The notes beneath the pieces are model-generated. The model was not told where the DNA came from, made no database searches, and saw only the letters and a list, made by a program, of their open reading frames with translations. Shown one piece after another: positions 1 through 64,000 of a stretch of DNA of 64,000 nucleotides. The DNA is from Desulfosudis oleivorans. Its GTDB lineage: Bacteria; Desulfobacterota; Desulfobacteria; Desulfobacterales; SURF-7. The stretch covers positions 1 to 64,000 of the forward strand of contig DYJD01000012.1 of the NCBI GenBank assembly GCA_020723325.1. The letters run 5' to 3'. Position 1 is the stretch's first letter. Each line of letters begins with the position of its first letter. The position numbers and the translations under genes were made by a program.

Positions 1-54
1 CAATTGCTGTTCGAGTGCTTTGGATAAATAAATTTCATGTGATTTTAGATACAT
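1..54 (-). CDS. 5' end of an unidentified gene running off the window
   Basis: An ATG (complement of 52-54) opens a frame that stays open for all 18 codons to the window edge, reading MYLKSHEIYLSKALEQQL. A good ribosome binding site (AAAGGAG) lies six bases upstream on the same strand. The fragment is too short to identify. It has the same orientation as the phage-like genes at 200-1499 and may belong to that element. Confidence 0.5.
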   Translation of the reverse strand, partial: MYLKSHEIYLSKALEQQL

Positions 55-80
55 AAGGGCTCCTTTATTAAAAATTTTTA

Positions 81-109
81 TTGACATTTTTCGCGGAAGC
101 CGATATGCT
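81..109 (+). promoter_or_regulatory. sigma70-type promoter upstream of a putative small RNA
   Basis: TTGACA at 81-86 and TATGCT at 104-109 are separated by exactly 17 bases. No gene follows on this strand; the next strong signal is the terminator at 158-187, so the promoter would make a transcript of about 70-75 nt. It faces away from the minus-strand gene starting at 54. Confidence 0.45.
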
Positions 110-115
110 AATGGA

Positions 116-190
116 CAATCAAGAGGTTGAAATCCATTTTCATTGGGCTCCGCCCGAAAACCCTGCAATTGGACGATTGCAGGGTTTTTC
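116..190 (+). ncRNA. putative small RNA between promoter and terminator
   Basis: The predicted start lies about 7 nt after the -10 box at 104-109, and the transcript would end in the U-tract after the perfect hairpin at 158-187. A small GGGC-TCC-GCCC hairpin precedes the terminator. No open frame of note fits. It may be a regulatory or antisense RNA of the phage-like element. Inference from promoter plus terminator only; I recognise no RNA family. Confidence 0.3.
158..187. terminator. bidirectional intrinsic terminator
   Basis: AAACCCTGCAAT (158-169) pairs perfectly with ATTGCAGGGTTT (176-187) around a 6-base loop. T-rich sequence follows on the plus strand, and a shorter T-run follows on the minus strand. 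It sits 13 bases beyond the stop of the minus-strand gene ending at 200 and can also end the putative plus-strand small RNA. Confidence 0.75.
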
Positions 191-199
191 TTTCTACGC

Positions 200-895
200 C
201 TATCCTACTGCCGCAATGCTGCCATCTGTCGGCGCGTAGATTTTTACGATCGCTTCGAAAACATTTTGAACAATCGCTTCCACTCCGCGCAAATCCTGGA
301 GTAATTGGTATTCTCCGGGAACAATCCTGGCAATAACCAAATATCGAATTTTTTCTAGGATTTTGTTCTCAACTACCCTCAGCGGAGAGTCAAAAACCGC
401 AGCAATGGCAAAATCTTCCCCACCCTTTTCCGCCATCTTCAACAATCTGGCCTCTCTTTCAGTCTCGGGCATGGCTGCAATTAATAGTCTGATTTCCTTC
501 ATTTTTTGATAGACTACAACCTCGTTACTACCGGCTTTTTCCTCTACTACTTTTCGAATGAAAGCGGAAAATTTTCGCAACAAGCTGTCATAGACAAAGG
601 AGGAAGCGCGGCCATTGAGAAAATCGCCGCAGACCTTTCGTGTATCTTTGAGGAACTTCTGCTTTTCTTCATTCATCTTTTTGAGCAGATATTGACCGGT
701 ATACCGGTCATGGAAGGACCATAGTTGTTCATGAATTTTAAGACATTCTTGCAATAGTCTTTCTAACACGGCCTCCCCCTGCGCCAAAATCGCAGGATCG
801 GAAACCCCACACACACCGGCCCACCCGCGATAATTGCTGAACTTAATCCTCAAGTTCATGTTCTCGACTTTTTTTACTTGCTCTTGATCAATCAT
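200..895 (-). CDS. hypothetical helical protein of phage-like operon
   Basis: A 231-residue protein, rich in Lys, Glu, Leu and Arg and predicted to be mostly alpha-helical, with no signal peptide or membrane segment. I recognise no domain. The start ATG is preceded by GGAG with suitable spacing. It is the third gene of a minus-strand operon that starts with a Cro-like repressor at 1499, and it ends at a strong terminator (158-187). The context suggests an accessory gene of a prophage or integrative element; the function is unknown. Confidence 0.6.
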   Translation of the reverse strand: MIDQEQVKKVENMNLRIKFSNYRGWAGVCGVSDPAILAQGEAVLERLLQECLKIHEQLWSFHDRYTGQYLLKKMNEEKQKFLKDTRKVCGDFLNGRASSFVYDSLLRKFSAFIRKVVEEKAGSNEVVVYQKMKEIRLLIAAMPETEREARLLKMAEKGGEDFAIAAVFDSPLRVVENKILEKIRYLVIARIVPGEYQLLQDLRGVEAIVQNVFEAIVKIYAPTDGSIAAVG

Positions 896-913
896 CTTAC
901 AAATCTCCTGTTT

Positions 914-1279
914 TTATTTTTTTACAAAGAATGTATAACTAACCGGTTCTCCAACTATTCCCCGGCCCGAAGGATGCGGGTCATGGGCCAATTGACCATT
1001 TTTAAAAACAACAGCATGGTTTTTTCTTTCGTCCCTTGGGCTACCGCCCACAGCAACACAATGAACATTTTTGAAATACTTCCAATCCACTACCGGCAAT
1101 GTGAACATCAAGAACCCACTGTTATTATTGAATTCTTGTATTTTCTTCTGAAACGATTCCTCGCCGCGCTCGGTAAAATCAGGCAGCGAGGTGACATCTA
1201 CTTCCAGAATTGAAGCGGTACAGGCGCGGAAACAATCACCATCATTAAAATTCAAGCGGTCTTGAAACACTGGTATCAT
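914..1279 (-). CDS. papain-like (NlpC/C39-like) cysteine protein of phage type
   Basis: A 121-residue protein with DGDCFRACTASIL near the N-terminus (candidate nucleophile in the GDCF motif) and, about 70 residues later, an HAVV strand followed by AHDPHPSG. This Cys-His-Asp layout is typical of small papain-fold proteins found in phages and integrative elements. The substrate is unknown; it may be a peptidase, amidase or an inactive fold. The start has an AAAGGGG ribosome site. It overlaps the upstream regulator gene by 35 bases, so the two are probably co-translated. The fold call rests on motif spacing only. Confidence 0.6.
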   Translation of the reverse strand: MIPVFQDRLNFNDGDCFRACTASILEVDVTSLPDFTERGEESFQKKIQEFNNNSGFLMFTLPVVDWKYFKNVHCVAVGGSPRDERKNHAVVFKNGQLAHDPHPSGRGIVGEPVSYTFFVKK

Positions 1280-1499
1280 TGACTTTCCCCTTTCCTCGAT
1301 TAAGTGTTTTGAGATTCACATACGGTAAAAGATCATTTATTCCCGCGCCTAGCAGTTCGGCACATCGCACGGCCTGCGCATATTTTAAAAACCGGTCACC
1401 GCGACATATGCGATGGAGCATACCATCCGAAATCCCCAGTTCTGCCGCCACTACTGTTAAAAACCTGAACTTGCTTTTCTTTATTAGTTTTTTGAGCAT
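1245..1499 (-). CDS. Cro/CI-like helix-turn-helix regulator
   Basis: An 84-residue protein whose N-terminal half reads like a short Cro-type helix-turn-helix (FLTVVAAELGISDGMLHRI), with a polar C-terminal tail. It lies first in a minus-strand operon, divergent from the integrase at 1880, the usual position of a phage lysogeny repressor or Cro. A near-ideal AGGAGG precedes the ATG, and a TTGACC-17-TAAAAT promoter lies at 1538-1566. It probably represses its own promoter and perhaps the integrase. Confidence 0.65.
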   Translation of the reverse strand: MLKKLIKKSKFRFLTVVAAELGISDGMLHRICRGDRFLKYAQAVRCAELLGAGINDLLPYVNLKTLNRGKGKVNDTSVSRPLEF

Positions 1500-1537
1500 T
1501 ATTCCTCCTATTTAATTTTCTCTTACATTTGGTAAAA

Positions 1538-1566
1538 ATTTTAGTGGAAACTGTAAGGCGGGTCAA
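1538..1566 (-). promoter_or_regulatory. promoter of the Cro-like operon
   Basis: On the minus strand TTGACC (1561-1566) and TAAAAT (1538-1543) are spaced by 17 bases, about 40 bases upstream of the regulator ATG. Two copies of ACGTAC (1612-1617 and 1642-1649) further upstream could be operator half sites. No strong promoter for the integrase was seen in the rest of this AT-rich intergenic stretch. Confidence 0.5.
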
Positions 1567-1879
1567 TAAAACTTTTTTAGTCCAAGCCTCTTTTTTCATT
1601 AAATAAAATTGACGTACAAAATTTTTATTTCTTTAATTTTCACGTACGTTTTTTTTATTTTTTGTGAGGATGGATTTGAATCGATTGCTAGAAATATGGA
1701 TGGGATTATTTGTGATTAAAGAATTGATTTTATTTATAAATGACCAAAAATTTTGTCTTATACCTTATAGCATGATATCAATTTCAATAATTCAAATATT
1801 CAACCACGGGAACCCAAAAACCTTGACAACCATCCCCAACGCAAATTATACACAAACTAACCACCTGGGGATTTTCGTC

Positions 1880-2968
1880 ATGGCCAAAAATGCCAAAACT
1901 TACTTCAATGAACAGCGGCGCCGCTGGTATGTCTATGTCGAATGGCAGGGCCGACGATATTATTATTCAAAATACCTGGGCAAAGTGTGTTCGGGTACCA
2001 ATCCTGACCAGCCTTGCAAAATCGCCGCGGCTATTGCATCAGAAATCAATTCAGAGATTGATAAGGGAATCTTCCAGCCGGGCCGACATCATCTTAATAG
2101 CCCCCTATACCTTAAGAACTATTTTGAAAAATGGATCAGCTCAATCCAGGTTGAAAACGCTACCATTAAAGATTATAAGAATAGCTTTCTGAATCACATC
2201 CTGCCGGTAATTGGCAACAAATATCTAATCGATATCAATTATGACATTTTGCGCGACCTGCAGAACCGAATCAAACGCTCTAATAAAGGTAAAAAAAACG
2301 TCATGGGCGCATTACACAAGATGCTTACCGATGCTATAAAATCGGGCTACATCTCACAGATGCCGGTGTTTCCAGGATTCACAGGGAGGGATTCAATAGA
2401 AGAAAAGGTTCCGGAATGGCTCTCAATACAAGATCAATTAAAGATCCTTGCCGAGATTCAGCCGGCCGATCAATATATATTCCAATTTATATTTTTAACC
2501 GGCTGTCGGCCATCAGAGGCGCGAGCATTCCAGTGGCGTAACATACGACAGGACCGTATTGTTTTCACACATGCCTTTGGACCTCTTGAAGAACTGAAAC
2601 CCATTAAGAACAAGAGACAGCGCTCCTTTCCTATCACAGCGGGGCTGCGTGAACTGCTGAATGAAATACCTAAAAACCTAAGCCACTATATATTTCTGAA
2701 TTCAAAAACAAGGCGACCATACACAAAAAATATAAACAGAGATATATGGAATCCTGCCAGTATGAAAGCCATTGGATCCATTTTCCCATTGAATAATGCG
2801 GGGCGCCATAGCTTTGCAAACCAGATTCTTGAAGCAACCGACAACATCAGCGTCGTTTCTAAGGCTCTCGGGCATTCTACAATCCAAATAACCAAAAAGC
2901 ATTATGGTGATCACAGCATTGAAAGTATGCGTAGCATCATCGACAATGTCCGTAAGATCAGGCCTTAA
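1880..2968 (+). CDS. int: tyrosine recombinase (phage-type integrase)
   Basis: A 362-residue integrase. An N-terminal AP2-like/SAM-like arm and core-binding region (about residues 1-170) are followed by the catalytic domain. The first Arg is in TGCRPSEAR (about 210), the second box is GRHSFANQI (about 307), and the nucleophile Tyr is in KKHYGD (about 340). The usual His of the HxxR box is replaced (sequence NAGR), a common tolerated change. The frame is open upstream to 1664, but the ATG at 1880 begins the conserved arm domain and is preferred. It points toward the tRNA-Ser fragment at 3205, which fits an element whose right end is there. Confidence 0.85.
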   Translation: MAKNAKTYFNEQRRRWYVYVEWQGRRYYYSKYLGKVCSGTNPDQPCKIAAAIASEINSEIDKGIFQPGRHHLNSPLYLKNYFEKWISSIQVENATIKDYKNSFLNHILPVIGNKYLIDINYDILRDLQNRIKRSNKGKKNVMGALHKMLTDAIKSGYISQMPVFPGFTGRDSIEEKVPEWLSIQDQLKILAEIQPADQYIFQFIFLTGCRPSEARAFQWRNIRQDRIVFTHAFGPLEELKPIKNKRQRSFPITAGLRELLNEIPKNLSHYIFLNSKTRRPYTKNINRDIWNPASMKAIGSIFPLNNAGRHSFANQILEATDNISVVSKALGHSTIQITKKHYGDHSIESMRSIIDNVRKIRP

Positions 2969-3204
2969 ATTATCTCCCCCTCATCATCTTAAACGTTACA
3001 AATCTATTTGACATTTAATTTGGGATTCAAACTGAATTAAAATCCCAAACCAGGATGCAAACTCAATTGACCATAGAGTCAATAATTCAAAAATAAAATT
3101 TGATTCATGACGCACTCATGACGCATTGCACTTCAAACACTTTTCAAACAGCGAATTTTTTGCTTTGCAACATATTGAAATAATTGAATAAAAAATGGCC
3201 GATC

Positions 3205-3233
3205 GTGATTTCAAATCCCACCCTCTCCGCTCA
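3205..3233 (+). other. tRNA-Ser 3' fragment, probable att site
   Basis: The sequence matches the T-loop to acceptor end of a bacterial tRNA-Ser (TTCAAATCCCACCCTCTCCG), but no 5' half is present upstream. It is followed by a tRNA-style terminator at 3266. This is what is left when an element integrates into a tRNA 3' end. It probably marks the right end of the element carrying the 1880 integrase and/or the left end of the element carrying the 3412 integrase. The partner att copy was not found in the window. Confidence 0.5.
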
Positions 3234-3265
3234 GTAAAAATCCAACCAAGTCCAAAGATATACAT

Positions 3266-3290
3266 AAACCCACTTAATCAGTGGGTTTTT
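3266..3290 (+). terminator. intrinsic terminator after the tRNA fragment
   Basis: AAACCCACT (3266-3274) pairs with AGTGGGTTT (3280-3288) around TAATC, followed by a T-run. Its position about 30 bases after the tRNA-Ser fragment suggests it is the original terminator of the split tRNA gene. Confidence 0.7.
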
Positions 3291-3336
3291 TAATTTACAA
3301 ACGTCCAGTAACGTCCAAGAAAAACCGTTGACATCC

Positions 3337-3394
3337 GGGGGTATCGGGGGTATTTTTAAAGGGAAAATACCCCCAACGGAAAACAGATACCCCC
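3337..3394. promoter_or_regulatory. four-copy GGGGGTAT site upstream of integrase
   Basis: GGGGGTAT occurs at 3337-3344 and 3346-3353, and its complement ATACCCCC at 3367-3374 and 3387-3394, just before the integrase ATG at 3412. Two further direct copies lie at 13792-13799 and 13804-13811, near the probable far end of the element. The arrangement suggests arm-type integrase/excisionase sites or an autoregulatory operator. Confidence 0.5.
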
Positions 3395-3411
3395 AACAAG
3401 GAGGCAAGCCC

Positions 3412-4626
3412 ATGTCTCTAACCGATGTCAAAGTACGAAACGCGAAAACAACGGACAAACAACTGAAACTTTTTGACGGTGACGGGCTGTTTTTACTGGT
3501 GACCCCTTCAGGCGGGAAAAGGTGGCGTTTCAAATATCGTTTTGGTGGAAAGGAAAAATTGCTGGCGCTTGGAACCTATCCTGAAATCAGCCTTGCCGAA
3601 GCCCGCGACAGGCTCCACAGAGCCCGCAAACAAATTGCCGAAGGCATTGATCCGGGCGAAGTACGCAAGGCCCAGAAACTTGCCAAGGAACAGGATGAAA
3701 ACATATTCGAAGTGGTGGCCCTGGAATGGCATGCAAAACATACCCCCACATGGACACCAAGATACGCCGAGTTGACCTTGACCAGACTTAAAAAAAACGT
3801 TTTCCCTTGGATCGGCAATCGTCCTGTTGTTGAATTAAAAGCGCCAGATTTGTTGATGGTGTTACATCGGATTGAGTCACGCGGGGCATTGGTTACGGCT
3901 CATCGGATCAGAAGCATTTGCAGCCAAATTTTCCGTTATGCCATTGCCACCGGCCGGGCGGAACGCGACCCGGCCTCAGACCTGCGCGGCGCTCTCCCTC
4001 CGGTAAAACCCAAACACTTTGCAGCAGTGACTGAGCCTGAAAAAGCAGCAGGCCTGCTCCGAGCGATTGACGGTTACCAGGGATCATTCATTGTGAAATG
4101 CGCCTTACAGCTTGCGCCGCTGTTTTTTGTCCGCCCTGGCGAACTGCGACAGGCAGAATGGGCAGAAATCGATCTTGACCAGGCGGAATGGAATATTCCG
4201 GCTGAAAAGATGAAAATGCGACAGCCCCACTTGGTCCCCCTTGCCCACCAGGCAGTTGAAATCCTGCGCCAATTATACCCCCTGACCGGAAACGGTCGTT
4301 ATGTTTTCCCAAGCCCACGAACCGACAAGCGCCCCATGAGCAACAATGCCATCCTATCGGCTTTGCGGCGGATGGGGATTGAAAAGGAAGAGATGAGTGG
4401 TCACGGATTCCGGGCCATGGCGCGGACCATCCTTGATGAGGTGCTGCAAGTCCGTCCCGACTTCATAGAGCACCAGCTTGGCCATGCCGTCAGAGATCCC
4501 AACGGCAGGGCTTATAACCGGACAGCTCATTTAGCCGAACGTCGGAAGATGATGCAGACCTGGGCGGATTATCTTGACGGTTTGAAGGCAGGCGCCAAGG
4601 TGATACCGTTACGCAAGGTCGTTTGA
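3412..4626 (+). CDS. intA: P4-type tyrosine integrase (DUF4102 arm domain)
   Basis: A 404-residue integrase of the P4/IntS family. The N-terminal DUF4102 arm domain opens with LTDVKVRNAK and carries the GDGLFLLVTPSGGK signature. The catalytic part has FVRPGELR (about 238), SGHGFRAMART (about 330), an LGH box (about 356) and a Tyr in GRAYNR (about 366). The start at 3412 has a strong AAGGAGG site, and the family sequence begins there although the frame is open further upstream. It is read away from the tRNA-Ser fragment, the standard P4-like arrangement, and heads the 3.4-13.9 kb element. Confidence 0.92.
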   Translation: MSLTDVKVRNAKTTDKQLKLFDGDGLFLLVTPSGGKRWRFKYRFGGKEKLLALGTYPEISLAEARDRLHRARKQIAEGIDPGEVRKAQKLAKEQDENIFEVVALEWHAKHTPTWTPRYAELTLTRLKKNVFPWIGNRPVVELKAPDLLMVLHRIESRGALVTAHRIRSICSQIFRYAIATGRAERDPASDLRGALPPVKPKHFAAVTEPEKAAGLLRAIDGYQGSFIVKCALQLAPLFFVRPGELRQAEWAEIDLDQAEWNIPAEKMKMRQPHLVPLAHQAVEILRQLYPLTGNGRYVFPSPRTDKRPMSNNAILSALRRMGIEKEEMSGHGFRAMARTILDEVLQVRPDFIEHQLGHAVRDPNGRAYNRTAHLAERRKMMQTWADYLDGLKAGAKVIPLRKVV

Positions 4627-4732
4627 AAAGATTATCCTCTTGCCGGGGATAGGTTTCGCGAACCGAAAACCGGGTTTCCCTGCCCGGCTTCTCCGGCATT
4701 TCTCCACAGGGGTGATGAAGGGAGATCGCAGA

Positions 4733-6475
4733 ATGCATGATTATCTTACTGGCGCTGAAATCCTCAAAAAATATCGAATCACAATCTCAACACTCATCAA
4801 GTATATGCAGCTTGGATTACCTGCGGAAACGGAAAGCGGGAAGCATGTCTATAATGCGGATATACCAGAAAATCCAGATATAGCAGAACTCATAGAAAAA
4901 ACGAGGAATGGGAAAGCCGAAACAGAGGAAGAATGGAAAAGGTATAATGATCTGTTAAAGGAAAAAATGATGGGACAAGAAGCCTATCTTGAAACATTAG
5001 AACCGCCGATGTCTGAGAGAAAAAAGGCTATCCGTAAGTACTGGATTAATCAAGAGCAAACGAACAGGAGACACAGCGACCAAGGTCCCCCCAATGCAGA
5101 TGTTTCGGAATTCCCAGACGGATACTATGGAATCAGTTATGCCATGCCACAAGATGAAAATAGAGCAAAAGCTGTTGTCAGAGAATTTAAAAAATTCCGA
5201 TTCAAGGAGAATGATTTTAAAAAAATCCATCTGGATGAAGAGACAAACATACGGCAATGGGAAGAAAAAATGGTAAATTTAAAGCCAGGGGGAGAGAGTA
5301 ACTTTCCGGAATTGAACATACCTGCATTGAAGATACAGGCTAAACGATGGGCGGAGAAGTATTCCGGTATAAGCTTCAAAAGTATTGTGCTCTTCCCGTA
5401 TGCTTCTGATTTTCAAGCCGCCCTTGCCCGAAAAATTCCAAACAGCCAGGGAATTCCAACCAAATATGCGGTTGTCTTTGATATATCGGAATATGATAGC
5501 ATTCCGAAAGAACTGTATGATGATTTTCTATCAGACATCGGTTGTCTTGAAACGCTTCCACCAGACTATTTCAATTTGATGGCAAGCGACTTTACCCGTG
5601 TCTATAAAGGGCAAGCTCCGCAAGACTTCAAAAACGAATGGCGATTTTTCCGCCCTGGAGCGCCTGGAGCCCCAACCGTTGGGATTCGGTTTGATGAGCC
5701 CTGCTGTGTTCTTTATGGTGCTGAGAATGTTCCTTTGGATTCCCCGGACAAAATATTTAGAGCGCTGAATGATGCGCCAAACGATTCAGAGCGAAGGCGC
5801 ATTCTGTTAAGCATTCCCAGCCCAGAACTCACCGAAGAATACGAAAAAGACTTTGCCTTATTCTCAGAGATTGGGGAACTAGAAAAGGAAATTGAGAAAT
5901 TAAAATTGATGCCTACCCCACTCCCTTCTGAGCATGAATCACTGCAACGGCAGATAAAAGAGCTGGAAAGTAAAATTGCTGAAATCAGGCAGAAGGCTGA
6001 AGAATTCCCGGAAAAGATCAAAAAAGATGTTTTTGAGAATCTTGCTACAGCTACAGTTGCTACGCCTGCTACAGGCGGCAATCAAGTCGATCCTCCTGAG
6101 AGTCAGCCGGATCACCCCCTGAAAGACGATTCCGGACAGGCTGCTACTGCTACAACCGCTACAGTTGCTACGCCTGACAATAATCCTGCACAAATTGGGG
6201 ATAATGGCGCGCAGACGTTTTTCAAATCCAGTAAACGTAATGATCGCATAAACCTTGAAATCGAGGCAGTGCTTCAATCCCTTGGCCCGAATGCAAAACC
6301 AAAAGACGTTATGAAAGAGCTAAAAAAGAGAATAGGCAAAGAGGATAGTTGCATCAGATCTTGGGACCCCAAACAAAGTGGTCTCATTTGGACTAACTAT
6401 GCAGGGGCCGAAAAGGTGCTTGATCGGGAAAAATTACAGAAACGACTTAAGCGAAAAAGTAAAAACCACCTATAA
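4733..6475 (+). CDS. element protein with N-terminal HTH, coiled coil and Ala-Thr repeats
   Basis: A 580-residue protein without a recognised enzyme domain. Residues 5-30 look like a winged-helix/HTH reader (TGAEILKKYRI). A coiled coil spans about 375-430 (ELEKEIEKLK and following), and a low-complexity Ala-Thr-Val-Pro stretch spans about 438-482. That stretch is encoded by GCTACA-type repeats that recur in the non-coding end of the element, so the peptide may be a by-product of DNA repeats. The start with AGGGAG upstream is chosen over two in-frame alternatives (4640, 4715). It sits between integrase and replication genes; a replication-accessory role is a guess. Confidence 0.7.
   Translation: MHDYLTGAEILKKYRITISTLIKYMQLGLPAETESGKHVYNADIPENPDIAELIEKTRNGKAETEEEWKRYNDLLKEKMMGQEAYLETLEPPMSERKKAIRKYWINQEQTNRRHSDQGPPNADVSEFPDGYYGISYAMPQDENRAKAVVREFKKFRFKENDFKKIHLDEETNIRQWEEKMVNLKPGGESNFPELNIPALKIQAKRWAEKYSGISFKSIVLFPYASDFQAALARKIPNSQGIPTKYAVVFDISEYDSIPKELYDDFLSDIGCLETLPPDYFNLMASDFTRVYKGQAPQDFKNEWRFFRPGAPGAPTVGIRFDEPCCVLYGAENVPLDSPDKIFRALNDAPNDSERRRILLSIPSPELTEEYEKDFALFSEIGELEKEIEKLKLMPTPLPSEHESLQRQIKELESKIAEIRQKAEEFPEKIKKDVFENLATATVATPATGGNQVDPPESQPDHPLKDDSGQAATATTATVATPDNNPAQIGDNGAQTFFKSSKRNDRINLEIEAVLQSLGPNAKPKDVMKELKKRIGKEDSCIRSWDPKQSGLIWTNYAGAEKVLDREKLQKRLKRKSKNHL
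6044..6176. repeat. GCTACA-type iterons inside a coding region
   Basis: Two clusters (6044-6072 and 6140-6176) contain repeated GCTAC units such as GCTACAGTTGCTACGCCTG. The first 29-base copy matches the reverse complement of 13595-13623 at about 26 of 29 positions. This suggests a DNA-level function independent of the encoded Ala-Thr stretch. Confidence 0.6.
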
Positions 6476-6506
6476 AACCACCTATAAGAAGAAAAAACCC
6501 CCGATA

Positions 6507-6545
6507 AAAAGCCTTTAAGCCGTTAACGATTTTAAGGCTTTTCTT
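6507..6545 (+). terminator. intrinsic terminator
   Basis: AAAAGCCTT (6507-6515) pairs with AAGGCTTTT (6534-6542), followed by T-rich sequence. It separates the 4733-6475 gene from the alpA-like operon, implying that the latter has its own promoter. Confidence 0.6.
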
Positions 6546-6626
6546 GTTAAATTCTTATAAGTTATCTTCGGACTCAAACAGATCATCTCGGTCTATTTGG
6601 AATAATTTTTGAGTCAGGAGATAAAC

Positions 6627-6884
6627 ATGTCAAAAAAACAGAACCCCTCTAACGAACAAATTCATCCAGCCTTTCAACAGTATTATCTTGAAGCACTTCT
6701 CCGCCTTCCCCAGGTGCTTGCCCTTGTTCCGGTAAGCCGTTCGACATGGTGGTCCGGAGTCAAGTCCGGACGATTCCCGCAACCTGTCAAGCTCGGTCCC
6801 AGGACAACAGCATGGAGATACCGCGACGTAAAACCACTTTGTGATTCTGGCTTATCTCAGGATGAGGGGGTGAACCATGAATAG
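6627..6884 (+). CDS. alpA: AlpA-family DNA-binding regulator
   Basis: An 85-residue MerR-like winged-helix protein with the AlpA pattern: LLRLPQVLALVPVSRSTWW, then VKSGRFPQPVKLGPRTTAWRY. AlpA proteins activate excision or integrase genes in P4-like elements. The ATG at 6627 is preceded by CAGGAG; an upstream in-frame TTG at 6609 is less likely. It overlaps the DUF3987 gene by 8 bases and starts the replication operon (6627-11374), downstream of a terminator at 6507. Confidence 0.85.
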   Translation: MSKKQNPSNEQIHPAFQQYYLEALLRLPQVLALVPVSRSTWWSGVKSGRFPQPVKLGPRTTAWRYRDVKPLCDSGLSQDEGVNHE

Positions 6885-8553
6885 TGAAACGCCTATCATC
6901 ACAAACGAAACCCCCGCCGGCGGTCAACCGGTCGGGGGAGGGCTGAAGGGAAATCTTTTTATTGATGAAAATAATATCAAGCCTGAAGCCAGTAGTCAAA
7001 CAGATTTAAAGATTGATCCTGGCAAATCAATTGCTGAGAAGGTCGAACAAAGAGTGGCTGCTGAGTGGCCTGAATTGCAACCACTACCAAAAGGATTGCC
7101 TCCTGTTGAGGCATTTGATTTCCGATTACTCCCCATAACTCTGGAACCTTGGGCGCGAGATATCTGTGAGCGGATTCAATGCCCGCCTGATTATGTTGGT
7201 GTTGCTGTGATGGTGGCACTCGGGGCAGTTATCGGCAGGAAGATTGGTATTCGACCACAAGGGGAAACGGACTGGACCGTTATCCCCAATATGTGGGGAG
7301 CCCTCATCGGCCGTCCTGGTGTTCTGAAATCACCAGCGATGGAGGCAGCGCTCGGCCCATTGAAACGACTTGAAGCGCAAGCGATGGAGAAATATCAAGA
7401 AGAGCAGAAGACATTTGTCCAAAGACAATTAGAGACGGAACTTCGTCTGGTTGCTGTTAAAAAGAAAGCATCTAAAAAATTAGAAAGCAATCCAAATGCT
7501 GATTTATCAGATCTTATATGCCAGGACGAAAATCCCGCACCAATATTGAAAAGATATAAGACGAATGATTCGACAGCGGAAGCCTTGGGCGACTTGATGC
7601 GACAGAATCCAAACGGTCTCTTGGTTTTCAGGGATGAGCTAGTCTCACTCCTCAAGAACTTGGAACGGGATGAAAAATCAGAAGCTCGTGGATTCTATCT
7701 TACGGGCTGGAATGGAGACTCTTCCTATGTATTCGATAGAATTGGAAGGGGCCTGAACCTTTATATTCCTGCCGTCTGCTTAAGTTTGCTGGGCTCCACC
7801 CAACCGGGGAAAATAGCCCATTACGTTAGATCAGCTTTGAATGGTGGTTTCGGCGATGACGGAATGATCCAGCGATTTAACTTGACTGTCTGGCCGGATA
7901 CAGACGGGAAATGGGTTGACGTTGATCGCCCCCCGGACAGCGAAGCAAAAAACGTAGCTTTTCAAATTTTTTCAAAGTTGGATGGGTTGTTTCCTGCCGA
8001 GATCGGAGCAGAACAAGACAAAGATTTCAATGGTAATCCAGATGGTATCCCCTACTTGCGGTTTGCTCCTGATGCCTTGGAATTATTTCGTGAATGGCGC
8101 AAGGCCCTTGAGGATCGGCTGCGCAGTGGAGAGTTACATCCTGCTATGGAGTCTCACTTAGCGAAGTACAGGAAGTTAGTGCCGGGGCTTGCACTGATCA
8201 TACATTTATCAAATGGCGACATCGGGAAAGTTACCAGAGGTGCTGCACTTAAGGCTTTAGCATGGGCTGATTACCTTGAGACCCATGCAAACAGACTTTA
8301 TGCGAGTGTTACAGCTCCAGAGATCTCGGCCGCAGAACTAATCTTGAAAAAACTCAGAGCAGGGGCGCTTGAATCCCCCTTCCCAGGATGGAAAATATGG
8401 CGGGCTGGGTGGTCTGGGCTTACCGATAGGGATGTCGTCAAAGACGCGCTCCATCTACTTGTTGATTACGGATGGTTGCGAATGAATCAAAAATACACCG
8501 GCGGCCGGCCGTCTGAGGAATACGAAGTAAATCCCAAGGGGGTGGCAGTATGA
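6877..8553 (+). CDS. DUF3987 protein, helicase-like replication protein
   Basis: A 558-residue DUF3987 protein. The region after about residue 85 carries the family features, including a Walker A-like loop in ALIGRPGVLKSPAM (about 144) and a central DELVSLL segment, ending in a winged-helix-like GGRPSEEYEV tail. In many integrative elements DUF3987 proteins are coupled to a TOPRIM primase and are thought to be RepA/DnaB-like ATPases. A GAGGGGG site precedes the ATG. It overlaps the next gene by 4 bases, implying translational coupling. Confidence 0.85.
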   Translation: MNSETPIITNETPAGGQPVGGGLKGNLFIDENNIKPEASSQTDLKIDPGKSIAEKVEQRVAAEWPELQPLPKGLPPVEAFDFRLLPITLEPWARDICERIQCPPDYVGVAVMVALGAVIGRKIGIRPQGETDWTVIPNMWGALIGRPGVLKSPAMEAALGPLKRLEAQAMEKYQEEQKTFVQRQLETELRLVAVKKKASKKLESNPNADLSDLICQDENPAPILKRYKTNDSTAEALGDLMRQNPNGLLVFRDELVSLLKNLERDEKSEARGFYLTGWNGDSSYVFDRIGRGLNLYIPAVCLSLLGSTQPGKIAHYVRSALNGGFGDDGMIQRFNLTVWPDTDGKWVDVDRPPDSEAKNVAFQIFSKLDGLFPAEIGAEQDKDFNGNPDGIPYLRFAPDALELFREWRKALEDRLRSGELHPAMESHLAKYRKLVPGLALIIHLSNGDIGKVTRGAALKALAWADYLETHANRLYASVTAPEISAAELILKKLRAGALESPFPGWKIWRAGWSGLTDRDVVKDALHLLVDYGWLRMNQKYTGGRPSEEYEVNPKGVAV

Positions 8554-8897
8554 AATATCTGAACCTTTTAAAATCTGAAAAACCCTTACCCAATGAACTG
8601 CAAAAACCACAAAAAGCCCTTTTTTGCAGTTTTTGCAGCAGTGCGAGTGGCCCGATTTTAAAAATTAATGGACAAACAAACTGCCTTGGTCACCAATGCG
8701 AGCATTCCCGATATAGTAATCAAAAAGGAAGCCCTTTTCTCTGGTGCGGCATGGTCGAAAAGGCAGTCCTTGACCTGATGGCCTGCCCTTCTGGCCTATG
8801 GTTCAAAAGCAGTGACAACCGATGGGTTTTTGACACGACAAAAGGGAAACGGCGACGCTTCAAGGAGGGATGCAATGAACATCATCACCCTACTTGA
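8550..8897 (+). CDS. small zinc-finger-like element protein
   Basis: A 115-residue protein with a Cys pair (FCSFCSS) and a second pair in CLGHQCEH, consistent with a small zinc ribbon. The Gln-Lys-Pro run followed by FCSFCSS is encoded by an inverted DNA repeat (8598-8638) recurring at 13671, so part of the sequence may be dictated by a DNA site. It overlaps the DUF3987 gene by 4 bases and the primase by 23 bases, so it sits within a tightly packed replication operon. The function is unknown. Confidence 0.6.
   Translation: MKYLNLLKSEKPLPNELQKPQKALFCSFCSSASGPILKINGQTNCLGHQCEHSRYSNQKGSPFLWCGMVEKAVLDLMACPSGLWFKSSDNRWVFDTTKGKRRRFKEGCNEHHHPT
8598..8638. repeat. CTGCAAAAA inverted repeats inside a coding region
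   Basis: CTGCAAAAA at 8598-8606 faces two inverted copies, TTTTTGCAG, at 8621-8629 and 8630-8638. The first 26 bases match the reverse complement of 13671-13696 at 25 positions. A further CTGCAAAAA lies at 13781-13789. Confidence 0.65.
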
Positions 8898-9846
8898 TCT
8901 TGATGGCGTGAAGCTTGCCAGGCAATCCGGCCGAGAGTTTTCAGCCCCCTGTCCTTTCTGCGGCGGCCGGGATAGGTTTCGCGTTAAACCGGACCACTTT
9001 GACGGACGTGGTTCTTTCTGGTGCCGGAGATGCGGCAAAGGCGGCGATGCCGTCAAATATCATATGCTCAGGACTGGCAAGCGATATGTTGATGCATGTC
9101 ACAGCCTGGGGATTCAACCGCAATTCAAGCCAAGGGCACAAAGGCCGGACGAACCGGAAAGGGGTTATCCACCTCCTTTGATTTGGCGGAAGAACGCGGC
9201 CGCATTCGTGGAGCAAACCGTTTCAATCCTCTGGCAGGAACGTGGTGCGCATATCCGGGAATTCCTGCATGGTCGTGGTGCCGATAACCGGAGCATAAAG
9301 GCAGCAAGGCTTGGTTTCAATCCCAGCAACAAATGGTTGCAGCGTGAATCCTGGGGCCTGCCGGAAGAAGAAAAAAAAGTGCTGTCCTTGCCTGCGGGCC
9401 TGGTCATACCGGCCATATTCAACGATGAGGTTCACAGGATAAGGGTCCGAAGCATGCAGGAACAACCAGAGTATAGATACCAAACGATTTCCGGCAGCAG
9501 CAAGCAGCCGATGAAGTTCGGAAGGGTCAACCGGATTGCCATTGTTGAATCGGACCTGGATGCAATCCTGATTTCACAGGAAGCCGGAGACCTCGTGAGC
9601 GCTGTTTCTTTGGGCAGCGTATCCCTGCGGCCGGATGCGGAAACCCATTTATATCTGAAAGCGGCAGGTATCATCTTGCTTTCCCTGGACTACGACGAAG
9701 CCGGGAAAAAAGAAAGTAAATGGTGGTGTGGCCAATACGGGGCAAAGGTGAAACGATGGCCAACACCAGCAGGAAAAGACCCAGGGGAAGCATACAAGGC
9801 CGGGGTGAATATTCGCGAATGGATCAAAGCAGGATTGGAGGGGTGA
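8875..9846 (+). CDS. DNA primase: zinc finger plus TOPRIM
   Basis: A 323-residue DnaG-like primase of integrative elements. The N-terminal zinc-binding domain has CPFCGG (about 25) and CRRC (about 50). The TOPRIM core has the conserved Glu in IVESDLDAI (about 223) and the Asp-x-Asp box in LSLDYDEAGK (about 270). It lacks a helicase domain, which the DUF3987 protein upstream may supply. The start at 8875 has a strong AAGGAGGG site, though the frame is open upstream. It lies inside the 6627-11374 operon. Confidence 0.88.
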   Translation: MNIITLLDLDGVKLARQSGREFSAPCPFCGGRDRFRVKPDHFDGRGSFWCRRCGKGGDAVKYHMLRTGKRYVDACHSLGIQPQFKPRAQRPDEPERGYPPPLIWRKNAAAFVEQTVSILWQERGAHIREFLHGRGADNRSIKAARLGFNPSNKWLQRESWGLPEEEKKVLSLPAGLVIPAIFNDEVHRIRVRSMQEQPEYRYQTISGSSKQPMKFGRVNRIAIVESDLDAILISQEAGDLVSAVSLGSVSLRPDAETHLYLKAAGIILLSLDYDEAGKKESKWWCGQYGAKVKRWPTPAGKDPGEAYKAGVNIREWIKAGLEG

Positions 9847-9850
9847 CAGG

Positions 9851-9967
9851 GTGAACATTCAAGACCTCAATTCAGTGATCATCGATCAAATTGGAACAAT
9901 CAGCATGATGATTCAAAACTGTGCGGCTGCGCTTTTCTGGATACTCTTTGAATGCCGGTCGAACTGA
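9851..9967 (+). CDS. small 38-residue protein between primase and helicase
   Basis: A GTG start 4 bases after the primase stop opens 38 codons (MNIQDLNSVIIDQIGTISMM at the start), ending in a hydrophobic, Cys-containing segment. GGAGGGG lies upstream, and the gene fills the gap between two operon members. No family is recognised; it could be a short membrane peptide or chance. Confidence 0.35.
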   Translation: MNIQDLNSVIIDQIGTISMMIQNCAAALFWILFECRSN

Positions 9968-9988
9968 ACAGAAAGGATTTTATATTCG

Positions 9989-11374
9989 ATGAAATTGACG
10001 ATTTCCAACATGCTAAAGATAGATTTTGAGGATTATGACTCTATACGCCAAGACATCACCGGCCGGTTGACCCTTTCGAATCCTGTCTGGGAAGAAAACA
10101 ACCGAAAGGGCAGATGGAACGGCAATACGCAACCATATTTCCGTTTTTATGAGTCCTTGCCTAATGGCGGGCTAATTGTTCCAAGAGGATTCACCGGGCA
10201 GGTGGTCATACTGGCCAGGCAGTGCGGCGATACCTTCACCATTGACGATCAAAGGCGAATGCTTCAGGAAGTGGATTTCACCTTTGGCGGAACCCTGAAG
10301 CCCTTTCAACAGGAAGCCGTTGTCAATGTGCTGCGGAAAGACTTTGGTGTTTTGCACTCACCGACCGGCAGCGGAAAAACAGTGGGGGCGCTTGCCGTCA
10401 TTGCGACACGAAAGCAACCTGCCCTTGTCGTGGTGCATACCAAAGAGCTGTTGAATCAGTGGCGGGACCGGATTGAAACCTTCCTGGGTATTCCGTCCTG
10501 GGACATCGGCGTCATTGGGGCGGGAAAGCGAACCATCGGCGACAAGATCACCGTTGGCTTGGCACAAACCCTTTATCGATGCACTGGTGATATTTCACCA
10601 CATATCGGCCAAATTATCGTTGACGAATGTCATCGAACACCGGCGCGGATATTCACCGAAATTGTCAGCGCCTTTGACTGTAAATTCATGCTCGGCCTTT
10701 CGGCAACACCCTACAGGCGCGACGGGCTTACCAAGTCGATATATTTTCATCTGGGCGCGTCTGTTCATACGGTGAGTCAGAAGGAACTGACAGGCAATGT
10801 GGATATCCTTCAAGCTGAAGTGGTCACCCGGCAAACCAGCTTCAAGCCGTTCCATGACCCTTCGGCGGAATACGTGAAGATGCTTTCCGAGTTGACGACA
10901 GACTCCGAAAGGAACCGTCTGATTGCCGGAGATGTAGCCCAGGAAGCGCAGCAACCTGAAGGGGTATCCTTGGTATTGTCCGACCGGAAAAATCACTGTG
11001 AAGCCTTGCAGAGTCTTCTATCCAACGATTACGGCATTGATTCGGAAATTCTGACCGGCAGCACTCCAACAAAGGAACGCCAAGCGATTGTTGACAGGCT
11101 GAATGAGGGCAAGATCGGCGTATTGATTGCAACAGGCCAGTTGATAGGCGAAGGCTTCGACTGCAAGCGGCTGTCCACCTTGTTCCTTGCGACGCCGGTT
11201 AAATTTAGCGGGCGCCTGCTCCAATACCTGGGGCGGATACTGCGACCGGCGCCGGGGAAGACCAAGGCCAGGGTGTTTGATTACGTTGATCCGGTCGGCG
11301 TGCTCCAGGCTGCGGCAAAGGCTCGGCAGCGTGTGTATGATAACGCTCGGCCACATGATTTATTTTTGTCATAA
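9989..11374 (+). CDS. XPB/RAD25-like superfamily 2 helicase
   Basis: A 461-residue SF2 helicase. Walker A is SPTGSGKT (about 124-131), motif II is DECH (about 211), motif III-like is SATPYRR (about 237), and motifs V-VI are in GEGFDCKRL and QYLGRILRPAPGK (about 412). The N-terminal 100 residues resemble the damage-recognition-like domain of bacterial XPB homologues. Such proteins accompany primases in phages and integrative elements, where they probably unwind DNA for replication or repair. It is the last gene of the replication operon. Confidence 0.88.
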   Translation: MKLTISNMLKIDFEDYDSIRQDITGRLTLSNPVWEENNRKGRWNGNTQPYFRFYESLPNGGLIVPRGFTGQVVILARQCGDTFTIDDQRRMLQEVDFTFGGTLKPFQQEAVVNVLRKDFGVLHSPTGSGKTVGALAVIATRKQPALVVVHTKELLNQWRDRIETFLGIPSWDIGVIGAGKRTIGDKITVGLAQTLYRCTGDISPHIGQIIVDECHRTPARIFTEIVSAFDCKFMLGLSATPYRRDGLTKSIYFHLGASVHTVSQKELTGNVDILQAEVVTRQTSFKPFHDPSAEYVKMLSELTTDSERNRLIAGDVAQEAQQPEGVSLVLSDRKNHCEALQSLLSNDYGIDSEILTGSTPTKERQAIVDRLNEGKIGVLIATGQLIGEGFDCKRLSTLFLATPVKFSGRLLQYLGRILRPAPGKTKARVFDYVDPVGVLQAAAKARQRVYDNARPHDLFLS

Positions 11375-11534
11375 ACTTAACGTTAACGTAAATTGTCCGA
11401 CTTGTGACATTTTTTGTCAGGTGTCTCAAGGTGAAGTTTGATAAAAATCAATGAAAACAATATAATATTCAACAAAACATGAAAATATTGATTACATTTT
11501 TGTAACATATTTAGGAAAATCTGAAAGGTGGATT

Positions 11535-12011
11535 ATGGGCGGTTATGGCTCCGGAAGACGGCCGTGGGTTTTTCAATACCGGGTTGAGGATGCATTAAAG
11601 CTCGATATCGGTTTTTTGAGGCGTGAAGGATGGCGACCAGGCGGAACGATAATTTGGTCAATTCACGAGAAGCCGATTGCTTCAATTCGGTATCGGCTCC
11701 ACATTGAACAAGGTTACATTCAGCTTTTTTATAGATGGCGTGAAACCGAATCGATCGATTATGAAATTGACCTGATTCGTAAGCATCCATTTTTTGGCGG
11801 CCTTCAATTTTATTTTCAATGTCCAAGCTGTGGCAGACGGGCAATGAAGCTTTACAAGTCGCCAGGCTCAAAATATTTCGAGTGCAGAGCCTGCCAGCAT
11901 TTGACATATCAATCCTGCCGGGAGTCTCACAAATACGACAAGATGTTTGCTCGGTTGGCGGGAAAATCTGGTTTGCCTGTGTGGGCGTTTAAGGACGCTT
12001 TCAAAGATTGA
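11535..12011 (+). CDS. MGGYGSGR-type zinc-ribbon protein
   Basis: A 158-residue protein opening with MGGYGSGRRPW, the start of a widespread uncharacterised family found in mobile elements. A C-terminal zinc ribbon is formed by CPSCGRR and CRACQHLTY, the latter followed by SCRESHKYDK. AAAGGTGG precedes the ATG. The biochemical role is not known; nucleic-acid binding is likely from the ribbon. It is separated from the helicase by 160 bp of AT-rich sequence, so it is probably transcribed on its own. Confidence 0.75.
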   Translation: MGGYGSGRRPWVFQYRVEDALKLDIGFLRREGWRPGGTIIWSIHEKPIASIRYRLHIEQGYIQLFYRWRETESIDYEIDLIRKHPFFGGLQFYFQCPSCGRRAMKLYKSPGSKYFECRACQHLTYQSCRESHKYDKMFARLAGKSGLPVWAFKDAFKD

Positions 12012-12283
12012 TCAATTTGCATCTTTCATCGATGAACGATTTTGAGCTGTGGAATAGAACTTTTCCGGCTGCCGGCCATGGTCCACAAAGCCGGTCAAAG
12101 GTGTGGTGATACTGTTCCCGGGCAATAGGCCGGTTGTCGACGCCAGGGGGATTTTTGCAAGGTAACTGCGTGAACAGCTTGGCCCTGTCTTTTGGGCAGA
12201 TGGAAGAACCCACCACAATATTATGATGGGTTCCCTTAATAAATATCGATTAAGATTTTGGATTTAAATCAGATTTTTTTGGA
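12012..12283. other. intergenic stretch with terminator-like hairpin
   Basis: No convincing gene lies here. A hairpin at 12208-12236 (GAACCCA facing TGGGTTC) may end transcription between the converging genes on either side. A minus-strand frame of about 71 codons overlaps it but has no clear ribosome site or recognisable family. Confidence 0.35.
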
Positions 12284-13309
12284 TTATTTTGCCCGTAGTA
12301 ATACTCCGGGTTTATCTGTTTCGTCGTTGATGGCGGCAATGGCATTGACATTCTTTTGATCAGTGGCGCAATTTGTCTGTCCTTCCGCCGCCTGATCCTG
12401 TCCACCTGCTCCATCATTTTGTCCGTTGCTGGTGGCATCTTTGACTCCTCCTTGTTTATCGTTAATATCAATATATGTCTTCGTAAGATTGATTGCAATA
12501 GTTTTGCTGTTCTTCAAGTGTTCTTCGACCGCAAATTTTATTTTTTCAGCAAGCTCCGCTTCAATTTTATCTGGTTTTCTAACCTTATTAAAGAGTTCGC
12601 TTGCCTCTTTAAAATCAATAACAAAACTATGGTCAGGATACTCGGATATAAGTTTTCCGATTGTATCCGTTTTAAGATTGTCCGTTTTTATGCGGTTACC
12701 GTATTCGAATGCAACCCGGATAGCTCGATCAATTTCCCCTAAACGCATTGGATCAAGTTGGGCATAAATAGGTTCAAACAATCCAACTGTAATCTTGGCT
12801 GCAATTTCAGTAGCACTTTTTGTTGTAATTTGAAAATTAGTTCTATATCTTAAGCGATAAAAATAATCTTCAAACATTTCAAATGCATGTGTCTGAAGTC
12901 TTGATATAGTATTGGAAATTTCCAAGCCGGAGCTTCTCTCTCCAGGTTCGTCAGGTTTTTGCAATTGAACATCGAGAGGGCCTATTTCGGCGTTATCGGC
13001 CATTATTATTTCTCTGGCCCCTAGTGTGATCAAGGTACCAGCACTTTTACAAATATCACAGATAAAAATAGTGTAAGATTCATAACACCTTTGAAGCTGC
13101 CTGGCTATTCTATAGGCAACATTTGAATCGCCTCCACGAGTGGCTATCATCAACATAGCGTTTTTATTTTTAGGTTCCTTGCAGGATTGAGCAAATTGAT
13201 TATCATATGGCTGGTAGATAGGTCCTGCAAAAAAATAAACATCGATCTTCTTTGATTCTGAAATTTCCTGAAGAATTTTATTCATGTCGTTATAAAAATC
13301 ATTTCCCAT
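12284..13309 (-). CDS. SDH/ClpP-like serine proteinase of the SppA clan
   Basis: About 341 residues with the serine dehydrogenase proteinase (SDH_sah, PF01972-type) pattern: TRGGDSNVAYRIAR, then the nucleophile in CKSAGTLITLGA (about 87), then ADNAEIGPLDVQL. Proteins of this clan are ClpP/SppA-fold serine hydrolases. No signal peptide is seen, so a cytoplasmic location is expected. The C-terminal 60 residues are Asp-Gln-Gly-Asn-rich. The ATG at 13309 is preferred over a GTG at 13366 because of a GGGGG site. It is the only minus-strand gene of the element and is likely cargo, possibly defence-related. Confidence 0.7.
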   Translation of the reverse strand: MGNDFYNDMNKILQEISESKKIDVYFFAGPIYQPYDNQFAQSCKEPKNKNAMLMIATRGGDSNVAYRIARQLQRCYESYTIFICDICKSAGTLITLGAREIIMADNAEIGPLDVQLQKPDEPGERSSGLEISNTISRLQTHAFEMFEDYFYRLRYRTNFQITTKSATEIAAKITVGLFEPIYAQLDPMRLGEIDRAIRVAFEYGNRIKTDNLKTDTIGKLISEYPDHSFVIDFKEASELFNKVRKPDKIEAELAEKIKFAVEEHLKNSKTIAINLTKTYIDINDKQGGVKDATSNGQNDGAGGQDQAAEGQTNCATDQKNVNAIAAINDETDKPGVLLRAK

Positions 13310-13594
13310 GAAGGCCCCCACATATTGTCTGTTTTCCTGGCATTGATTTTTTTGTGGTAATCCCACTGTGATTCGAGCCTGAGTTGCTGGTGCAAGATGA
13401 CAGACAGTATTCTAACTAGCAAACGACTGAAGCTGACCGCATTTGGCGTAAAAAAGTATAAAAAAGAGAAGGGATTGTCAATAGAATTACATCTCCCTTA
13501 CCATTCAGGCATTGACAAGTCCTGTTACAAGTGACAACCGATTCCCCTGGAGAATGACCGGCCATCAAATCGGATCACCTTCCAGGCTTTGAGC

Positions 13595-13626
13595 GTAGCA
13601 GGTGTAGCGGCTGTAGCTGTAGCAGC
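13595..13626. repeat. GTAGC iterons, inverted copy of 6044-6072
   Basis: Four GTAGC/TGTAGC units in about 30 bases. The reverse complement reads GCTACAGCTACAGCCGCTAC and matches the coding-region repeat at 6044 at about 26 of 29 positions. Confidence 0.6.
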
Positions 13627-13670
13627 TCTCAGAAAATGAAAAAATGAAGGTGGGGACCGAAGCCATCCTT

Positions 13671-13696
13671 AAAAGGCCTTTTTGTGGTTTTTGCAG
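13671..13696. repeat. inverted copy of the 8598-8623 repeat
   Basis: The reverse complement begins CTGCAAAAACCACAAAAAGG and matches 8598-8623 at 25 of 26 positions. It is non-coding here but coding at 8598. Confidence 0.65.
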
Positions 13697-13791
13697 TGAC
13701 TGAATAAGGCATTTTTAAAAAATGAGACTTCAGCCGGCATCACGGAAGCGGCTCCCCTGGCCGATATAAAAATGCTTTCACTGCAAAAATT

Positions 13792-13811
13792 GGGGGTATT
13801 TTTGGGGGTAT
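13792..13811. repeat. two GGGGGTAT boxes
   Basis: Direct copies at 13792-13799 and 13804-13811 of the octamer present four times before the integrase at 3412. They may be integrase arm sites at the element's far end. Confidence 0.5.
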
Positions 13812-14206
13812 AATATTTATTTTCAAAAATTATTATTTTAAATTTCAAGTTGTTATAATTGAGTTAAATGGTCACCCTCGCACTTTTTGGTGGTGGATTG
13901 TAGGTGCAGATAGATAGCCGTTATGTTGCACTTGACTGTTTGCTTTTAAGCAGCTTTTTCCGAAAGTCTCGACAGGTATTAATTTATTTTGATCCGACGC
14001 CAATTGCCAATTCGTCGTATTTTTATCCGCAATGGTGTTTAAGGAAGAGAACGACAAAAGACGGCTGCACCTTATCAGCCCTAATTCCGACCTGGTTCAA
14101 CAGGTTGTATTCACGATATCATTGACACACAAACGCCGTTTGCATATAGTTCGATATCAAAAAAAGGCAAGGTCTTAGGGGATTTTGGATATTATCCATT
14201 TTTTTC

Positions 14207-14236
14207 TTGACATATGCATTAATGCACATGTATAAA
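14207..14236 (+). promoter_or_regulatory. arsR promoter with overlapping palindromic operator
   Basis: TTGACA (14207-14212) and TATAAA (14231-14236) are 18 bases apart. Between and overlapping them lies CATATGCATTAATGCACATG, a 20-base near-perfect palindrome, the expected position of an ArsR-family operator. The predicted transcription start falls at or next to the ATG at 14244, so the mRNA is probably leaderless. Confidence 0.7.
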
Positions 14237-14243
14237 CATAATC

Positions 14244-14606
14244 ATGAAAATACAAACACGCATAAAAACAAGAGATGAAGTTCTAAAAGAGTTTGCCGAA
14301 GCCTATGATGCCCGGTTTTTTAAAACACTGGCTGAACCGGTCCGGATTCAGATTTTATCTTATCTGATGCTTAACGGACGTTCCGATATCGGCTCCATTA
14401 CGGAAAACATGCCTCAGGACCGGTCCGTTGTTTCAAGGCATCTGAATCAAATGCATGCGGTCGGCATGTTGTGTTGTGAAAAAAAAACCCGGCACGTGTA
14501 TTACGCCATTAATGCCCAGTCCTTTGTTGATAAGCTGGAACGGTTTTTGACGTTAATCAAGGAAAGTATTTCAGTATGTTGTCCGCCTGATTGCTGTTCA
14601 AAATAA
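14244..14606 (+). CDS. arsR: ArsR-family metalloid-responsive repressor
   Basis: A 120-residue winged-helix protein. LAEPVRIQILSYLM starts the fold and the recognition helix lies near DRSVVSRHLNQMHAVGM. It has vicinal cysteines after the HTH (GMLCCEKK) and at the C-terminus (SVCCPPDCCSK), plausible As(III)/Sb(III) or other soft-metal ligands. ArsR proteins release DNA on metalloid binding. No ribosome site is seen and the promoter implies a leaderless transcript. It precedes an MddA-like gene and arsM. Operator-like sites also occur before 14676 and before the glycyl radical enzyme at 18676. Confidence 0.85.
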   Translation: MKIQTRIKTRDEVLKEFAEAYDARFFKTLAEPVRIQILSYLMLNGRSDIGSITENMPQDRSVVSRHLNQMHAVGMLCCEKKTRHVYYAINAQSFVDKLERFLTLIKESISVCCPPDCCSK

Positions 14607-14628
14607 GGTGGAAATTTTTTTTGATCAT

Positions 14629-14652
14629 AATATATGCATAGATGTGCATTAT
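14629..14652 (+). promoter_or_regulatory. second ArsR-like operator
   Basis: TATATGCATAGATGTGCATT lies about 25 bases before the ribosome site of the 14676 gene and has imperfect dyad symmetry. Its reverse complement shares TCTATGCA plus flanking bases with the site at 18625. It implies that the methyltransferase operon has its own regulated promoter. Confidence 0.5.
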
Positions 14653-14675
14653 TACATTAAACAAAGGAATGAGAA

Positions 14676-15458
14676 ATGAAAATCAAAAACCAAATTTCAG
14701 AAAATACTTCATATCAGCCAAAAGACCGTATCCAATCGTATGTGGCGATTGCGCTTTCCATTTTACTGGGAGGCTTTTCCATGATTCTTTTCGTTGCTTT
14801 CCTTTATACCGGATTGCCCAGTCAGATCGATCTGGGACTTGATGAACAGGCGAATCTTTATGTCAACACAATGCTTTGCCTTCTTTTTTTCTTTCAACAC
14901 AGCCTCATGGTTCGCAAGAGTTTCCGCAAATGGTTGTCGGGTTTTATTCCCGAGGATTACCTCAGCGCATTCTTTTCGATTTTTTCCGGATTGTTTTTAT
15001 TGATACTCATGCTTTTCTGGCAAAAATCAACCTCCTTCCAGGTTGAGCTGGATGGAGCGGCTTTTTGGTTCATGCGCGTCCTGTTCTTTCTTTCCATTAT
15101 CGGCTTCTATATATCCTCCCGTTTTTTGAGGCCTTTTGACCCCTTTGGCATCCGGGAAATTTCGACTCATTTAAAAGGCAAAACCGCAAAGGAACCTATC
15201 TTTACAGTACGCGGGACTTACCAGTGGGTCCGGCATCCGTTATATTTCTTCTGTCTTCTAATGATATGGGCACAGGTTTCCGTGACCACGGACCGGTTGG
15301 TTTTCAACGGTCTGTGGACCTTATGGATAATCATCGGCACTTTCCTGGAGGAAAGAGACCTGATCGCTTCTTTTGGCGATGCATATCAAAACTACCGGCG
15401 CAGTGTTCCGATGCTGATTCCATACAAGTGGCGACCCTGGAATCATGATAACAATTAA
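14676..15458 (+). CDS. MddA-like membrane methyltransferase (ICMT/NnrU superfamily)
   Basis: A 260-residue integral membrane protein with about five or six hydrophobic segments. The C-terminal catalytic signature of isoprenylcysteine methyltransferase-like enzymes is clear: RGTYQWVRHPLYF and FLEERDLIASFGDAYQNYR followed by PMLIPY. The last block resembles methanethiol S-methyltransferase MddA, which makes dimethyl sulfide from methanethiol; that is the favoured reading, with generic thiol or metalloid methylation as alternatives. AAAGGAATGAG gives the ribosome site. It lies 25 bases before arsM and behind an ArsR-like operator, so thiol and arsenic methylation may be co-regulated. Confidence 0.65.
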   Translation: MKIKNQISENTSYQPKDRIQSYVAIALSILLGGFSMILFVAFLYTGLPSQIDLGLDEQANLYVNTMLCLLFFFQHSLMVRKSFRKWLSGFIPEDYLSAFFSIFSGLFLLILMLFWQKSTSFQVELDGAAFWFMRVLFFLSIIGFYISSRFLRPFDPFGIREISTHLKGKTAKEPIFTVRGTYQWVRHPLYFFCLLMIWAQVSVTTDRLVFNGLWTLWIIIGTFLEERDLIASFGDAYQNYRRSVPMLIPYKWRPWNHDNN

Positions 15459-15483
15459 CCCAAGATTTTTAAGGAGAATGGCA

Positions 15484-16347
15484 ATGAATCAAAATGAAAA
15501 AATTAGAGAGATGGTTTCAACCGCTTATGGGAAAGCAATTGGCTTGGTCTCTGAAGGATGCGGTTGCGGATGCAAACCTTTGAATGAAAAAGATTCCATC
15601 GCAAGCATGGCAGGTTATGAAAAGACGGATATCAGTTCGCTGAATTCCGATGCTGCCGCCAGTTCTTTTGGTTGCGGCAATCCCCTGGCGTTCAGCGGTG
15701 TCAAAGAAGGAGATACAGTATTGGATCTTGGAAGCGGCGCAGGTTTTGACCTGATTCTGGCTGCCAAAAAAGTCGGGCCAGGCGGTCGTGTGATCGGCGT
15801 GGATATGACCGAAGCCATGATCCAGAAAGCAAGGGAAAATATCCGGAAAGAGGGATTGACCAACGTGGAAGTCCGGCAAGGACTGATTGAGAATCTGCCG
15901 GTTGAATCCGCGTCCGTGGACTGGCTGATTTCCAATTGTGTGATCAATCTTTCTCCGGAAAAAGCACGTGTTTTTTCGGAGATCCAGCGGGTACTCAAGC
16001 CCGGCGGGCAAATGCTGGTGTCGGATATCGTGGTGAAAAATCTGCCGGACTGGTTGCGTCAGAACAACCAGGTCTACGCCACATGTGTGGGTGGCGCCAT
16101 CAGCGAAGAAGAATATCTGGCCGGGCTTCGCAAGGCAGGCTTGATGAATGTGGCGGTTCGAAACCGGTTTGTCTATGAAGCATCACAGATTAAGGCGTTT
16201 TTTGAAACAGGGGAAGTACCTGGCCTGAAAGAAGTGATCCATGACATTTCCACACAAAACCGCGAAAATCTGATCCATCAGATGACTAAGAAAGCAGTCG
16301 GGAATGTCTGGAGCGCCGAGTTCTATGCCCAAAAAAAAGGAGAATAA
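15484..16347 (+). CDS. arsM: arsenite S-adenosylmethionine methyltransferase ArsM
   Basis: A 287-residue class I methyltransferase that methylates As(III) stepwise. The SAM loop is LDLGSGAGFDL (about 79) followed by GVDMTEAMI. ArsM hallmarks are the N-terminal cysteine cluster GCGCGC, FGCGNPLAF, and SNCVINLSPEKARVF (about 149). The later ATCVGGAISEEEYLAGLRKAG block is also typical. The three cysteine regions are the expected As(III) ligands. The ATG at 15484 is spaced correctly from AAGGAG; one at 15478 is too close. It is followed after one base by the C-GCAxxG-C-C gene. Confidence 0.85.
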   Translation: MNQNEKIREMVSTAYGKAIGLVSEGCGCGCKPLNEKDSIASMAGYEKTDISSLNSDAAASSFGCGNPLAFSGVKEGDTVLDLGSGAGFDLILAAKKVGPGGRVIGVDMTEAMIQKARENIRKEGLTNVEVRQGLIENLPVESASVDWLISNCVINLSPEKARVFSEIQRVLKPGGQMLVSDIVVKNLPDWLRQNNQVYATCVGGAISEEEYLAGLRKAGLMNVAVRNRFVYEASQIKAFFETGEVPGLKEVIHDISTQNRENLIHQMTKKAVGNVWSAEFYAQKKGE

Positions 16348-16348
16348 A

Positions 16349-16819
16349 ATGAAGAGATCAAGTGACGAAATCATAAACCGAATGATCCAATTGGCAGGAA
16401 ACAAATATAATTGCAGCCAAATTATGATGCACCTCGCTCTGGAACAGGAAAAATATGAAAATCCAGGTCTGGTACGCGCGATGTCCGGCCTGGGCGACGG
16501 CTGTGGTTTTTTTAATGAAACATGCGGGGTTATGACAAGTGCAGCCAGCGTGCTTGCCTGGTATGGGGGCAAAGGGTCCGACAGCGAAGCAGAATCTGAA
16601 AAATTACTTCCGATGCTTCAGGATTTGGGAGAATGGTTTCGGCAAAAAACCGCCTTAAAATTCAAAGGCACAAGCTGCAGGGAAATTGTAGGAGATCAGG
16701 TGGGAACTACCGCAGGCAAACAGATTTGCGGTAAACTGATCTTCGATACATACAATAAAGTGAATGAAATTCTGACAAATTATGGGTTTTTAAACCTTCA
16801 GACCAGGGCTGAGCCCTGA
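16349..16819 (+). CDS. C-GCAxxG-C-C family protein
   Basis: A 156-residue protein of the C-GCAxxG-C-C redox family (TIGR01909-like). YNCSQ near the N-terminus, GDGCGFFNETCGVMTSAASV in the middle, and Cys in SCREIVG and ICGKL give the conserved cysteine set. The family is small, cytoplasmic and uncharacterised, often next to methyltransferases in anaerobes; a thiol, metal or metalloid transfer role has been suspected but not shown. The start follows AAAAGGAGAATAAA, one base after arsM, so it is co-transcribed. A second family member, a selenoprotein, lies at 23706. Confidence 0.8.
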   Translation: MKRSSDEIINRMIQLAGNKYNCSQIMMHLALEQEKYENPGLVRAMSGLGDGCGFFNETCGVMTSAASVLAWYGGKGSDSEAESEKLLPMLQDLGEWFRQKTALKFKGTSCREIVGDQVGTTAGKQICGKLIFDTYNKVNEILTNYGFLNLQTRAEP

Positions 16820-16875
16820 AATGGAGTATCGAGTTAGATTTCCGGGATTGATTGCAAACAGTAACCTGATTGATC

Positions 16876-16974
16876 CTAATGAGTCTGTATGTCTATAGAC
16901 ATTTATTTTTCATGAAAGCTTGAATTAATAAACATTGATAGAGCTTTATATCTAAAGAAAAACGGACTCATTAG
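16876..16974. repeat. 99-bp element bounded by 13-bp inverted repeats
   Basis: CTAATGAGTCTGT (16876-16888) faces ACGGACTCATTAG (16962-16974), 12 of 13 matching. Inside lies the perfect palindrome TGTCTATAGACA. The size and termini suggest a MITE-like insertion, or a structured leader before the rhodanese gene at 17019. Confidence 0.45.
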
Positions 16975-17018
16975 TAAGTTATCGTCCAAACTTTGTCTTA
17001 ACAAGGAGAAATAAAAAC

Positions 17019-17534
17019 ATGGATTCAAAAATAATGCTGGAATCATTTTTAAGCGCCATTGACATTGGAGCGGTTTTCGAGTCAGTGAATAATTATCGCA
17101 AACGGACCTGGGAATTGGATGTAAGGGAAATCCTAAAACACATGATAACGGGTAAGGGTTACATCAACCTTACTCCACCTCAAACAAGTCATCTGATATT
17201 CAACAATCAAGACCGGATTATCATTGTGGATCTGCGAGACGTCAGGGCTTATGGGAAAAAACATATCGATGGTTCTTTATCAAAACCGATCGATGACTTC
17301 CTTAAAGAAATATATGAGGGCAGCTTTTCCGCTCCCTCCAATAACTCAAAAATCGTCCTGGTATGTGACACTGGTAAATTAAGCAAAGTTGCGGCCTCAA
17401 TTATGATCGAAAATGGATTTACCGAAGTATACAGCATCAAAGGCGGCATGCGTCGCTGGAATCGATGGGTGGCACTATCCCAAAAGGCTATCTTTGCAAA
17501 AATTGCATCTTGCTGTACGCAGATCCCGACATAG
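17019..17534 (+). CDS. rhodanese-domain protein
   Basis: A 171-residue protein with a rhodanese fold from about residue 70: IIIVDLRDVRAYGKKHIDGS, then the active-site loop VCDTGKLSKVAA with Cys as the persulfide-carrying residue, then GFTEVYSIKGGMRRW. The N-terminal 60 residues are not recognised. The protein ends in a CC pair. Rhodaneses carry sulfane sulfur, and one variety reduces arsenate. AAGGAG sits upstream of the ATG. It follows the 99-bp inverted-repeat element and lies within the metalloid island, so sulfur or arsenic handling fits. Confidence 0.8.
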   Translation: MDSKIMLESFLSAIDIGAVFESVNNYRKRTWELDVREILKHMITGKGYINLTPPQTSHLIFNNQDRIIIVDLRDVRAYGKKHIDGSLSKPIDDFLKEIYEGSFSAPSNNSKIVLVCDTGKLSKVAASIMIENGFTEVYSIKGGMRRWNRWVALSQKAIFAKIASCCTQIPT

Positions 17535-17642
17535 TGCTGTTTTTTAGAAATTGGGTGAAAGATGATTGCTACAGGTTTCCTATAATTTTTGATTTATTGG
17601 ATCAGTAACAAAAGATAATCAAAAAAAAGAAGGGCTCTCAAA

Positions 17643-18548
17643 GTGAATTTTAATTTATCGAGCGGTTTAAAAAAAGCAACTGTCCTTTTAGGTATCTGCC
17701 TGTTACCTTTGGCGATCATGATTATCGGCTGCGCTGCGTTCAGCTCAATGGGGAGGCTTGCTGACTATGATCACCCTCTTGTCATCGAAACAGCCAAGCT
17801 GAGTTGTGCTTCATCAACTCAAGATTTGAATGGTTTGGGAATGGAAAAGTTGGCCACAAAAAAAAATACATCTGTGATTCAATTGCAGATCGGGCTTGTA
17901 AATCTCTATATCATTAAAGGTGAAAAATCAATTCTTGTAGATTCCGGATGGCCTGGGGATACTCAAGCCATATTAGATCAACTTAAAGCAATAAATATAA
18001 ACCCAAAAGAAATTTCCCTCATTATCCTGACTCACAGCCATATGGAACACTTTGGCAGTACCGCCGATATGAGAGATCTGACAGGTGCACCGATTGCAAT
18101 TCATTTGGAAGATGCGGATTGCTTAAAAAACGGTGTTAACTCATCAATTAAGCCAAGGAGTATATTAGGGCATCTCCTCAGCCCAGTTCTCAGCCGAATC
18201 GGGAAATCTTCCATGAGAGCTGTTGAACCCGATATTTTAATTGACGAAAAAATGGATTTAGACCCCTTCGGTGTTCAAGGCTATGTAATTCATACCCCTG
18301 GGCATACCCCTGGATCAATCTCGATCATACTTCCAAATGGGGATGCAATTGTTGGAGACTTGATGATTGGTGGCATTGGCGGTGTTTTCAACCAGAGATC
18401 CCCTAATCATCATATGTTTGCCAATGATCCGGATGCAGTTGATAAAAGCATTCAAAAAATAATGGGGTTTTCTCCAAAACGATTTTTTGTAGGTCATGGT
18501 GGCCCCCTTTCACCCGAAGATGTTTTTAGCACATTTATTGGGGGGTAA
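17643..18548 (+). CDS. metallo-beta-lactamase-fold lipoprotein
   Basis: A 301-residue hydrolase starting at GTG. An N-terminal hydrophobic segment ends in IIGC, a plausible lipobox, so the mature protein should be membrane-anchored. The metal motifs are THSHMEHFGS (about 130, with Glu where Asp is usual), HTPGHTPGSIS, VGDLMIGG and VGHGGP. The substrate is unknown. Some family members are glyoxalase II-like thioesterases or persulfide dioxygenases, which would suit the neighbouring rhodanese. It ends about 130 bases before the glycyl radical enzyme. Confidence 0.75.
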   Translation: MNFNLSSGLKKATVLLGICLLPLAIMIIGCAAFSSMGRLADYDHPLVIETAKLSCASSTQDLNGLGMEKLATKKNTSVIQLQIGLVNLYIIKGEKSILVDSGWPGDTQAILDQLKAININPKEISLIILTHSHMEHFGSTADMRDLTGAPIAIHLEDADCLKNGVNSSIKPRSILGHLLSPVLSRIGKSSMRAVEPDILIDEKMDLDPFGVQGYVIHTPGHTPGSISIILPNGDAIVGDLMIGGIGGVFNQRSPNHHMFANDPDAVDKSIQKIMGFSPKRFFVGHGGPLSPEDVFSTFIGG

Positions 18549-18624
18549 TCCCATGAATAATCAAAAAAGCAAAATACTGACATAATCGGAGGTGTTTCTA
18601 TCACCTTTTTAATTTTAACCTTTT

Positions 18625-18644
18625 TATGTGTATCTATGCACATA
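18625..18644 (+). promoter_or_regulatory. ArsR-like operator upstream of the glycyl radical enzyme
   Basis: TATGTGTATCTATGCACATA is a 20-base imperfect palindrome 32 bases before the enzyme ATG. Its TCTATGCA core matches the reverse complement of the site before 14676, and its outer ATGCACAT resembles the arsR operator. It links this operon to the ArsR protein at 14244. Confidence 0.5.
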
Positions 18645-18675
18645 AGAGCATTTAATGTGTATTGAGAGGTCAAAG

Positions 18676-21138
18676 ATGAATAAGAAAAGAAGCATGTCGA
18701 CTGAACGGACAGAAGCACTAAAGAGAGCATCATTAAAAGAGCCCAGAACAATATCAATACTGAGGGCAAGAGCGTTTACTGAAATCTATCAAAATTTTCC
18801 AGATAAACCCCTAACAATGAAAAGAGCCCTTGCCTTTAAAAAATATTTTGAGACAGTGCCCATTCGTATTTATGAAAATGAGTTGATTGTGGGCGCTATT
18901 ACTGAAAAAAGACGCGGGGCCTTTCTGATTCCGGAGACAAATATCGATGGAATGGCCACCGGAGGACAATTCAACCAAGTCCAAAAGAAAAGTATAGGAA
19001 AAATCATTGATTCGGCATCCAGTGTAATTTCCCCGATAAATCCATCTATCTCAGGTAAGCTGGCACTTGCCAATTTACTTTTGGAAGCGAAACTGGATAA
19101 TTTTGAAAACCGATCTACTTTAAATTTCTCGATCACACCGGAAGAAAAGAACGAGTTAAACAGTGTAATACTTCCCTATTGGAAAGAAAAAAATGCTTAT
19201 AATAAATATCGCAAATATATATCTTTCAAGGAAAAATCTTTGATGGAGCATGCCATTGCTTATGCAGCTGAACATCAGCTTGTCGGTGGCGTTTTTCTTT
19301 TTCATCCGAATTTGGAAAGAGTCGCACAAACAGGATTGGGAGATATAATCCAAAGCGCCCAAAACCGGCTTGATTCGATAAAGGGCAAATCCAAAAATGA
19401 AGCCGATCAAAGAGATTTTTACGAGGCAGTCATTATCACATGCAAAGCCGTGATAACGTTTGCGCACAGATATGCTGACCTGGCTGAATCCATGGCATCA
19501 ATTGAAATCTCAATGGATAGAAAAAAGGAATTGTTGGAGATTTCGAAAGTTTGCAGAACTGTTCCTGAAAAAAAAGCAAGCAATTTCAGAGAAGGTTTAC
19601 AAGCGCTCTGGTTTGCATTTATTGCAGTAGCAAATGATGACGGCGGTCATGAGATTCCTTTTGGGCGTTGGGACCAAGTATTGTATCCCTTGTATAAAGC
19701 CGACCTTGACACGGGAAAGGTGACAAAAGCAGAAGCGTTAGAACTGCTTGAAGCCTATTTGATTAAAGCGGACGAAGTCGAATTTTTGCTTATGAATAAA
19801 GCCCAGTATTTCGAGGATGGTAACAGTGCCAGAATAACCCTGACAATTGGCGGTGTAGACATATCCGGAAACGATGCGACCAATGAAATTTCTTATCTAT
19901 TTTTAGAAGCCCTCTCCAATACTAGGCTTCCCAAGCCAAATCCGGCTGTTCGGCTGCACTCCAAAACCCCTGAAACGTTTCTAAGCCGGGTTGTCGAGAT
20001 TATGGCGGATGGTGCCAATACGATCCAGGTGTTTAACGATGAAAGTATCATAAAAGGGTTTGAAGAAAAAGGGTTCTCTCCGCATGACGCAAGGGATTAC
20101 ATTATTACCGGATGCGTTCAACCGATTCCCAAATCTACCTATGGGTCTGTTTGCGCAGGCCATTTGAGCCTTCCGAAAATATTGGAAATGTTTTTGAAAA
20201 AAAACAAAGAAGAAGCTTCTTTTCAAAGGTTTTTAAAGCAATATCTGGCTTTTCATTCCGATATAATAAAAAATATCACAAAAACCTTGGAATCTGTGGA
20301 TCGTATCCACGATGAGTTGATCCCGAACATTTTTATCTCAGCTATTGGGGATGGCCCCATGGATCAGGGGAAAGATATTAAAAAAGGTAGTTCTAAAAAT
20401 AACATGACGGGTATAGGCCTCCAGGGATTTGGAACAACAGTCGATTCCCTGATGGCGATAAAAGCGGCTGTTTTTGAAGACAAACGATATAGCTTTAAGG
20501 AATTGAACCGGATGCTTAGAAATAATTTTAAGGGGTTTGAGGCCCAAAGACTTTATTTGTTAAATAAAATCGATAAATTTGGAAATGATGTGGATAAGGT
20601 TGATTCACTTGGCAAAATTTTGATCGATGCTTTAAATGATGAATTTGAAAAATATACAACCTATCGCGGCGGTAAATATGCAGTAGGCGTCCATTCTGAA
20701 AATGGTGCGGTTGTTTTTGGTCTTACGGTGGGAGCCACACCTGACGGGAGGAGAATGACAGAACCACTTTCCCTTGGCGGGGGTAATGGTCGGGGACGCG
20801 AAAAAAATGGTCTTACCGCGGCATTAAAATCTTTTGCTAAATATGACCCGAAAAAAGTCATCGGCGGCGTATCCATAAGTATTAATCTCCTTCCCTCAAT
20901 GTTTGAGAGTAAAGAAAAAATTTATCGTTTTCGAGATATGCTTTCAACGTATTTTTTTGAATTTGGCGGTATGCATTTAATGACAACGGTTGTGGATGTT
21001 GAAACATTAAAAAAAGCAAAAGTCGTTCCTGATGACTATAAAGATTTACTGGTCAGAGTCTCCGGGTATAGTGCAAGGTTTATTGAATTAACGGAGCGAA
21101 CTCAGGATGAGATCATCTCCAGAACAGCAATGGCTTAA
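18676..21138 (+). CDS. glycyl radical enzyme of the PFL family, substrate unknown
   Basis: An 820-residue glycyl radical enzyme. The active-site cysteine is in DYIITGCVQPIPKS (about 478), and the radical glycine is in LVRVSGYSARFIEL (about 796), followed by TQDEIISRTAMA. Dehydratase and lyase members (glycerol dehydratase, choline lyase) usually read GCVEP, where Glu is the general base; here it is Gln, so the chemistry is hard to predict. GAGAGG precedes the ATG. The activase follows 21 bases later. An ArsR-like operator at 18625 suggests control by the arsR product, which is unusual for this family. Confidence 0.85.
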   Translation: MNKKRSMSTERTEALKRASLKEPRTISILRARAFTEIYQNFPDKPLTMKRALAFKKYFETVPIRIYENELIVGAITEKRRGAFLIPETNIDGMATGGQFNQVQKKSIGKIIDSASSVISPINPSISGKLALANLLLEAKLDNFENRSTLNFSITPEEKNELNSVILPYWKEKNAYNKYRKYISFKEKSLMEHAIAYAAEHQLVGGVFLFHPNLERVAQTGLGDIIQSAQNRLDSIKGKSKNEADQRDFYEAVIITCKAVITFAHRYADLAESMASIEISMDRKKELLEISKVCRTVPEKKASNFREGLQALWFAFIAVANDDGGHEIPFGRWDQVLYPLYKADLDTGKVTKAEALELLEAYLIKADEVEFLLMNKAQYFEDGNSARITLTIGGVDISGNDATNEISYLFLEALSNTRLPKPNPAVRLHSKTPETFLSRVVEIMADGANTIQVFNDESIIKGFEEKGFSPHDARDYIITGCVQPIPKSTYGSVCAGHLSLPKILEMFLKKNKEEASFQRFLKQYLAFHSDIIKNITKTLESVDRIHDELIPNIFISAIGDGPMDQGKDIKKGSSKNNMTGIGLQGFGTTVDSLMAIKAAVFEDKRYSFKELNRMLRNNFKGFEAQRLYLLNKIDKFGNDVDKVDSLGKILIDALNDEFEKYTTYRGGKYAVGVHSENGAVVFGLTVGATPDGRRMTEPLSLGGGNGRGREKNGLTAALKSFAKYDPKKVIGGVSISINLLPSMFESKEKIYRFRDMLSTYFFEFGGMHLMTTVVDVETLKKAKVVPDDYKDLLVRVSGYSARFIELTERTQDEIISRTAMA

Positions 21139-21159
21139 AAATTTTGGAGGTACAAAGTA

Positions 21160-22062
21160 ATGGAAACAGGTGTTATCTTCAATATTCAGAGATATAGTGT
21201 CAATGACGGCCCCGGCATTAGGACAATCGTTTTCTTCAAGGGTTGTCCTATGCGGTGTGCATGGTGTGAAAATCCCGAATCAATAACGTTTAAGCCGCAA
21301 ATTTCCTTCCACCAAAAAAAATGCATTTATTGCGGTATATGTCAGAAACGCTGTACCAAAAGCGTTATTAACATCGACCAGCCGTACCGTTTTGATTGGA
21401 ATAAGTGTGATAGCTGTGGAGACTGTACTGTCGAATGTCCTGCGGAAGCCATTGAACTGATCGGCCGCTATATGACGGTTGATGATATCATGAAAGAGAT
21501 TCGAAAAGATGACGCCTTCTATAAAAAATCCAGGGGTGGCGTTACCATTTCTGGGGGTGAAGCCACATCACAGTTTGCTTTTCTGAATAAACTGTTAAAA
21601 GCATTAAAAGCGAACAGATACCATATTGTCCTTGAAACAAATGGATTGTTGGAATGGGAAAAAATGGAAAAAATTTTACCTGAAATCGATATTGTTTATC
21701 TGGATATTAAAGGAGTTGATCCAGAGCGGCACAGACAAAATACGGCTGTTGGAAATTCTTTGATTCTACAAAACGCAAAAAATCTATCGTATACCCATCA
21801 CAAGGTAATTTTCAGGATACCGATTATTCCGGGGCTTAACGATTCACTAGAGGATATCCGGCAATTGGACAATATTCTAAGTTCCGTCCATGCTAAGGAG
21901 GTTCATCTACTCCCCTATCATAATTTGGGTGAAGATAAAATCCAAACCCTTCAAACCGCACAAGCACGCCTTGGAATAGCATCAATGAAGCCTTCAGAGC
22001 TATATGACATTGTAAAAATACTCCAACATTCTGGCAGAAATATTATTGTAGGAGGTGAATAG
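21160..22062 (+). CDS. glycyl radical enzyme activase (radical SAM)
   Basis: A 300-residue activating enzyme. The radical SAM motif is CPMRCAWC (about 29-36) after SVNDGPGIRTIVF. A ferredoxin insert with two 4Fe-4S sites follows (CIYCGICQKRC and CDSCGDCTVEC), as in activases of glycerol dehydratase and choline lyase. GGVTISGGEA binds SAM. It would abstract hydrogen from the glycine of the 18676 product. The start has TTGGAGG upstream. A hairpin at 22100-22128 probably ends this two-gene operon. Confidence 0.92.
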   Translation: METGVIFNIQRYSVNDGPGIRTIVFFKGCPMRCAWCENPESITFKPQISFHQKKCIYCGICQKRCTKSVINIDQPYRFDWNKCDSCGDCTVECPAEAIELIGRYMTVDDIMKEIRKDDAFYKKSRGGVTISGGEATSQFAFLNKLLKALKANRYHIVLETNGLLEWEKMEKILPEIDIVYLDIKGVDPERHRQNTAVGNSLILQNAKNLSYTHHKVIFRIPIIPGLNDSLEDIRQLDNILSSVHAKEVHLLPYHNLGEDKIQTLQTAQARLGIASMKPSELYDIVKILQHSGRNIIVGGE

Positions 22063-22099
22063 GTCATTTGTTTCGATTAACAGGAATTATCTTTTTCCC

Positions 22100-22128
22100 T
22101 AATGTAAGTAAGACACTTACCCATTAAA
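22100..22128 (+). terminator. probable terminator of the glycyl radical operon
   Basis: TAATGTAAGT (22100-22109) faces ACTTACCCATTA around a short loop, with one bulge. The following sequence is A-rich rather than T-rich, so efficiency is uncertain. Confidence 0.4.
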
Positions 22129-22262
22129 AAATTCGTGTAGGGCGGGTGGGTAGGAGAATCACTTATGAAAACGTCAATTAAATTTAACCAATCAGGGGCA
22201 GGGATAGTTATGTTAGCCGCAGGTGGAGAGATGCTGTACGACCGAAGGAAGAACAGCGTCTC

Positions 22263-23282
22263 TCATACAGTGGGAAAACAAAAACCATTGAACTTGTCAA
22301 GATTCCAGAAGTGCTGATGCGCTTTCCTGCCGATCGGTTCAACTGATTGATCTAAATGCTTTTGTTCGCTGCGCATGTTGTCTACAATGTACTGAAGGTG
22401 CTTAGTTCTTGTTCCGCAACATCCTCCCAGCAGTTTTATACCAAAACGTTTGTTCAATTCAATCATTCGCATGCCCCAATCCGTAATATCATCAGCACGG
22501 TTTTCCCCAGTTTCATCAAGTTCAGAATGCTCAAGTGAAGAAGCGTTAGCCTGATATCCTATTAATCGCAAAAGTACGGATGAAGGTTGTTTTTGAGGAT
22601 TGAGAAAAGAGGGATAGGAACAACCGATCATATAGCCAAGTGGAGGTTCAATAAAAGAGCCATCGATCCTATCAATTACATACTCGAGGCTGCTGCCATC
22701 AAGTAATTTTCCTTGACGGTTAATGATAAAATTTAAGACATATGGAACCCCTCTTCCTTCCATTGCCAAAGCGATACCGATTGCCTCAGAAACTGCTGGC
22801 AAAGGCCCAGCAGTTAATAAATCGATTTGACATTCACAAAGTTGGTCAAGCTGCCAGGCATGAAATTTTCGTGATTCATCTTCGGAAAGCGCCTCTTCAG
22901 GACGATAAGGGTTATTCTTACAGCCGATGTTACCAGCAAGTAAAATATTGTTGTCGAATTCTCCAAACGCTTCAGAAAGTTCTTTCAAAAATTGAACAGC
23001 ATCGGCATTTACCTTCTTATGGATTTTTGCCTCCAAAAGTCGCTCATGGTTGGCCCTCCAAGTGGGAGTTAAAATCAAGATGGGCAGATTTGCTTGATGG
23101 GCTATAGAGATGTAACTATGATAAAGCTCGGTTAATATCTTTTTTTGGATGCCGTCATAAATCAGAAGCGCATTTCCGAGACTTGGATGCAAACTAACAT
23201 CGTTTGATCTCCTGAGAGCTTCTTCGATTGAGCCCTCGATCAAAATCAAATCATTGTCTTTAAGTATTCTATGTATCTTCAT
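22263..23282 (-). CDS. homocysteine S-methyltransferase-family protein
   Basis: A 339-residue protein of the zinc-dependent homocysteine S-methyltransferase fold (MetH N-domain/BHMT type). The zinc ligands are in GYMIGCSYPSF and KLLGGCCGTRTKHLQYI. The N-terminus lacks the usual DGAMGT start and reads LILIEGSIEEALRR, so it may be a divergent branch. The methyl donor could be S-methylmethionine, dimethylsulfonium compounds or a metalloid, none provable here. It is convergent with the glycyl radical operon and may share the methylated-sulfur theme of the island. Confidence 0.75.
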   Translation of the reverse strand: MKIHRILKDNDLILIEGSIEEALRRSNDVSLHPSLGNALLIYDGIQKKILTELYHSYISIAHQANLPILILTPTWRANHERLLEAKIHKKVNADAVQFLKELSEAFGEFDNNILLAGNIGCKNNPYRPEEALSEDESRKFHAWQLDQLCECQIDLLTAGPLPAVSEAIGIALAMEGRGVPYVLNFIINRQGKLLDGSSLEYVIDRIDGSFIEPPLGYMIGCSYPSFLNPQKQPSSVLLRLIGYQANASSLEHSELDETGENRADDITDWGMRMIELNKRFGIKLLGGCCGTRTKHLQYIVDNMRSEQKHLDQSVEPIGRKAHQHFWNLDKFNGFCFPTV

Positions 23283-23705
23283 CTAATCGTTTGAACACTA
23301 ACGTGACGTCTGGTTTCTTCCATCCGAGCGAATTGTAGAATTGGCCAGGTCAAAATCCCCAAGCAACAAGATGGAAAATATAATCTAATCTCTTAAAATC
23401 GTCAATCTTTTTCATCCTGCGTTCCTCGTTTTATCTTTGCTTTGCATGCGCCTTTTGGCGCCCTCCTTCTACCGATAACTTTTTCGCTCGAACTTCAGCA
23501 GATGGTCATGGACTCATGTGGTTCCGCCATTGTCTTCGGCTAATAGTTATGATAATAGAGCAATAAATTTATTATCTCTATCAGGATTCACGTACGAGGG
23601 ACTTTCACCCTATAAGATCACGCCCATGTCGGGCCTACACAAATAGGGCCTATCGAGCTTGGGGTCTGCCGGGTATGCCATGTTGGGCTAATAGAAAGAG
23701 GGAAA
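23283..23705. other. 420-bp gap with small hairpins, possible degraded element
   Basis: No gene is evident. Short self-complementary segments occur near 23613-23660 (GGGACTTTCACCC, CGCCCATGTCGGGC and GGCCTACACAAATAGGGCC). The region resembles the structured 3' ends of mobile elements in general, but I cannot name one. It includes the promoter region of the selenoprotein gene at 23706. Confidence 0.3.
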
Positions 23706-24149
23706 ATGATATCGAGTAAAATTAATACCGCAACTGAAAAATTTTTAAACGGATATAATTGAGCACAATCAGCACTTTACGCTTTCCGGGAAGAAGGCGA
23801 CTTGTCAGAGGAAATGGCCTTAAAGATTGCATGTGGTTTGGGAGCAGGCATGGCACGAAAAGAAGAAGTCTGCGGAGCAGTGACAGGCGGTATTCTCGTC
23901 TTGGGAATGCGGTATGGAAGGGGCTCCAAAGACGACCGATCTGCCCAGGAGCTGACATATATAAAAACACGAAAACTGATGGACGAATTTTCGGAAAAGC
24001 ATGGAACGGTTATCTGTCGTAAGTTGTTAAACGATTGTGATTTGATGACAGAAGAAGGTCAAAAATACTTCAAAGAGAATGATTTGCTTAATAAATTGTG
24101 TGTACCGTGTGTTCAAAGCATAGTGATGATTCTCGAAGAAAAACATTAG
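23706..24149 (+). CDS. C-GCAxxG-C-C family selenoprotein
   Basis: A 147-residue protein with an in-frame TGA at codon 19 (23760-23762), read here as selenocysteine. Upstream codons give KFLNGYN and downstream codons give AQSALYAF, so the site is NGYN-U-AQS where relatives have NGYN-C-AQS. The frame then continues through KIACGLGAGMARKEEVCGAVTGG to the family's later cysteines. A hairpin with a CCGG loop 20-31 bases after the TGA is a candidate SECIS. Standard ORF calling starts it wrongly at 23802. Redox or metalloid chemistry is likely from the family; the function is unproven. Confidence 0.8.
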
Positions 24150-24242
24150 AAGTGCCCAAGCGGCTTGAGAAGGAAACCAAAAGCTCGCCGGTTGACAAAT
24201 AAACAGTTTGTTTTTGATGCCACTCAGCCGTGCAGTTAGCCC

Positions 24243-24962
24243 TCAGTTTGCTTTAATTGCGCCGAAAGCAGCAAAGCAAGAATTCTTGTGCAAAAGCTCA
24301 ATATCACTAAAACCAACCCTACGTAAGAGGTCCAATTGAAATGTAACTGGCCTTGGAGAATCTTCTTTATCGATATAGCCAAAGACTTTATCTCTATAGG
24401 ATTCCCCACCAATCGAACATAAATATTCACCATATCGGTTCCACATCAGCGAATGAACAGCGGCTGTTTCATGCGAAACTAAATCTGTTATCCATGCGCT
24501 GCCGCCAGGGGCCGTTAGACGATAGATTTTGCGAAAAGTTGATGTCCAATCCTGGTCATCTCGCAAATGGTGCAAAACAGCTGCCGCCAAAATTACATCA
24601 TACTTTTGTTCGGGCAAATCAACAGAACGAAAATCTCCATGAAATATTCTGATGTTGCCAGAATTCACTTCAGAGATTCGCTCTTGAGCTCTTTTCAGCA
24701 TTGGCAAGCTTAGATCAACAAGATCACAGTCAAATATTGAAACATAACTTGATAATTTAATTGTATTGTTTCCTGCACCGCAGCCAATATCCAGAACGCT
24801 CTGTATCTTTTTGGTTGATCTGTAGGCCGCCTGCGCTATCAGCTCCATTGCCAACGGTGCATCAATCGTTGCAGTTTGTCCAGTTTCGACATTTGAAAAC
24901 CGTTCAACGTCCTTATCAAATCTTTGCCTTATTTCATCTATGGATGATTTGTTCTCTATCAT
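24243..24962 (-). CDS. class I SAM-dependent methyltransferase
   Basis: A 239-residue methyltransferase. The SAM-binding loop is VLDIGCGAGNNTI (about 57), followed by an acidic residue in VDLSLPML and the DVILAAAVLHHLRDD motif IV. The substrate is unknown; the layout resembles small-molecule methyltransferases of the UbiE/Tam type. It starts just downstream of the truncated tolB gene on the same strand and may be read through from it. Its position at the edge of a methylation-rich island is suggestive but not decisive. Confidence 0.8.
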   Translation of the reverse strand: MIENKSSIDEIRQRFDKDVERFSNVETGQTATIDAPLAMELIAQAAYRSTKKIQSVLDIGCGAGNNTIKLSSYVSIFDCDLVDLSLPMLKRAQERISEVNSGNIRIFHGDFRSVDLPEQKYDVILAAAVLHHLRDDQDWTSTFRKIYRLTAPGGSAWITDLVSHETAAVHSLMWNRYGEYLCSIGGESYRDKVFGYIDKEDSPRPVTFQLDLLRRVGFSDIELLHKNSCFAAFGAIKAN

Positions 24963-25009
24963 TCTTTCAATTTTTCAGTATTTAAGGCTAACATATATTG
25001 TTAAGCCAA

Positions 25010-25681
25010 TTACTTACCATCCGCGGACAAGGCCGGAGACAAAGTTCTTTTTCGGTTGCTGGTTAGTTGTTTGGGATCATACCCGTCGAAATCACAGATA
25101 TATGCTTCTTTCGTGCCGGTCCCGGTGGAGATAAAAACAATCTTGCTGTCAAAAAGTCCTTCTAGACCTGTTAGTAATTTTATGACTTCACTACAAAAGT
25201 TGCGGATAACACAGCGCTGGTTGGACGCATCGATTTTATATGATTTTTCCAGCAGGAGCGTCGATTTACAGGTATCAAAAAGACGCAATTCCAGCCAGGT
25301 GTCTCCTCCGGTTTGGATCAATCCGCCGGCGATGAGCAATTCGGTACCGATACTTGTCCAATTTTTGAAATTGATTTTCTCGATGGAAACGCCCTTTTCC
25401 TGGGGATTTTTCAAAAAAGCGCCATGCTCAATCATCTTAAAATAGCACGTGAAATCCAGAGTCTCCTCGATCAGTTTGGTTCCTTCGCGGGCCATGGTAT
25501 CTCCGCTTTCCGCTTTGATTGAATTCTGAAAGCGCGGTACGGCCAAGGGAATTTTCTTTAAATTTGCGCCCCGGATTACCAGATAGGTATAATCGGCCAG
25601 ACTTTCGCCCGGCGCCAACAGCCCCCAGATAAAAAGCAATAGACTAACCGCAAAAACGTTTTTAATTACTTCCTTAACCAT
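25010..25681 (-). CDS. tolB: TolB-like protein truncated in the beta-propeller
   Basis: A 223-residue protein with a signal peptide (cleavage near SLADYTY) and the TolB N-terminal domain, including the GTELLIAGGLIQTGGDTWLE region. The sequence enters the first propeller repeat (KIVFISTGTGTKEAYICDFD then LSPALSADGK) and stops where full TolB runs on for about 200 more residues. A full TolB works in the Tol-Pal envelope system. This copy is either a decayed gene or a periplasmic TolB-N-only protein. A second, complete tolB would be expected elsewhere. Confidence 0.7.
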   Translation of the reverse strand: MVKEVIKNVFAVSLLLFIWGLLAPGESLADYTYLVIRGANLKKIPLAVPRFQNSIKAESGDTMAREGTKLIEETLDFTCYFKMIEHGAFLKNPQEKGVSIEKINFKNWTSIGTELLIAGGLIQTGGDTWLELRLFDTCKSTLLLEKSYKIDASNQRCVIRNFCSEVIKLLTGLEGLFDSKIVFISTGTGTKEAYICDFDGYDPKQLTSNRKRTLSPALSADGK

Positions 25682-25715
25682 TTTTTAAGCCATGCTGTCC
25701 ATCAACAATATGTCA

Positions 25716-26144
25716 TTATCTTAAATAAAACGGATTAATGATTGTGAGCGATTTTATCTTTTGCTTATGTTGAAAATCCTCAGAGAAAAGGATATTGCAA
25801 TCCGCTTGCAAGGCTGCAGCGATGATGAGCGTATCATAAAAAGGAAGTTTCCATCTTGCCATGATATCCATGGCACTATGATAAAGGCCGACACCGGCAT
25901 ATATCTCACATAAAGGCCCCAGCACCATATCAAAATATCTTTTGCAATCTTCAATGGAGAGAGGAACGACAAATTTTTTTGTAGCCACATTAATGAATTC
26001 TTGAACAACCTGATAACTGATACAGGCATTGCGATCCATCAACGCTTTTCGCACAATGCTGTTGGATAATCTCTGCTTATCCGGCTCATCCGGATGAAAT
26101 GTATAAACCAAAATATTCGTATCAATGAAAAATTTATCTTTCAT
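25716..26144 (-). CDS. vapC: PIN-domain toxin (VapC-like ribonuclease)
   Basis: A 142-residue PIN domain. FFIDTNILVYTF supplies the first acidic residue, QVVQEFINVATKK a conserved Glu, and LPFYDTLIIAAALQADC the later Asp, with an acidic residue in FSEDFQH. VapC toxins are magnesium-dependent RNases cutting tRNA or rRNA. The gene overlaps the antitoxin by 11 bases, the usual coupled arrangement. Confidence 0.85.
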   Translation of the reverse strand: MKDKFFIDTNILVYTFHPDEPDKQRLSNSIVRKALMDRNACISYQVVQEFINVATKKFVVPLSIEDCKRYFDMVLGPLCEIYAGVGLYHSAMDIMARWKLPFYDTLIIAAALQADCNILFSEDFQHKQKIKSLTIINPFYLR

Positions 26145-26355
26145 TTCGCTCGTCCCGCGAGAAGGTCTTGCCAGCTCTTGAATATTGCAAAGAATTAATT
26201 AGAATATCATAGGACTTATCATCGATACCCGCATTGGTATACCTTCTAAGCCACTCGCGGAAGGCTAAATTCAAGCTGGTATTTTCTTTTTCGGCTCGTT
26301 TTCGTGCTTTTCGAATCAATTCTTCGTCGGCACTCAGGGTAATATTTTTTAGCAT
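26134..26355 (-). CDS. vapB: VapB-like antitoxin
   Basis: A 73-residue protein opening with LKNITLSADEELIRKARK, a ribbon-helix-helix pattern, and a basic/acidic C-terminal tail that would wrap the toxin. AGGAGG-like sequence lies before the ATG. It precedes and overlaps vapC. VapB proteins neutralise the toxin and repress their own promoter. Confidence 0.8.
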   Translation of the reverse strand: MLKNITLSADEELIRKARKRAEKENTSLNLAFREWLRRYTNAGIDDKSYDILINSLQYSRAGKTFSRDERNER

Positions 26356-26411
26356 AGCCCCCTCCTGGCAACATTAACAAAGTGCACACTGCCATAGTGT
26401 AAACTCTATAA

Positions 26412-26558
26412 AACTTTTTACTCAAGATTGTCAAGGGGAAAAAGCCCAGTGCCGTAGGACAGTTTCGCAGCCGTATCAACAGATTAGGCGGCAGCACCAA
26501 CCACTTTATCCTGAAGAAAATGGGCCTGCAACTGCACGACATGCTCGACCTGTTCTAA
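26412..26558 (+). pseudogene. 3' fragment of an unidentified coding sequence
   Basis: An open frame without a start codon ends at TAA 26556-26558. It encodes about 48 residues including FRSRINRLGGSTNHFILKK and a hydrophobic/acidic tail HDMLDLF. The composition is protein-like and its strand opposes both neighbours. It looks like the C-terminal remnant of a gene, perhaps from a mobile element, otherwise lost. The identity is unknown. Confidence 0.35.
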
Positions 26559-26611
26559 AAGAATGAAATAAGGCCTTGATCATAGTTTCGGCAGCACATT
26601 CCGCGCCACGT

Positions 26612-28318
26612 TTACATGCGATTCCCCTGCAGTAGATAGGCCCGCAGGTTGACTTTCTTGTTTTTGATGCCGAGCTTTTTACGGATATTGTCCCGGTGAA
26701 ACTCCACGGTTCGGGGCGAGACCCCTAAAAAATCCGCAATCTCCTTGGAGACTTTATTCTGGCGGATAAGGTTGATGACCTGAATTTCCGTTGTAGTCAG
26801 TTTATGGATACCACCGGAAAGAAGCTGGATGAATGGGGCGCAGATCTCCAGAAAGTTCTGCTCCAGAATCTCCAGATAGATTTGCTGATGCTGGTTCAAC
26901 TGGGACTTTTTCAGCAGTTCGAGATGGGGCCAAAGCACTTCCTTGATACTGAAGACCACTCGCTCCTCCAGTTCCCGTTTGTCGTTTTCGCGCTTCTTCA
27001 GCAGCACCTCAAGGGCCGTGTTAATGTCCTGCAGCTCCCGGGTGCGTTCTCTGACCTTCTCTTCCAGAGCCCCATGCATCTTCTTCAAATTGGTCTCCGC
27101 GTTCTTTTTCACCGTGATATCCAACAGGGTTTCAATGGCGCCGGTGATGCGATTGTCGGAATCCCGCAAAAAGGCCGAGGTCAGATACAGCCATTTCCCT
27201 TTTTCACCCAGACCAGAAAAAAAAGCTTCCATTTCATACGCATCCTTGATCACTTCAGATCGGCGGCACTCGGTGGCGTAAAAAGCCGAAATCTCCTCCA
27301 GGGGGGCACCGTCGATCAGAAAGTCGGACAGAATGGGCTGTTTCAGGTATCGGGCCGCGATTTGCTTGTCCTTGCCGATGATATCCCCGGCCCGAACGCC
27401 GGTGAGATCTTCGCAAGCCTTGTTCCAGTGGGTGATGCAATGGGCTTTGTTGAGCACGATTGTTGGTATGGGCGAACCTTCGATGATGGCTTTGAGTTGT
27501 TGTTCATAAAGCTTTTCGGCGGTCACATCCCGGGCGTAGCTGCGGAACCCGATTTTTCGGCCTTCCTCGTTGCGCTTTAAATTGGAGCGCACTTCGTAGT
27601 AGTGGATCAGCCCGTCTTTCATCCGACCCCGGATCAGCAAACCGCTTGCCGGCCGGCCGGTTTTCAGAATCCCGGTGTAAAAGGCAACCACCTGGTCCCA
27701 ATCTTCCGGCAAGACATATTCCCGGAAATTCATTCCCATCAATTCAGTCCGGGTGAATCCGGAATGCCGCACCATGGCTTCATTGAAAAAGATGAGATTC
27801 CCCGCCACGTCCTGCTCAAAGAAAAACTCCTCGATATTCTCAACCAGCAAGCGGTATTTGCGCTCGCTTTCCGCCAACTCCTCCCGCATACGCTTGCGGT
27901 CGGAAATATCAAAGGCGTACAAGACCCGGATGACCCCGCCGTCAGCGGTTTTAATCTCGGCCGCGGCGACTTCCACGGTTCTCGGCCCTCCATCCCCCCT
28001 TAAAAAATCAAGCTCGAATTTGGTATCCCCCCTGCCCGGCTTGCGGCATAGACGTTTCCAGTCACCAAGCACAGCCCGACTGCTCTCTGATAAATGCTCC
28101 CGCAAGTCCCGTCCAAGGATATCGGCCATGGCGCATCCCACAATCCGGGCCATGGCCTGGTTGGCATACAAGCAGCGAAAGCCCTTGTCCATAACCGCGA
28201 TTCCGGAATTTCCATGCTCGATGAGCAGGCTGGAAATAGGCGCCCATGGGTCTGTGGGTTTTCCCGCCGAATCCATCATCCGTCCGATATCCTTTGTGAT
28301 ATTAATCCACGGCATCAC
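26612..28318 (-). CDS. multi-PAS LuxR-type transcriptional regulator
   Basis: A 568-residue protein with three PAS domains (about residues 30-140, 150-270, 275-395), the first two followed by PAC-like segments (LYAFDISDRKR, RSYARDVTAEK). A coiled coil follows (about 405-450), then a region like the dimerising linker of PAS-HTH proteins, and a C-terminal GerE/LuxR HTH (LTTTEIQVINLIRQNKVSKE then VSPRTVEFHRDNIRKKLG). No kinase or transmembrane segment is present, so it should be a cytoplasmic one-component sensor. It is divergent from the acyl-CoA dehydrogenase at 28635 and may regulate it. Confidence 0.88.
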   Translation of the reverse strand: MMPWINITKDIGRMMDSAGKPTDPWAPISSLLIEHGNSGIAVMDKGFRCLYANQAMARIVGCAMADILGRDLREHLSESSRAVLGDWKRLCRKPGRGDTKFELDFLRGDGGPRTVEVAAAEIKTADGGVIRVLYAFDISDRKRMREELAESERKYRLLVENIEEFFFEQDVAGNLIFFNEAMVRHSGFTRTELMGMNFREYVLPEDWDQVVAFYTGILKTGRPASGLLIRGRMKDGLIHYYEVRSNLKRNEEGRKIGFRSYARDVTAEKLYEQQLKAIIEGSPIPTIVLNKAHCITHWNKACEDLTGVRAGDIIGKDKQIAARYLKQPILSDFLIDGAPLEEISAFYATECRRSEVIKDAYEMEAFFSGLGEKGKWLYLTSAFLRDSDNRITGAIETLLDITVKKNAETNLKKMHGALEEKVRERTRELQDINTALEVLLKKRENDKRELEERVVFSIKEVLWPHLELLKKSQLNQHQQIYLEILEQNFLEICAPFIQLLSGGIHKLTTTEIQVINLIRQNKVSKEIADFLGVSPRTVEFHRDNIRKKLGIKNKKVNLRAYLLQGNRM

Positions 28319-28634
28319 TATCAGCTCCCTGATTTTTCATTGCAGTCGCTCCGGAAATTGCCGCGGCCCGATTCAAATTTTTTAATGCGTATACGGGATT
28401 CTTTGACCGTATTTTGACAAGGTCTTTGTGGATGGCCCGCATGGCATTTTCATATAGAAAATCCAAGTTTTTTAATGTTCCAAAACGAATATAACCTGCA
28501 AGCGCTGTTGCTATTATCAGGTAAAACCTCGTATTTTGGCAAGTGAAAAACGGGGATTGTCATCCCCAGGGCTGTCCAAGTAAATATATTTTTTTGCTGT
28601 GACTTAAAATATTATCATTTTGGAGGAAACCCGC
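28319..28634. other. divergent promoter region
   Basis: A 316-bp gap between the PAS-LuxR gene (minus) and the acyl-CoA dehydrogenase (plus). A GGGGA-TTGTCA-TCCCC hairpin occurs near 28550. No confident sigma70 or sigma54 promoter could be assigned. Regulator binding sites are expected here. Confidence 0.3.
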
Positions 28635-30329
28635 ATGTTGCTCAATCCCAAAAAACTGGACAAAACCTATCCGGACCAAGAAACCCGGGACATCATGAAA
28701 AAGACCATCGACTTTTTCGAAAACATGGGCCTGGCCAAGTGCAAGGAGGATTATTTTTCAGCCCGCTGGTACACCGAGTTCATCGATTTCATGAAAAAGG
28801 AACAAATCATGGCCAAACTCCTGACCCCCACCGGCTACGGCGAAAACGCCCGCTGGGACACCGCTCGGGTCGTGGAGTTCGCTGAGATTCTGGGATTTTA
28901 CGGCCTTACGTATTGGTATTGCTTTCAAGTATCGGCCCTGGGCCTGGGCCCCATCTGGATCGGCAAGAATGAGGCGGTGAAGCAAAAGGCCGCCCGGCTC
29001 CTGAAGGAAGGCGCCATTTTCGGCTTCGGCCTTTCGGAAAAAGAACACGGCGCCGACATCTATTCCACCGACATGATGCTCCATCCCCAACCCGACGGCA
29101 CTTACAAGGCCAAGGGCGACAAATACTATATCGGCAACGGCAACGAAGCCGCCCTGGTTTCCACCTTCGGCAAAATCGCCGGCACCGATGATTATGTATT
29201 CTTCGTGGTGGACTCCAAACACGAAAAATATGAATGCACCAAAAACATCATTTTCAATCAGGATTATGTGGCCGAGTATGTGCTTCATGACTATCCCATC
29301 ACCGCAGCCGATATCACGGACAAGGGCCGGGAAGCCTGGGACGCATCTCTGAACACCATCAACATCATGAAATTCAATCTGGGCTGGGCTTCCATCGGCA
29401 TCTGCGAGCATGCTTTTTACGAGGCCATGGACCATGCCGCAGGCCGCAATCTGTTCGGCAAATACGTCACGGATTTCACCCATATCCGCCAGCTTTTTGT
29501 GGATGCCTACTGCCGTCTTTACGCCATGAAGGCCTTTGCCTTGCGGGCCACGGACTATATGCGCTCGGCTTCGGAAAATGACCGCCGCTACCTGCTTTAC
29601 AACCCCATGGTGAAAATGAAGGTCACCACCCAGGGTGAAGAAGTCATCAACCAGCTCTGGGACATCATCGCCGCCAAAGGTTTTGAAAAGGACACCTATT
29701 TTTCCAATGCGGCCATCGATATCCGGGCCCTGCCCAAGCTGGAAGGCACTGTGCATGTGAACATGGCCCTCATCATCAAATTCATGCCCAATTACTTCTT
29801 CAATCCCGGCCGGTTTCCGGAAATTCCCAAACGGGATGACGCCCGCAACGATGATTTCCTCTTTTGCCAGGGCCCCACCAAAGGCCTGGGCAAGACGCGC
29901 TTCCACGACTACAATATCGCCTATGGGAAATACGATCTGCCCAATATCAAAATATTCCGGGAGCAGATCGAGGTTTTCAAGGAGTTCATGATGGTTTCCA
30001 TGGAATCCATGAACGCCCAGTCCGAGGATATTGATTTTCTCCTTAATGTAGGCGAGTTGTTCACTCTGGTGGCCTACGGCCAGCTCATTCTGGAAAACAA
30101 GGAGATTTACAGCATCGAAGATGATCTCATCGAGCAGATCTTCGACTTCATGATCCGGGATTTTTCCAAGTTCTCCCTGCAAATCTACAGTAAAAAAATC
30201 GCCACCCCCAAACAGCAGGAAATCTGTTTAAAAATGCTCCGCAGGCCGGTGGTGGACGAGGCCCGCTACGACCGGGTATGGAAAAACCATGTCTATGCCA
30301 TGAAGGGGGCCTATACCATGAACCCCTGA
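28635..30329 (+). CDS. acyl-CoA dehydrogenase family protein
   Basis: A 564-residue protein longer than classical acyl-CoA dehydrogenases (about 380-400). FGFGLSEKEHGADIYSTDM in the central beta domain matches the FAD-proximal acyl-CoA dehydrogenase motif, and KYYIGNGNEAA resembles the following strand. An additional C-terminal domain of about 150 residues is present. It belongs to a deep anaerobic branch, with the substrate not deducible. The ATG at 28635 has GGAGG upstream. A terminator follows at 30373. It may feed electrons to the AOR/HdrA operon downstream. Confidence 0.8.
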   Translation: MLLNPKKLDKTYPDQETRDIMKKTIDFFENMGLAKCKEDYFSARWYTEFIDFMKKEQIMAKLLTPTGYGENARWDTARVVEFAEILGFYGLTYWYCFQVSALGLGPIWIGKNEAVKQKAARLLKEGAIFGFGLSEKEHGADIYSTDMMLHPQPDGTYKAKGDKYYIGNGNEAALVSTFGKIAGTDDYVFFVVDSKHEKYECTKNIIFNQDYVAEYVLHDYPITAADITDKGREAWDASLNTINIMKFNLGWASIGICEHAFYEAMDHAAGRNLFGKYVTDFTHIRQLFVDAYCRLYAMKAFALRATDYMRSASENDRRYLLYNPMVKMKVTTQGEEVINQLWDIIAAKGFEKDTYFSNAAIDIRALPKLEGTVHVNMALIIKFMPNYFFNPGRFPEIPKRDDARNDDFLFCQGPTKGLGKTRFHDYNIAYGKYDLPNIKIFREQIEVFKEFMMVSMESMNAQSEDIDFLLNVGELFTLVAYGQLILENKEIYSIEDDLIEQIFDFMIRDFSKFSLQIYSKKIATPKQQEICLKMLRRPVVDEARYDRVWKNHVYAMKGAYTMNP

Positions 30330-30372
30330 TGGGCATTGTTTCCAGTCATTAACCTCAGCCCCATTTCAACAG

Positions 30373-30402
30373 AGGGAATACGAGCGTCTGCCCGTATTCC
30401 CT
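30373..30402 (+). terminator. hairpin after the acyl-CoA dehydrogenase gene
   Basis: AGGGAATACG (73-82 of the 30300 block) pairs perfectly with CGTATTCCCT (93-102) around a 10-base loop. The T-run after it is short. Confidence 0.6.
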
Positions 30403-30483
30403 TTGTGCAAATTCTGATCATGCACCGCTGTACCTGGCATGGTGGCCTTGGAGCATAAATCTTAAGTTTTCCACCGTTGACCC

Positions 30484-30536
30484 CCAGAGCCAACGCCATG
30501 ACCTCGCCGTAGGGGCGGTGCGCGAAGCGCCTTTAC
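30484..30536. repeat. dispersed palindromic repeat, copy 1
   Basis: The block containing GTAGGGGCGGTGCGCGAAGC, preceded by CCAACGCCATGACC, matches the reverse complement of 42871-42925 over about 55 bases with roughly 80% identity. The centre is a GC-rich palindrome, REP-like. It lies between the acyl-CoA dehydrogenase and the AOR gene. Confidence 0.6.
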
Positions 30537-30681
30537 TCATCTGCAGGACGCCCCGTTCCGCCCCGTTGACGAATTCCTACAACGATTAGCGCCATACCAG
30601 AAAAAATTAATGCAATTTAAGCCGATATTAAGCAGAGCCACTTAAGAGGAGACAAATGAATTTCAAACAAGGAGAATTGCG

Positions 30682-32664
30682 ATGGTTTATGGTTGGATGG
30701 GAAGTCTCCTGGAAGTGGATCTTTCTTCTGGGGAGAAAAAAAAGCGGGCTGTTGCCACTGATTTTTATGAAACTTATTTGGGCGGTAAAGGCATGAACGC
30801 CCGCATTTACTATGACCGCATTCATCCGGAGGTCGAGCCTTTATCACCGGACAATCTCCTCATCATCAGCACCGGGGTGTTGACCGGCACCATGGTCCCC
30901 AGTGCCAATCGGGCTATCTTTTCCTTCAAATCCCCCCAGAACCGGCTGCACATGCATTCTGCCATGGGCGGATTCTGGCCGGTGGAATTGAAGCAAACCG
31001 GTCATGACAGCCTGATCATCAAAGGTCAAGCCGCGAAACCGGTATACCTTTGGATTCATGATGATATCATCGAGCTGCGGGATGCCGCCCATCTATGGGG
31101 CAAAGGAACTTATGAAACCACCCAAATGATCCGCAAGGAACTCAACAACGACAAGCTTCAGGTGGCCTGTATCGGTCCGGCCGGCGAAAATCTATGTTAC
31201 GCCGCCAGCATTGAAAGCAGTGTGGGGGCCAGCGCCAGCCGCGGCGGTGCTGGAGCCGTAATGGGCGCCAAATTTTTAAAGGCGATTGCGGTATATGGAA
31301 CCCGCGACATACGCCTGGCCAGACCCCATGCGCTTTTTGAAAAGTGCGAACAGATTCTTGCGGGATCCGGGCCGTTTCAACGCGACATGGAGAATTTTTC
31401 CTATACCATGGCGGTCTTGAACACATTGGGCACCGGTATGTTCGGCAACCTGAATGAAACCTATCCGGATTTATCGCCGGAATCTTTGTTCAAGCAGGAT
31501 TTGGATGGGATTGTGCTGGGCTTCCACGAGTGGCTCAAAAAGGCGGAAGGCTCGGCCGCCTGCAGCAATTGCGGCGTGAAATGCCGAACAGCCCTGCCCC
31601 TGCCCGGCGGTGGCTATGCTTACCTGAAATGTCATTTGTGGAATGCGTTCATGGTCGGCGCCAAGATTGTCGATTACAGCTTTGTCCTGGAATGTTGCCG
31701 CCTGAGTCAGGACAATGGCTTGGACATCAATGCCGTTTCACGCTGTATCGCCTTTGCCATCGACCTTTACCAGCAGGGCATTATTACCAAACAAGATACC
31801 GGCGGCATGGATTTGCGCTGGAACGACAAGGAAGTGGTGTATAGCCTGATCCATGATATCAGTCTTCGTCGTGGATTCGGCCGGATGTTGGCCGAAGGTG
31901 TGCACGCCGCTGCAAGCTACATCTGCAGGGGGGCCGAAAACCATGCCCACCATATTAAAAAATTGGAATATGTTCCTTCCGCGGCTTTGCTTTATCTGCC
32001 CTATTTGGGGCTGACGCAAGCCATCAGCGACAAGGTGGATATCAGTCGCAATGTGAGCGGCCCATCGATAGCCTGGGCCGGCTTGACCACCGAACAAAGA
32101 CAGGCATTGGTTGATTCGCCGGCCTGGATTTATCCCAAAGACTATGAGCGCTATTTTTTGCAAAACTTCAGTTTGGACGGCAGCGATCATGAGTCTGGAT
32201 GCCGCTTCGCGGCTTATGATGATGAAACCTATTCCATTGTGGATTCCATTGGATTATGCGCCTACTGGACGGTTTTTCTCATGAACGCCCCCATCAACAG
32301 CCGGGCCTTGATGGCCGAGCTGGTGTCCCATACCACCGGATTGGATATCAGCGAAGATGATCTGACCCTGGTCGGTAGAAGAGCACTGAACCTTGTCCGC
32401 GCCATCAATGTGCGTAGCGGACTGCAGCGCAAGGACGATTCCCTGTCGAAAATCATCCACAAAACACCCCCCTCCCCATTTTTAAAACCGCTGGATCCGG
32501 TGGTTTTTGATAAATGGCTGGACCGCTATTATGAACTCAAGGGCTGGAACCAGGAGGGGATTCCCACTTCCCAAACCTTGCAAGCACTTGGCCTGGAAGA
32601 GGTTTTTCCTGCTCTGAAAAAAATGGAGGGCGCCCATGCGCATCATACGAACCATAAAAATTGA
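30682..32664 (+). CDS. tungsten aldehyde:ferredoxin oxidoreductase-like protein (BamB-like)
   Basis: A 660-residue AOR-family protein. The N-terminal domain opens with WMGSLLEVDLSSG and YLGGKGMNARIYYD. The 4Fe-4S ligands are in ACSNCGVKC (about 294-301) with a later Cys in DSIGLC (about 526), matching the AOR cofactor motif. The family includes aldehyde oxidoreductases and BamB, the catalytic subunit of class II benzoyl-CoA reductase. The gene order AOR-ferredoxin-HdrA favours a BamB/C/E-like or electron-bifurcating complex over a simple aldehyde oxidase; the substrate is undetermined. CAAGGAG precedes the ATG, and it overlaps the ferredoxin gene by 29 bases. Confidence 0.85.
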   Translation: MVYGWMGSLLEVDLSSGEKKKRAVATDFYETYLGGKGMNARIYYDRIHPEVEPLSPDNLLIISTGVLTGTMVPSANRAIFSFKSPQNRLHMHSAMGGFWPVELKQTGHDSLIIKGQAAKPVYLWIHDDIIELRDAAHLWGKGTYETTQMIRKELNNDKLQVACIGPAGENLCYAASIESSVGASASRGGAGAVMGAKFLKAIAVYGTRDIRLARPHALFEKCEQILAGSGPFQRDMENFSYTMAVLNTLGTGMFGNLNETYPDLSPESLFKQDLDGIVLGFHEWLKKAEGSAACSNCGVKCRTALPLPGGGYAYLKCHLWNAFMVGAKIVDYSFVLECCRLSQDNGLDINAVSRCIAFAIDLYQQGIITKQDTGGMDLRWNDKEVVYSLIHDISLRRGFGRMLAEGVHAAASYICRGAENHAHHIKKLEYVPSAALLYLPYLGLTQAISDKVDISRNVSGPSIAWAGLTTEQRQALVDSPAWIYPKDYERYFLQNFSLDGSDHESGCRFAAYDDETYSIVDSIGLCAYWTVFLMNAPINSRALMAELVSHTTGLDISEDDLTLVGRRALNLVRAINVRSGLQRKDDSLSKIIHKTPPSPFLKPLDPVVFDKWLDRYYELKGWNQEGIPTSQTLQALGLEEVFPALKKMEGAHAHHTNHKN

Positions 32665-33103
32665 CACGGATAAATGCACCGGCTGCCGCGCCTGCGAGCT
32701 TGCCTGCGCCGGTTTTCATGCCGAGCCCAAATACAGCACGATCAATCCAAAGCGCTCCCGCATCCGCGTCCAGCGGGATGAGCAAAACAAGTTGTTCGTT
32801 CCGGTCAAAGCCGGCCCCTATACCGAAGCGGAATGCAGCGGCCGGAATATCCTGGTCATCAAGGGCAAGGAATACGGGGAATGCTCCTTCTGTCGCAGCG
32901 CCTGTCCGGCCCGGGACCTGTTCAAAGAACCGGACTCGGGCCTGCCTCTAAAATGCGATATGTGCGGTGAACCGGCACCTGAAGAACCCTTGTGCGTCAA
33001 ATGGTGTCTGCCGGGCGCCTTGACCTTTCATAAAAGGGTCGAAGAAAATGGGCCGGTGCTTCCGGCGGAAGCGGAATATGCGGATGAAGTGGAAGAACTT
33101 TAA
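32636..33103 (+). CDS. 4Fe-4S ferredoxin subunit (AOR/BamC-like)
   Basis: A 155-residue polyferredoxin. [11 protein letters not shown], a second set in [12 protein letters not shown], and CDMCGEP with LCVKWC provide ligands for several 4Fe-4S clusters, in the pattern of DMSO reductase-B/AorA-like subunits. It should shuttle electrons between the AOR-like protein upstream and the HdrA-like protein downstream. It overlaps the AOR gene by 29 bases and the next gene by one base (TAATG), so all three are translationally coupled. It is soluble, with no export signal. Confidence 0.85.
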
Positions 33104-36100
33104 TGCCGAGTGAATCCGAAGAACAAACCGGTGCGGTATTGGTGATCGGCGGGGGTGTGGCCGGCATCCAGGCGGCCCTGGACCTGGCCGACATAGGCTT
33201 GAAAGTCTATCTGGTTGAAAAAGAGGCCGTGATCGGCGGGCGCATGGCCCGATTGGACAAGACCTTCCCCGCCATGGAATGCAGCCTCTGAGTGCTGGGC
33301 CCGAAAATGGCGGATGTCGGTCGGCATCCCAACATCCGGATTTTGACCTGTACTGAGATTGATGCCATCGAGGGCACAGCCGGCCGGTTTCTGGTTACCG
33401 TCACCCAGCGCCCGCGCTATGTGGATGAAACCCGCTGTCGCGGGTGCCGCACCTGTGCTTCCTACTGCCCCTATTCCCTGCCCAACCCCCTGGATGAAAA
33501 TCTTGCCCATATCAAAGCCATTGATGTCGGCCGAACACAGGCGATACCTGCGGCAGCGGTGGTGAATCGCGCTGCCTGCCTCTATTTTCAGGAAAGAAAA
33601 TGTTCCATTTGCCTGCCTTTGTGCCGGTCCAAGGCCATAGATTTCCATCAAAAGAAAAAGCAGGGGCGGATGCGCGTGGGCGCCGTTGTCGTCACGCCCG
33701 GTAGTGCTGTTTTTGAACCCAAGGCTCCAGCCGAACTCCCCTATGGCCGTCTGCGACATGTCCTTTCCGCCCCTGCTTTTGAAAGAGTTCTGAGTGCCGA
33801 AGGCCCTTTTCAAGGAAGCATCGTGCGACCCGCCGACGGGAAAAGCCCCAAAAGCATCGCCTGGATTCAATGTGTCGGCTCCCGGGAGCAACGTTTCAAC
33901 CGCCCTTACTGTTCGGCGGTCTGCTGCGCCTATGCCGTCAAACAGGCCATGCTCGTCAAACAAACCCAGCCGGATATTGAGACCGTAGTTTTTCACCATG
34001 ATATCCGCACCTATGGCAAGGGCTATGAAGCCTTGTACCAGCAGGCCAGGACCAAATACCATGTCCGCTTTATCCGCATCCGGCCTGAAATTATCGAGCA
34101 TCCCCAAAACCGGCAGCCCCATGTGCAATACTTCTTAAACCAAAAATTGATTCAGGAAGAATTTGATCTTGTGATTTTATCGGTGGGAATGGCTCCGGCT
34201 TTACAACCCCAGGCTTCCCTGGCAAAAGCCCTGGAGTTGTCCTTGGACGGTCATGGTTTTTGCAGGACCCGATCCTTTGCTCCCAATGCAGCCCGGCCCG
34301 GCATTTTTCCAGCCGGTACCTTTACAGGTCCCATGGACATTCCGGATGCCATCGCCTCCGCTGCCGGTGCCGCTTCCCTGGCGGCCCAGCTTTTGCATCG
34401 TCAGCGGGGCACGCTTATCACCCCCAAAACATATCCCCCGGCCAGGGATACTGCTCATGAAAGTCCGCGCATAGGGGTTTTCATCTGTCACTGCGGCAGC
34501 AATATTCTAGGTGGGGTACAGTTGCCGGAACTGATTCAACATGCTGCCGGACTGGAAGATGTGGTCCACTGCGAAGATCAAGGCATTGCCTGTGCTGCCG
34601 ATTCCTGCGCTAAAATCACGGAAATCATCCAGGGCCGACAACTCAACCGGGTGGTGGTGGCGGCCTGCAGCCCCAGAACCCATGAACGTATATTTCAAGC
34701 AGCCTTACGGGAAGCCCGTTTGAATCCCTACCTTTTAGAGCTGGCCAATATCCGAGAGCATTGCACCTGGGTGCATCCCGGCGACAAGGCCGGCGCCACG
34801 CAAAAGGCCAAGGACATCATATCCATGGCCATTGCCCGGGCACGCTGCTTAGACCCCATCCAAAATCTGCAATTGCCCATGCATAAAAAAGGCCTGGTAA
34901 TCGGCGGCGGACTGGCCGGTATGACCGCGGCTTTGGGCCTGGCGCGCCAGGGTTTTAGCGTGGATCTGGTGGAAAAGGAAAACCAACTCGGCGGGCATCT
35001 CCGGAGACTCCACTACACGCTGGAAAAGGAAGCGGTCCAACCCTATCTGGAAGAATTAAAACAGGCGGTGGCCGGCCAAGACAAGATCACGGTTTTCAAC
35101 GGATTTGAAGTTGAATCCGTTTCCGGATCCGCCGGGAACTTCCGCAGCCGGATTCAAAGCCGCACCGACACCGGCGACATAGCCTGTTTGGAACACGGTG
35201 TTATCATCGTCGCCACAGGCGCAACCCTGCGGACACCGGTGGAATATCTTTACGGCAAATCCAAACAGGTGGTCACCCAACTGGAGTTGGAGGAGATGCT
35301 GGCCAATGGCACCTTGCCCGCTGAGTTGCAACAGGTGGCCATGATTCAATGCGTGGGCAGTCGCAACCATCAACAGCTCTATTGCAGCCGGATTTGCTGC
35401 GGTGAAGCGCTGAAAAACGCCCTGGCACTCAAAGCCCTGAAAGCCCAATGCGATGTTGCCATCTTCTACCGGGACATGCGGCCCTATGGCCTCAAGGAAA
35501 TATATTATCATCAGGCTTTGCAAAAAGGCGTCCGTTTTTTCGCGTTTGAAAAGGACGACCCGCCCCAGCTAGCCCTTACAGATAATCGGCTGGCTTTAAC
35601 CTTTCACGAAAAGATTCTGGATCGGCCGGCCATCATCCAGCCGGATCTGCTGGTGCTGAGCACGCCGGTTTTTCCCGAAGGCCACCGGGAAATCGCCCGG
35701 TTACTGCAAGTACCTCTATGTTCAGACGGGTTTTTTATGGAAGCGCACATGAAATTGCGGCCTCTGGATTTCACCAAGGCGGGCGTTTTCCTTTGCGGCA
35801 TGGCCCAATATCCAAAGTATATTCCGGAAACCATCAGCCAGGCCAACGGCGCTGCCCTGCGCGCAGCCACCTTGCTTTCCAAAAATACCATTGAGCGCAG
35901 CGGCGCGGTTTGCGCAATTGCTGCCGAGGTCTGTACCGGATGCGGTGCATGTGAACGGGCCTGCCCCTACCATGCCATCCATATCCAAAATCAAAACGGA
36001 GTGTCCAAAGCAAAGGTGGCTGCCGGCCTTTGCAAAGGCTGCGGCATCTGCGGCTCCCTCTGCCGGGCACAGGCCATATCAATAGCCCATTCCACTGACC

Positions 36101-36546
36101 GACAAATCCTGGCGCAAATCCATGCAGCCTATTCCGTTCCCTTGTCGCAAACCGCATCCAAAATCAAACTTCTGGCATTTTTATGCAATTGGTGCGGCTA
36201 TCCAGGCGCGGATCTGGCCGGTGCATCCCGGATTCCCTATTTTCCCAACATTCGGATGATCCGCGTCCCGTGCACAGGCCGGCTCCATCCCCAATTCATT
36301 GAGCAGGCTTTTGCCAAAGGTCTGGACGGCGTCCTGATTGTGGGCTGTCATCTCCAGGATTGTCATTATCTTACCGGCATGCAACATGCCCAAAATACAA
36401 TTCGCAGAATAAAGATCGTATTGAACAAAAGGGGCATCGATTCCAAAAGATTGCAGTTGGCCCATATCTCTGCTGCCGAAGGCGCGAAATTTGCGGAACT
36501 GATCAACGACTTCTCGGCTGAAATTGAAGCACTACAAGTCATCTGA
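33103..36546 (+). CDS. hdrA: selenocysteine HdrA-MvhD fusion (BamE-like)
   Basis: A 1147-residue selenoprotein. The TGA at 33289-33291 (codon 63) is read as Sec, giving [19 protein letters not shown] where ordinary HdrA has CxxC. Domains: FAD Rossmann ([13 protein letters not shown], about 15), ferredoxin-type cysteines (about 111-175), YCSAVCC region, a second HdrA half with [13 protein letters not shown] (about 596) lacking the Cys/Sec, two 4Fe-4S sites ([11 protein letters not shown] about 943, [11 protein letters not shown] about 976), and a C-terminal MvhD/FlpD domain (about 1022-1147). It likely bifurcates or confurcates electrons. A hairpin at 33311-33338 is the candidate SECIS. Without recoding it appears as two ORFs. 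Confidence 0.92.
33311..33338 (+). promoter_or_regulatory. candidate bacterial SECIS of hdrA
   Basis: CGGATGT (33311-33317) can pair with ACATCCG (33332-33338), or alternatively GGATG (33312-33316) with CATCC (33325-33329) around a TCGGTCGG loop. Both start about 20 bases after the UGA, with G-rich loops, within the usual bacterial SECIS distance for SelB binding. Confidence 0.5.
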
Positions 36547-36694
36547 GAACTTCATTTGTCAGGATTGAAAAACGCCCTCAATCCGTTTGCCAGACGGTCC
36601 CCGACACATTGACGAACGTTGCAGAATTGCCAAGTAAAGGGCGGCGAAACTCGTACAGCTTGACAGGTCACCATGCTTACGTTATATTGCTTAC

Positions 36695-36706
36695 GTATTA
36701 CAATAC
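36695..36706. promoter_or_regulatory. palindromic operator of toxin-antitoxin operon
   Basis: GTATTACAATAC is a palindrome (GTATT facing AATAC) 17 bases before the antitoxin ATG, the expected place for autorepression by the antitoxin. Confidence 0.45.
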
Positions 36707-36723
36707 AATGAATCGGAGGACAA

Positions 36724-36981
36724 ATGGACAAGATATTATCAGCCAGAATTGAAGAATCGATTCTCAATAGAATCGGGCTGCTGGCCAAGGAGCTGGGAAC
36801 TTCTAAAAAATCCGTCATTGAAAATGCCATCCTATGCTATTCGGAAAAAGTTTCAAAGGAATATAAAATCGATTTGTTTGAAAAGACCCTCGGGGCATGG
36901 AATAGAGACGAAACGACGGATGAAACCGTTGCAACCATTCGTAAAGAATTCCGAAAGTCTCTGGAAAGATATAAACGATGA
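36724..36981 (+). CDS. ribbon-helix-helix antitoxin
   Basis: An 85-residue protein. ILSARIEESILNRIGLLAKE followed by GTSKKSVIENAI is a CopG/VapB-like ribbon-helix-helix, with a helical C-terminal tail for toxin binding. CGGAGG lies before the ATG. It overlaps the PIN toxin by 4 bases. A palindrome at 36695 is a likely operator. Confidence 0.8.
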   Translation: MDKILSARIEESILNRIGLLAKELGTSKKSVIENAILCYSEKVSKEYKIDLFEKTLGAWNRDETTDETVATIRKEFRKSLERYKR

Positions 36982-37361
36982 GAGCTTACATCGATTCCGA
37001 TATCTTGATCTGGCATCTGCGGGGCGAGCCCAAATCGCTGAAGCTTCTGAAAAAGCTACGTGAAAAAGAAAAGTACGAGCTTTGGACCGGCGCACTTCAA
37101 CGCGCGGAAGTCGTATTCTTCATGCGTCCAGAGGAAGAACGCGATACCCTGCTGTTTTTATCGCAGTTCAAAACAGCATCGGTGGACCAAACAATTGTCG
37201 ACAGTGCCGGCAGTCTATATCGCAAGTGGCATCCCACCCATGGTATCGACATCAACGATGCCTTGCTTGCCGCCACCGTAATCAAAACCGGAGGCCGGCT
37301 TTACACGCTCAATAAAAAGCATTACCCCATGAGCGATGTCGTTGTTGAGCAAGGCTGGTGA
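36978..37361 (+). CDS. vapC: PIN-domain toxin (VapC-like)
   Basis: A 127-residue PIN protein. AYIDSDILIWHLRG carries the first Asp, ALQRAEVVFFM the Glu, and GIDINDALLAATVIKTGG the later Asp pair; LNKKHYPM closes the fold. It is a predicted RNase toxin. ATGA overlap couples it to the antitoxin gene. It is not closely similar to the VapC at 25716. Confidence 0.85.
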   Translation: MRAYIDSDILIWHLRGEPKSLKLLKKLREKEKYELWTGALQRAEVVFFMRPEEERDTLLFLSQFKTASVDQTIVDSAGSLYRKWHPTHGIDINDALLAATVIKTGGRLYTLNKKHYPMSDVVVEQGW

Positions 37362-37430
37362 TTGCAATCACTCCTCCGACCGCTTTACGGGGAATAAAGG
37401 AAACAGTATAAATGAAAAAAAATCATTTCC

Positions 37431-40400
37431 TTATAATCTGCTGACAACCTCCAGAACCGGCAACTCCCATTTTTCCGCCTTGACCCGTTTCTGAAACGAT
37501 TCATCAGGGTCCGAACTATTGCGAGTAAGAATACACAGGACCCTTACCTTATGGACCCTTTCCAGCCTTTTTTTCCAGGTTTCGACCGCTTTATTGGCCA
37601 GCCTGCCGATGCAAGCGTTATCAGCATCGTGAATTTCAATGTGGCGCTTTCCATGGACCAAAAAAACTTCGGAACCGGCTTCGAGCCGGGAAAGATTCCC
37701 ATGGACCGGATGATCTTTGCTGAAACCACCCGCATAATCCATGTAAATATCATCCAAGCCCATAATTTCGTATTCAAAAAAATTCATATTGGCGCATTGC
37801 GCCGCAGAAATTTGACATTTTCTTGATACAATCCCGTCCCCTGCAAATACGTTGATATGCGGATTGGTTCTTTCAGCGGACTTCATGATCACCAGCATTT
37901 CCTTTGCCCGGGTCAAGGCAACATACAAGAGCCTGCGTTCCTCTTCCCATTCCTTTATTCCAGCCGGGATGTTCCAATCGCCGTCCAATACAAATAGTGT
38001 TGAAAATTCCATTCCCTTGGCAGAATGGATCGTCCCCAAAAAAATGCCGTTGCCGATCATTTTTTCTCGCCGTTGTTCAGCAAGATATTCATACAATTGG
38101 TCTATCATCCATTCTGAAGGCAACAGTGCATCAACGGTCTCATCCCGGTAGTTTTCCAAGAATTTTACAGCCATTTGCTTCCAAATGGTGTCCGCCTGGT
38201 TGTGAATATGTTCAAGATATTTTTCCAGAATCCCGGATGCTCGGACGGCTTCTTTTTCCTGCCGGTGCAGAAAATCGATAAAAAATGCCGTTTCTCTAAC
38301 GCGATGAACCGGGATTGTTTTTTCAAGGGTCGTTTTTATTGGATAGCCGGCCTGTTCCAAGACCGAACGAACGTGGGCCAGGCCTTTTTTGGTTCTTGAA
38401 AGAATCGCGCAATCTTTCAAATCAAAATCCCGTGATAAAGCCATGAGGCGCTCAATCTCTTCAACCACACCGAGCGCTTGTTGAAACGGATTCCGAACAT
38501 TTATAATTTGCACCCGGCCTTTGGATACCGGATCGGTCAAGCTCCACCTGCCGCCGGGCAGGCTGTTCTCACGCTCCCGATTGATCCGGATGGGGTAGCC
38601 GGTCTTCATGCGATCTTTGTTTTGGCTGATCAATTGATTGGCGCTACGAATTATGTGACGGGTTGAGCGGTAGTTTTCAACAAGATAAGTCACCTGGGCC
38701 TGGTAGTCATGGTGAAACTGCTTTATAAAATGAACATTGGCGCCTCTGAAGGCATAGATATTCTGATCATCATCCCCCACGGCCATTATGGCCAATTTTC
38801 CGTCGCCTGCACGCAAGGGTTTGCCGGCAATGGCCGCGACCAATTCATATTGATGCTGGTCGATATCCTGATATTCATCCACCAAAATGTGACTGTAGCC
38901 CCCCAGCAGCTTTTCCCGCACTTCATCCTGATCGGCGCCGGTAATGTCCATCCCCCCTTTTAACAATTTAACGGCGGCTTGAATCACTTTATCAAAATCA
39001 ACTTCTTTGATTTTTTCCGATTCCACCATGTCCCGGACCGAAATCCCGGCAATCCGCATGGCCGCGCCGTGATAGGTCGCAACCGTCACTGCCCGCGCCT
39101 GCTTTCCCGCAAGTTCGTTCAACCTTTTGCGCAAACCGACAGCGGCGTTGTGGTTGAAACACAGCACTAAAATCCGTTGGGCCGGGATCCTTTCCACCTG
39201 CAGCAGATAAGCGCAGCGATGGACAATCACGGTGGTTTTACCCGAACCAGGACCTGCCAATATCAGGGTATTCTGCTCCACAGGACCACCGACAATGGCG
39301 ATCTGAACCGGATTGCCCAGGCGCTCGACAATTTGGCGATAGCATTCATGGGTGGCGGCCTTTTCAATCAACTCCTTTCGGTCTTTGAAATATTTGTTGA
39401 TGAACTTCACCCGCCCCAGGGTGAAATAATCCAGTACGAGCGCGATCGCCTTGGCAATCTTTTCCAATCCGAGCTGGACATATTCCACCATCACATGAAC
39501 ATGAAAGCGTTTTTCGCGATAATGCACGGATAGGGGTTTGAAGTCTCCGATGGTATACCTGCGCCTGCGGGCTTCCGGTTCCAGACGGATGGTCATGGCC
39601 TGCCGTAAAACCGCCATGCCGCCTTGCAGATGAATGGCTTTATGCTCATGCAGGAACATCAAGGCCCGATCAATGGCCGGTAGTTGTTTTTTCACCGCCG
39701 CATTCAAGGAAATATTCAATTTTATCGCCCCAGTCAGATCCGTGCTCGAAAACGCGATATTTACTTCCCCATCGCCAAGCTCCGATGCTTTCATTTGCTT
39801 TTCAGCGGATTGGATCAAAGTTTCCAATACGGCGTGGGCCACATCGTGCCTTAGTGACATGGTTTTTTTGATCGCATCCCAACTGCGCTGAAGGCGGACG
39901 CGGTAGTGATCCCGGCCGACATGCTGTAATTCGAAGCTGCCGATTGAAGCGGAAAGTCCCTTGCCGTCATAGGACAAGCCCTTTATCAGGCCTTGAATCA
40001 CATGGGGACTTGTTTCCAAGGATTCATTCTTCAGTTTCTGGCATAGCCCGCGGACATTTAATTCCACCCAACTGCCGTCATCCGCTTCCGGGTCCTCCGT
40101 CTGCATTATGGCCAGCAAGCGCTGCTCAACCGCAATGACCGACTGGAGCACCTTCATGGCGTTGTTCTTGCCTTTGGGCCGCAAAATCGCCGACAGCATT
40201 ATTCCGCGATCCAGCAAACCGGCCTCGGCCATATCATGCAATGCGTTGATAACAATTTGGGCGGCCCGCAAACCGCTTTGGGTTTCCATTTGTTTCAGTT
40301 GTTCCCGGTCGGGAAACAGCCCTTCGGCAATACCGTCCGCACTCAAGCCCCGGTCAGTGGGACTGTTGAAAATCAGACGCAGAATGTTGAGCCATAAATT

Positions 40401-42653
40401 CTTTGCTGTGGGAGCAAGATTCAAGCGCTGGATGATTTCCTGGGCCTCATCCAGATTCTTGACCACGGGTTTCCCCTGAAAAACATCGGTCAAATTCTCA
40501 TTGCGCTTCAGGAAACCGGATCTTTCCAGCCAGGATATGGCGGTCTTCACCTTGGTATCGCGGATCTCCTTCTTTTTATCATCCAGATAAGTCAATTCCT
40601 CGTCCCGCAGCAATTCATCACTGGTAATGACGATTTCGCCGGCCGCGTTTTGTTTGACCCGCCGTAAGGCTTTCAATATCCGCTCAATTTCAATGCGCTT
40701 GATTTCCGACATGGCCCCCATATGGAATTGACGGTTGGCATCCTCCGGCTCATAAAACAGCACACAGTGGGCCGGCGCATTATCCCGGCCGGCCCTACCG
40801 GCCTCCTGAATGTAGTTTTCCAAAGAGCCGGGCATGTCGAAATGCAGCACCAGCCGGATATTGGGCTTGTCAACCCCCATGCCGAAGGCATTGGTTGCGC
40901 TGATCACCGGTATTTCGCCGGCAACAAAAGCATCAATGACCTCGCGCTTGGTTTTAGCCTCCATCCCGCCGTGGAAGGCCTCGATACTAATCCCCGCATG
41001 GCTGAGAAAATCCTTGACCTCTTCCGTGCGTTGACGGGTGGCGCAATAGATGACAGCACCGGCCGCGGCATTCCTTTCGAGCAGATCCTTGATGATTTCA
41101 GCGGCCTTTTCATATTTTTGCGCTTCCGTGACCGGCAGGATTTCAAAGGTGAGATTGTCTCTTTCCACATTGCCGGCAAATAGTTTCAGATCCTGGTGAA
41201 GCACATCCCGAAAATGGGTGGTCAACTCGTCAATGACATCCAACTTGGCGGTGGCCGTATAACCGCAAATGGGCGGCGGGGTCTGATTGTCTTCCTTGCA
41301 GAAATCCCGGATAAAGCGTGCCGCGTAAAGATAATCCGGTCTGAAATCGTGCCCCCATTTTGACAGGCAATGGGCTTCATCAAAGACCCAGCACCCGATT
41401 TCTCTATGTCTTAAAACATTTCGAATGGAACGACTGCGCAGTTGTTCAGGGGCGATATAAAGGACGGCCACATCGCCGAGCCGGACACGTTCCAAAACCG
41501 CGCCCCTTTCCGGCGGTGTGAGCAGGCCGTATATGGCTTCCGCAAAAGGTGTTCCGGTGTTTTTTGCGAGATTATCCACCTGGTCCTTCATCAGCGCCTG
41601 CAGCGGGCTGATCACAACCGTTAGAAGTCCTCTGCGGCGATGACGCACCAAAGCCGGCAATTGATAGCAAAGGGATTTACCGCCTCCTGTGGGCAAGATG
41701 GCAATCAGGGGCAGATCCTTCATGGCCTCGGCGACAATAGCCCTTTGCAGGCTTTTTCCATCCGCGTCCGCGGGTTTTTCACGAAAACAGGGAAAGCCGA
41801 AAAACCGCTTGAGCTGCTCATCGGGATTATGATTTTCAGCACAATATCCGCACTCGCTGCGGCCGCAGGATTCATCCCGCAACTTTTTCAAAATAAATGA
41901 TATCTCCGGAAAGCGCTGTCGCACCCACGGCGGCAGCACCGAGTTGGAGCCGGAAACCTGCAACCATGCCAGACAGTAGGCCAAGGCCGGCCTGCGCGCG
42001 GCATCCTCCAAAAACGCGGAAATCGTATCAACAACGGCCCGGCTGCAGACCAGGCCGCCCGTGTTTTCCAGAAAACATGCCATTGCGGATTCGGCCTTTT
42101 CAAACCCCGGCGCATAAAAGCTGTTAAAGACAGCCGCAAAGCCTTCACCGCTAAAACCATTAAAATTCGACTTTTCAAAACAGAATTTAAAGAAATCAAG
42201 CTGCTGAGGATTTTTCCCCTGAATCGCTGCAAAACTATCCAGTTGGTCCATAAAAACCGCCGCGGCCAGGCGGGCGTCGGATACCGGGTCGTTGATTGAA
42301 GCCCGGACCAATTTGTAATCTTTGACAAGTTTATGGTAGGGGTTTTGCGGGAAGGCCAGCGGAGATAAATAGAGTGTGTCGATCACCGGTTTTTTCAGCA
42401 AGCGCAGATGCGGCAAACTTGCCTTCAAGATGGGAAAATCATGCCCCAGCAAATTATGCCCGAGAACAAAATCCGCGTTGTCGGCCAGGGCATCCAGGGA
42501 TTCCAGGGTTCCCCGGGAATGGGCCTGGGTTTTCCTTTCAAAAACCACAGTATTTAAAACCGCGCCCACCTGACGAATCCGGCCGGAGCGGGTGGTCTCT
42601 ATATCCAATAGCAAGCTTCGGTTTAGTATGGCCTCTTTGGTCATGGTGCCCAT
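37431..42653 (-). CDS. DEDD exonuclease-RecQ helicase-UvrD helicase fusion
   Basis: A 1740-residue protein. The N-terminal DEDD exonuclease (about 12-150) has LLDIETTRSGRIRQVGAV, GHNLLGHDFPIL and DPVSDARLAAA. The RecQ part has Walker A PTGGGKSLCYQ (about 321) and DEAHCLSKWGHDFRPDY (about 424), then the QEAGRAGRD box. A UvrD/PcrA SF1 helicase follows with GPGSGKTT (about 1135), VDEYQDID (about 1258), GDDDQNIYAFRGA and TIHSAKGMEFSTL (about 1544). An uncharacterised C-terminal domain follows. The exonuclease-RecQ order recalls eukaryotic WRN. DNA repair, recombination or phage defence is likely. ATG 42653 or 42644. Confidence 0.9.
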   Translation of the reverse strand: MGTMTKEAILNRSLLLDIETTRSGRIRQVGAVLNTVVFERKTQAHSRGTLESLDALADNADFVLGHNLLGHDFPILKASLPHLRLLKKPVIDTLYLSPLAFPQNPYHKLVKDYKLVRASINDPVSDARLAAAVFMDQLDSFAAIQGKNPQQLDFFKFCFEKSNFNGFSGEGFAAVFNSFYAPGFEKAESAMACFLENTGGLVCSRAVVDTISAFLEDAARRPALAYCLAWLQVSGSNSVLPPWVRQRFPEISFILKKLRDESCGRSECGYCAENHNPDEQLKRFFGFPCFREKPADADGKSLQRAIVAEAMKDLPLIAILPTGGGKSLCYQLPALVRHRRRGLLTVVISPLQALMKDQVDNLAKNTGTPFAEAIYGLLTPPERGAVLERVRLGDVAVLYIAPEQLRSRSIRNVLRHREIGCWVFDEAHCLSKWGHDFRPDYLYAARFIRDFCKEDNQTPPPICGYTATAKLDVIDELTTHFRDVLHQDLKLFAGNVERDNLTFEILPVTEAQKYEKAAEIIKDLLERNAAAGAVIYCATRQRTEEVKDFLSHAGISIEAFHGGMEAKTKREVIDAFVAGEIPVISATNAFGMGVDKPNIRLVLHFDMPGSLENYIQEAGRAGRDNAPAHCVLFYEPEDANRQFHMGAMSEIKRIEIERILKALRRVKQNAAGEIVITSDELLRDEELTYLDDKKKEIRDTKVKTAISWLERSGFLKRNENLTDVFQGKPVVKNLDEAQEIIQRLNLAPTAKNLWLNILRLIFNSPTDRGLSADGIAEGLFPDREQLKQMETQSGLRAAQIVINALHDMAEAGLLDRGIMLSAILRPKGKNNAMKVLQSVIAVEQRLLAIMQTEDPEADDGSWVELNVRGLCQKLKNESLETSPHVIQGLIKGLSYDGKGLSASIGSFELQHVGRDHYRVRLQRSWDAIKKTMSLRHDVAHAVLETLIQSAEKQMKASELGDGEVNIAFSSTDLTGAIKLNISLNAAVKKQLPAIDRALMFLHEHKAIHLQGGMAVLRQAMTIRLEPEARRRRYTIGDFKPLSVHYREKRFHVHVMVEYVQLGLEKIAKAIALVLDYFTLGRVKFINKYFKDRKELIEKAATHECYRQIVERLGNPVQIAIVGGPVEQNTLILAGPGSGKTTVIVHRCAYLLQVERIPAQRILVLCFNHNAAVGLRKRLNELAGKQARAVTVATYHGAAMRIAGISVRDMVESEKIKEVDFDKVIQAAVKLLKGGMDITGADQDEVREKLLGGYSHILVDEYQDIDQHQYELVAAIAGKPLRAGDGKLAIMAVGDDDQNIYAFRGANVHFIKQFHHDYQAQVTYLVENYRSTRHIIRSANQLISQNKDRMKTGYPIRINRERENSLPGGRWSLTDPVSKGRVQIINVRNPFQQALGVVEEIERLMALSRDFDLKDCAILSRTKKGLAHVRSVLEQAGYPIKTTLEKTIPVHRVRETAFFIDFLHRQEKEAVRASGILEKYLEHIHNQADTIWKQMAVKFLENYRDETVDALLPSEWMIDQLYEYLAEQRREKMIGNGIFLGTIHSAKGMEFSTLFVLDGDWNIPAGIKEWEEERRLLYVALTRAKEMLVIMKSAERTNPHINVFAGDGIVSRKCQISAAQCANMNFFEYEIMGLDDIYMDYAGGFSKDHPVHGNLSRLEAGSEVFLVHGKRHIEIHDADNACIGRLANKAVETWKKRLERVHKVRVLCILTRNSSDPDESFQKRVKAEKWELPVLEVVSRL

Positions 42654-42999
42654 TCAGGAATGGTGAAAATAATTTCGATAACACCAAACTCATATTTCCT
42701 GCTTCAAAATCTGTCAATGTTCTTTGGGCCGATCACTTGGGGAATCGCATAAAAACTTGGCGCAGGGTGCACAGCTATTAACCTCTAACATTTCATCCAG
42801 CGAGTTTTTTCATTTTTTCGTCCTCCCCAAAGATGATTCCCAGCGGAGCGGGGTGAGGCATTCCGCCGATGGGTAGGGGCGGTTCGCGAACCGCCCTTAC
42901 GGCAAGGCCATCGCGTTGGGTCTTGGGGTCAGCAGGGGAAACGTGGGGGGCGGCCTGGATTGGGGGCAATCTAAATTGAAAAGTGCTCCTGATCAATAC
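42654..42999. other. intergenic region with dispersed repeat
   Basis: A 346-bp gap between two minus-strand genes. It carries copy 2 of the dispersed palindrome (42871-42925). No gene is supported here. Confidence 0.4.
42871..42925. repeat. dispersed palindromic repeat, copy 2
   Basis: Its core GGGGCGGTTCGCGAACCGCC is a near-perfect palindrome. The reverse complement of the full 55 bases matches 30484-30536. This copy lies between genes, as REP-like elements usually do. Confidence 0.6.
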
Positions 43000-44289
43000 T
43001 CATTTGTTGGGCGGTCTTTTGCCGTTCAACTGTTTTCCCAGGAAAACCTCCGGGGACAACCGCTGCTTGGTCACCGGGTGGCGCACGGTCCGCTTCAGCA
43101 CAAAATCGAATAGCAACGGATTGTAGTCATAGATTTCATTTAGGTATTTCCGCTCTTCCTCAGTAATAAATCCGTCCTTCACCAGGTCGCCGGTGCGCAG
43201 GATGACATTGATCCCCGGCAAGGGGTAATCACTGCCGTTGACCAAGCGATGGTGCAGGTCCTGCCGCATCAGAATCGTGGAAATGGGAACCGGCATCCGG
43301 TTGAACTGAACCTGGGCGGAGATATCCCCAAATAAAAGCCCTTCATAGCGTTTGTCTTCCATCATCCGGATAAACAGGCTGAAACAGGAAGCCCTGCCGT
43401 TATTCGGATCATCCAGATCCACACAATCCCCCAAACTGGCGCAATGGGCCATGATCACGCACACACCGGCATCCAAGGGCCTGCGCAGTAACAGCGGGTT
43501 GCCGAAGCGCTGATCCGCTTCGGCCTCCACGGCCTGTTCTTCCCCGGTGTGGGTGATCAGGACCATATTGTAGACCAGCATTTTTTGATAAAAGGGATCC
43601 ACGGCCGGATCCGCGGGATCGATGCCCATGGCATTGGGCAACCATTTGACGAAACGCACGCCCTGCCGGCCCCAGCGTTCAAGTTCCGCCAAGGCATCCG
43701 GCCGATAGGGGTGAACCGAAACAACCGGAATAAATATATCCGGATATTGCCCGGCCAGATTCCAGACATATTCATTGGGCACATAAAAACTCGTTTTGGC
43801 TGGATCGGCAACGCCGTCAGGGGAATAATACTTGTCAAAGGCGAAAATGAGAAATTTCCCATGGTGTTCCATGTTTCGGATCAGGCTTACCAAACGTTGG
43901 ATATACTCCTGATCCGCCTTTTCAAAATGCCGGATGCCGGCGGCACTGGCATAGACCCGGAATTTCAGATGCTCAATAGGATGACGCCAGCTTTGCATAT
44001 GGGGATTGACATGGGCACCGCTGCCATCCGTGCCCAAGCCGACAATATGGGTGTGGTAGTCTTGCAGTTGCGAAGGGTCGATGCCGCTGTAGGCTTGTTC
44101 GATAAGAGCCAGGGCACCTTTGGAAGCCTTGGTTTTCAGTTGGTCCGGTTTGAATTTGGAAGCCCCGCCGATTTTGTCGATGATGCATCCGGAAAGAAGC
44201 ACGGTAGTAAGCAGTGCTGCGGTGAAAAGAAAAGAAAGAAATGAAATGGTTTCAGTTTTAATCCGGTCATCATTCTCATTGCGATTCAT
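43000..44289 (-). CDS. amidohydrolase-family lipoprotein
   Basis: A 429-residue protein with a hydrophobic N-terminus ending in LLSGC, a good lipobox, so it is probably a periplasm-facing lipoprotein. The metal-dependent TIM-barrel hydrolase pattern is visible: DYHTHIVGLG (first metal His pair), KWLPNAMGIDPA, ITHTGEE, IMAHCAS and NGSDYPL (the conserved Asp). This resembles the amidohydrolase 2 / TatD-like group; the substrate is unknown. The ATG at 44289 has AAAGGGGG upstream; an in-frame start at 44325 is less likely because it lacks one. Confidence 0.75.
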   Translation of the reverse strand: MNRNENDDRIKTETISFLSFLFTAALLTTVLLSGCIIDKIGGASKFKPDQLKTKASKGALALIEQAYSGIDPSQLQDYHTHIVGLGTDGSGAHVNPHMQSWRHPIEHLKFRVYASAAGIRHFEKADQEYIQRLVSLIRNMEHHGKFLIFAFDKYYSPDGVADPAKTSFYVPNEYVWNLAGQYPDIFIPVVSVHPYRPDALAELERWGRQGVRFVKWLPNAMGIDPADPAVDPFYQKMLVYNMVLITHTGEEQAVEAEADQRFGNPLLLRRPLDAGVCVIMAHCASLGDCVDLDDPNNGRASCFSLFIRMMEDKRYEGLLFGDISAQVQFNRMPVPISTILMRQDLHHRLVNGSDYPLPGINVILRTGDLVKDGFITEEERKYLNEIYDYNPLLFDFVLKRTVRHPVTKQRLSPEVFLGKQLNGKRPPNK

Positions 44290-44615
44290 GGCTTGCCCCC
44301 TTTCTGGCTTGATAGCGTTTACCATGGCTGGATCAAAGAATGTGCCAAGTTGGCTTTTCAGAAATATTTACCGAAATCTTTAGAGGTTGAGCATGAATCC
44401 AGTTCACCGGCAGCCACCGGGAAATGTCTCCAATATACATTTGGTGGTTTTGATGTATACAAAGAATACAATCATGATTTGTGACTCCGATAAAGACGGC
44501 CGGCCTTAATAATTTGGAATTGTCATGTTAAGACGGATTGACATGCAATACTCCTTCGCATATAGTCGGCACCCATAAACATGAGCATTTCTCCATGGAT
44601 AAAGGGGGTAAACCC

Positions 44616-44957
44616 ATGAGCACATCAGAGCAGAGAATCAACCGACGGGTTGAGGCAAGTTTTGAAATCAACTATGTCCATGAGGGTGACTACCTGATCT
44701 CTTTCAGCAAGGACATATCGGCCGACGGCATGTTCATCTATACGGAAAATCCGCCCGCTGTGGGAACCACCACCCGGCTTTCCTTTGCCATTGATGAAAA
44801 TCGTTCGCCATTCAATGTGGCGGCCAAAGTCATCTGGGTCAATACATCCGGCGGAAGCAAGGACAAAGGTGCCGGCGTCCAATTCATGGCCCCCTCCAAG
44901 GAAATAAAGGAAGCGGTCTTGAAATTCGTCAATCGGGTGGCGGTGGTGCTCGAATAG
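44616..44957 (+). CDS. PilZ-domain protein
   Basis: A 113-residue single-domain PilZ protein. RINRRVEASFEINY holds the RxxxR element and DISADGMFIYTENPP the D/NxSxxG element for cyclic di-GMP binding; VIWVN and GAGVQF are the later strands. This TIGR02266-like subgroup is common in deltaproteobacterial lineages. AAAGGGGG precedes the ATG at 44616. It likely transmits cyclic di-GMP to motility or envelope targets. It stands alone. Confidence 0.85.
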   Translation: MSTSEQRINRRVEASFEINYVHEGDYLISFSKDISADGMFIYTENPPAVGTTTRLSFAIDENRSPFNVAAKVIWVNTSGGSKDKGAGVQFMAPSKEIKEAVLKFVNRVAVVLE

Positions 44958-45087
44958 AGTTTTTTGTCCAACTTTGATTTGAATGCATCACTTTTTGCGC
45001 AGTGCGGATCACTATCCAGGCACAGTTTAAAAATGTAAACCATGTGGGCTTGCCCCCCAATCACACCAGGCAAATAGGATAACCAAA

Positions 45088-46008
45088 ATGAAGCACATTA
45101 TCGCATCAAGCAAAATCTTGCTGTTCAGTATTGTTTTGTGCATGTTTGTGCTCGGCGGAGCTGTTCATGCTGCCGAGAAACTGACGCGGATCGCCGACAA
45201 TGTCTATGCCTATGTGGACACCAAACAGAGTTCCAAAAACAACAGCTTCGGCGCCAATGCCGGCATCATCATCGGCCGGGACGGCATCGCCGTGGTTGAC
45301 ACACTGGTTTCCGCCAAAGAGGCCAAACGTTTTATCAAAGCCATCAAGTCCGTTTCCAAAAAGCCCATCAAATACGTGATCAATACTCATTACCACTTGG
45401 ATCATGCTTTTGGGAATTCCGAGTTTGCCAAACTGGGGGCAGTGATCATCGCCCAGGAGAACAACAAACAGGCCATGATAAAAAGTGCCGAGGCGACTCT
45501 GAAAGATATCGGTCAGTTCGGCCTGACCATGGAGGACATGAAGGGCACCGCCATCGCCTATCCGACTTTAAGCTATGGTGATCGGATAACCATTGACCTG
45601 GGCAACCAGCTCATCGAGCTACGCCATGCCCTCGTCTCCCATACCGACGGCGACACCCTGGTCTATCTGCCGGACAAGAAAATCCTTTTTACCGGCGATA
45701 TCCTGTTCACGAACTACCACCCCTTCCTGGCCGAAGGCAACATCGAGAGCTGGTGCACTGAGCTGGACGAACTCCAAGCCATGGATGTGGAGAAAATTAT
45801 TCCCGGCCACGGTCCTCTTTCCGGTAAGCAGGACCTTACGACCATGAAACAATATCTGCTGCAATTCGACCAGCAGGCCAAAGCGATTGCCGCCCAGGGC
45901 GGAGATCCCCAGGCGCTTACAGCCGAAATACTGAAAACCCTGCCTCAGCGAGCCGAGGCCGCCTGGCTCATCACTGCCAATTTGAAAATGAAATACTTAA
46001 ACAAATGA
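45088..46008 (+). CDS. exported metallo-beta-lactamase-fold hydrolase
   Basis: A 306-residue hydrolase with a signal peptide (cleavage near AVHA-AEK). Metal motifs are NTHYHLDHAFGN, SHTDGDTLVYL, FTGDILF and PGHGPLSG. This is the SoxH / quinoprotein-relay MBL-like group, periplasmic and zinc-dependent. Real beta-lactamase activity is possible but less likely than metabolic hydrolysis. The start has a GGATAACCAAA leader, a weak ribosome site. It is not closely related to the MBL lipoprotein at 17643. Confidence 0.8.
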   Translation: MKHIIASSKILLFSIVLCMFVLGGAVHAAEKLTRIADNVYAYVDTKQSSKNNSFGANAGIIIGRDGIAVVDTLVSAKEAKRFIKAIKSVSKKPIKYVINTHYHLDHAFGNSEFAKLGAVIIAQENNKQAMIKSAEATLKDIGQFGLTMEDMKGTAIAYPTLSYGDRITIDLGNQLIELRHALVSHTDGDTLVYLPDKKILFTGDILFTNYHPFLAEGNIESWCTELDELQAMDVEKIIPGHGPLSGKQDLTTMKQYLLQFDQQAKAIAAQGGDPQALTAEILKTLPQRAEAAWLITANLKMKYLNK

Positions 46009-46024
46009 TAATGGCGCCCTTTCT

Positions 46025-46591
46025 TTGCTTACCCCAAAAGTAAAAAAATGCAGCCCTGATAATTGTATCGATCACAGGCGAAGGCCACTCAATAAGACGA
46101 GTGGCCTTTGCCCCGTTGAATATACCTATGACGCCAATTATCGCAAGACCTCCGAGACTACCAACTACGGAGTGTTCCAGAAGACCAACACCTACGAATT
46201 TTACGCGAACGGAAGTAAAAAGACGTTCACCGGCCCGGACGGCATAACCTACACCTACTCGTACGACGACAACAACCAGCTTGCCGCGGTCACCATCCCC
46301 AACGTGGGAGCCATCACGGTCAACGAATACACCTGGACGCGGCCGAAATCCATGACCCTGCCCGGCGGCACCACCAAGGAATTTGTTTACGACCCCATGA
46401 TGCGGCTAAAAGAGCTGCACGCCAAGGACCCGGCCCAGAACCCGTTGCTCAACTACTACTACGAGCATGACAAGGTGAATAATGTTACGTCCAAGTTCAC
46501 CGAGCACGGAAATTACAATTACGGGTATGACGATCTGTACCGGCTGACTTCCAGCGACAACCCGGAGAGCTGCCTATTCCGCTCAAACTGA
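46025..46591 (+). pseudogene. RHS-repeat protein fragment
   Basis: About 188 codons encode YD-type repeats (EYTYDANYRKT, GITYTYSYDDNNQL, FVYDPMMRL, YGYDDLYRLTS), the hallmark of RHS/YD-repeat proteins that carry toxic C-termini. Both ends are missing: the N-terminal 20 residues look non-homologous, and the frame is broken at about 46575 by the IS21-type end. It is a remnant of a large RHS gene. Confidence 0.75.
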
Positions 46592-46649
46592 CCACCGATT
46601 CCGGAGGATACTGACCACCCGTTCCGCTTTATTGTGACCACCTGTTCCG
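46589..46649. repeat. three TGACCACC(N)2TTCCG terminal repeats of IS21
   Basis: Copies at 46589-46603, 46612-46626 and 46635-46649, exactly 23 bases apart, just beyond the end of the RHS fragment. IS21-type transposases bind such repeated terminal sites. Confidence 0.65.
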
Positions 46650-46695
46650 CTGTAAACTGTCCACTTTATCGGAGCGAAGCGACGCTGTGGTTTTT

Positions 46696-47454
46696 TTATT
46701 TTTCAGACTTGTTCGATTTCGTCAAGGAAGAATGGATTTTTCTCATGGAGTCTCCTTTTAAATTGATTTTATGAGCGTTGTGAACCAGGCGGTCGAGGAT
46801 GGCATCCGCCAAGGTGGGATCGCCGATGTGTTCGATCCAGTTTTTAACCGGTACCTGGGTGGTAATGATAGTGGAAGAGATGGACTGCCGGTCTTCCAGC
46901 ACCTCCAACAGATCCCGACGTTCCGAGTCGCTCATGGGGGCAATGCAAAAATCATCGATGATGAGTAACTTGATCTTTGAAAATTTATTCATCAATTTCG
47001 GGTAAGAGCCATCGGCCCTGGCAATGGCGACTTCCTGATAGAGCCTCGGAGCCCGCTTGTACATAGCTGAATGGCCGTTACGGATGGCACTGTTGGCAAT
47101 GGCACTGGCGATATAAGTCTTCCCGACGCCGGTGGGACCGATGATAATCACATTCTGGGTCTTTTTGATCCAGTCGCTGCCGGTGAGCCTGACCAGCACG
47201 GATTTGTCCAAGGAGCGGGGCGTCTTAAAATCAATATTCTCGATGCAGGCACTGTCTCTGAGCCGGGCTGCTTTCAGTAGGCGGTCCATGCGACGATCTT
47301 CTTTGAATGCCCATTGCCGGTCTACCAGCATGGCAAACCGGTCTTCAAAGCTCAGCCCTCCCACGTCCGGCTGGGTAAGCTGCCGGCTAAAGGCTTCGGC
47401 CATTGCGGCAAGTTTCATGTCGTAGAGTTTTTCAAGTGTCTGTTGGGTCAACAT
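46696..47454 (-). CDS. istB: IstB ATPase of IS21 element
   Basis: A 252-residue AAA+ ATPase of the DnaC/IstB type. Walker A is IIIGPTGVGKTYIASA and Walker B is KLLIIDDFCIAP; SSTIITTQVPVKNW is the sensor region. IstB loads and stimulates the IstA transposase. It appears intact. A start with AAACCCC lies inside the istA end, with the 7-base overlap usual for the pair. Confidence 0.9.
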   Translation of the reverse strand: MLTQQTLEKLYDMKLAAMAEAFSRQLTQPDVGGLSFEDRFAMLVDRQWAFKEDRRMDRLLKAARLRDSACIENIDFKTPRSLDKSVLVRLTGSDWIKKTQNVIIIGPTGVGKTYIASAIANSAIRNGHSAMYKRAPRLYQEVAIARADGSYPKLMNKFSKIKLLIIDDFCIAPMSDSERRDLLEVLEDRQSISSTIITTQVPVKNWIEHIGDPTLADAILDRLVHNAHKINLKGDSMRKIHSSLTKSNKSEK

Positions 47455-48206
47455 GGGGTTTCCTCCTTCTGATAATAATATGCGCCTCTGATATTGGGAT
47501 GAATCACCGTGGAATTTCTTGTGGCCGACTCCATCGGCTGCCGGTCGAGCCCCTTTTTCAGTATGGACTCGACGCTTTTATACGAATAGGAACTGATGGC
47601 CACCGCCCGTTTGCAGGCGTCTTCCAGGCGTTGGGGGCTGTAGCGTTTGGCAAGGCGCATGACGCCCAGGCAGGCCCGAAAGCCTTGCTCCGGGTGCATG
47701 CGCCGCTGCATGATTTCCGTGACCACACGCTGGGTGTTGGGACCTGTCTGCCCGGCCCAGTTGATGATCCGTGAAGGGGACCACTCCAAATACTTTTGAT
47801 GCGCCTTGGGCATGTGCTGGGTCTCTGTGGTGTGAGCATAGGGTCTGTGGCTCTTCTGATGACCGGCCACCCGTTGGTTTTTATGAAAGGCTTCAACCGT
47901 GGTGGCGGTTATTCTGACATCAAGCTTTTGACCCCGCAACTGATAGGGTACGCTGTAAAAGTGCCGTTCAACCTCGATGTGGTAATCGATATTTACGGTG
48001 GCCTGCTTCCATTGGGCGAACTCATATCGATAAGCAGGAAGGGGCATCAATGCCGGCTTGTCGACGGTTTCAAACAGATGACGGCGTGAGACTTTCATTT
48101 TTTGCAAAGGCCGCTCGTTAAATTCGACAAGCTTTTCCTGGATGGCCTGATTAAATTCCGCCAGCGAGAAAAATCGATGGTTTCGTAATGCCGCTAGTAT
48201 CCAGTA
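47448..48206 (-). pseudogene. istA: IstA transposase, N-terminal half missing
   Basis: About 250 residues from WILAALRNHRFFSLAEFNQ to the end, while intact IstA is about 500. The DDE catalytic core upstream of this point is gone. The first residues of the open frame come from the flanking Y1 element. The remaining C-terminal part (PYQLRGQKLDVRITATTVE and the YSPQRLEDACKRAV region) is well preserved, so the disruption is probably recent. Confidence 0.85.
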
Positions 48207-49577
48207 AAAATGGGGACAGGTCCGATACGACAATTATTAGTTGACACGCAATCTTTCTTGATCTATGTATCGTGATGTATCGTGGTATAAAACCTGATCA
48301 ATAGAGTAAAATGTACTGAAAATATAAAATAATTTCGCTGTAACCCATTGAGAAATTAAAAGGGGGGATAAGGCCATGCCAAGAACCGCGCGTCTTTTAA
48401 TTCCGAATGAACCGGCAGTGTATCATGTGATAACCCGGACAGCTCTTGGGGGATATCCTTTGGGAGATGTGGAAAAGGACTTTCTGGTGGATCTGATCAG
48501 GCGCTTGAGCAAGGTATATTTTATTGAGGTATTCGGCTTTTGTATCATGGGAAACCACATCCATGCCCTGCTGCGCATGTTTCCGGAAAACTCCGTATCA
48601 GATGAGGATGTCAAGAAACACTATGCCCGCCTGCATGGCCAGGACAAGATATGTCTGGACGGCCAGATTCCGTTCCTGAAACAGAAATGGACCAGCCTTT
48701 CCGAATTCTGCAAGGAACTCAAGCAGACCTTTTCCCGTTTTTACAATAAGCGCCATGGTCGCCGAGGTTTTTTCTGGGGCGATCGTTTCAAAAGCCTGAT
48801 TGTGGAGAAGGGTGAAACCCTGATCAACTGCTTGGCCTATATCGACCTTAATCCGGTGCGGGCCGGGCTGGTGGCAAAGCCCGAGGAGTATCGCTGGAAT
48901 TCCATCGGCTACCATGCCCAGCAGAAAAACAAGGGGGATTTTCTTTCCCTGGATTTCGGCCTGAAAGAATTCGGTGTACTGGATACAAAGGAACGTTTGC
49001 GTCTTTATCGAAAATTTTTGTACGAAGCCGGGGCCATCAAGACGGGTGGGAAGAAAAAAGGCATAGAGCAGAAAACCGTGGAAAAGGAGCGGAAAAAAGG
49101 TTACCGCTTCACCCGCACGGACCGGTTTCTTCATCGCACACGTTATTTCACTGATTCCGGCATCATTGGCTCCAAGGAGTTTGTGCGGCAGCAATACTTA
49201 CACGTCAAGGATCTATTCCAAGCCCCAAAGGAGAAGAAACCAAAACCCATTTCGGGTTTAAAAGGGCTTTACTCTTTGAAGCGCCTTACAGAGTGAATGG
49301 TTTCACCAACGACCCAAATTATCTCCTGATGGTTTCAACTGAAACCAATCGAATTTAATTATTTTGATTCAATTGTTCCATGCTTATTGCAGGGCGGCAC
49401 TTCATGATCTTCTACACCCAACCCTCACCCCTGATTTTCAACCGGCAATACACGATGTCCGATTGACGTAGCAATCCTTTTTTAAAAACACAGTTTTGAT
49501 CAATCTAATTTCCTTCAATTGGCTAGATGGATTGAGCTATCGATAATCAATAACGCGCATAGAACCTGTCCCTATCG
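48207..49577 (+). mobile_element. Y1 (REP-associated/IS200-like) transposon unit inserted in istA
   Basis: The unit runs from GGGACAGGT (48213-48221) to the inverted ACCTGTCCC (49564-49572) and encloses one HUH transposase gene. These GGGACAGG ends are typical of the REP-associated tyrosine transposase units seen in many deltaproteobacterial genomes. It interrupts the IS21 istA gene. The exact ends are uncertain by a few bases. Confidence 0.65.
48376..49296 (+). CDS. tnpA: REP-associated tyrosine (Y1) transposase
   Basis: A 306-residue HUH transposase: PNEPAVYHVITRTALGG at the start, FGFCIMGNHIHALLRM with the His-hydrophobic-His metal pair, then the RGFFWGDRFKSLIVE block, with a Tyr nucleophile candidate in NCLAYIDLNPVRAGL. 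A basic, Lys-rich C-terminal extension of about 90 residues follows. AGGGGGG lies before the ATG. Y1 enzymes cut single-stranded hairpins at element ends. Confidence 0.88.
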   Translation: MPRTARLLIPNEPAVYHVITRTALGGYPLGDVEKDFLVDLIRRLSKVYFIEVFGFCIMGNHIHALLRMFPENSVSDEDVKKHYARLHGQDKICLDGQIPFLKQKWTSLSEFCKELKQTFSRFYNKRHGRRGFFWGDRFKSLIVEKGETLINCLAYIDLNPVRAGLVAKPEEYRWNSIGYHAQQKNKGDFLSLDFGLKEFGVLDTKERLRLYRKFLYEAGAIKTGGKKKGIEQKTVEKERKKGYRFTRTDRFLHRTRYFTDSGIIGSKEFVRQQYLHVKDLFQAPKEKKPKPISGLKGLYSLKRLTE

Positions 49578-49963
49578 ATCTTGGCGGGCTTTTGGGGCTG
49601 CTCAAATTTTTGGACCTTTTCGACTTTAACAAAAACAGTCGAGATGTACGCTACGGGAAACTCGAAATTTATCTTATTGAAATCGCCTTTTCATAAGCCT
49701 GTTTGCATAAAATATGGAAACCTCCGGCTTCTCCCAGATTCTTCCAGTGCAACGTCCTTGGCCGTGAATTGAGTGGTCCGATCATTAACCAACACGGGAT
49801 CTATCTTTGTAATCCAAATTTATTGACAATTATGGGCTGATCCATTTACCTTTCACCCATAAGGAGCGTAAATTCTCATGAATGTCGTTTGGATGTGCAA
49901 GTTCAGGGGGATAACGGAAATCGTGAAATTCTTTGCTGTGGAGGATGCACCTGCATTATTTCC
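49578..49963. other. region without recognised gene
   Basis: About 385 bp between the Y1 unit and the cysteine-rich protein gene. Small open frames exist but none has a ribosome site plus a recognisable product. Sequence to the right of the Y1 unit does not read as the missing istA half, so a deletion accompanied the insertion. Confidence 0.4.
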
Positions 49964-50584
49964 ATGAACACTTACCAAACAGAACAGTTGGAAACCCTGC
50001 GTCTGGTCCGGCAGGAATTGGCCGTTTGTGGCGCCGAGGACCTGCTTCAGCTTAAAACTAAAATTACGGAATATCTCGCCTTCCGGACCCAGGTGGCGGC
50101 TTTTCTAAAAACTCATTTTCAGTCCATCTGCACGGATAAATGCTACCAAAACCGGCTGAGCGCCTGTTGTTCCAAGGACGGTATCATCACGTTTTTTGCC
50201 GATGTGGTCGTCAATGTCCTGGCTTCCGGGCTGGAAGAACTGGCGCAGATGGAAAGGACCATCCTTGCGCCTGCCAATGACTTCAAATGCATCTATCTCA
50301 CTGCCGAGGGTTGCCGCTGGCGCATCAAACCGATTGTCTGCGAGTTCTTCCTGTGCGATGAGGCGGAAAACAAGGTATTCGGGCATGACGCCCAAGCGCG
50401 CAAATGCTGGGAGGAATTCAGCGCCCTTAAAAAAACCTTCAACTGGCCGGACCGAACGGTCCTATTCGAGACCATTGAGCATGAATTCATGGCCAGGGGC
50501 TGCCGCTCGCCCCTCATGTACCTGCACAACAGCCCTGGGCTTGTGCGCATTAGACGCCGGCGGGAGGAAAGACACAAACAATAG
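49964..50584 (+). CDS. cysteine-rich hypothetical protein
   Basis: About 206 residues from the ATG at 49964; an in-frame TTG at 49889 would add a CCGGCTC segment. Cysteines cluster as CTDKCYQNRLSACCSKDG, FKCIYLTAEGCRW and FFLCDEAENK, plausibly a metal or Fe-S site like the YkgJ zinc/iron family, although the spacing is not typical. No signal peptide. Start uncertain because GGAGG lies 20 bases upstream. The function is unknown. Confidence 0.6.
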   Translation: MNTYQTEQLETLRLVRQELAVCGAEDLLQLKTKITEYLAFRTQVAAFLKTHFQSICTDKCYQNRLSACCSKDGIITFFADVVVNVLASGLEELAQMERTILAPANDFKCIYLTAEGCRWRIKPIVCEFFLCDEAENKVFGHDAQARKCWEEFSALKKTFNWPDRTVLFETIEHEFMARGCRSPLMYLHNSPGLVRIRRRREERHKQ

Positions 50585-50628
50585 GCTGTAGGGTTCTCCT
50601 ACTATAAATAGCACTTGGCGACATGCTG

Positions 50629-51456
50629 TCAATTGTTGCGTTTCCTCCAAAAAATAAGACCGAATAAACCGGAAAACAGCAATCCAAAAGACCCAGGCAA
50701 AGGCACTGCCGGCCCGCCGATAAGTTCTGCACTGGCCGTGGTCGGACCATAAAGGGGGCCGATGGTGAAGGGCGGGTTGACGTTGCCGGTCAGGCTCCCA
50801 CCGAGATTAAAGTTTAAAACGACGCTGCCGTCCGGAAGGATCTCAAAAATGGGGCTGCCGATCATGCTGATGGAAAATGTATCGAATTTTATAAAATCCT
50901 TTTTGCCGTCCGCGTTTAAGTCTTCGCCCAAGTCAATTTTGCTCGGGCATAATTTGCCTGAAAGGCTGGCCTGTTCCGGCGGTGGAAACAGACTGAACAA
51001 CGACTGATTGGCGTTGAGGGAGGTTGTATATTCGCTTTTAAGTTTGGCTTTGGTGCTGAATTGAATGCTGGAACCATCCGGCCGACCGAAAAAGTCGTTG
51101 ACGCTGTCCACGTCCGTTAGGGACATATCCAGAAAGATGTCAAAAAAACTGGTGACGTAAAAGTCTGTTGTTGATCCCGGCACCCGGGAGATCAGGCTCA
51201 TGCCTTGGGATGCCTTACTGAGTGATTCCTGAATCACGATAAGGGACTGGACCGGATTGTAGCCCTGACCAAGGGGCATGTTCACCGGCACACCGGTCAG
51301 ATACAGACTTTCTATTTCTGTTTTAATGGTTGCCACATGGATGCTGGAAGCATCCACTGCCGCCGCAGTTGTCAGCAGGCAAAATACTGCGAGAAAAATT
51401 CGGACAACATTTTTCTTCCCACCTGTTTGTGAATGAAGATGTCTCCGTCGGGTCAT
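50629..51456 (-). CDS. PEP-CTERM sorted exported protein
   Basis: A 275-residue protein with an N-terminal signal segment (FLAVFCLLTTAAAVDA) and a C-terminal PEP-CTERM tripartite tail: VPLPGSFGLLFSGLFGLIFW then RKRNN. Such proteins are anchored and cut by exosortase and linked to exopolysaccharide. The middle contains a calcium-type DLNADGKKDF loop. AAGGAG precedes the ATG at 51456. No exosortase is present in the window, so the partner lies elsewhere. Confidence 0.8.
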   Translation of the reverse strand: MTRRRHLHSQTGGKKNVVRIFLAVFCLLTTAAAVDASSIHVATIKTEIESLYLTGVPVNMPLGQGYNPVQSLIVIQESLSKASQGMSLISRVPGSTTDFYVTSFFDIFLDMSLTDVDSVNDFFGRPDGSSIQFSTKAKLKSEYTTSLNANQSLFSLFPPPEQASLSGKLCPSKIDLGEDLNADGKKDFIKFDTFSISMIGSPIFEILPDGSVVLNFNLGGSLTGNVNPPFTIGPLYGPTTASAELIGGPAVPLPGSFGLLFSGLFGLIFWRKRNN

Positions 51457-51474
51457 GATTAATCTCCTTTGCAC

Positions 51475-51814
51475 CGTATCTGTATTATTAATACATTACG
51501 AGTATGAACAAATATTCCCCGCATCCGCTTTCCTTTGGATGCGCTCTAAAATTCTTTTTCAATTTGTAAGTTTTAACGAAGTTGGCGGTTCACCAGGCGC
51601 TTTAAAATCTTTCATCCCGGCGTTTTCCCAATAATTGCCATAAAAAGTGAAATTCACCGCAATTATAGGACTTAAATCAAATTTTGTTTTTTCAAAGCCA
51701 GGAAAAGCCAGGAGTGAGTGTAAATAGGTCCTTATGTTGCATTATGGTCCTGTGTCAAGTTTTTTTTAATAGATATTAGACCTCTATCTTTATAAATTTT
51801 GCTTCAGGATAAAA
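51475..51814. other. AT-rich intergenic region
   Basis: 340 bp divergent between the PEP-CTERM gene and the small gene at 51815. It should hold the promoters of both. Nothing else was recognised. Confidence 0.3.
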
Positions 51815-52054
51815 ATGCGGAGGCCGTTACCTGCCGGAAAATACTGCCTGCAGACAGAGTATCTCGTCATTATGCGATACGAATTGACAGATAGCGGCTG
51901 GCTGTGTGAAAAAGAGGGCGACTTAAGGGAGGCAGAAAAAACCGGCCTTCATCATCGTTTCGTTCGTATCGAGGCAGGAAACCTCTCCCATCGCGGCAGG
52001 ACGGCCGAAAAGATGATCAAGGACCCAAATCACAACCCCTCGCTCTCAGGATAA
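51815..52054 (+). CDS. small hypothetical protein
   Basis: A 79-residue polar protein starting MRRPLPAGKYCLQTEYL. CAGGAT gives a modest ribosome site. It ends 9 bases before the thioesterase gene and could be its leader gene. No family is recognised; the composition is compatible with a real protein but not decisive. Confidence 0.35.
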   Translation: MRRPLPAGKYCLQTEYLVIMRYELTDSGWLCEKEGDLREAEKTGLHHRFVRIEAGNLSHRGRTAEKMIKDPNHNPSLSG

Positions 52055-52063
52055 AAGATTCCC

Positions 52064-52561
52064 ATGAACCAGCAAAACCGGCTCAAACTCATTCACAATG
52101 ATCCCACCAATGGCTGTTTCGGATGCGGCCCGAAAAACGATTTCGGCCTGCGTATGAAAATCCTCACCGACGAAACCGAAGTGTGCGCATATCTCACAGT
52201 GCCGCAGCATCTCTGCGGTTATAATCAGATCGTCCACGGTGGTGTCATTGCCACCATCCTGGATGAGATCATGGGCTGGGCAGGGATTTACCTGCTTAAA
52301 AAAATCGCTGTTACCAAAACCATGTCAATTGATTTTTTAAAAGCGGCGCGCATCGGTGATCCGCTCACGGTAAAAGGCGGAATCCTGAATCAATGCGGCA
52401 AGCGGGAGGTCCGCATTCAAGGAGCGATTTATGACAGCGGCAATAATCTTTGCGCCCGGTCCGAGGGTTTGTTTGCTTTACTGACCCCGCAAATGGCGAG
52501 GCGCATGGGGGTGATGACCGATATGGAGTTGAAACAATTGTTCGAACCCATCCTGGCTTAA
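52064..52561 (+). CDS. PaaI-like hotdog-fold thioesterase
   Basis: A 165-residue hotdog-fold protein. GCFGCGPKNDFGLRM at the start and the HGGVIATILDEIMGW motif are typical of the PaaI/4HBT acyl-CoA thioesterase group, followed by KTMSIDFLKAARIGDPL. Likely hydrolyses an acyl-CoA. It may be co-transcribed with the small gene before it. Confidence 0.85.
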   Translation: MNQQNRLKLIHNDPTNGCFGCGPKNDFGLRMKILTDETEVCAYLTVPQHLCGYNQIVHGGVIATILDEIMGWAGIYLLKKIAVTKTMSIDFLKAARIGDPLTVKGGILNQCGKREVRIQGAIYDSGNNLCARSEGLFALLTPQMARRMGVMTDMELKQLFEPILA

Positions 52562-52620
52562 TTTGGATGGGGTGGAAATGGCAATCGCAGATGACCATCA
52601 ACGCCGACCAGCGCCGGTGA

Positions 52621-52821
52621 TCACTTCAGATCCATCAAACAATCCTGCAGTTTTTTGGAGATGGACAGGGAACTCGGCATTTGATCCACTTCATTGGGGT
52701 CCGCCCCCCGGCGATCAAAACCTTGACGGCGACGTTCGATAAAATAAGTCCCTTTAAGGTTTAGATGGCATTTTCTGCGCTCTTCCCCTGACCGGCGCTC
52801 TTTATCTTTGGGCCCATGCAT
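52621..52821 (-). CDS. small Arg-rich protein
   Basis: A 66-residue protein starting MHGPKDKERRSGEERRK with a second FIERRRQGFDRRG segment. Two RRxGxxRR-type motifs like these are common in short uncharacterised deltaproteobacterial proteins. TTATGAGG-type sequence precedes the start. It is convergent with the thioesterase and upstream of the groEL terminator. Confidence 0.5.
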   Translation of the reverse strand: MHGPKDKERRSGEERRKCHLNLKGTYFIERRRQGFDRRGADPNEVDQMPSSLSISKKLQDCLMDLK

Positions 52822-52937
52822 AATAAAACCTCATAAATAAAATCGTTTGTTTCTTCTCATGAACACTGATAACACAAAAAAACATAAAAAACAATGAATA
52901 GTTTTTCCGCAGCCGCGCAGTTTTAAAAACAATAAAA

Positions 52938-52966
52938 AACCCCGTTGCAAACAGCACAACGGGGTT
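52938..52966 (-). terminator. intrinsic terminator of groESL
   Basis: AACCCCGTTG (52938-52947) pairs with CAACGGGGTT (52957-52966); on the minus strand it is followed by a T-tract. It lies 25 bases after the groEL stop. Confidence 0.85.
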
Positions 52967-52990
52967 CCGGCATTTATAACAAACGGTTCA

Positions 52991-54640
<1,650 letters not shown>

Positions 54641-54928
54641 TTAATTGATTACACCCAAAACATCATCTTCTCTCATGAACAAGTGCTCGACGCCATTGAC
54701 CTTGATTTCCGTACCGGCGTATTTGGAAAAAAGAATCCGGTCGTCCTTTTTCACATCCAGGGGCGTGCGCTTGCCGTCATCGCCCATTTTCCCAGGTCCT
54801 ACTGCAACCACTTTGCCTTCTTGGGGTTTTTCCTTGGCAGTATCGGGAATGATGATCCCCCCGGCGCTCTTTTTTTCCTCTTCCACTCTCAGTACCAAAA
54901 TGCGATCATTTAAGGGCCTGATTTTCAT
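54641..54928 (-). CDS. groES: GroES co-chaperonin
   Basis: A 95-residue co-chaperonin: [18 protein letters not shown], then the mobile loop [18 protein letters not shown]. It caps GroEL. GGAGGA gives the ribosome site. I saw no CIRCE operator (TTAGCACTC-type) in the 300 bases upstream, so control is probably not by HrcA at this promoter, or the promoter lies further away. Confidence 0.97.
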
Positions 54929-55237
54929 TTAAAAATTCCTCCTTCCATGCTTGCTGCAGTCTTAAGGGTTTGTTTCATTCGCATTATTAAATGAATTCTG
55001 GAATGAAGAACGGATCAGCAGGAAAACGTGCCTTCCGTTGTATCCGTGATGTATCACGCACATCCGGCCCATGGGATTTTTACAAACCACGCCGAATCAT
55101 CCCCTGGGTTTTGAACCACCCAAAGCCGGAATGACTGAATTTAATCACCATCACCTGCTTGTCAAGACATCCGCGTAAAAATCAAAAGCAGCCCAGGGCG
55201 CAAATAACCGACCGAATTTAAACAGCCATATATTTTT
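54929..55237. other. groESL promoter region
   Basis: About 300 bp between groES and etfA, both minus strand. It should contain the groESL promoter and the etfA terminator. No CIRCE element and no clear heat-shock sigma32 promoter were identified by eye. Confidence 0.3.
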
Positions 55238-56224
55238 TCAACCCTGGGTGCTCTGCCGGTATTTCTCGATGAGAAGGGGCAGAAAGGTGGTGAGATCTTC
55301 CACAATCCCGATATCGGCCACGGAAAAAATCACGGCCTGGGAATCGGTGTTGATGGCCATGATGGTTTGGGCGTTCTTGATGGCCATGGTATGTTGCCGG
55401 GCGCCGGAAATGCCGCAAGCCAGATACAGTTTGGGTCCCACTTGTTTGCCGGTTTCACCGATCTGCCGGGAATACGGTAGCCAGCCCAGGTCGCACACCG
55501 GGCGCGAGCCGGCCACGGCGCTGTTTTGCATGATTCCGGCAAGTTCCCGAATCAGATCCATATTTTCAATCTTGCCCACCCCGCGGCCGGCAGCCACAAT
55601 GACATCCGCTGTTTCCACGACATTGTCTTTTTCCTCTGTGGATACAAGGGCAAGGGGCATGAAGCGCGCTGTTGGCCGGGGGATAATTGCCTGCTCCATA
55701 CGGCCTTGATTCAAAACCGGCCGTGCTTTCTGAAAAGGAAACGCGCCGGACAGGATGGTAAAAACCGTGGGCGTCTTTAATGGCGTGATCTCCATTTGCA
55801 ATTTGCCGTTAAACAGGGCCCGGCGGAAAAAAAGCTGTTGGTTTTCCATACGGATATCTTCCACCGCGGTGATACAGGCGCCGTCAAAGGCCTGGGCCAG
55901 GCCGGCGGCAACCTGACAGGCCCGCATGGTATGGGGCAGACAGATAAAACGGGGGGCATATTTCTTCACAACCTCCCTAGCCGCCTCCAGCAATCGATAT
56001 GGGTTGGGCAGATCCGGTTTTTCAGCTTCCAGAACTATGATGTCCAGACCATGAGTTTCGGAGAGGGTTTTGGCGGTTTCCGCCATATTGTTTCCAGGAA
56101 GCAACAGGCCCTTGCGGCTGCCGGCAGGCAAGGGGAAGTGCCCTGCCAAGGCCAGCAAGTCCAGGTGGGAGGGCAGCAGACGATCTTCGATGGTTTCAGC
56201 AATGAGCAGCAACTCCATATTCAT
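55238..56224 (-). CDS. etfA: electron-transfer flavoprotein alpha subunit
   Basis: A 328-residue ETF alpha. The FAD-binding C-terminal domain carries GSRPVCDLGWLPYSRQIGET and KLYLACGISGARQHTMAI with INTDSQAVIFSVADIGIV. With EtfB it takes electrons from acyl-CoA dehydrogenases. The gene overlaps etfB by 4 bases. It is the second gene of the operon and lies in the same catabolic locus as the dehydrogenases at 58029 and 59297. Confidence 0.95.
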   Translation of the reverse strand: MNMELLLIAETIEDRLLPSHLDLLALAGHFPLPAGSRKGLLLPGNNMAETAKTLSETHGLDIIVLEAEKPDLPNPYRLLEAAREVVKKYAPRFICLPHTMRACQVAAGLAQAFDGACITAVEDIRMENQQLFFRRALFNGKLQMEITPLKTPTVFTILSGAFPFQKARPVLNQGRMEQAIIPRPTARFMPLALVSTEEKDNVVETADVIVAAGRGVGKIENMDLIRELAGIMQNSAVAGSRPVCDLGWLPYSRQIGETGKQVGPKLYLACGISGARQHTMAIKNAQTIMAINTDSQAVIFSVADIGIVEDLTTFLPLLIEKYRQSTQG

Positions 56225-57021
56225 CCAATCCCCATGGATTTTTGCAACAAGGATTTTTCATTAAGGATCTGAAGCAGTTTTTCCGCTTTTTCAGCAGCCG
56301 ATCCTGTGAGGAACACGCAGCGGGAGCTTTCCGGTGGCGGTCCTAGAGAGTGCACTGCAATCTCGGCTTGGCCGGCGGCCATACCTGTGCTGTCCAGGCA
56401 AATCAACTGCTTTGACCGGGAGCGTAGCATATTGGACAAGGATGGATAGCGTGGGCGGTTGATCCCGGATTGAATGGTCAGCAAGGCCGGCATGGCCAGA
56501 GAGATCTTTTCCGACAAGCCCCCTTCCATTTCGCATTCCACTTGGATGCGTTTTTCAGCCGGGATGATGGTCTGTCGAACCACACTGGTGGCACAAGTGA
56601 AATCCAGCATCGCCGCCAAAAAAGGCCCTACCAGGGATTGCATGTCATCCTCGGCCATGACGCCGGTTAGGATCAGATCGTAATTGCCGGAAGCGGCATA
56701 GGCGGCAATGAGGCCGGCGATTTGCTTTGCTTCGCAAAATCCCTGGGTTTCATGGCGGATGTGGACGGCATTGTCCGCGCCCACGGCCATGGCCCTGCGC
56801 AGGACAGGCTGCACATCTTCAGGCCCCACGGAGACGGCATCCACCGTCACTTGGGGGAAAGCCTCGCGAATGCACAAGGCCTCCTCCAGGGCGAATTCGT
56901 CAAAGCGATTCATCCGGTATTCCTTGAGGCTGGTTTCCGCCAACCAGGGAATCCGGGTATCGACCAAAAGGGGGGACAATATTTCCGGCACGGCTTTGAT
57001 GCATACCAAGATTTTTTTCAT
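56221..57021 (-). CDS. etfB: electron-transfer flavoprotein beta subunit
   Basis: A 266-residue ETF beta: MKKILVCIKAVPEI at the start, YRMNRFDEFALEEALCIRE, and DLILTGVMAEDDMQSLVG in the nucleotide-binding area. It opens the etfBA operon, divergent from the phosphatase at 57141. The AMP-binding area differs somewhat from mitochondrial-type EtfB. The palindromic operator at 57057 lies 36 bases before the start, so a TetR-type repressor probably controls it. Confidence 0.93.
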   Translation of the reverse strand: MKKILVCIKAVPEILSPLLVDTRIPWLAETSLKEYRMNRFDEFALEEALCIREAFPQVTVDAVSVGPEDVQPVLRRAMAVGADNAVHIRHETQGFCEAKQIAGLIAAYAASGNYDLILTGVMAEDDMQSLVGPFLAAMLDFTCATSVVRQTIIPAEKRIQVECEMEGGLSEKISLAMPALLTIQSGINRPRYPSLSNMLRSRSKQLICLDSTGMAAGQAEIAVHSLGPPPESSRCVFLTGSAAEKAEKLLQILNEKSLLQKSMGIG

Positions 57022-57056
57022 GCCCCTTTATATACCATGAATTATCGCCTGTAAAT

Positions 57057-57086
57057 AAAAAAATCGAGCGAACGCTCGATTTTTTA
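57057..57086. promoter_or_regulatory. palindromic TetR-type operator in divergent promoter
   Basis: AAATCGAGCG and CGCTCGATTT mirror each other around AA, extended by A- and T-runs, so it could also act as a terminator hairpin. It lies between the divergent etfB (57021) and phosphatase (57141) genes, right before a TTGACA at about 57088, so an operator is more likely. The TetR gene at 61371 is a candidate binder. Confidence 0.6.
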
Positions 57087-57140
57087 TTGACAAGCCTTGC
57101 CCCTTTCGCTAAGGTTCGGCATCACAAGACAAGGGAAACC

Positions 57141-57851
57141 ATGAGCACTTTATATCTTATCCGACATGCCCAGGCCTCTTTCGGCAAAACCGATTATGAT
57201 GCCCTTTCCGAACTAGGACATATCCAGGCCCGTATCCTGGCAGGACATTTGATGAAAATGGGAATGGCTTTCCAAGTGGTGATAACCGGCACCCTCAAAC
57301 GCCATCAGGAAACCGCCCAAGCCCTGTTGGATCAGCTTGCGGCCGTGGGTGGAGCGCTGCCGGAGGTACGGCAATGGCCGGCTTTCAATGAATATGATTC
57401 AGAGGCGGCCCTGAAAAAAATCCTGCCGGTCATGGTGGAAAGGGATCCGGAGATCGGCAGACAGGCGGCCCTAATGTTCGACGACGCCCGTTCCTTTCAA
57501 CTGGTTTTTAAAAAAGTGATGCAGGCCTGGGCCGCCGGGGATTATGCTTGGCCGGATCTGGAAACCTGGCCGGATTTCACCGGCCGGGTAAGAACAGCCA
57601 TAGATAAAATCATGTCGGAAGACGGCAAGGGCCGGAATATCGTCGTGTTCACTTCCGGCGGACCCATTTCCGCGGCCGTGCAGAAGGCCCTGGCCCTTTC
57701 CAACGCCGAAACCCTGGGCCTGGGCTGGCAGGTGGCCAATGCTTCCATCACCCGCTTTAAATATACATCCGAGCGCATTACGTTGTCCACCTTCAATGAA
57801 TATGCCCATTTGGAAACAGCCGGCCGGAATGGGTTGGTGACCTATCGGTGA
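57141..57851 (+). CDS. histidine phosphatase (phosphoglycerate mutase-like)
   Basis: A 236-residue histidine phosphatase. LYLIRHAQASFGKTDYD carries the RHG-type catalytic His (RHA here), with a TGTLKRHQETA box and VVFTSGGPISA in place of the usual SHGG box, so the second catalytic His is replaced by Ser-Gly. It may act on a small phosphate ester. It sits at the head of a fatty-acid locus, suggesting a role with the phosphorylated intermediates made by the kinase at 62084. The ATG at 57141 is chosen over an upstream TTG. Confidence 0.75.
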   Translation: MSTLYLIRHAQASFGKTDYDALSELGHIQARILAGHLMKMGMAFQVVITGTLKRHQETAQALLDQLAAVGGALPEVRQWPAFNEYDSEAALKKILPVMVERDPEIGRQAALMFDDARSFQLVFKKVMQAWAAGDYAWPDLETWPDFTGRVRTAIDKIMSEDGKGRNIVVFTSGGPISAAVQKALALSNAETLGLGWQVANASITRFKYTSERITLSTFNEYAHLETAGRNGLVTYR

Positions 57852-57917
57852 AAGGAACCGGATTCGGGATGCGAGCTGCGGGATACGAACAACCACTGGA
57901 AATGCGTATAATTTTTT

Positions 57918-58003
57918 CGGGGTCGGGGTCGGTATCGGGATCGCAATCGAAATTTAGCATAAAATCTCGATACCGATTCCGATACCGATACCGACCCCGA
58001 TCC
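57918..58003. repeat. inverted hexanucleotide repeat array GGTATC/GGTCGG
   Basis: The left arm (57918-57950) has units such as GGTCGGGGTCGGTATCGG. The right arm (57967-58003) is its approximate reverse complement, CGATACCGATACCGACCCCG. Together they could form a long hairpin just before the dehydrogenase at 58029. The same unit recurs at 61123. Confidence 0.6.
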
Positions 58004-58028
58004 TGAAAATGCTGAAAGGAGCAAAAAA

Positions 58029-59252
58029 ATGAATTTTGAAATCTCTGAAAAAATGCAGATCATTCTGGACATGATCAATGAATTCGTGGACAAGGAATTG
58101 ATCCCGCTGGAACCGGAGTTCATCAACAAGGAGTTTGTGGACATGGTGCCGGCCCTTGCGGAAAAGCGTCGCATGGTCAAGCAGATGGAATTATGGGCCC
58201 CCAACCATCCCAAGGAGCTGGGGGGCATGGGCCTGAACCTGCTGGAACACGGCCTGGTGTCCGAAGCCCTGGGCCGCACGCCCATCGGCCATTATGTTTT
58301 CGGCTGCCAGGCCCCGGATGCTGGCAACATCGAAATCCTGCATCTGCATGGCACCCCGGCCCAAAAGGAACAATACCTGAAGCCCCTGGTGGAAGGCAAA
58401 ATCAGAAGTTGTTTTTCCATGACCGAGGTCGACATGCCCGGCTCCAATCCGGTCATGCTGGAAACCACGGCGGTGAAGGACGGCAATGACTATGTGATCA
58501 ACGGCCACAAGTGGTATTCAACCGCGGCCGACGGCGCCGCCTTTTCCATTGTCATGGCCGTCACCAATCCGGATGCGCCCGCTTATATGCAGGCCAGCAT
58601 GATCATCGTGCCCACCAATACCCCCGGCTACAACCTGGTGCGCAATATTCCGGTCATGGGCCATCGCGGCAGTGATTATGCCAGCCATGGGGAGATTCTG
58701 TTCCAGTCCTGCCGGGTGCCCCAGGAGAACCGTCTGGGACCGGAAGGCCACGGCTTCATCATGGCCCAGGAACGCCTGGGGCCTGGCCGCATCCATCATT
58801 GCATGCGCTGGCTGGGGATCTGCAACCGTTCCTTTGACCTCATGTGCAAACGGGCCAACCAGCGCCTGATATCACCGGACGGCAAGACCCTGGCCACCAA
58901 GCAGATCATCCAGGCCTGGATCGCCGAATCCGCGGCCGAGATTCAGGCGGCCCGGCTCATGACCCTGCATGCGGCCTGGAAAATCGACACCCAGGGCGCC
59001 AAGGCGGCTCGCTACGACATTTCCTTCATCAAATTCATGGTGGCCAATACCATGCAGCAGGTCATCGATCGCGCCTTGCAGGTGCACGGTGGTTTGGGCA
59101 TGACCGACGACACGATTCTGGCCTATTTCTTCCGCCACGAGCGCGCCGCGCGCATTTACGACGGTGCCGACGAAGTGCATAAAATGGCCGTGGCCAAGCG
59201 GATTCTCCAGGCCCATAAGGAGTCCGGTTACCGTGCCGCCTTGAATATCTGA
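58029..59252 (+). CDS. acyl-CoA dehydrogenase (ACAD10/11-like)
   Basis: A 407-residue flavoprotein. CFSMTEVDMPGSNP is the FAD-adjacent motif, INGHKWYSTAA and the HGGLGMTDDTILAYFFRHERA region are typical, and ARIYDGADEVHKMAVAKRIL carries Asp where many relatives have Glu, as in ACAD10/11. GAAAGGAG precedes the ATG. The APH kinase at 62084 resembles the N-terminal domain of ACAD10/11, so the two may act together on a hydroxyacyl-CoA. It is the first of two dehydrogenase genes. Confidence 0.88.
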   Translation: MNFEISEKMQIILDMINEFVDKELIPLEPEFINKEFVDMVPALAEKRRMVKQMELWAPNHPKELGGMGLNLLEHGLVSEALGRTPIGHYVFGCQAPDAGNIEILHLHGTPAQKEQYLKPLVEGKIRSCFSMTEVDMPGSNPVMLETTAVKDGNDYVINGHKWYSTAADGAAFSIVMAVTNPDAPAYMQASMIIVPTNTPGYNLVRNIPVMGHRGSDYASHGEILFQSCRVPQENRLGPEGHGFIMAQERLGPGRIHHCMRWLGICNRSFDLMCKRANQRLISPDGKTLATKQIIQAWIAESAAEIQAARLMTLHAAWKIDTQGAKAARYDISFIKFMVANTMQQVIDRALQVHGGLGMTDDTILAYFFRHERAARIYDGADEVHKMAVAKRILQAHKESGYRAALNI

Positions 59253-59296
59253 TACTGGCTGCAACCCATTGGGATTGAATAAGAAGGAGGGATAAA

Positions 59297-61102
59297 ATGG
59301 CTGGAAAATTTTTCAGCATGCGCAATCTGAAATTTCTCTTGTATGAAGTCTTCGATTGTCCGGCCCTTGCGGGCTATGACTACTACAGCCAGCACAACCG
59401 CAAGGCCGTGGACATGGTGCTTGCGGCTGCCGCCAAAATGGCCGGGGATCTGCTCTGGCCGATTTTAAAGGAAATGGATGAACATCCGCCCAGGTTGGAG
59501 AACGGCCGGGTCAAGGTACATGCGGATGTGAAAAAAATCCTGAAAGAAGCCGGTGCCGGCGGCTGGATCGGCGCCCATTTTCCAGCGGAGCTGGACGGCG
59601 AGCAAATGCCCCTGATGGTGGGCAGCGCCGCGCGGTTTATCTTTGCCGCCGCCAACTATTCCGGCGCGGTTTACGCCGATCTTTGCGCTGGCGCGGCCCA
59701 TTTGATCGCCGCCTTCGGCAGCCCCCGGTTGATCGCAACCTATGTACCCAGGATGTTGTCCGGCTCCTGGCAGGGCACCATGGCCCTGACCGAACCCCAG
59801 GCCGGCAGTTCCCTGTCCGACATCGTAACAAGCGCTGCCCCAATGGGAGAAGGCGTATACCGCATCAAGGGCCAGAAAATTTTCATCTCCGCCGGAGATC
59901 ATGACGGCGCGGAGAACGTGGTGCACCTGATGCTGGCCAAAATCGAAGGGGCGCCGCCGGGGGCCCGGGGCATTTCCCTGTTTGTGGTCCCCAAAAAACG
60001 GCCGGATGCTTCCGGCTATTTGGCGGATAATGACGTCACCGTTACCGCGGTTTATCACAAGCTCGGCTACCGCGGGGCACCCATAACAGAGCTTAGCATG
60101 GGCGAAAAAAACGATTGCATCGGCTATCTGGTGGGCGAGCCCCATCAAGGCTTGAAATACATGTTTCAAATGATGAACGAGGCCCGCCTGGGGGTGGGCC
60201 TGGGCGCCACGGCCATTGCCTCCGCCGCCTATTACGCGGCCCTGGAATATGCCAAGGCCAGAACCCAAGGCCGTAAAATACACGAGAAGGATCCCAATCT
60301 GCCCCAGATTCCCATCATCGAACACGCCGATGTCAAGCGTATGCTCTTGTTTCAGCGGGCCGTAGTGGAAGGTTCGCTGGCCCTGCTGCTGCAATGCTCC
60401 CTATATGCCGATCTGGAAAAAATCACCCAGGGTGAAGAAAAGGAACGGAATCATCTGCTGCTGGAACTCCTGACACCGGTGGCCAAAACCTACCCGTCGG
60501 AAATGGGTATCCTTTCCGTGAGCGCCGGCCTGCAATGCTTCGGCGGTTATGGATATTGCGATGATTTTCCCCTGGAGCAATACTACCGGGACGCCCGCAT
60601 CCATCCCATCCATGAGGGCACCACCGCCATCCAGGGCATGGATCTTTTGGGCCGCAAAGTGGTCATGAAGGACGGCCAGGCCTTTTTGCTATTTGCCGGG
60701 GAAGTCGACAGGGTCATCCAAGCCGCCCAGGACGAGCCCATGCTGGCCCCCCTTTCGGAAAAACTCCGGGAAGCCATGACCAGACTTCAGAATGTAACCC
60801 TGCATCTCGGCCGCAAGGCCCGGACCGAAGGGGTGGAACCTTTCCTGGCCGACGCCGTTTTATACCTGGAACTCTTCGGGATCATCGTTATCGCCTGGCA
60901 ATGGCTGCTCCAGGCCCAAACTGCCCGCCTGGCCCTTGCAAAAAATTGTTCCCAAGGAGAAATGAATTTTTATCAAGGAAAGCTGTTTGCCTGCCGGTAT
61001 TTTTTCGGGTATGAATTGCCCAAGACGCTGGGACTGGCGGAACGTTTGACCGCGGCGGACAACCTTACCGTAGAAATGCCGGTGAATTGTTTTGGGGATT
61101 AA
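59297..61102 (+). CDS. acyl-CoA dehydrogenase, long form
   Basis: A 601-residue acyl-CoA dehydrogenase. TMALTEPQAGSSLSD is the FAD motif, YRIKGQKIFISAGDHD follows, and the base Glu is in HPIHEGTTAIQGMDLLGRK (about 438). The extra C-terminal domain of about 140 residues matches the large branch that includes DmdC-like enzymes. It lies 44 bases after the 58029 gene with AAGGAGGG as ribosome site, so it is co-transcribed. Electrons go to EtfBA. Confidence 0.9.
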   Translation: MAGKFFSMRNLKFLLYEVFDCPALAGYDYYSQHNRKAVDMVLAAAAKMAGDLLWPILKEMDEHPPRLENGRVKVHADVKKILKEAGAGGWIGAHFPAELDGEQMPLMVGSAARFIFAAANYSGAVYADLCAGAAHLIAAFGSPRLIATYVPRMLSGSWQGTMALTEPQAGSSLSDIVTSAAPMGEGVYRIKGQKIFISAGDHDGAENVVHLMLAKIEGAPPGARGISLFVVPKKRPDASGYLADNDVTVTAVYHKLGYRGAPITELSMGEKNDCIGYLVGEPHQGLKYMFQMMNEARLGVGLGATAIASAAYYAALEYAKARTQGRKIHEKDPNLPQIPIIEHADVKRMLLFQRAVVEGSLALLLQCSLYADLEKITQGEEKERNHLLLELLTPVAKTYPSEMGILSVSAGLQCFGGYGYCDDFPLEQYYRDARIHPIHEGTTAIQGMDLLGRKVVMKDGQAFLLFAGEVDRVIQAAQDEPMLAPLSEKLREAMTRLQNVTLHLGRKARTEGVEPFLADAVLYLELFGIIVIAWQWLLQAQTARLALAKNCSQGEMNFYQGKLFACRYFFGYELPKTLGLAERLTAADNLTVEMPVNCFGD

Positions 61103-61122
61103 GGCGGGATGTGGGATGTCGC

Positions 61123-61156
61123 GTCGGGGTCGGTATCGGTATCGGTATCGGGGTCG
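61123..61156. repeat. TCGGTA hexanucleotide repeat
   Basis: About 34 bases of GGTCGG/GGTATC units (CGGTATCGGTATCGGTATCG), the same as those at 57918. It lies between the dehydrogenase stop and the TetR gene. Confidence 0.6.
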
Positions 61157-61183
61157 AGAAATGAGATGTGGGATGGCACGGCA

Positions 61184-61254
61184 TTTCATTAACCGTTAGC
61201 AATTAGCAATTGATTATTAATAATTAAATAAATAACGGTTAATTATTAATGAAA
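61184..61254. repeat. AT-rich imperfect inverted repeat
   Basis: TTTCATTAACCGTTA (61184-61198) faces TAACGGTTAAT plus TAATGAAA (61233-61254) with a bulge. A hairpin of about 70 nt is possible. It may be a terminator or small insertion. No gene lies here. Confidence 0.35.
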
Positions 61255-61370
61255 AAACAGCGGATGCGGGATGCGAGGGAAAAAATAATTTTCAGTTCAG
61301 ATCTCAAATTTCAAATCTCAAATCCTAATATGATAAGACTTTTTCCTGTAAAGGCACTCGGATCATTATA

Positions 61371-62087
61371 ATGAAACTGGAAGACTTTCGCAATCTGGCC
61401 GTCATCTCCATGGAAGATATTTGCCGGGAAATTTTCCAGGAAAACCGGCCTTCCATAAAAATCAAAAAAGAGCCGGTGGGAGTAAAAAACCTTTCCACCA
61501 TTTTTGAGGCCACCCTCAAGCTCAGCAATGAAAAAGGCTTTCAGGCCATGAGCCTGCGGGACCTGTGCCGGGAAACCGGGCTCAGCATGGGCGCCCTGTA
61601 TTCCTATTTTTCCAGCAAGGAGGAATTGCTCGCCATCATTCAGGATCAGGGCCGGCGGATCACCTATAAGATCATGACCGAGAATATCCAAAAGGAGAGC
61701 ACCGCCAGCGGCAAACTGGATGCCGCCATCCGCACCCATCTGTATTTGAGCGAGGTATTGCAGGGCTGGTTCTTTTTTTCCTATATGGAGACCCGCTTTT
61801 TCCGGAAGGAGGAGCACAAAAAAGCCATTGCCAGCGAACTGTTCACCGAGCAGCTTTTCAGCGACATTCTGGAAGAGGGCATGCGTCAAGGGGTGTTTTC
61901 CGTGGAAAACCCGTTGCTGACAGCCGCTGTGATCAAGGCCATGTTGCAGGACTGGTATTTGAAGCGCTGGAAATATTCCCGCCGCGGCATCTCCGTGGAA
62001 GCATACGCCGCCTTTGTGCTCGGCTTTGTGGAGAAATTTGTCATGAGTCCCAATTCAGAATCCACCGGCAAGGAGAACAAAAAATGA
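61371..62087 (+). CDS. TetR-family transcriptional regulator
   Basis: A 238-residue TetR protein. The HTH is at about residues 45-85: NEKGFQAMSLRDLCRETGLS then MGALYSYFSSKEEL. The C-terminal ligand domain is typical in length. The N-terminal 40 residues before the HTH are longer than usual, so the start is uncertain and no ribosome site is clear. It overlaps the kinase gene by 4 bases. It probably controls this locus through the palindrome at 57057, responding to an acyl-CoA. Confidence 0.85.
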   Translation: MKLEDFRNLAVISMEDICREIFQENRPSIKIKKEPVGVKNLSTIFEATLKLSNEKGFQAMSLRDLCRETGLSMGALYSYFSSKEELLAIIQDQGRRITYKIMTENIQKESTASGKLDAAIRTHLYLSEVLQGWFFFSYMETRFFRKEEHKKAIASELFTEQLFSDILEEGMRQGVFSVENPLLTAAVIKAMLQDWYLKRWKYSRRGISVEAYAAFVLGFVEKFVMSPNSESTGKENKK

Positions 62088-63154
62088 CCCATATCGACCA
62101 GTCCGTGGAAATCCGCAAGGGCGAGGAACTGGATCTTGCCAAAGTCGAGACCTTCCTCAAGGATACATTGAAGGATCTGCACGGCGCCATACAGATCCGG
62201 CAGTTTCCCAGTGGTTTTTCCAATTTGACCTATTCGGTGCAGGTAGGGGACCGGGAAATGATTTTGCGAAAACCGCCCCATGGTAAAAAGGCCAAAACCG
62301 CCCATGATATGTCCCGGGAATACCGTATTTTAAAGGCCCTGAAACCGGTTTTCCCCTATGTACCCGAAGCCCTGGTCTACAGCGAGGATCCCAGCGTGGT
62401 GGGCAGCCCTTTCTATGTCATGGAGCGCATCAAGGGCACGATCCTGCGCCGGGAATTGCCCCCAGGCCTCCTTTCCAAACAGGAGACCGGGCGTTTGTGT
62501 GAGAATCTCATGGATGTGCTGTGCAAGCTGCATGGTCTGGATCATGTCGCCATCGGCCTGGACGGCTTCGGCAAACCCGAAGGCTATGTGCGCCGCCAGG
62601 TGGCAGGCTGGAGCTCACGCTACCGGGATGCCAAAACCCCAGACGCCCCGGATTATGAACAGGTGATGCAATGGCTGCATGACCATATGCCCGCGGACAG
62701 CCAAAGGCCGGCCGTGATCCACAACGATTTTAAATTCGACAATGTGGTCTTGAATCCGGAGAATCCCCTGGAAATCATCGGCGTCCTGGACTGGGAAATG
62801 GCCACCATCGGCGATCCCCTCATGGATCTGGGCGCCTCCCTGGCCTATTGGGTCAACCGCGACGACCCGGATACCTTGCAGTTGATCCGCATGCTGCCCA
62901 CCAATGCCGAGGGCATGATGCGCCGGGATGAACTGGTGGCTTTGTATCTTGCCAAAACCGGCCTGAAGCCGGTTTCCTTTGATTTTTATCTGTGTTTCGG
63001 TTTTTTCAGACTGGCGGTGATCGCCCAACAGATTTACTACCGTTTTTATCACGGCCAGACCAAGGACAAACGCTTTGCCATGCTGATCGTGGCCGTGCAG
63101 GTCCTGGAGCAGGCTGCCAAGGAATTGATTGAACGCTCGGATTTGGGGAAATGA
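62084..63154 (+). CDS. APH-family kinase (acyl-CoA phosphotransferase-like)
   Basis: A 356-residue APH-fold kinase. QFPSGFSNLTYSVQVGDREM forms the nucleotide loop region and VIHNDFKFDNVVL (about 213) has the catalytic Asp. VLDWEMATIGDPLMDLG (about 235) has the metal-binding Asp. It resembles the N-terminal kinase part of ACAD10/11, which phosphorylates hydroxyacyl-CoAs before dehydrogenase-type elimination. Here it is a separate gene in a fatty-acid locus. It may instead phosphorylate a different alcohol. Overlap with the TetR gene indicates one operon. Confidence 0.82.
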   Translation: MTHIDQSVEIRKGEELDLAKVETFLKDTLKDLHGAIQIRQFPSGFSNLTYSVQVGDREMILRKPPHGKKAKTAHDMSREYRILKALKPVFPYVPEALVYSEDPSVVGSPFYVMERIKGTILRRELPPGLLSKQETGRLCENLMDVLCKLHGLDHVAIGLDGFGKPEGYVRRQVAGWSSRYRDAKTPDAPDYEQVMQWLHDHMPADSQRPAVIHNDFKFDNVVLNPENPLEIIGVLDWEMATIGDPLMDLGASLAYWVNRDDPDTLQLIRMLPTNAEGMMRRDELVALYLAKTGLKPVSFDFYLCFGFFRLAVIAQQIYYRFYHGQTKDKRFAMLIVAVQVLEQAAKELIERSDLGK

Positions 63155-63176
63155 AAGATTCATAAGGAGAATGAAG

Positions 63177-64000
63177 ATGAAACCGGAAGATATTCGCAAC
63201 ATCCTGATGATCGGCGCCGGCAATATGGGCCAGCAGATCGGATTCCTCTGCGCCATGAACGGCTTCAACGTGATCATGTATGATGTGGGCAAGGAAGAAC
63301 TTAAACGCGCCGAAAACCGCATGACCAAGCTGGCCGCCCAATTCGTGGCCTCGTCCCATCTGACCCGGGAAAAGGCTGATACGGCCCTGCGCCGGATTCA
63401 GTATATTCCGGATGCGGCCGAGGCAGCCCATGAAGCCGATCTGGTGAGCGAATCCGTGCCGGAAGATCCGGCCCTGAAAGGGCGCGTGTTCGCCCAGTTC
63501 AACAAACTCTGCCCCTATCGCACCGTGTTCACCACCAACACCTCCACCCTGATTCCCTCCATGTTCGCGGAGGCCACCGGCCGGCCGGACCGCTTCGCCG
63601 CCTTTCATTTCCACGATGTGCGCGTGACCAACGTGGTGGATATCATGCCCCATCCCGGCACCTCGCCGGAAACCACGGCCTTGATCCAGGGCTTTGCCGA
63701 ACGTATCGGCCAGATCGCCATTGTCCTGAAAAAGGAAAACTTCGGTTACGTGTTCAACGCCATGCTCATGGATTTGTTCAAGGCGGCCCAGACCCTGGCC
63801 GCCAATCAGGTGGCCGCGGTGGAGGATATCGACCGCTCCTGGATGGGCGTCATGCACACCCTTATCGGACCATTCGGCATCATGGACAGTATCGGTCTGG
63901 ATACGGTCTGGAAGGTCACCGACTATTGGGCCAACCAATTAAAAACCCAACAGGCCCTGACCAATGCGGCTTTTTTGAAACAATACGTGGAACGGGGTGA
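63177..64000 (+). CDS. 3-hydroxyacyl-CoA dehydrogenase, partial at window end
   Basis: At least 274 residues and still open at the window edge. The NAD-binding loop is MIGAGNMGQQIG at the N-terminus, and TTNTSTLIPSMFAEATGRPD plus FAAFHFHDVRVTNVVDIMPH match the 3-hydroxyacyl-CoA dehydrogenase pattern. NFGYVFNAMLMDLFKAA is the start of the C-terminal domain. AAGGAG fits the ATG at 63177; one at 63171 is too close. It follows the kinase in the same operon and should oxidise the 3-hydroxyacyl-CoA of beta-oxidation. Confidence 0.9.
   Translation, partial: MKPEDIRNILMIGAGNMGQQIGFLCAMNGFNVIMYDVGKEELKRAENRMTKLAAQFVASSHLTREKADTALRRIQYIPDAAEAAHEADLVSESVPEDPALKGRVFAQFNKLCPYRTVFTTNTSTLIPSMFAEATGRPDRFAAFHFHDVRVTNVVDIMPHPGTSPETTALIQGFAERIGQIAIVLKKENFGYVFNAMLMDLFKAAQTLAANQVAAVEDIDRSWMGVMHTLIGPFGIMDSIGLDTVWKVTDYWANQLKTQQALTNAAFLKQYVERG

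Follow-up and report, generated by a model that had tools for sequence, protein, structure and literature searches.

A C-GCAxxG-C-C family gene with UGA at the first invariant cysteine: a very probable selenoprotein with a possible link to split-Soret cytochrome c

Introduction

That the C-GCAxxG-C-C family contains selenoproteins is already known from its NCBI family name and from two reviews. The model TIGR01909 carries the title 'C-GCAxxG-C-C family (seleno)protein' in NCBIfam, C-GCAxxG-C-C selenoproteins are listed as one entry in PMC9312934, and PMC13188914 lists them as 'form 1' and 'form 2' (PF09719), with one Sec; the tables of these two reviews give no Sec motif for the C-GCAxxG-C-C forms. 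For the insertion signal, a bacterial SECIS model sets a stem of 4-16 bp, a loop of 3-9 nt with a G in its first two positions, a distance of 16-37 nt from the UGA and a free energy of at most -7.5 kcal/mol (PMC13188914).

A further described system becomes relevant through protein structure. The solved structure 1h21, a split-Soret cytochrome c, contains a 'novel iron centre', which is reportedly a [2Fe-2S]-type cluster. Here we analyse a C-GCAxxG-C-C family gene of Desulfosudis oleivorans that lies in a stretch of 64,000 nucleotides, referred to below as the window, and we compare it with these systems.

Results

Reading frame and start codon

The first-pass annotation of the window had proposed that an ATG at 23706 opens a frame running into a TGA at codon 19, within NGYN-U-AQS, and that standard ORF calling would overlook this start. 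Both points are borne out by the sequence, in which the following features were located:

23706..24149, forward strand: C-GCAxxG-C-C family gene for a predicted selenoprotein of 147 residues with Sec at position 19 (from frame, profiles and orthologue constraint)
23697..23702, forward strand: AGAGGG, a weak Shine-Dalgarno-like stretch 3 nt 5' of the ATG at 23706 (read from the sequence)
23760..23762, forward strand: UGA codon 19, predicted Sec, at the first invariant Cys of the family (from the homologue alignment)
23802..24149, forward strand: shortened ORF of 115 aa with a TTG start (from the mechanical ORF list)

The frame ends at a TAG (24147-24149), and the TGA at 23760-23762 is the only internal one. 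Because the mechanical ORF list begins at TTG 23802, residue 19 is lost from the listed product. The full frame scores higher than the short one against TIGR01909 (87.1 vs 68.4 bits, cut-off 47.4) and matches PF09719 with 104.6 bits (cut-off 27). Four conserved positions can be recognised in the protein, namely the predicted Sec19, C56 within CGAVTG (its version of the family's CGAxxG motif), C104 and C132.

To judge the start we used ten orthologous sequences: the window gene, its paralogue and eight further sequences. Purifying selection acts on codons 2-18 (pN/pS 0.34) and, more tightly, on codons 20-144 (pN/pS 0.18). Since the stretch 5' of 23802 is thus coding, a real start at 23802, the finding that the first-pass annotation had named as fatal to its own proposal, is unlikely. 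Met occupies codon 1 in 8 of the ten sequences; in L018 and L021 codon 1 is Ile or Val, and Met follows at codon 2. Since codon 2 of the window gene is Ile, the ATG at 23706 is its natural start.

UGA and Cys at codon 19 among homologues

TGA at codon 19 is common to all ten orthologous sequences, and the genome from which the window comes holds a second, intact TGA copy (L029). Among 14 loci taken from species genomes, TGA occupies codon 19 in L015-L021 and Cys does so in L022-L026 and L028, with L027 starting 3' of the site. Across 389 genomes of the class, 23 family matches had an in-frame TGA, which was counted only within the matched stretch, so that TGA forms are undercounted; the TGA falls exactly at the first Cys in 21 of these 23. 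The remaining two keep Cys at the first site and have their TGA inside the CGA motif (L091) or further downstream (L097). Outside the 23, two matches (G095 and G233) have TAG instead of TGA. Four sequences scored as 'none' at first, the tandem L049, L051 and L052 together with L055, nevertheless have TGA at the first Cys. In five tandem two-domain proteins (L049, L051, L052, L103 and L104) TGA stands at the first Cys position of domain 1, with Cys at the corresponding position of domain 2; a sixth, L050, has Cys at the first site of both domains.

We then examined an alignment of 47 homologues, obtained from 51 candidates by removing L030 (identical to the 23706 protein), L047, L103, L058 and L056 and adding the 23706 protein itself; L091, L097 and L104 had been dropped by name, short spans, duplicates and sequences with stops were also left out, and L100 and L105 are absent. 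With TGA taken as Cys, columns 19, 56 and 104 are invariant and column 132 is conserved in at least 90% of sequences. Column 19 holds Cys in 27 sequences and TGA in 20, which agrees with the claim that the family has Cys where this gene has UGA; homologues lacking a conserved Cys there, the other observation by which that proposal could have fallen, are absent from the alignment. The tree of the 47 proteins needs four Sec/Cys exchanges, at least three of them forced by well-supported branches, and places the ten close Sec orthologues in one clade (support 100/99).

These data also bear on the possibility that the TGA is a true stop or a nonsense mutation, the locus being either a pseudogene or a gene that starts at TTG 23802. 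The mechanical ORF list gives exactly that start, and the displaced TGAs of L091 and L097 (2 of 23), with Cys kept, resemble ordinary damage. However, damage or genuine termination fits poorly with a TGA at one and the same site in ten orthologous sequences, with an N-terminus under purifying selection, with constrained codons in the hairpin described below and with the intact second TGA copy L029 in the same genome, and we regard it as extremely improbable.

A predicted hairpin at SECIS distance

The following feature was predicted downstream of the UGA:

23780..23799, forward strand: predicted SECIS hairpin with a 7-bp stem and the loop CGGGAA at 23787-23792 (from folding and conservation)

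In this hairpin (CGCUUUC-CGGGAA-GAAGGCG) the loop lies 24 nt 3' of the UGA, inside the 16-37 nt limit, and the earlier statement that a hairpin sits at SECIS distance is therefore correct. The stem of 7 bp, the loop of 6 nt, the CG at the loop start and the spacing all lie within the limits of the bacterial model, whereas the energy of the hairpin alone (-7.4 kcal/mol) falls just short of the limit of -7.5 and reaches -9.5 kcal/mol in a 46-nt fold. The fold is no better than chance (z -1.16, with 29 of 200 shuffles folding as well) and is ordinary against synonymous shuffles (z +0.42). It is conservation that supports the putative hairpin: in the ten orthologous sequences codons 25-32 have a pS of 0.15, compared with 0.66 for codons 33-144, and among 118 eight-codon windows the lowest five pS values are those of windows starting at codons 24-28. 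All ten retain the hairpin 24 nt 3' of their TGA. In the nine distinct sequences each of the 63 pair cells holds a standard pair, a level of pairing matched by shuffles in 396 of 500 cases. Covariation was not seen: in the ten sequences, of which nine are distinct, every change affects one side of a pair only.

A simple SECIS scanner was run at six energy limits on Cys forms, on the TGAs of the window and on 24 TGA forms (the 21 matches from 389 genomes plus L017, L020 and L021). At -5 kcal/mol, one of the six limits, a hairpin was accepted in 21 of 24 TGA forms, in none of 31 Cys forms and for 221 of 2428 window TGAs; at -7.5 the corresponding counts were 9 of 24, 0 of 31 and 83 of 2428, and the hairpin of the window gene failed by 0.1. 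In three of the 24 TGA forms (L093, L094 and L098) the scanner found no hairpin, even with the limit relaxed to -3. Synonymous shuffles passed at -7.5 with a mean of 0.074 for TGA forms vs 0.013 for Cys forms; the difference in hairpins between the two is therefore due in part to amino-acid composition. The downstream MFE also differs between the two, with p 0.001 for 24 TGA vs 31 Cys forms and p 0.04 for 12 chosen TGA forms vs the same 31, related sequences not being independent in either comparison.

Selenocysteine machinery

The genome of the window contains tRNA-Sec, SelA, SelB and SelD, with two SelB genes above cut-off. These are located at L109:2351-4288 and C92:43990-45882, one of them adjoining tRNA-Sec, and two SelB genes are also found in several relatives. 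SelD itself is often a selenoprotein, and the SelD of this genome (L110) has its own in-frame TGA, in GAG-U-ASKL, which makes it likely to be a further selenoprotein. We surveyed SelB in 80 of the 93 genomes with family matches, the other 13 having only TGA-less matches with E values from 6e-10 to 1e-8. SelB was found in 19 of the 20 genomes with a TGA form and in 72 of 80 overall; being near-universal, its presence discriminates little. One genome with a TGA form, G387, gave no SelB at E <= 1e-62.

The machinery and the alignment together weigh against a reading in which a standard amino acid is inserted at UGA19, or in which this codon acts mainly as a regulatory stop. Readthrough of this kind would leave unexplained why all 27 TGA-less rows of the 47 have Cys at column 19, and the genome possesses machinery specific for Sec; we consider it very unlikely. 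From the open frame, the exchange of Cys and UGA at an invariant site, the constraint on both the hairpin and the N-terminus and the machinery, all of them computational observations, we infer that Sec is actually inserted at codon 19. We are thus highly confident, on sequence grounds, that 23706-24149 encodes a C-GCAxxG-C-C selenoprotein in which UGA19 would be read as Sec.

Genomic surroundings and distribution

No conserved gene neighbourhood was found in a comparison of 13 loci (the 14 above without L025), the window with 8 kb either side of the gene, and L029; neighbourhood clustering gave one ORF cluster besides the gene itself that is common to two loci, L023 and L027. Viral copies did not turn up, either in a pattern scan of viral contigs or as viral fold matches at E <= 0.001. 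Plasmid matches came from nine records, all below 60% identity.

The window contains another family member, for which the first-pass annotation had given Cys at the equivalent site. This is accurate, the site reading KYNCSQ:

16349..16819, forward strand: second family member, Cys form, of the DVU_1555 subfamily (NF045669, 156.1 bits, cut-off 103)

Its ORF runs from 16304, with an in-frame ATG at 16349. Positions 14244-16819 hold in a row a regulator, an NnrU-like membrane protein, a methyltransferase and this DVU_1555 family protein; we take the regulator to be ArsR-like and the methyltransferase to resemble ArsM. Elsewhere in the window, positions 18655-22062 encode a pyruvate-formate-lyase-like glycyl radical enzyme with an adjoining radical SAM protein, and an int-alpA RNA match at 4642-4711 (55 bits, gathering threshold 35.8) possibly marks an integrated element.

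Predicted fold and relation to split-Soret cytochrome c

The AF2 model of the 23706 protein has a mean pLDDT of 95.8 and nine helices, with no strand of at least 3 residues. Its best match among solved structures is 1h21_A, with Z 13.3 over 133 residues at 3.6 A, a value to be read against the fact that helical proteins commonly reach Z of up to about 13, and with the next row at Z 4.6. Foldseek gave E 0.07, a probability of 1.00 and a TM of 0.64 for the comparison of the model with 1h21. Direct sequence searches of solved structures with the 23706 protein, two family alignments and the 16349 protein returned nothing convincing, and the route to 1h21 by sequence went via NF047622, the split-Soret cytochrome c profile, and a fetched cytochrome. 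NF047622 reaches E <= 1 with 14 of the 47 family members (best 6.6e-5), the 23706 protein itself not being among them. With hhalign, the family and split-Soret profiles align with E 4.4e-6 over 65 columns, and Cys 19 and Cys 56 fall on the first and second of the conserved cytochrome Cys. C104 and C132 were paired with the third and fourth cytochrome Cys (in LCH and ERC) by order only. The conserved Cys of 1h21 are residues 44, 86, 147 and 171 of the chain sequence.

We next considered in-frame TGA codons in split-Soret homologues, using surveys of 192 and 395 genomes, some of them in both. Six homologues have one. In five of these (L119, L122, L123, L153 and L155, in five genomes) it lies at the first Cys, and in L154 it lies near the C-terminus with the first Cys kept; two rows of the 395-genome survey have TAA or TAG. 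SelB is present in all five genomes with TGA at the first Cys and in 52 of 56 tested overall. From their codons, the five form a possible group of candidate selenoproteins that would be undescribed: a full-text search of the open-access literature returned no paper on a selenocysteine split-Soret cytochrome, and the main text of PMC13188914 contains no word beginning with 'soret'. That the same site is exchanged in haem-free and haem-bearing branches points to a residue that is chemically active or metal-binding.

Discussion

The gene at 23706 is a clean case of a predicted selenoprotein shortened by ORF listing, with loss of both the N-terminus and the key residue. In the mechanism that we propose, SelB and tRNA-Sec would read UGA codon 19 as selenocysteine, with the hairpin at 23780-23799 directing the insertion. 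The product would be a haem-free electron-transfer protein in which Sec19 would act as a selenolate ligand of an iron(-sulfur) centre or as a nucleophile beside it. We hold tentatively, from the fold and the alignment, that the Cys/Sec residues 19, 56, 104 and 132 form a metal or redox site of the split-Soret N-terminal fold.

A selenoprotein without a metal has to be weighed here, with Sec19 as a catalytic selenol engaged in thiol/disulfide cycling with another Cys. The Pfam label of PF09719, 'putative redox-active protein', suits such a role, the usual place of Sec is the active site of a redox enzyme (PMC13188914, PMC9312934), and the lack of a conserved neighbour gene means that the context hints at no Fe-S partner. 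The helical fold, lacking strands of that minimum length, speaks against a selenol of this kind, as does the fact that the sole strong match of the fold is a domain of an iron-centre protein. We consider the catalytic selenol a real possibility that stops short of being probable.

Returning to the iron-centre reading, its broader form may be stated as follows, with a reservation of similar weight: C-GCAxxG-C-C proteins and split-Soret cytochromes would share a four-Cys domain, the site of the 'novel iron centre' in 1h21, and Sec and Cys would have been exchanged at its first Cys in several lineages, so that Sec could be a natural ligand of, or lie beside, an iron(-sulfur) cluster and Sec split-Soret cytochromes could constitute a selenoprotein family. 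A family of small redox proteins that still lack characterisation would in this way be tied to a solved iron-centre structure and gain a testable predicted function, a metal or redox site of four Cys/Sec. With the Sec/Cys exchange occurring in a haem protein family as well, a natural selenolate at an iron centre becomes directly testable.

Compared with the described systems, the 23706 protein belongs to the same Pfam family, PF09719, as the form 1 and form 2 selenoproteins of PMC13188914. It has a Pfam family in common with the DVU_1555 family (NF045669), but its score of 51.4 lies below the cut-off of 103 and it is not a DVU_1555 member. The N-terminal part of the HUGP/GUXX-star fusion selenoprotein (NF045501) matches it at 1.2e-12; the 23706 protein, however, covers only positions 12-151 of the 236 of that profile, and with a score of 47.8 vs a cut-off of 325 it is not a member. 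With split-Soret cytochrome c it has in common a predicted fold that matches along its entire length and four conserved Cys in the same order, but it is without the CXXCH haem motif and the haem-bearing C-terminal part of the cytochrome, in which all nine aligned split-Soret sequences have two CXXCH motifs.
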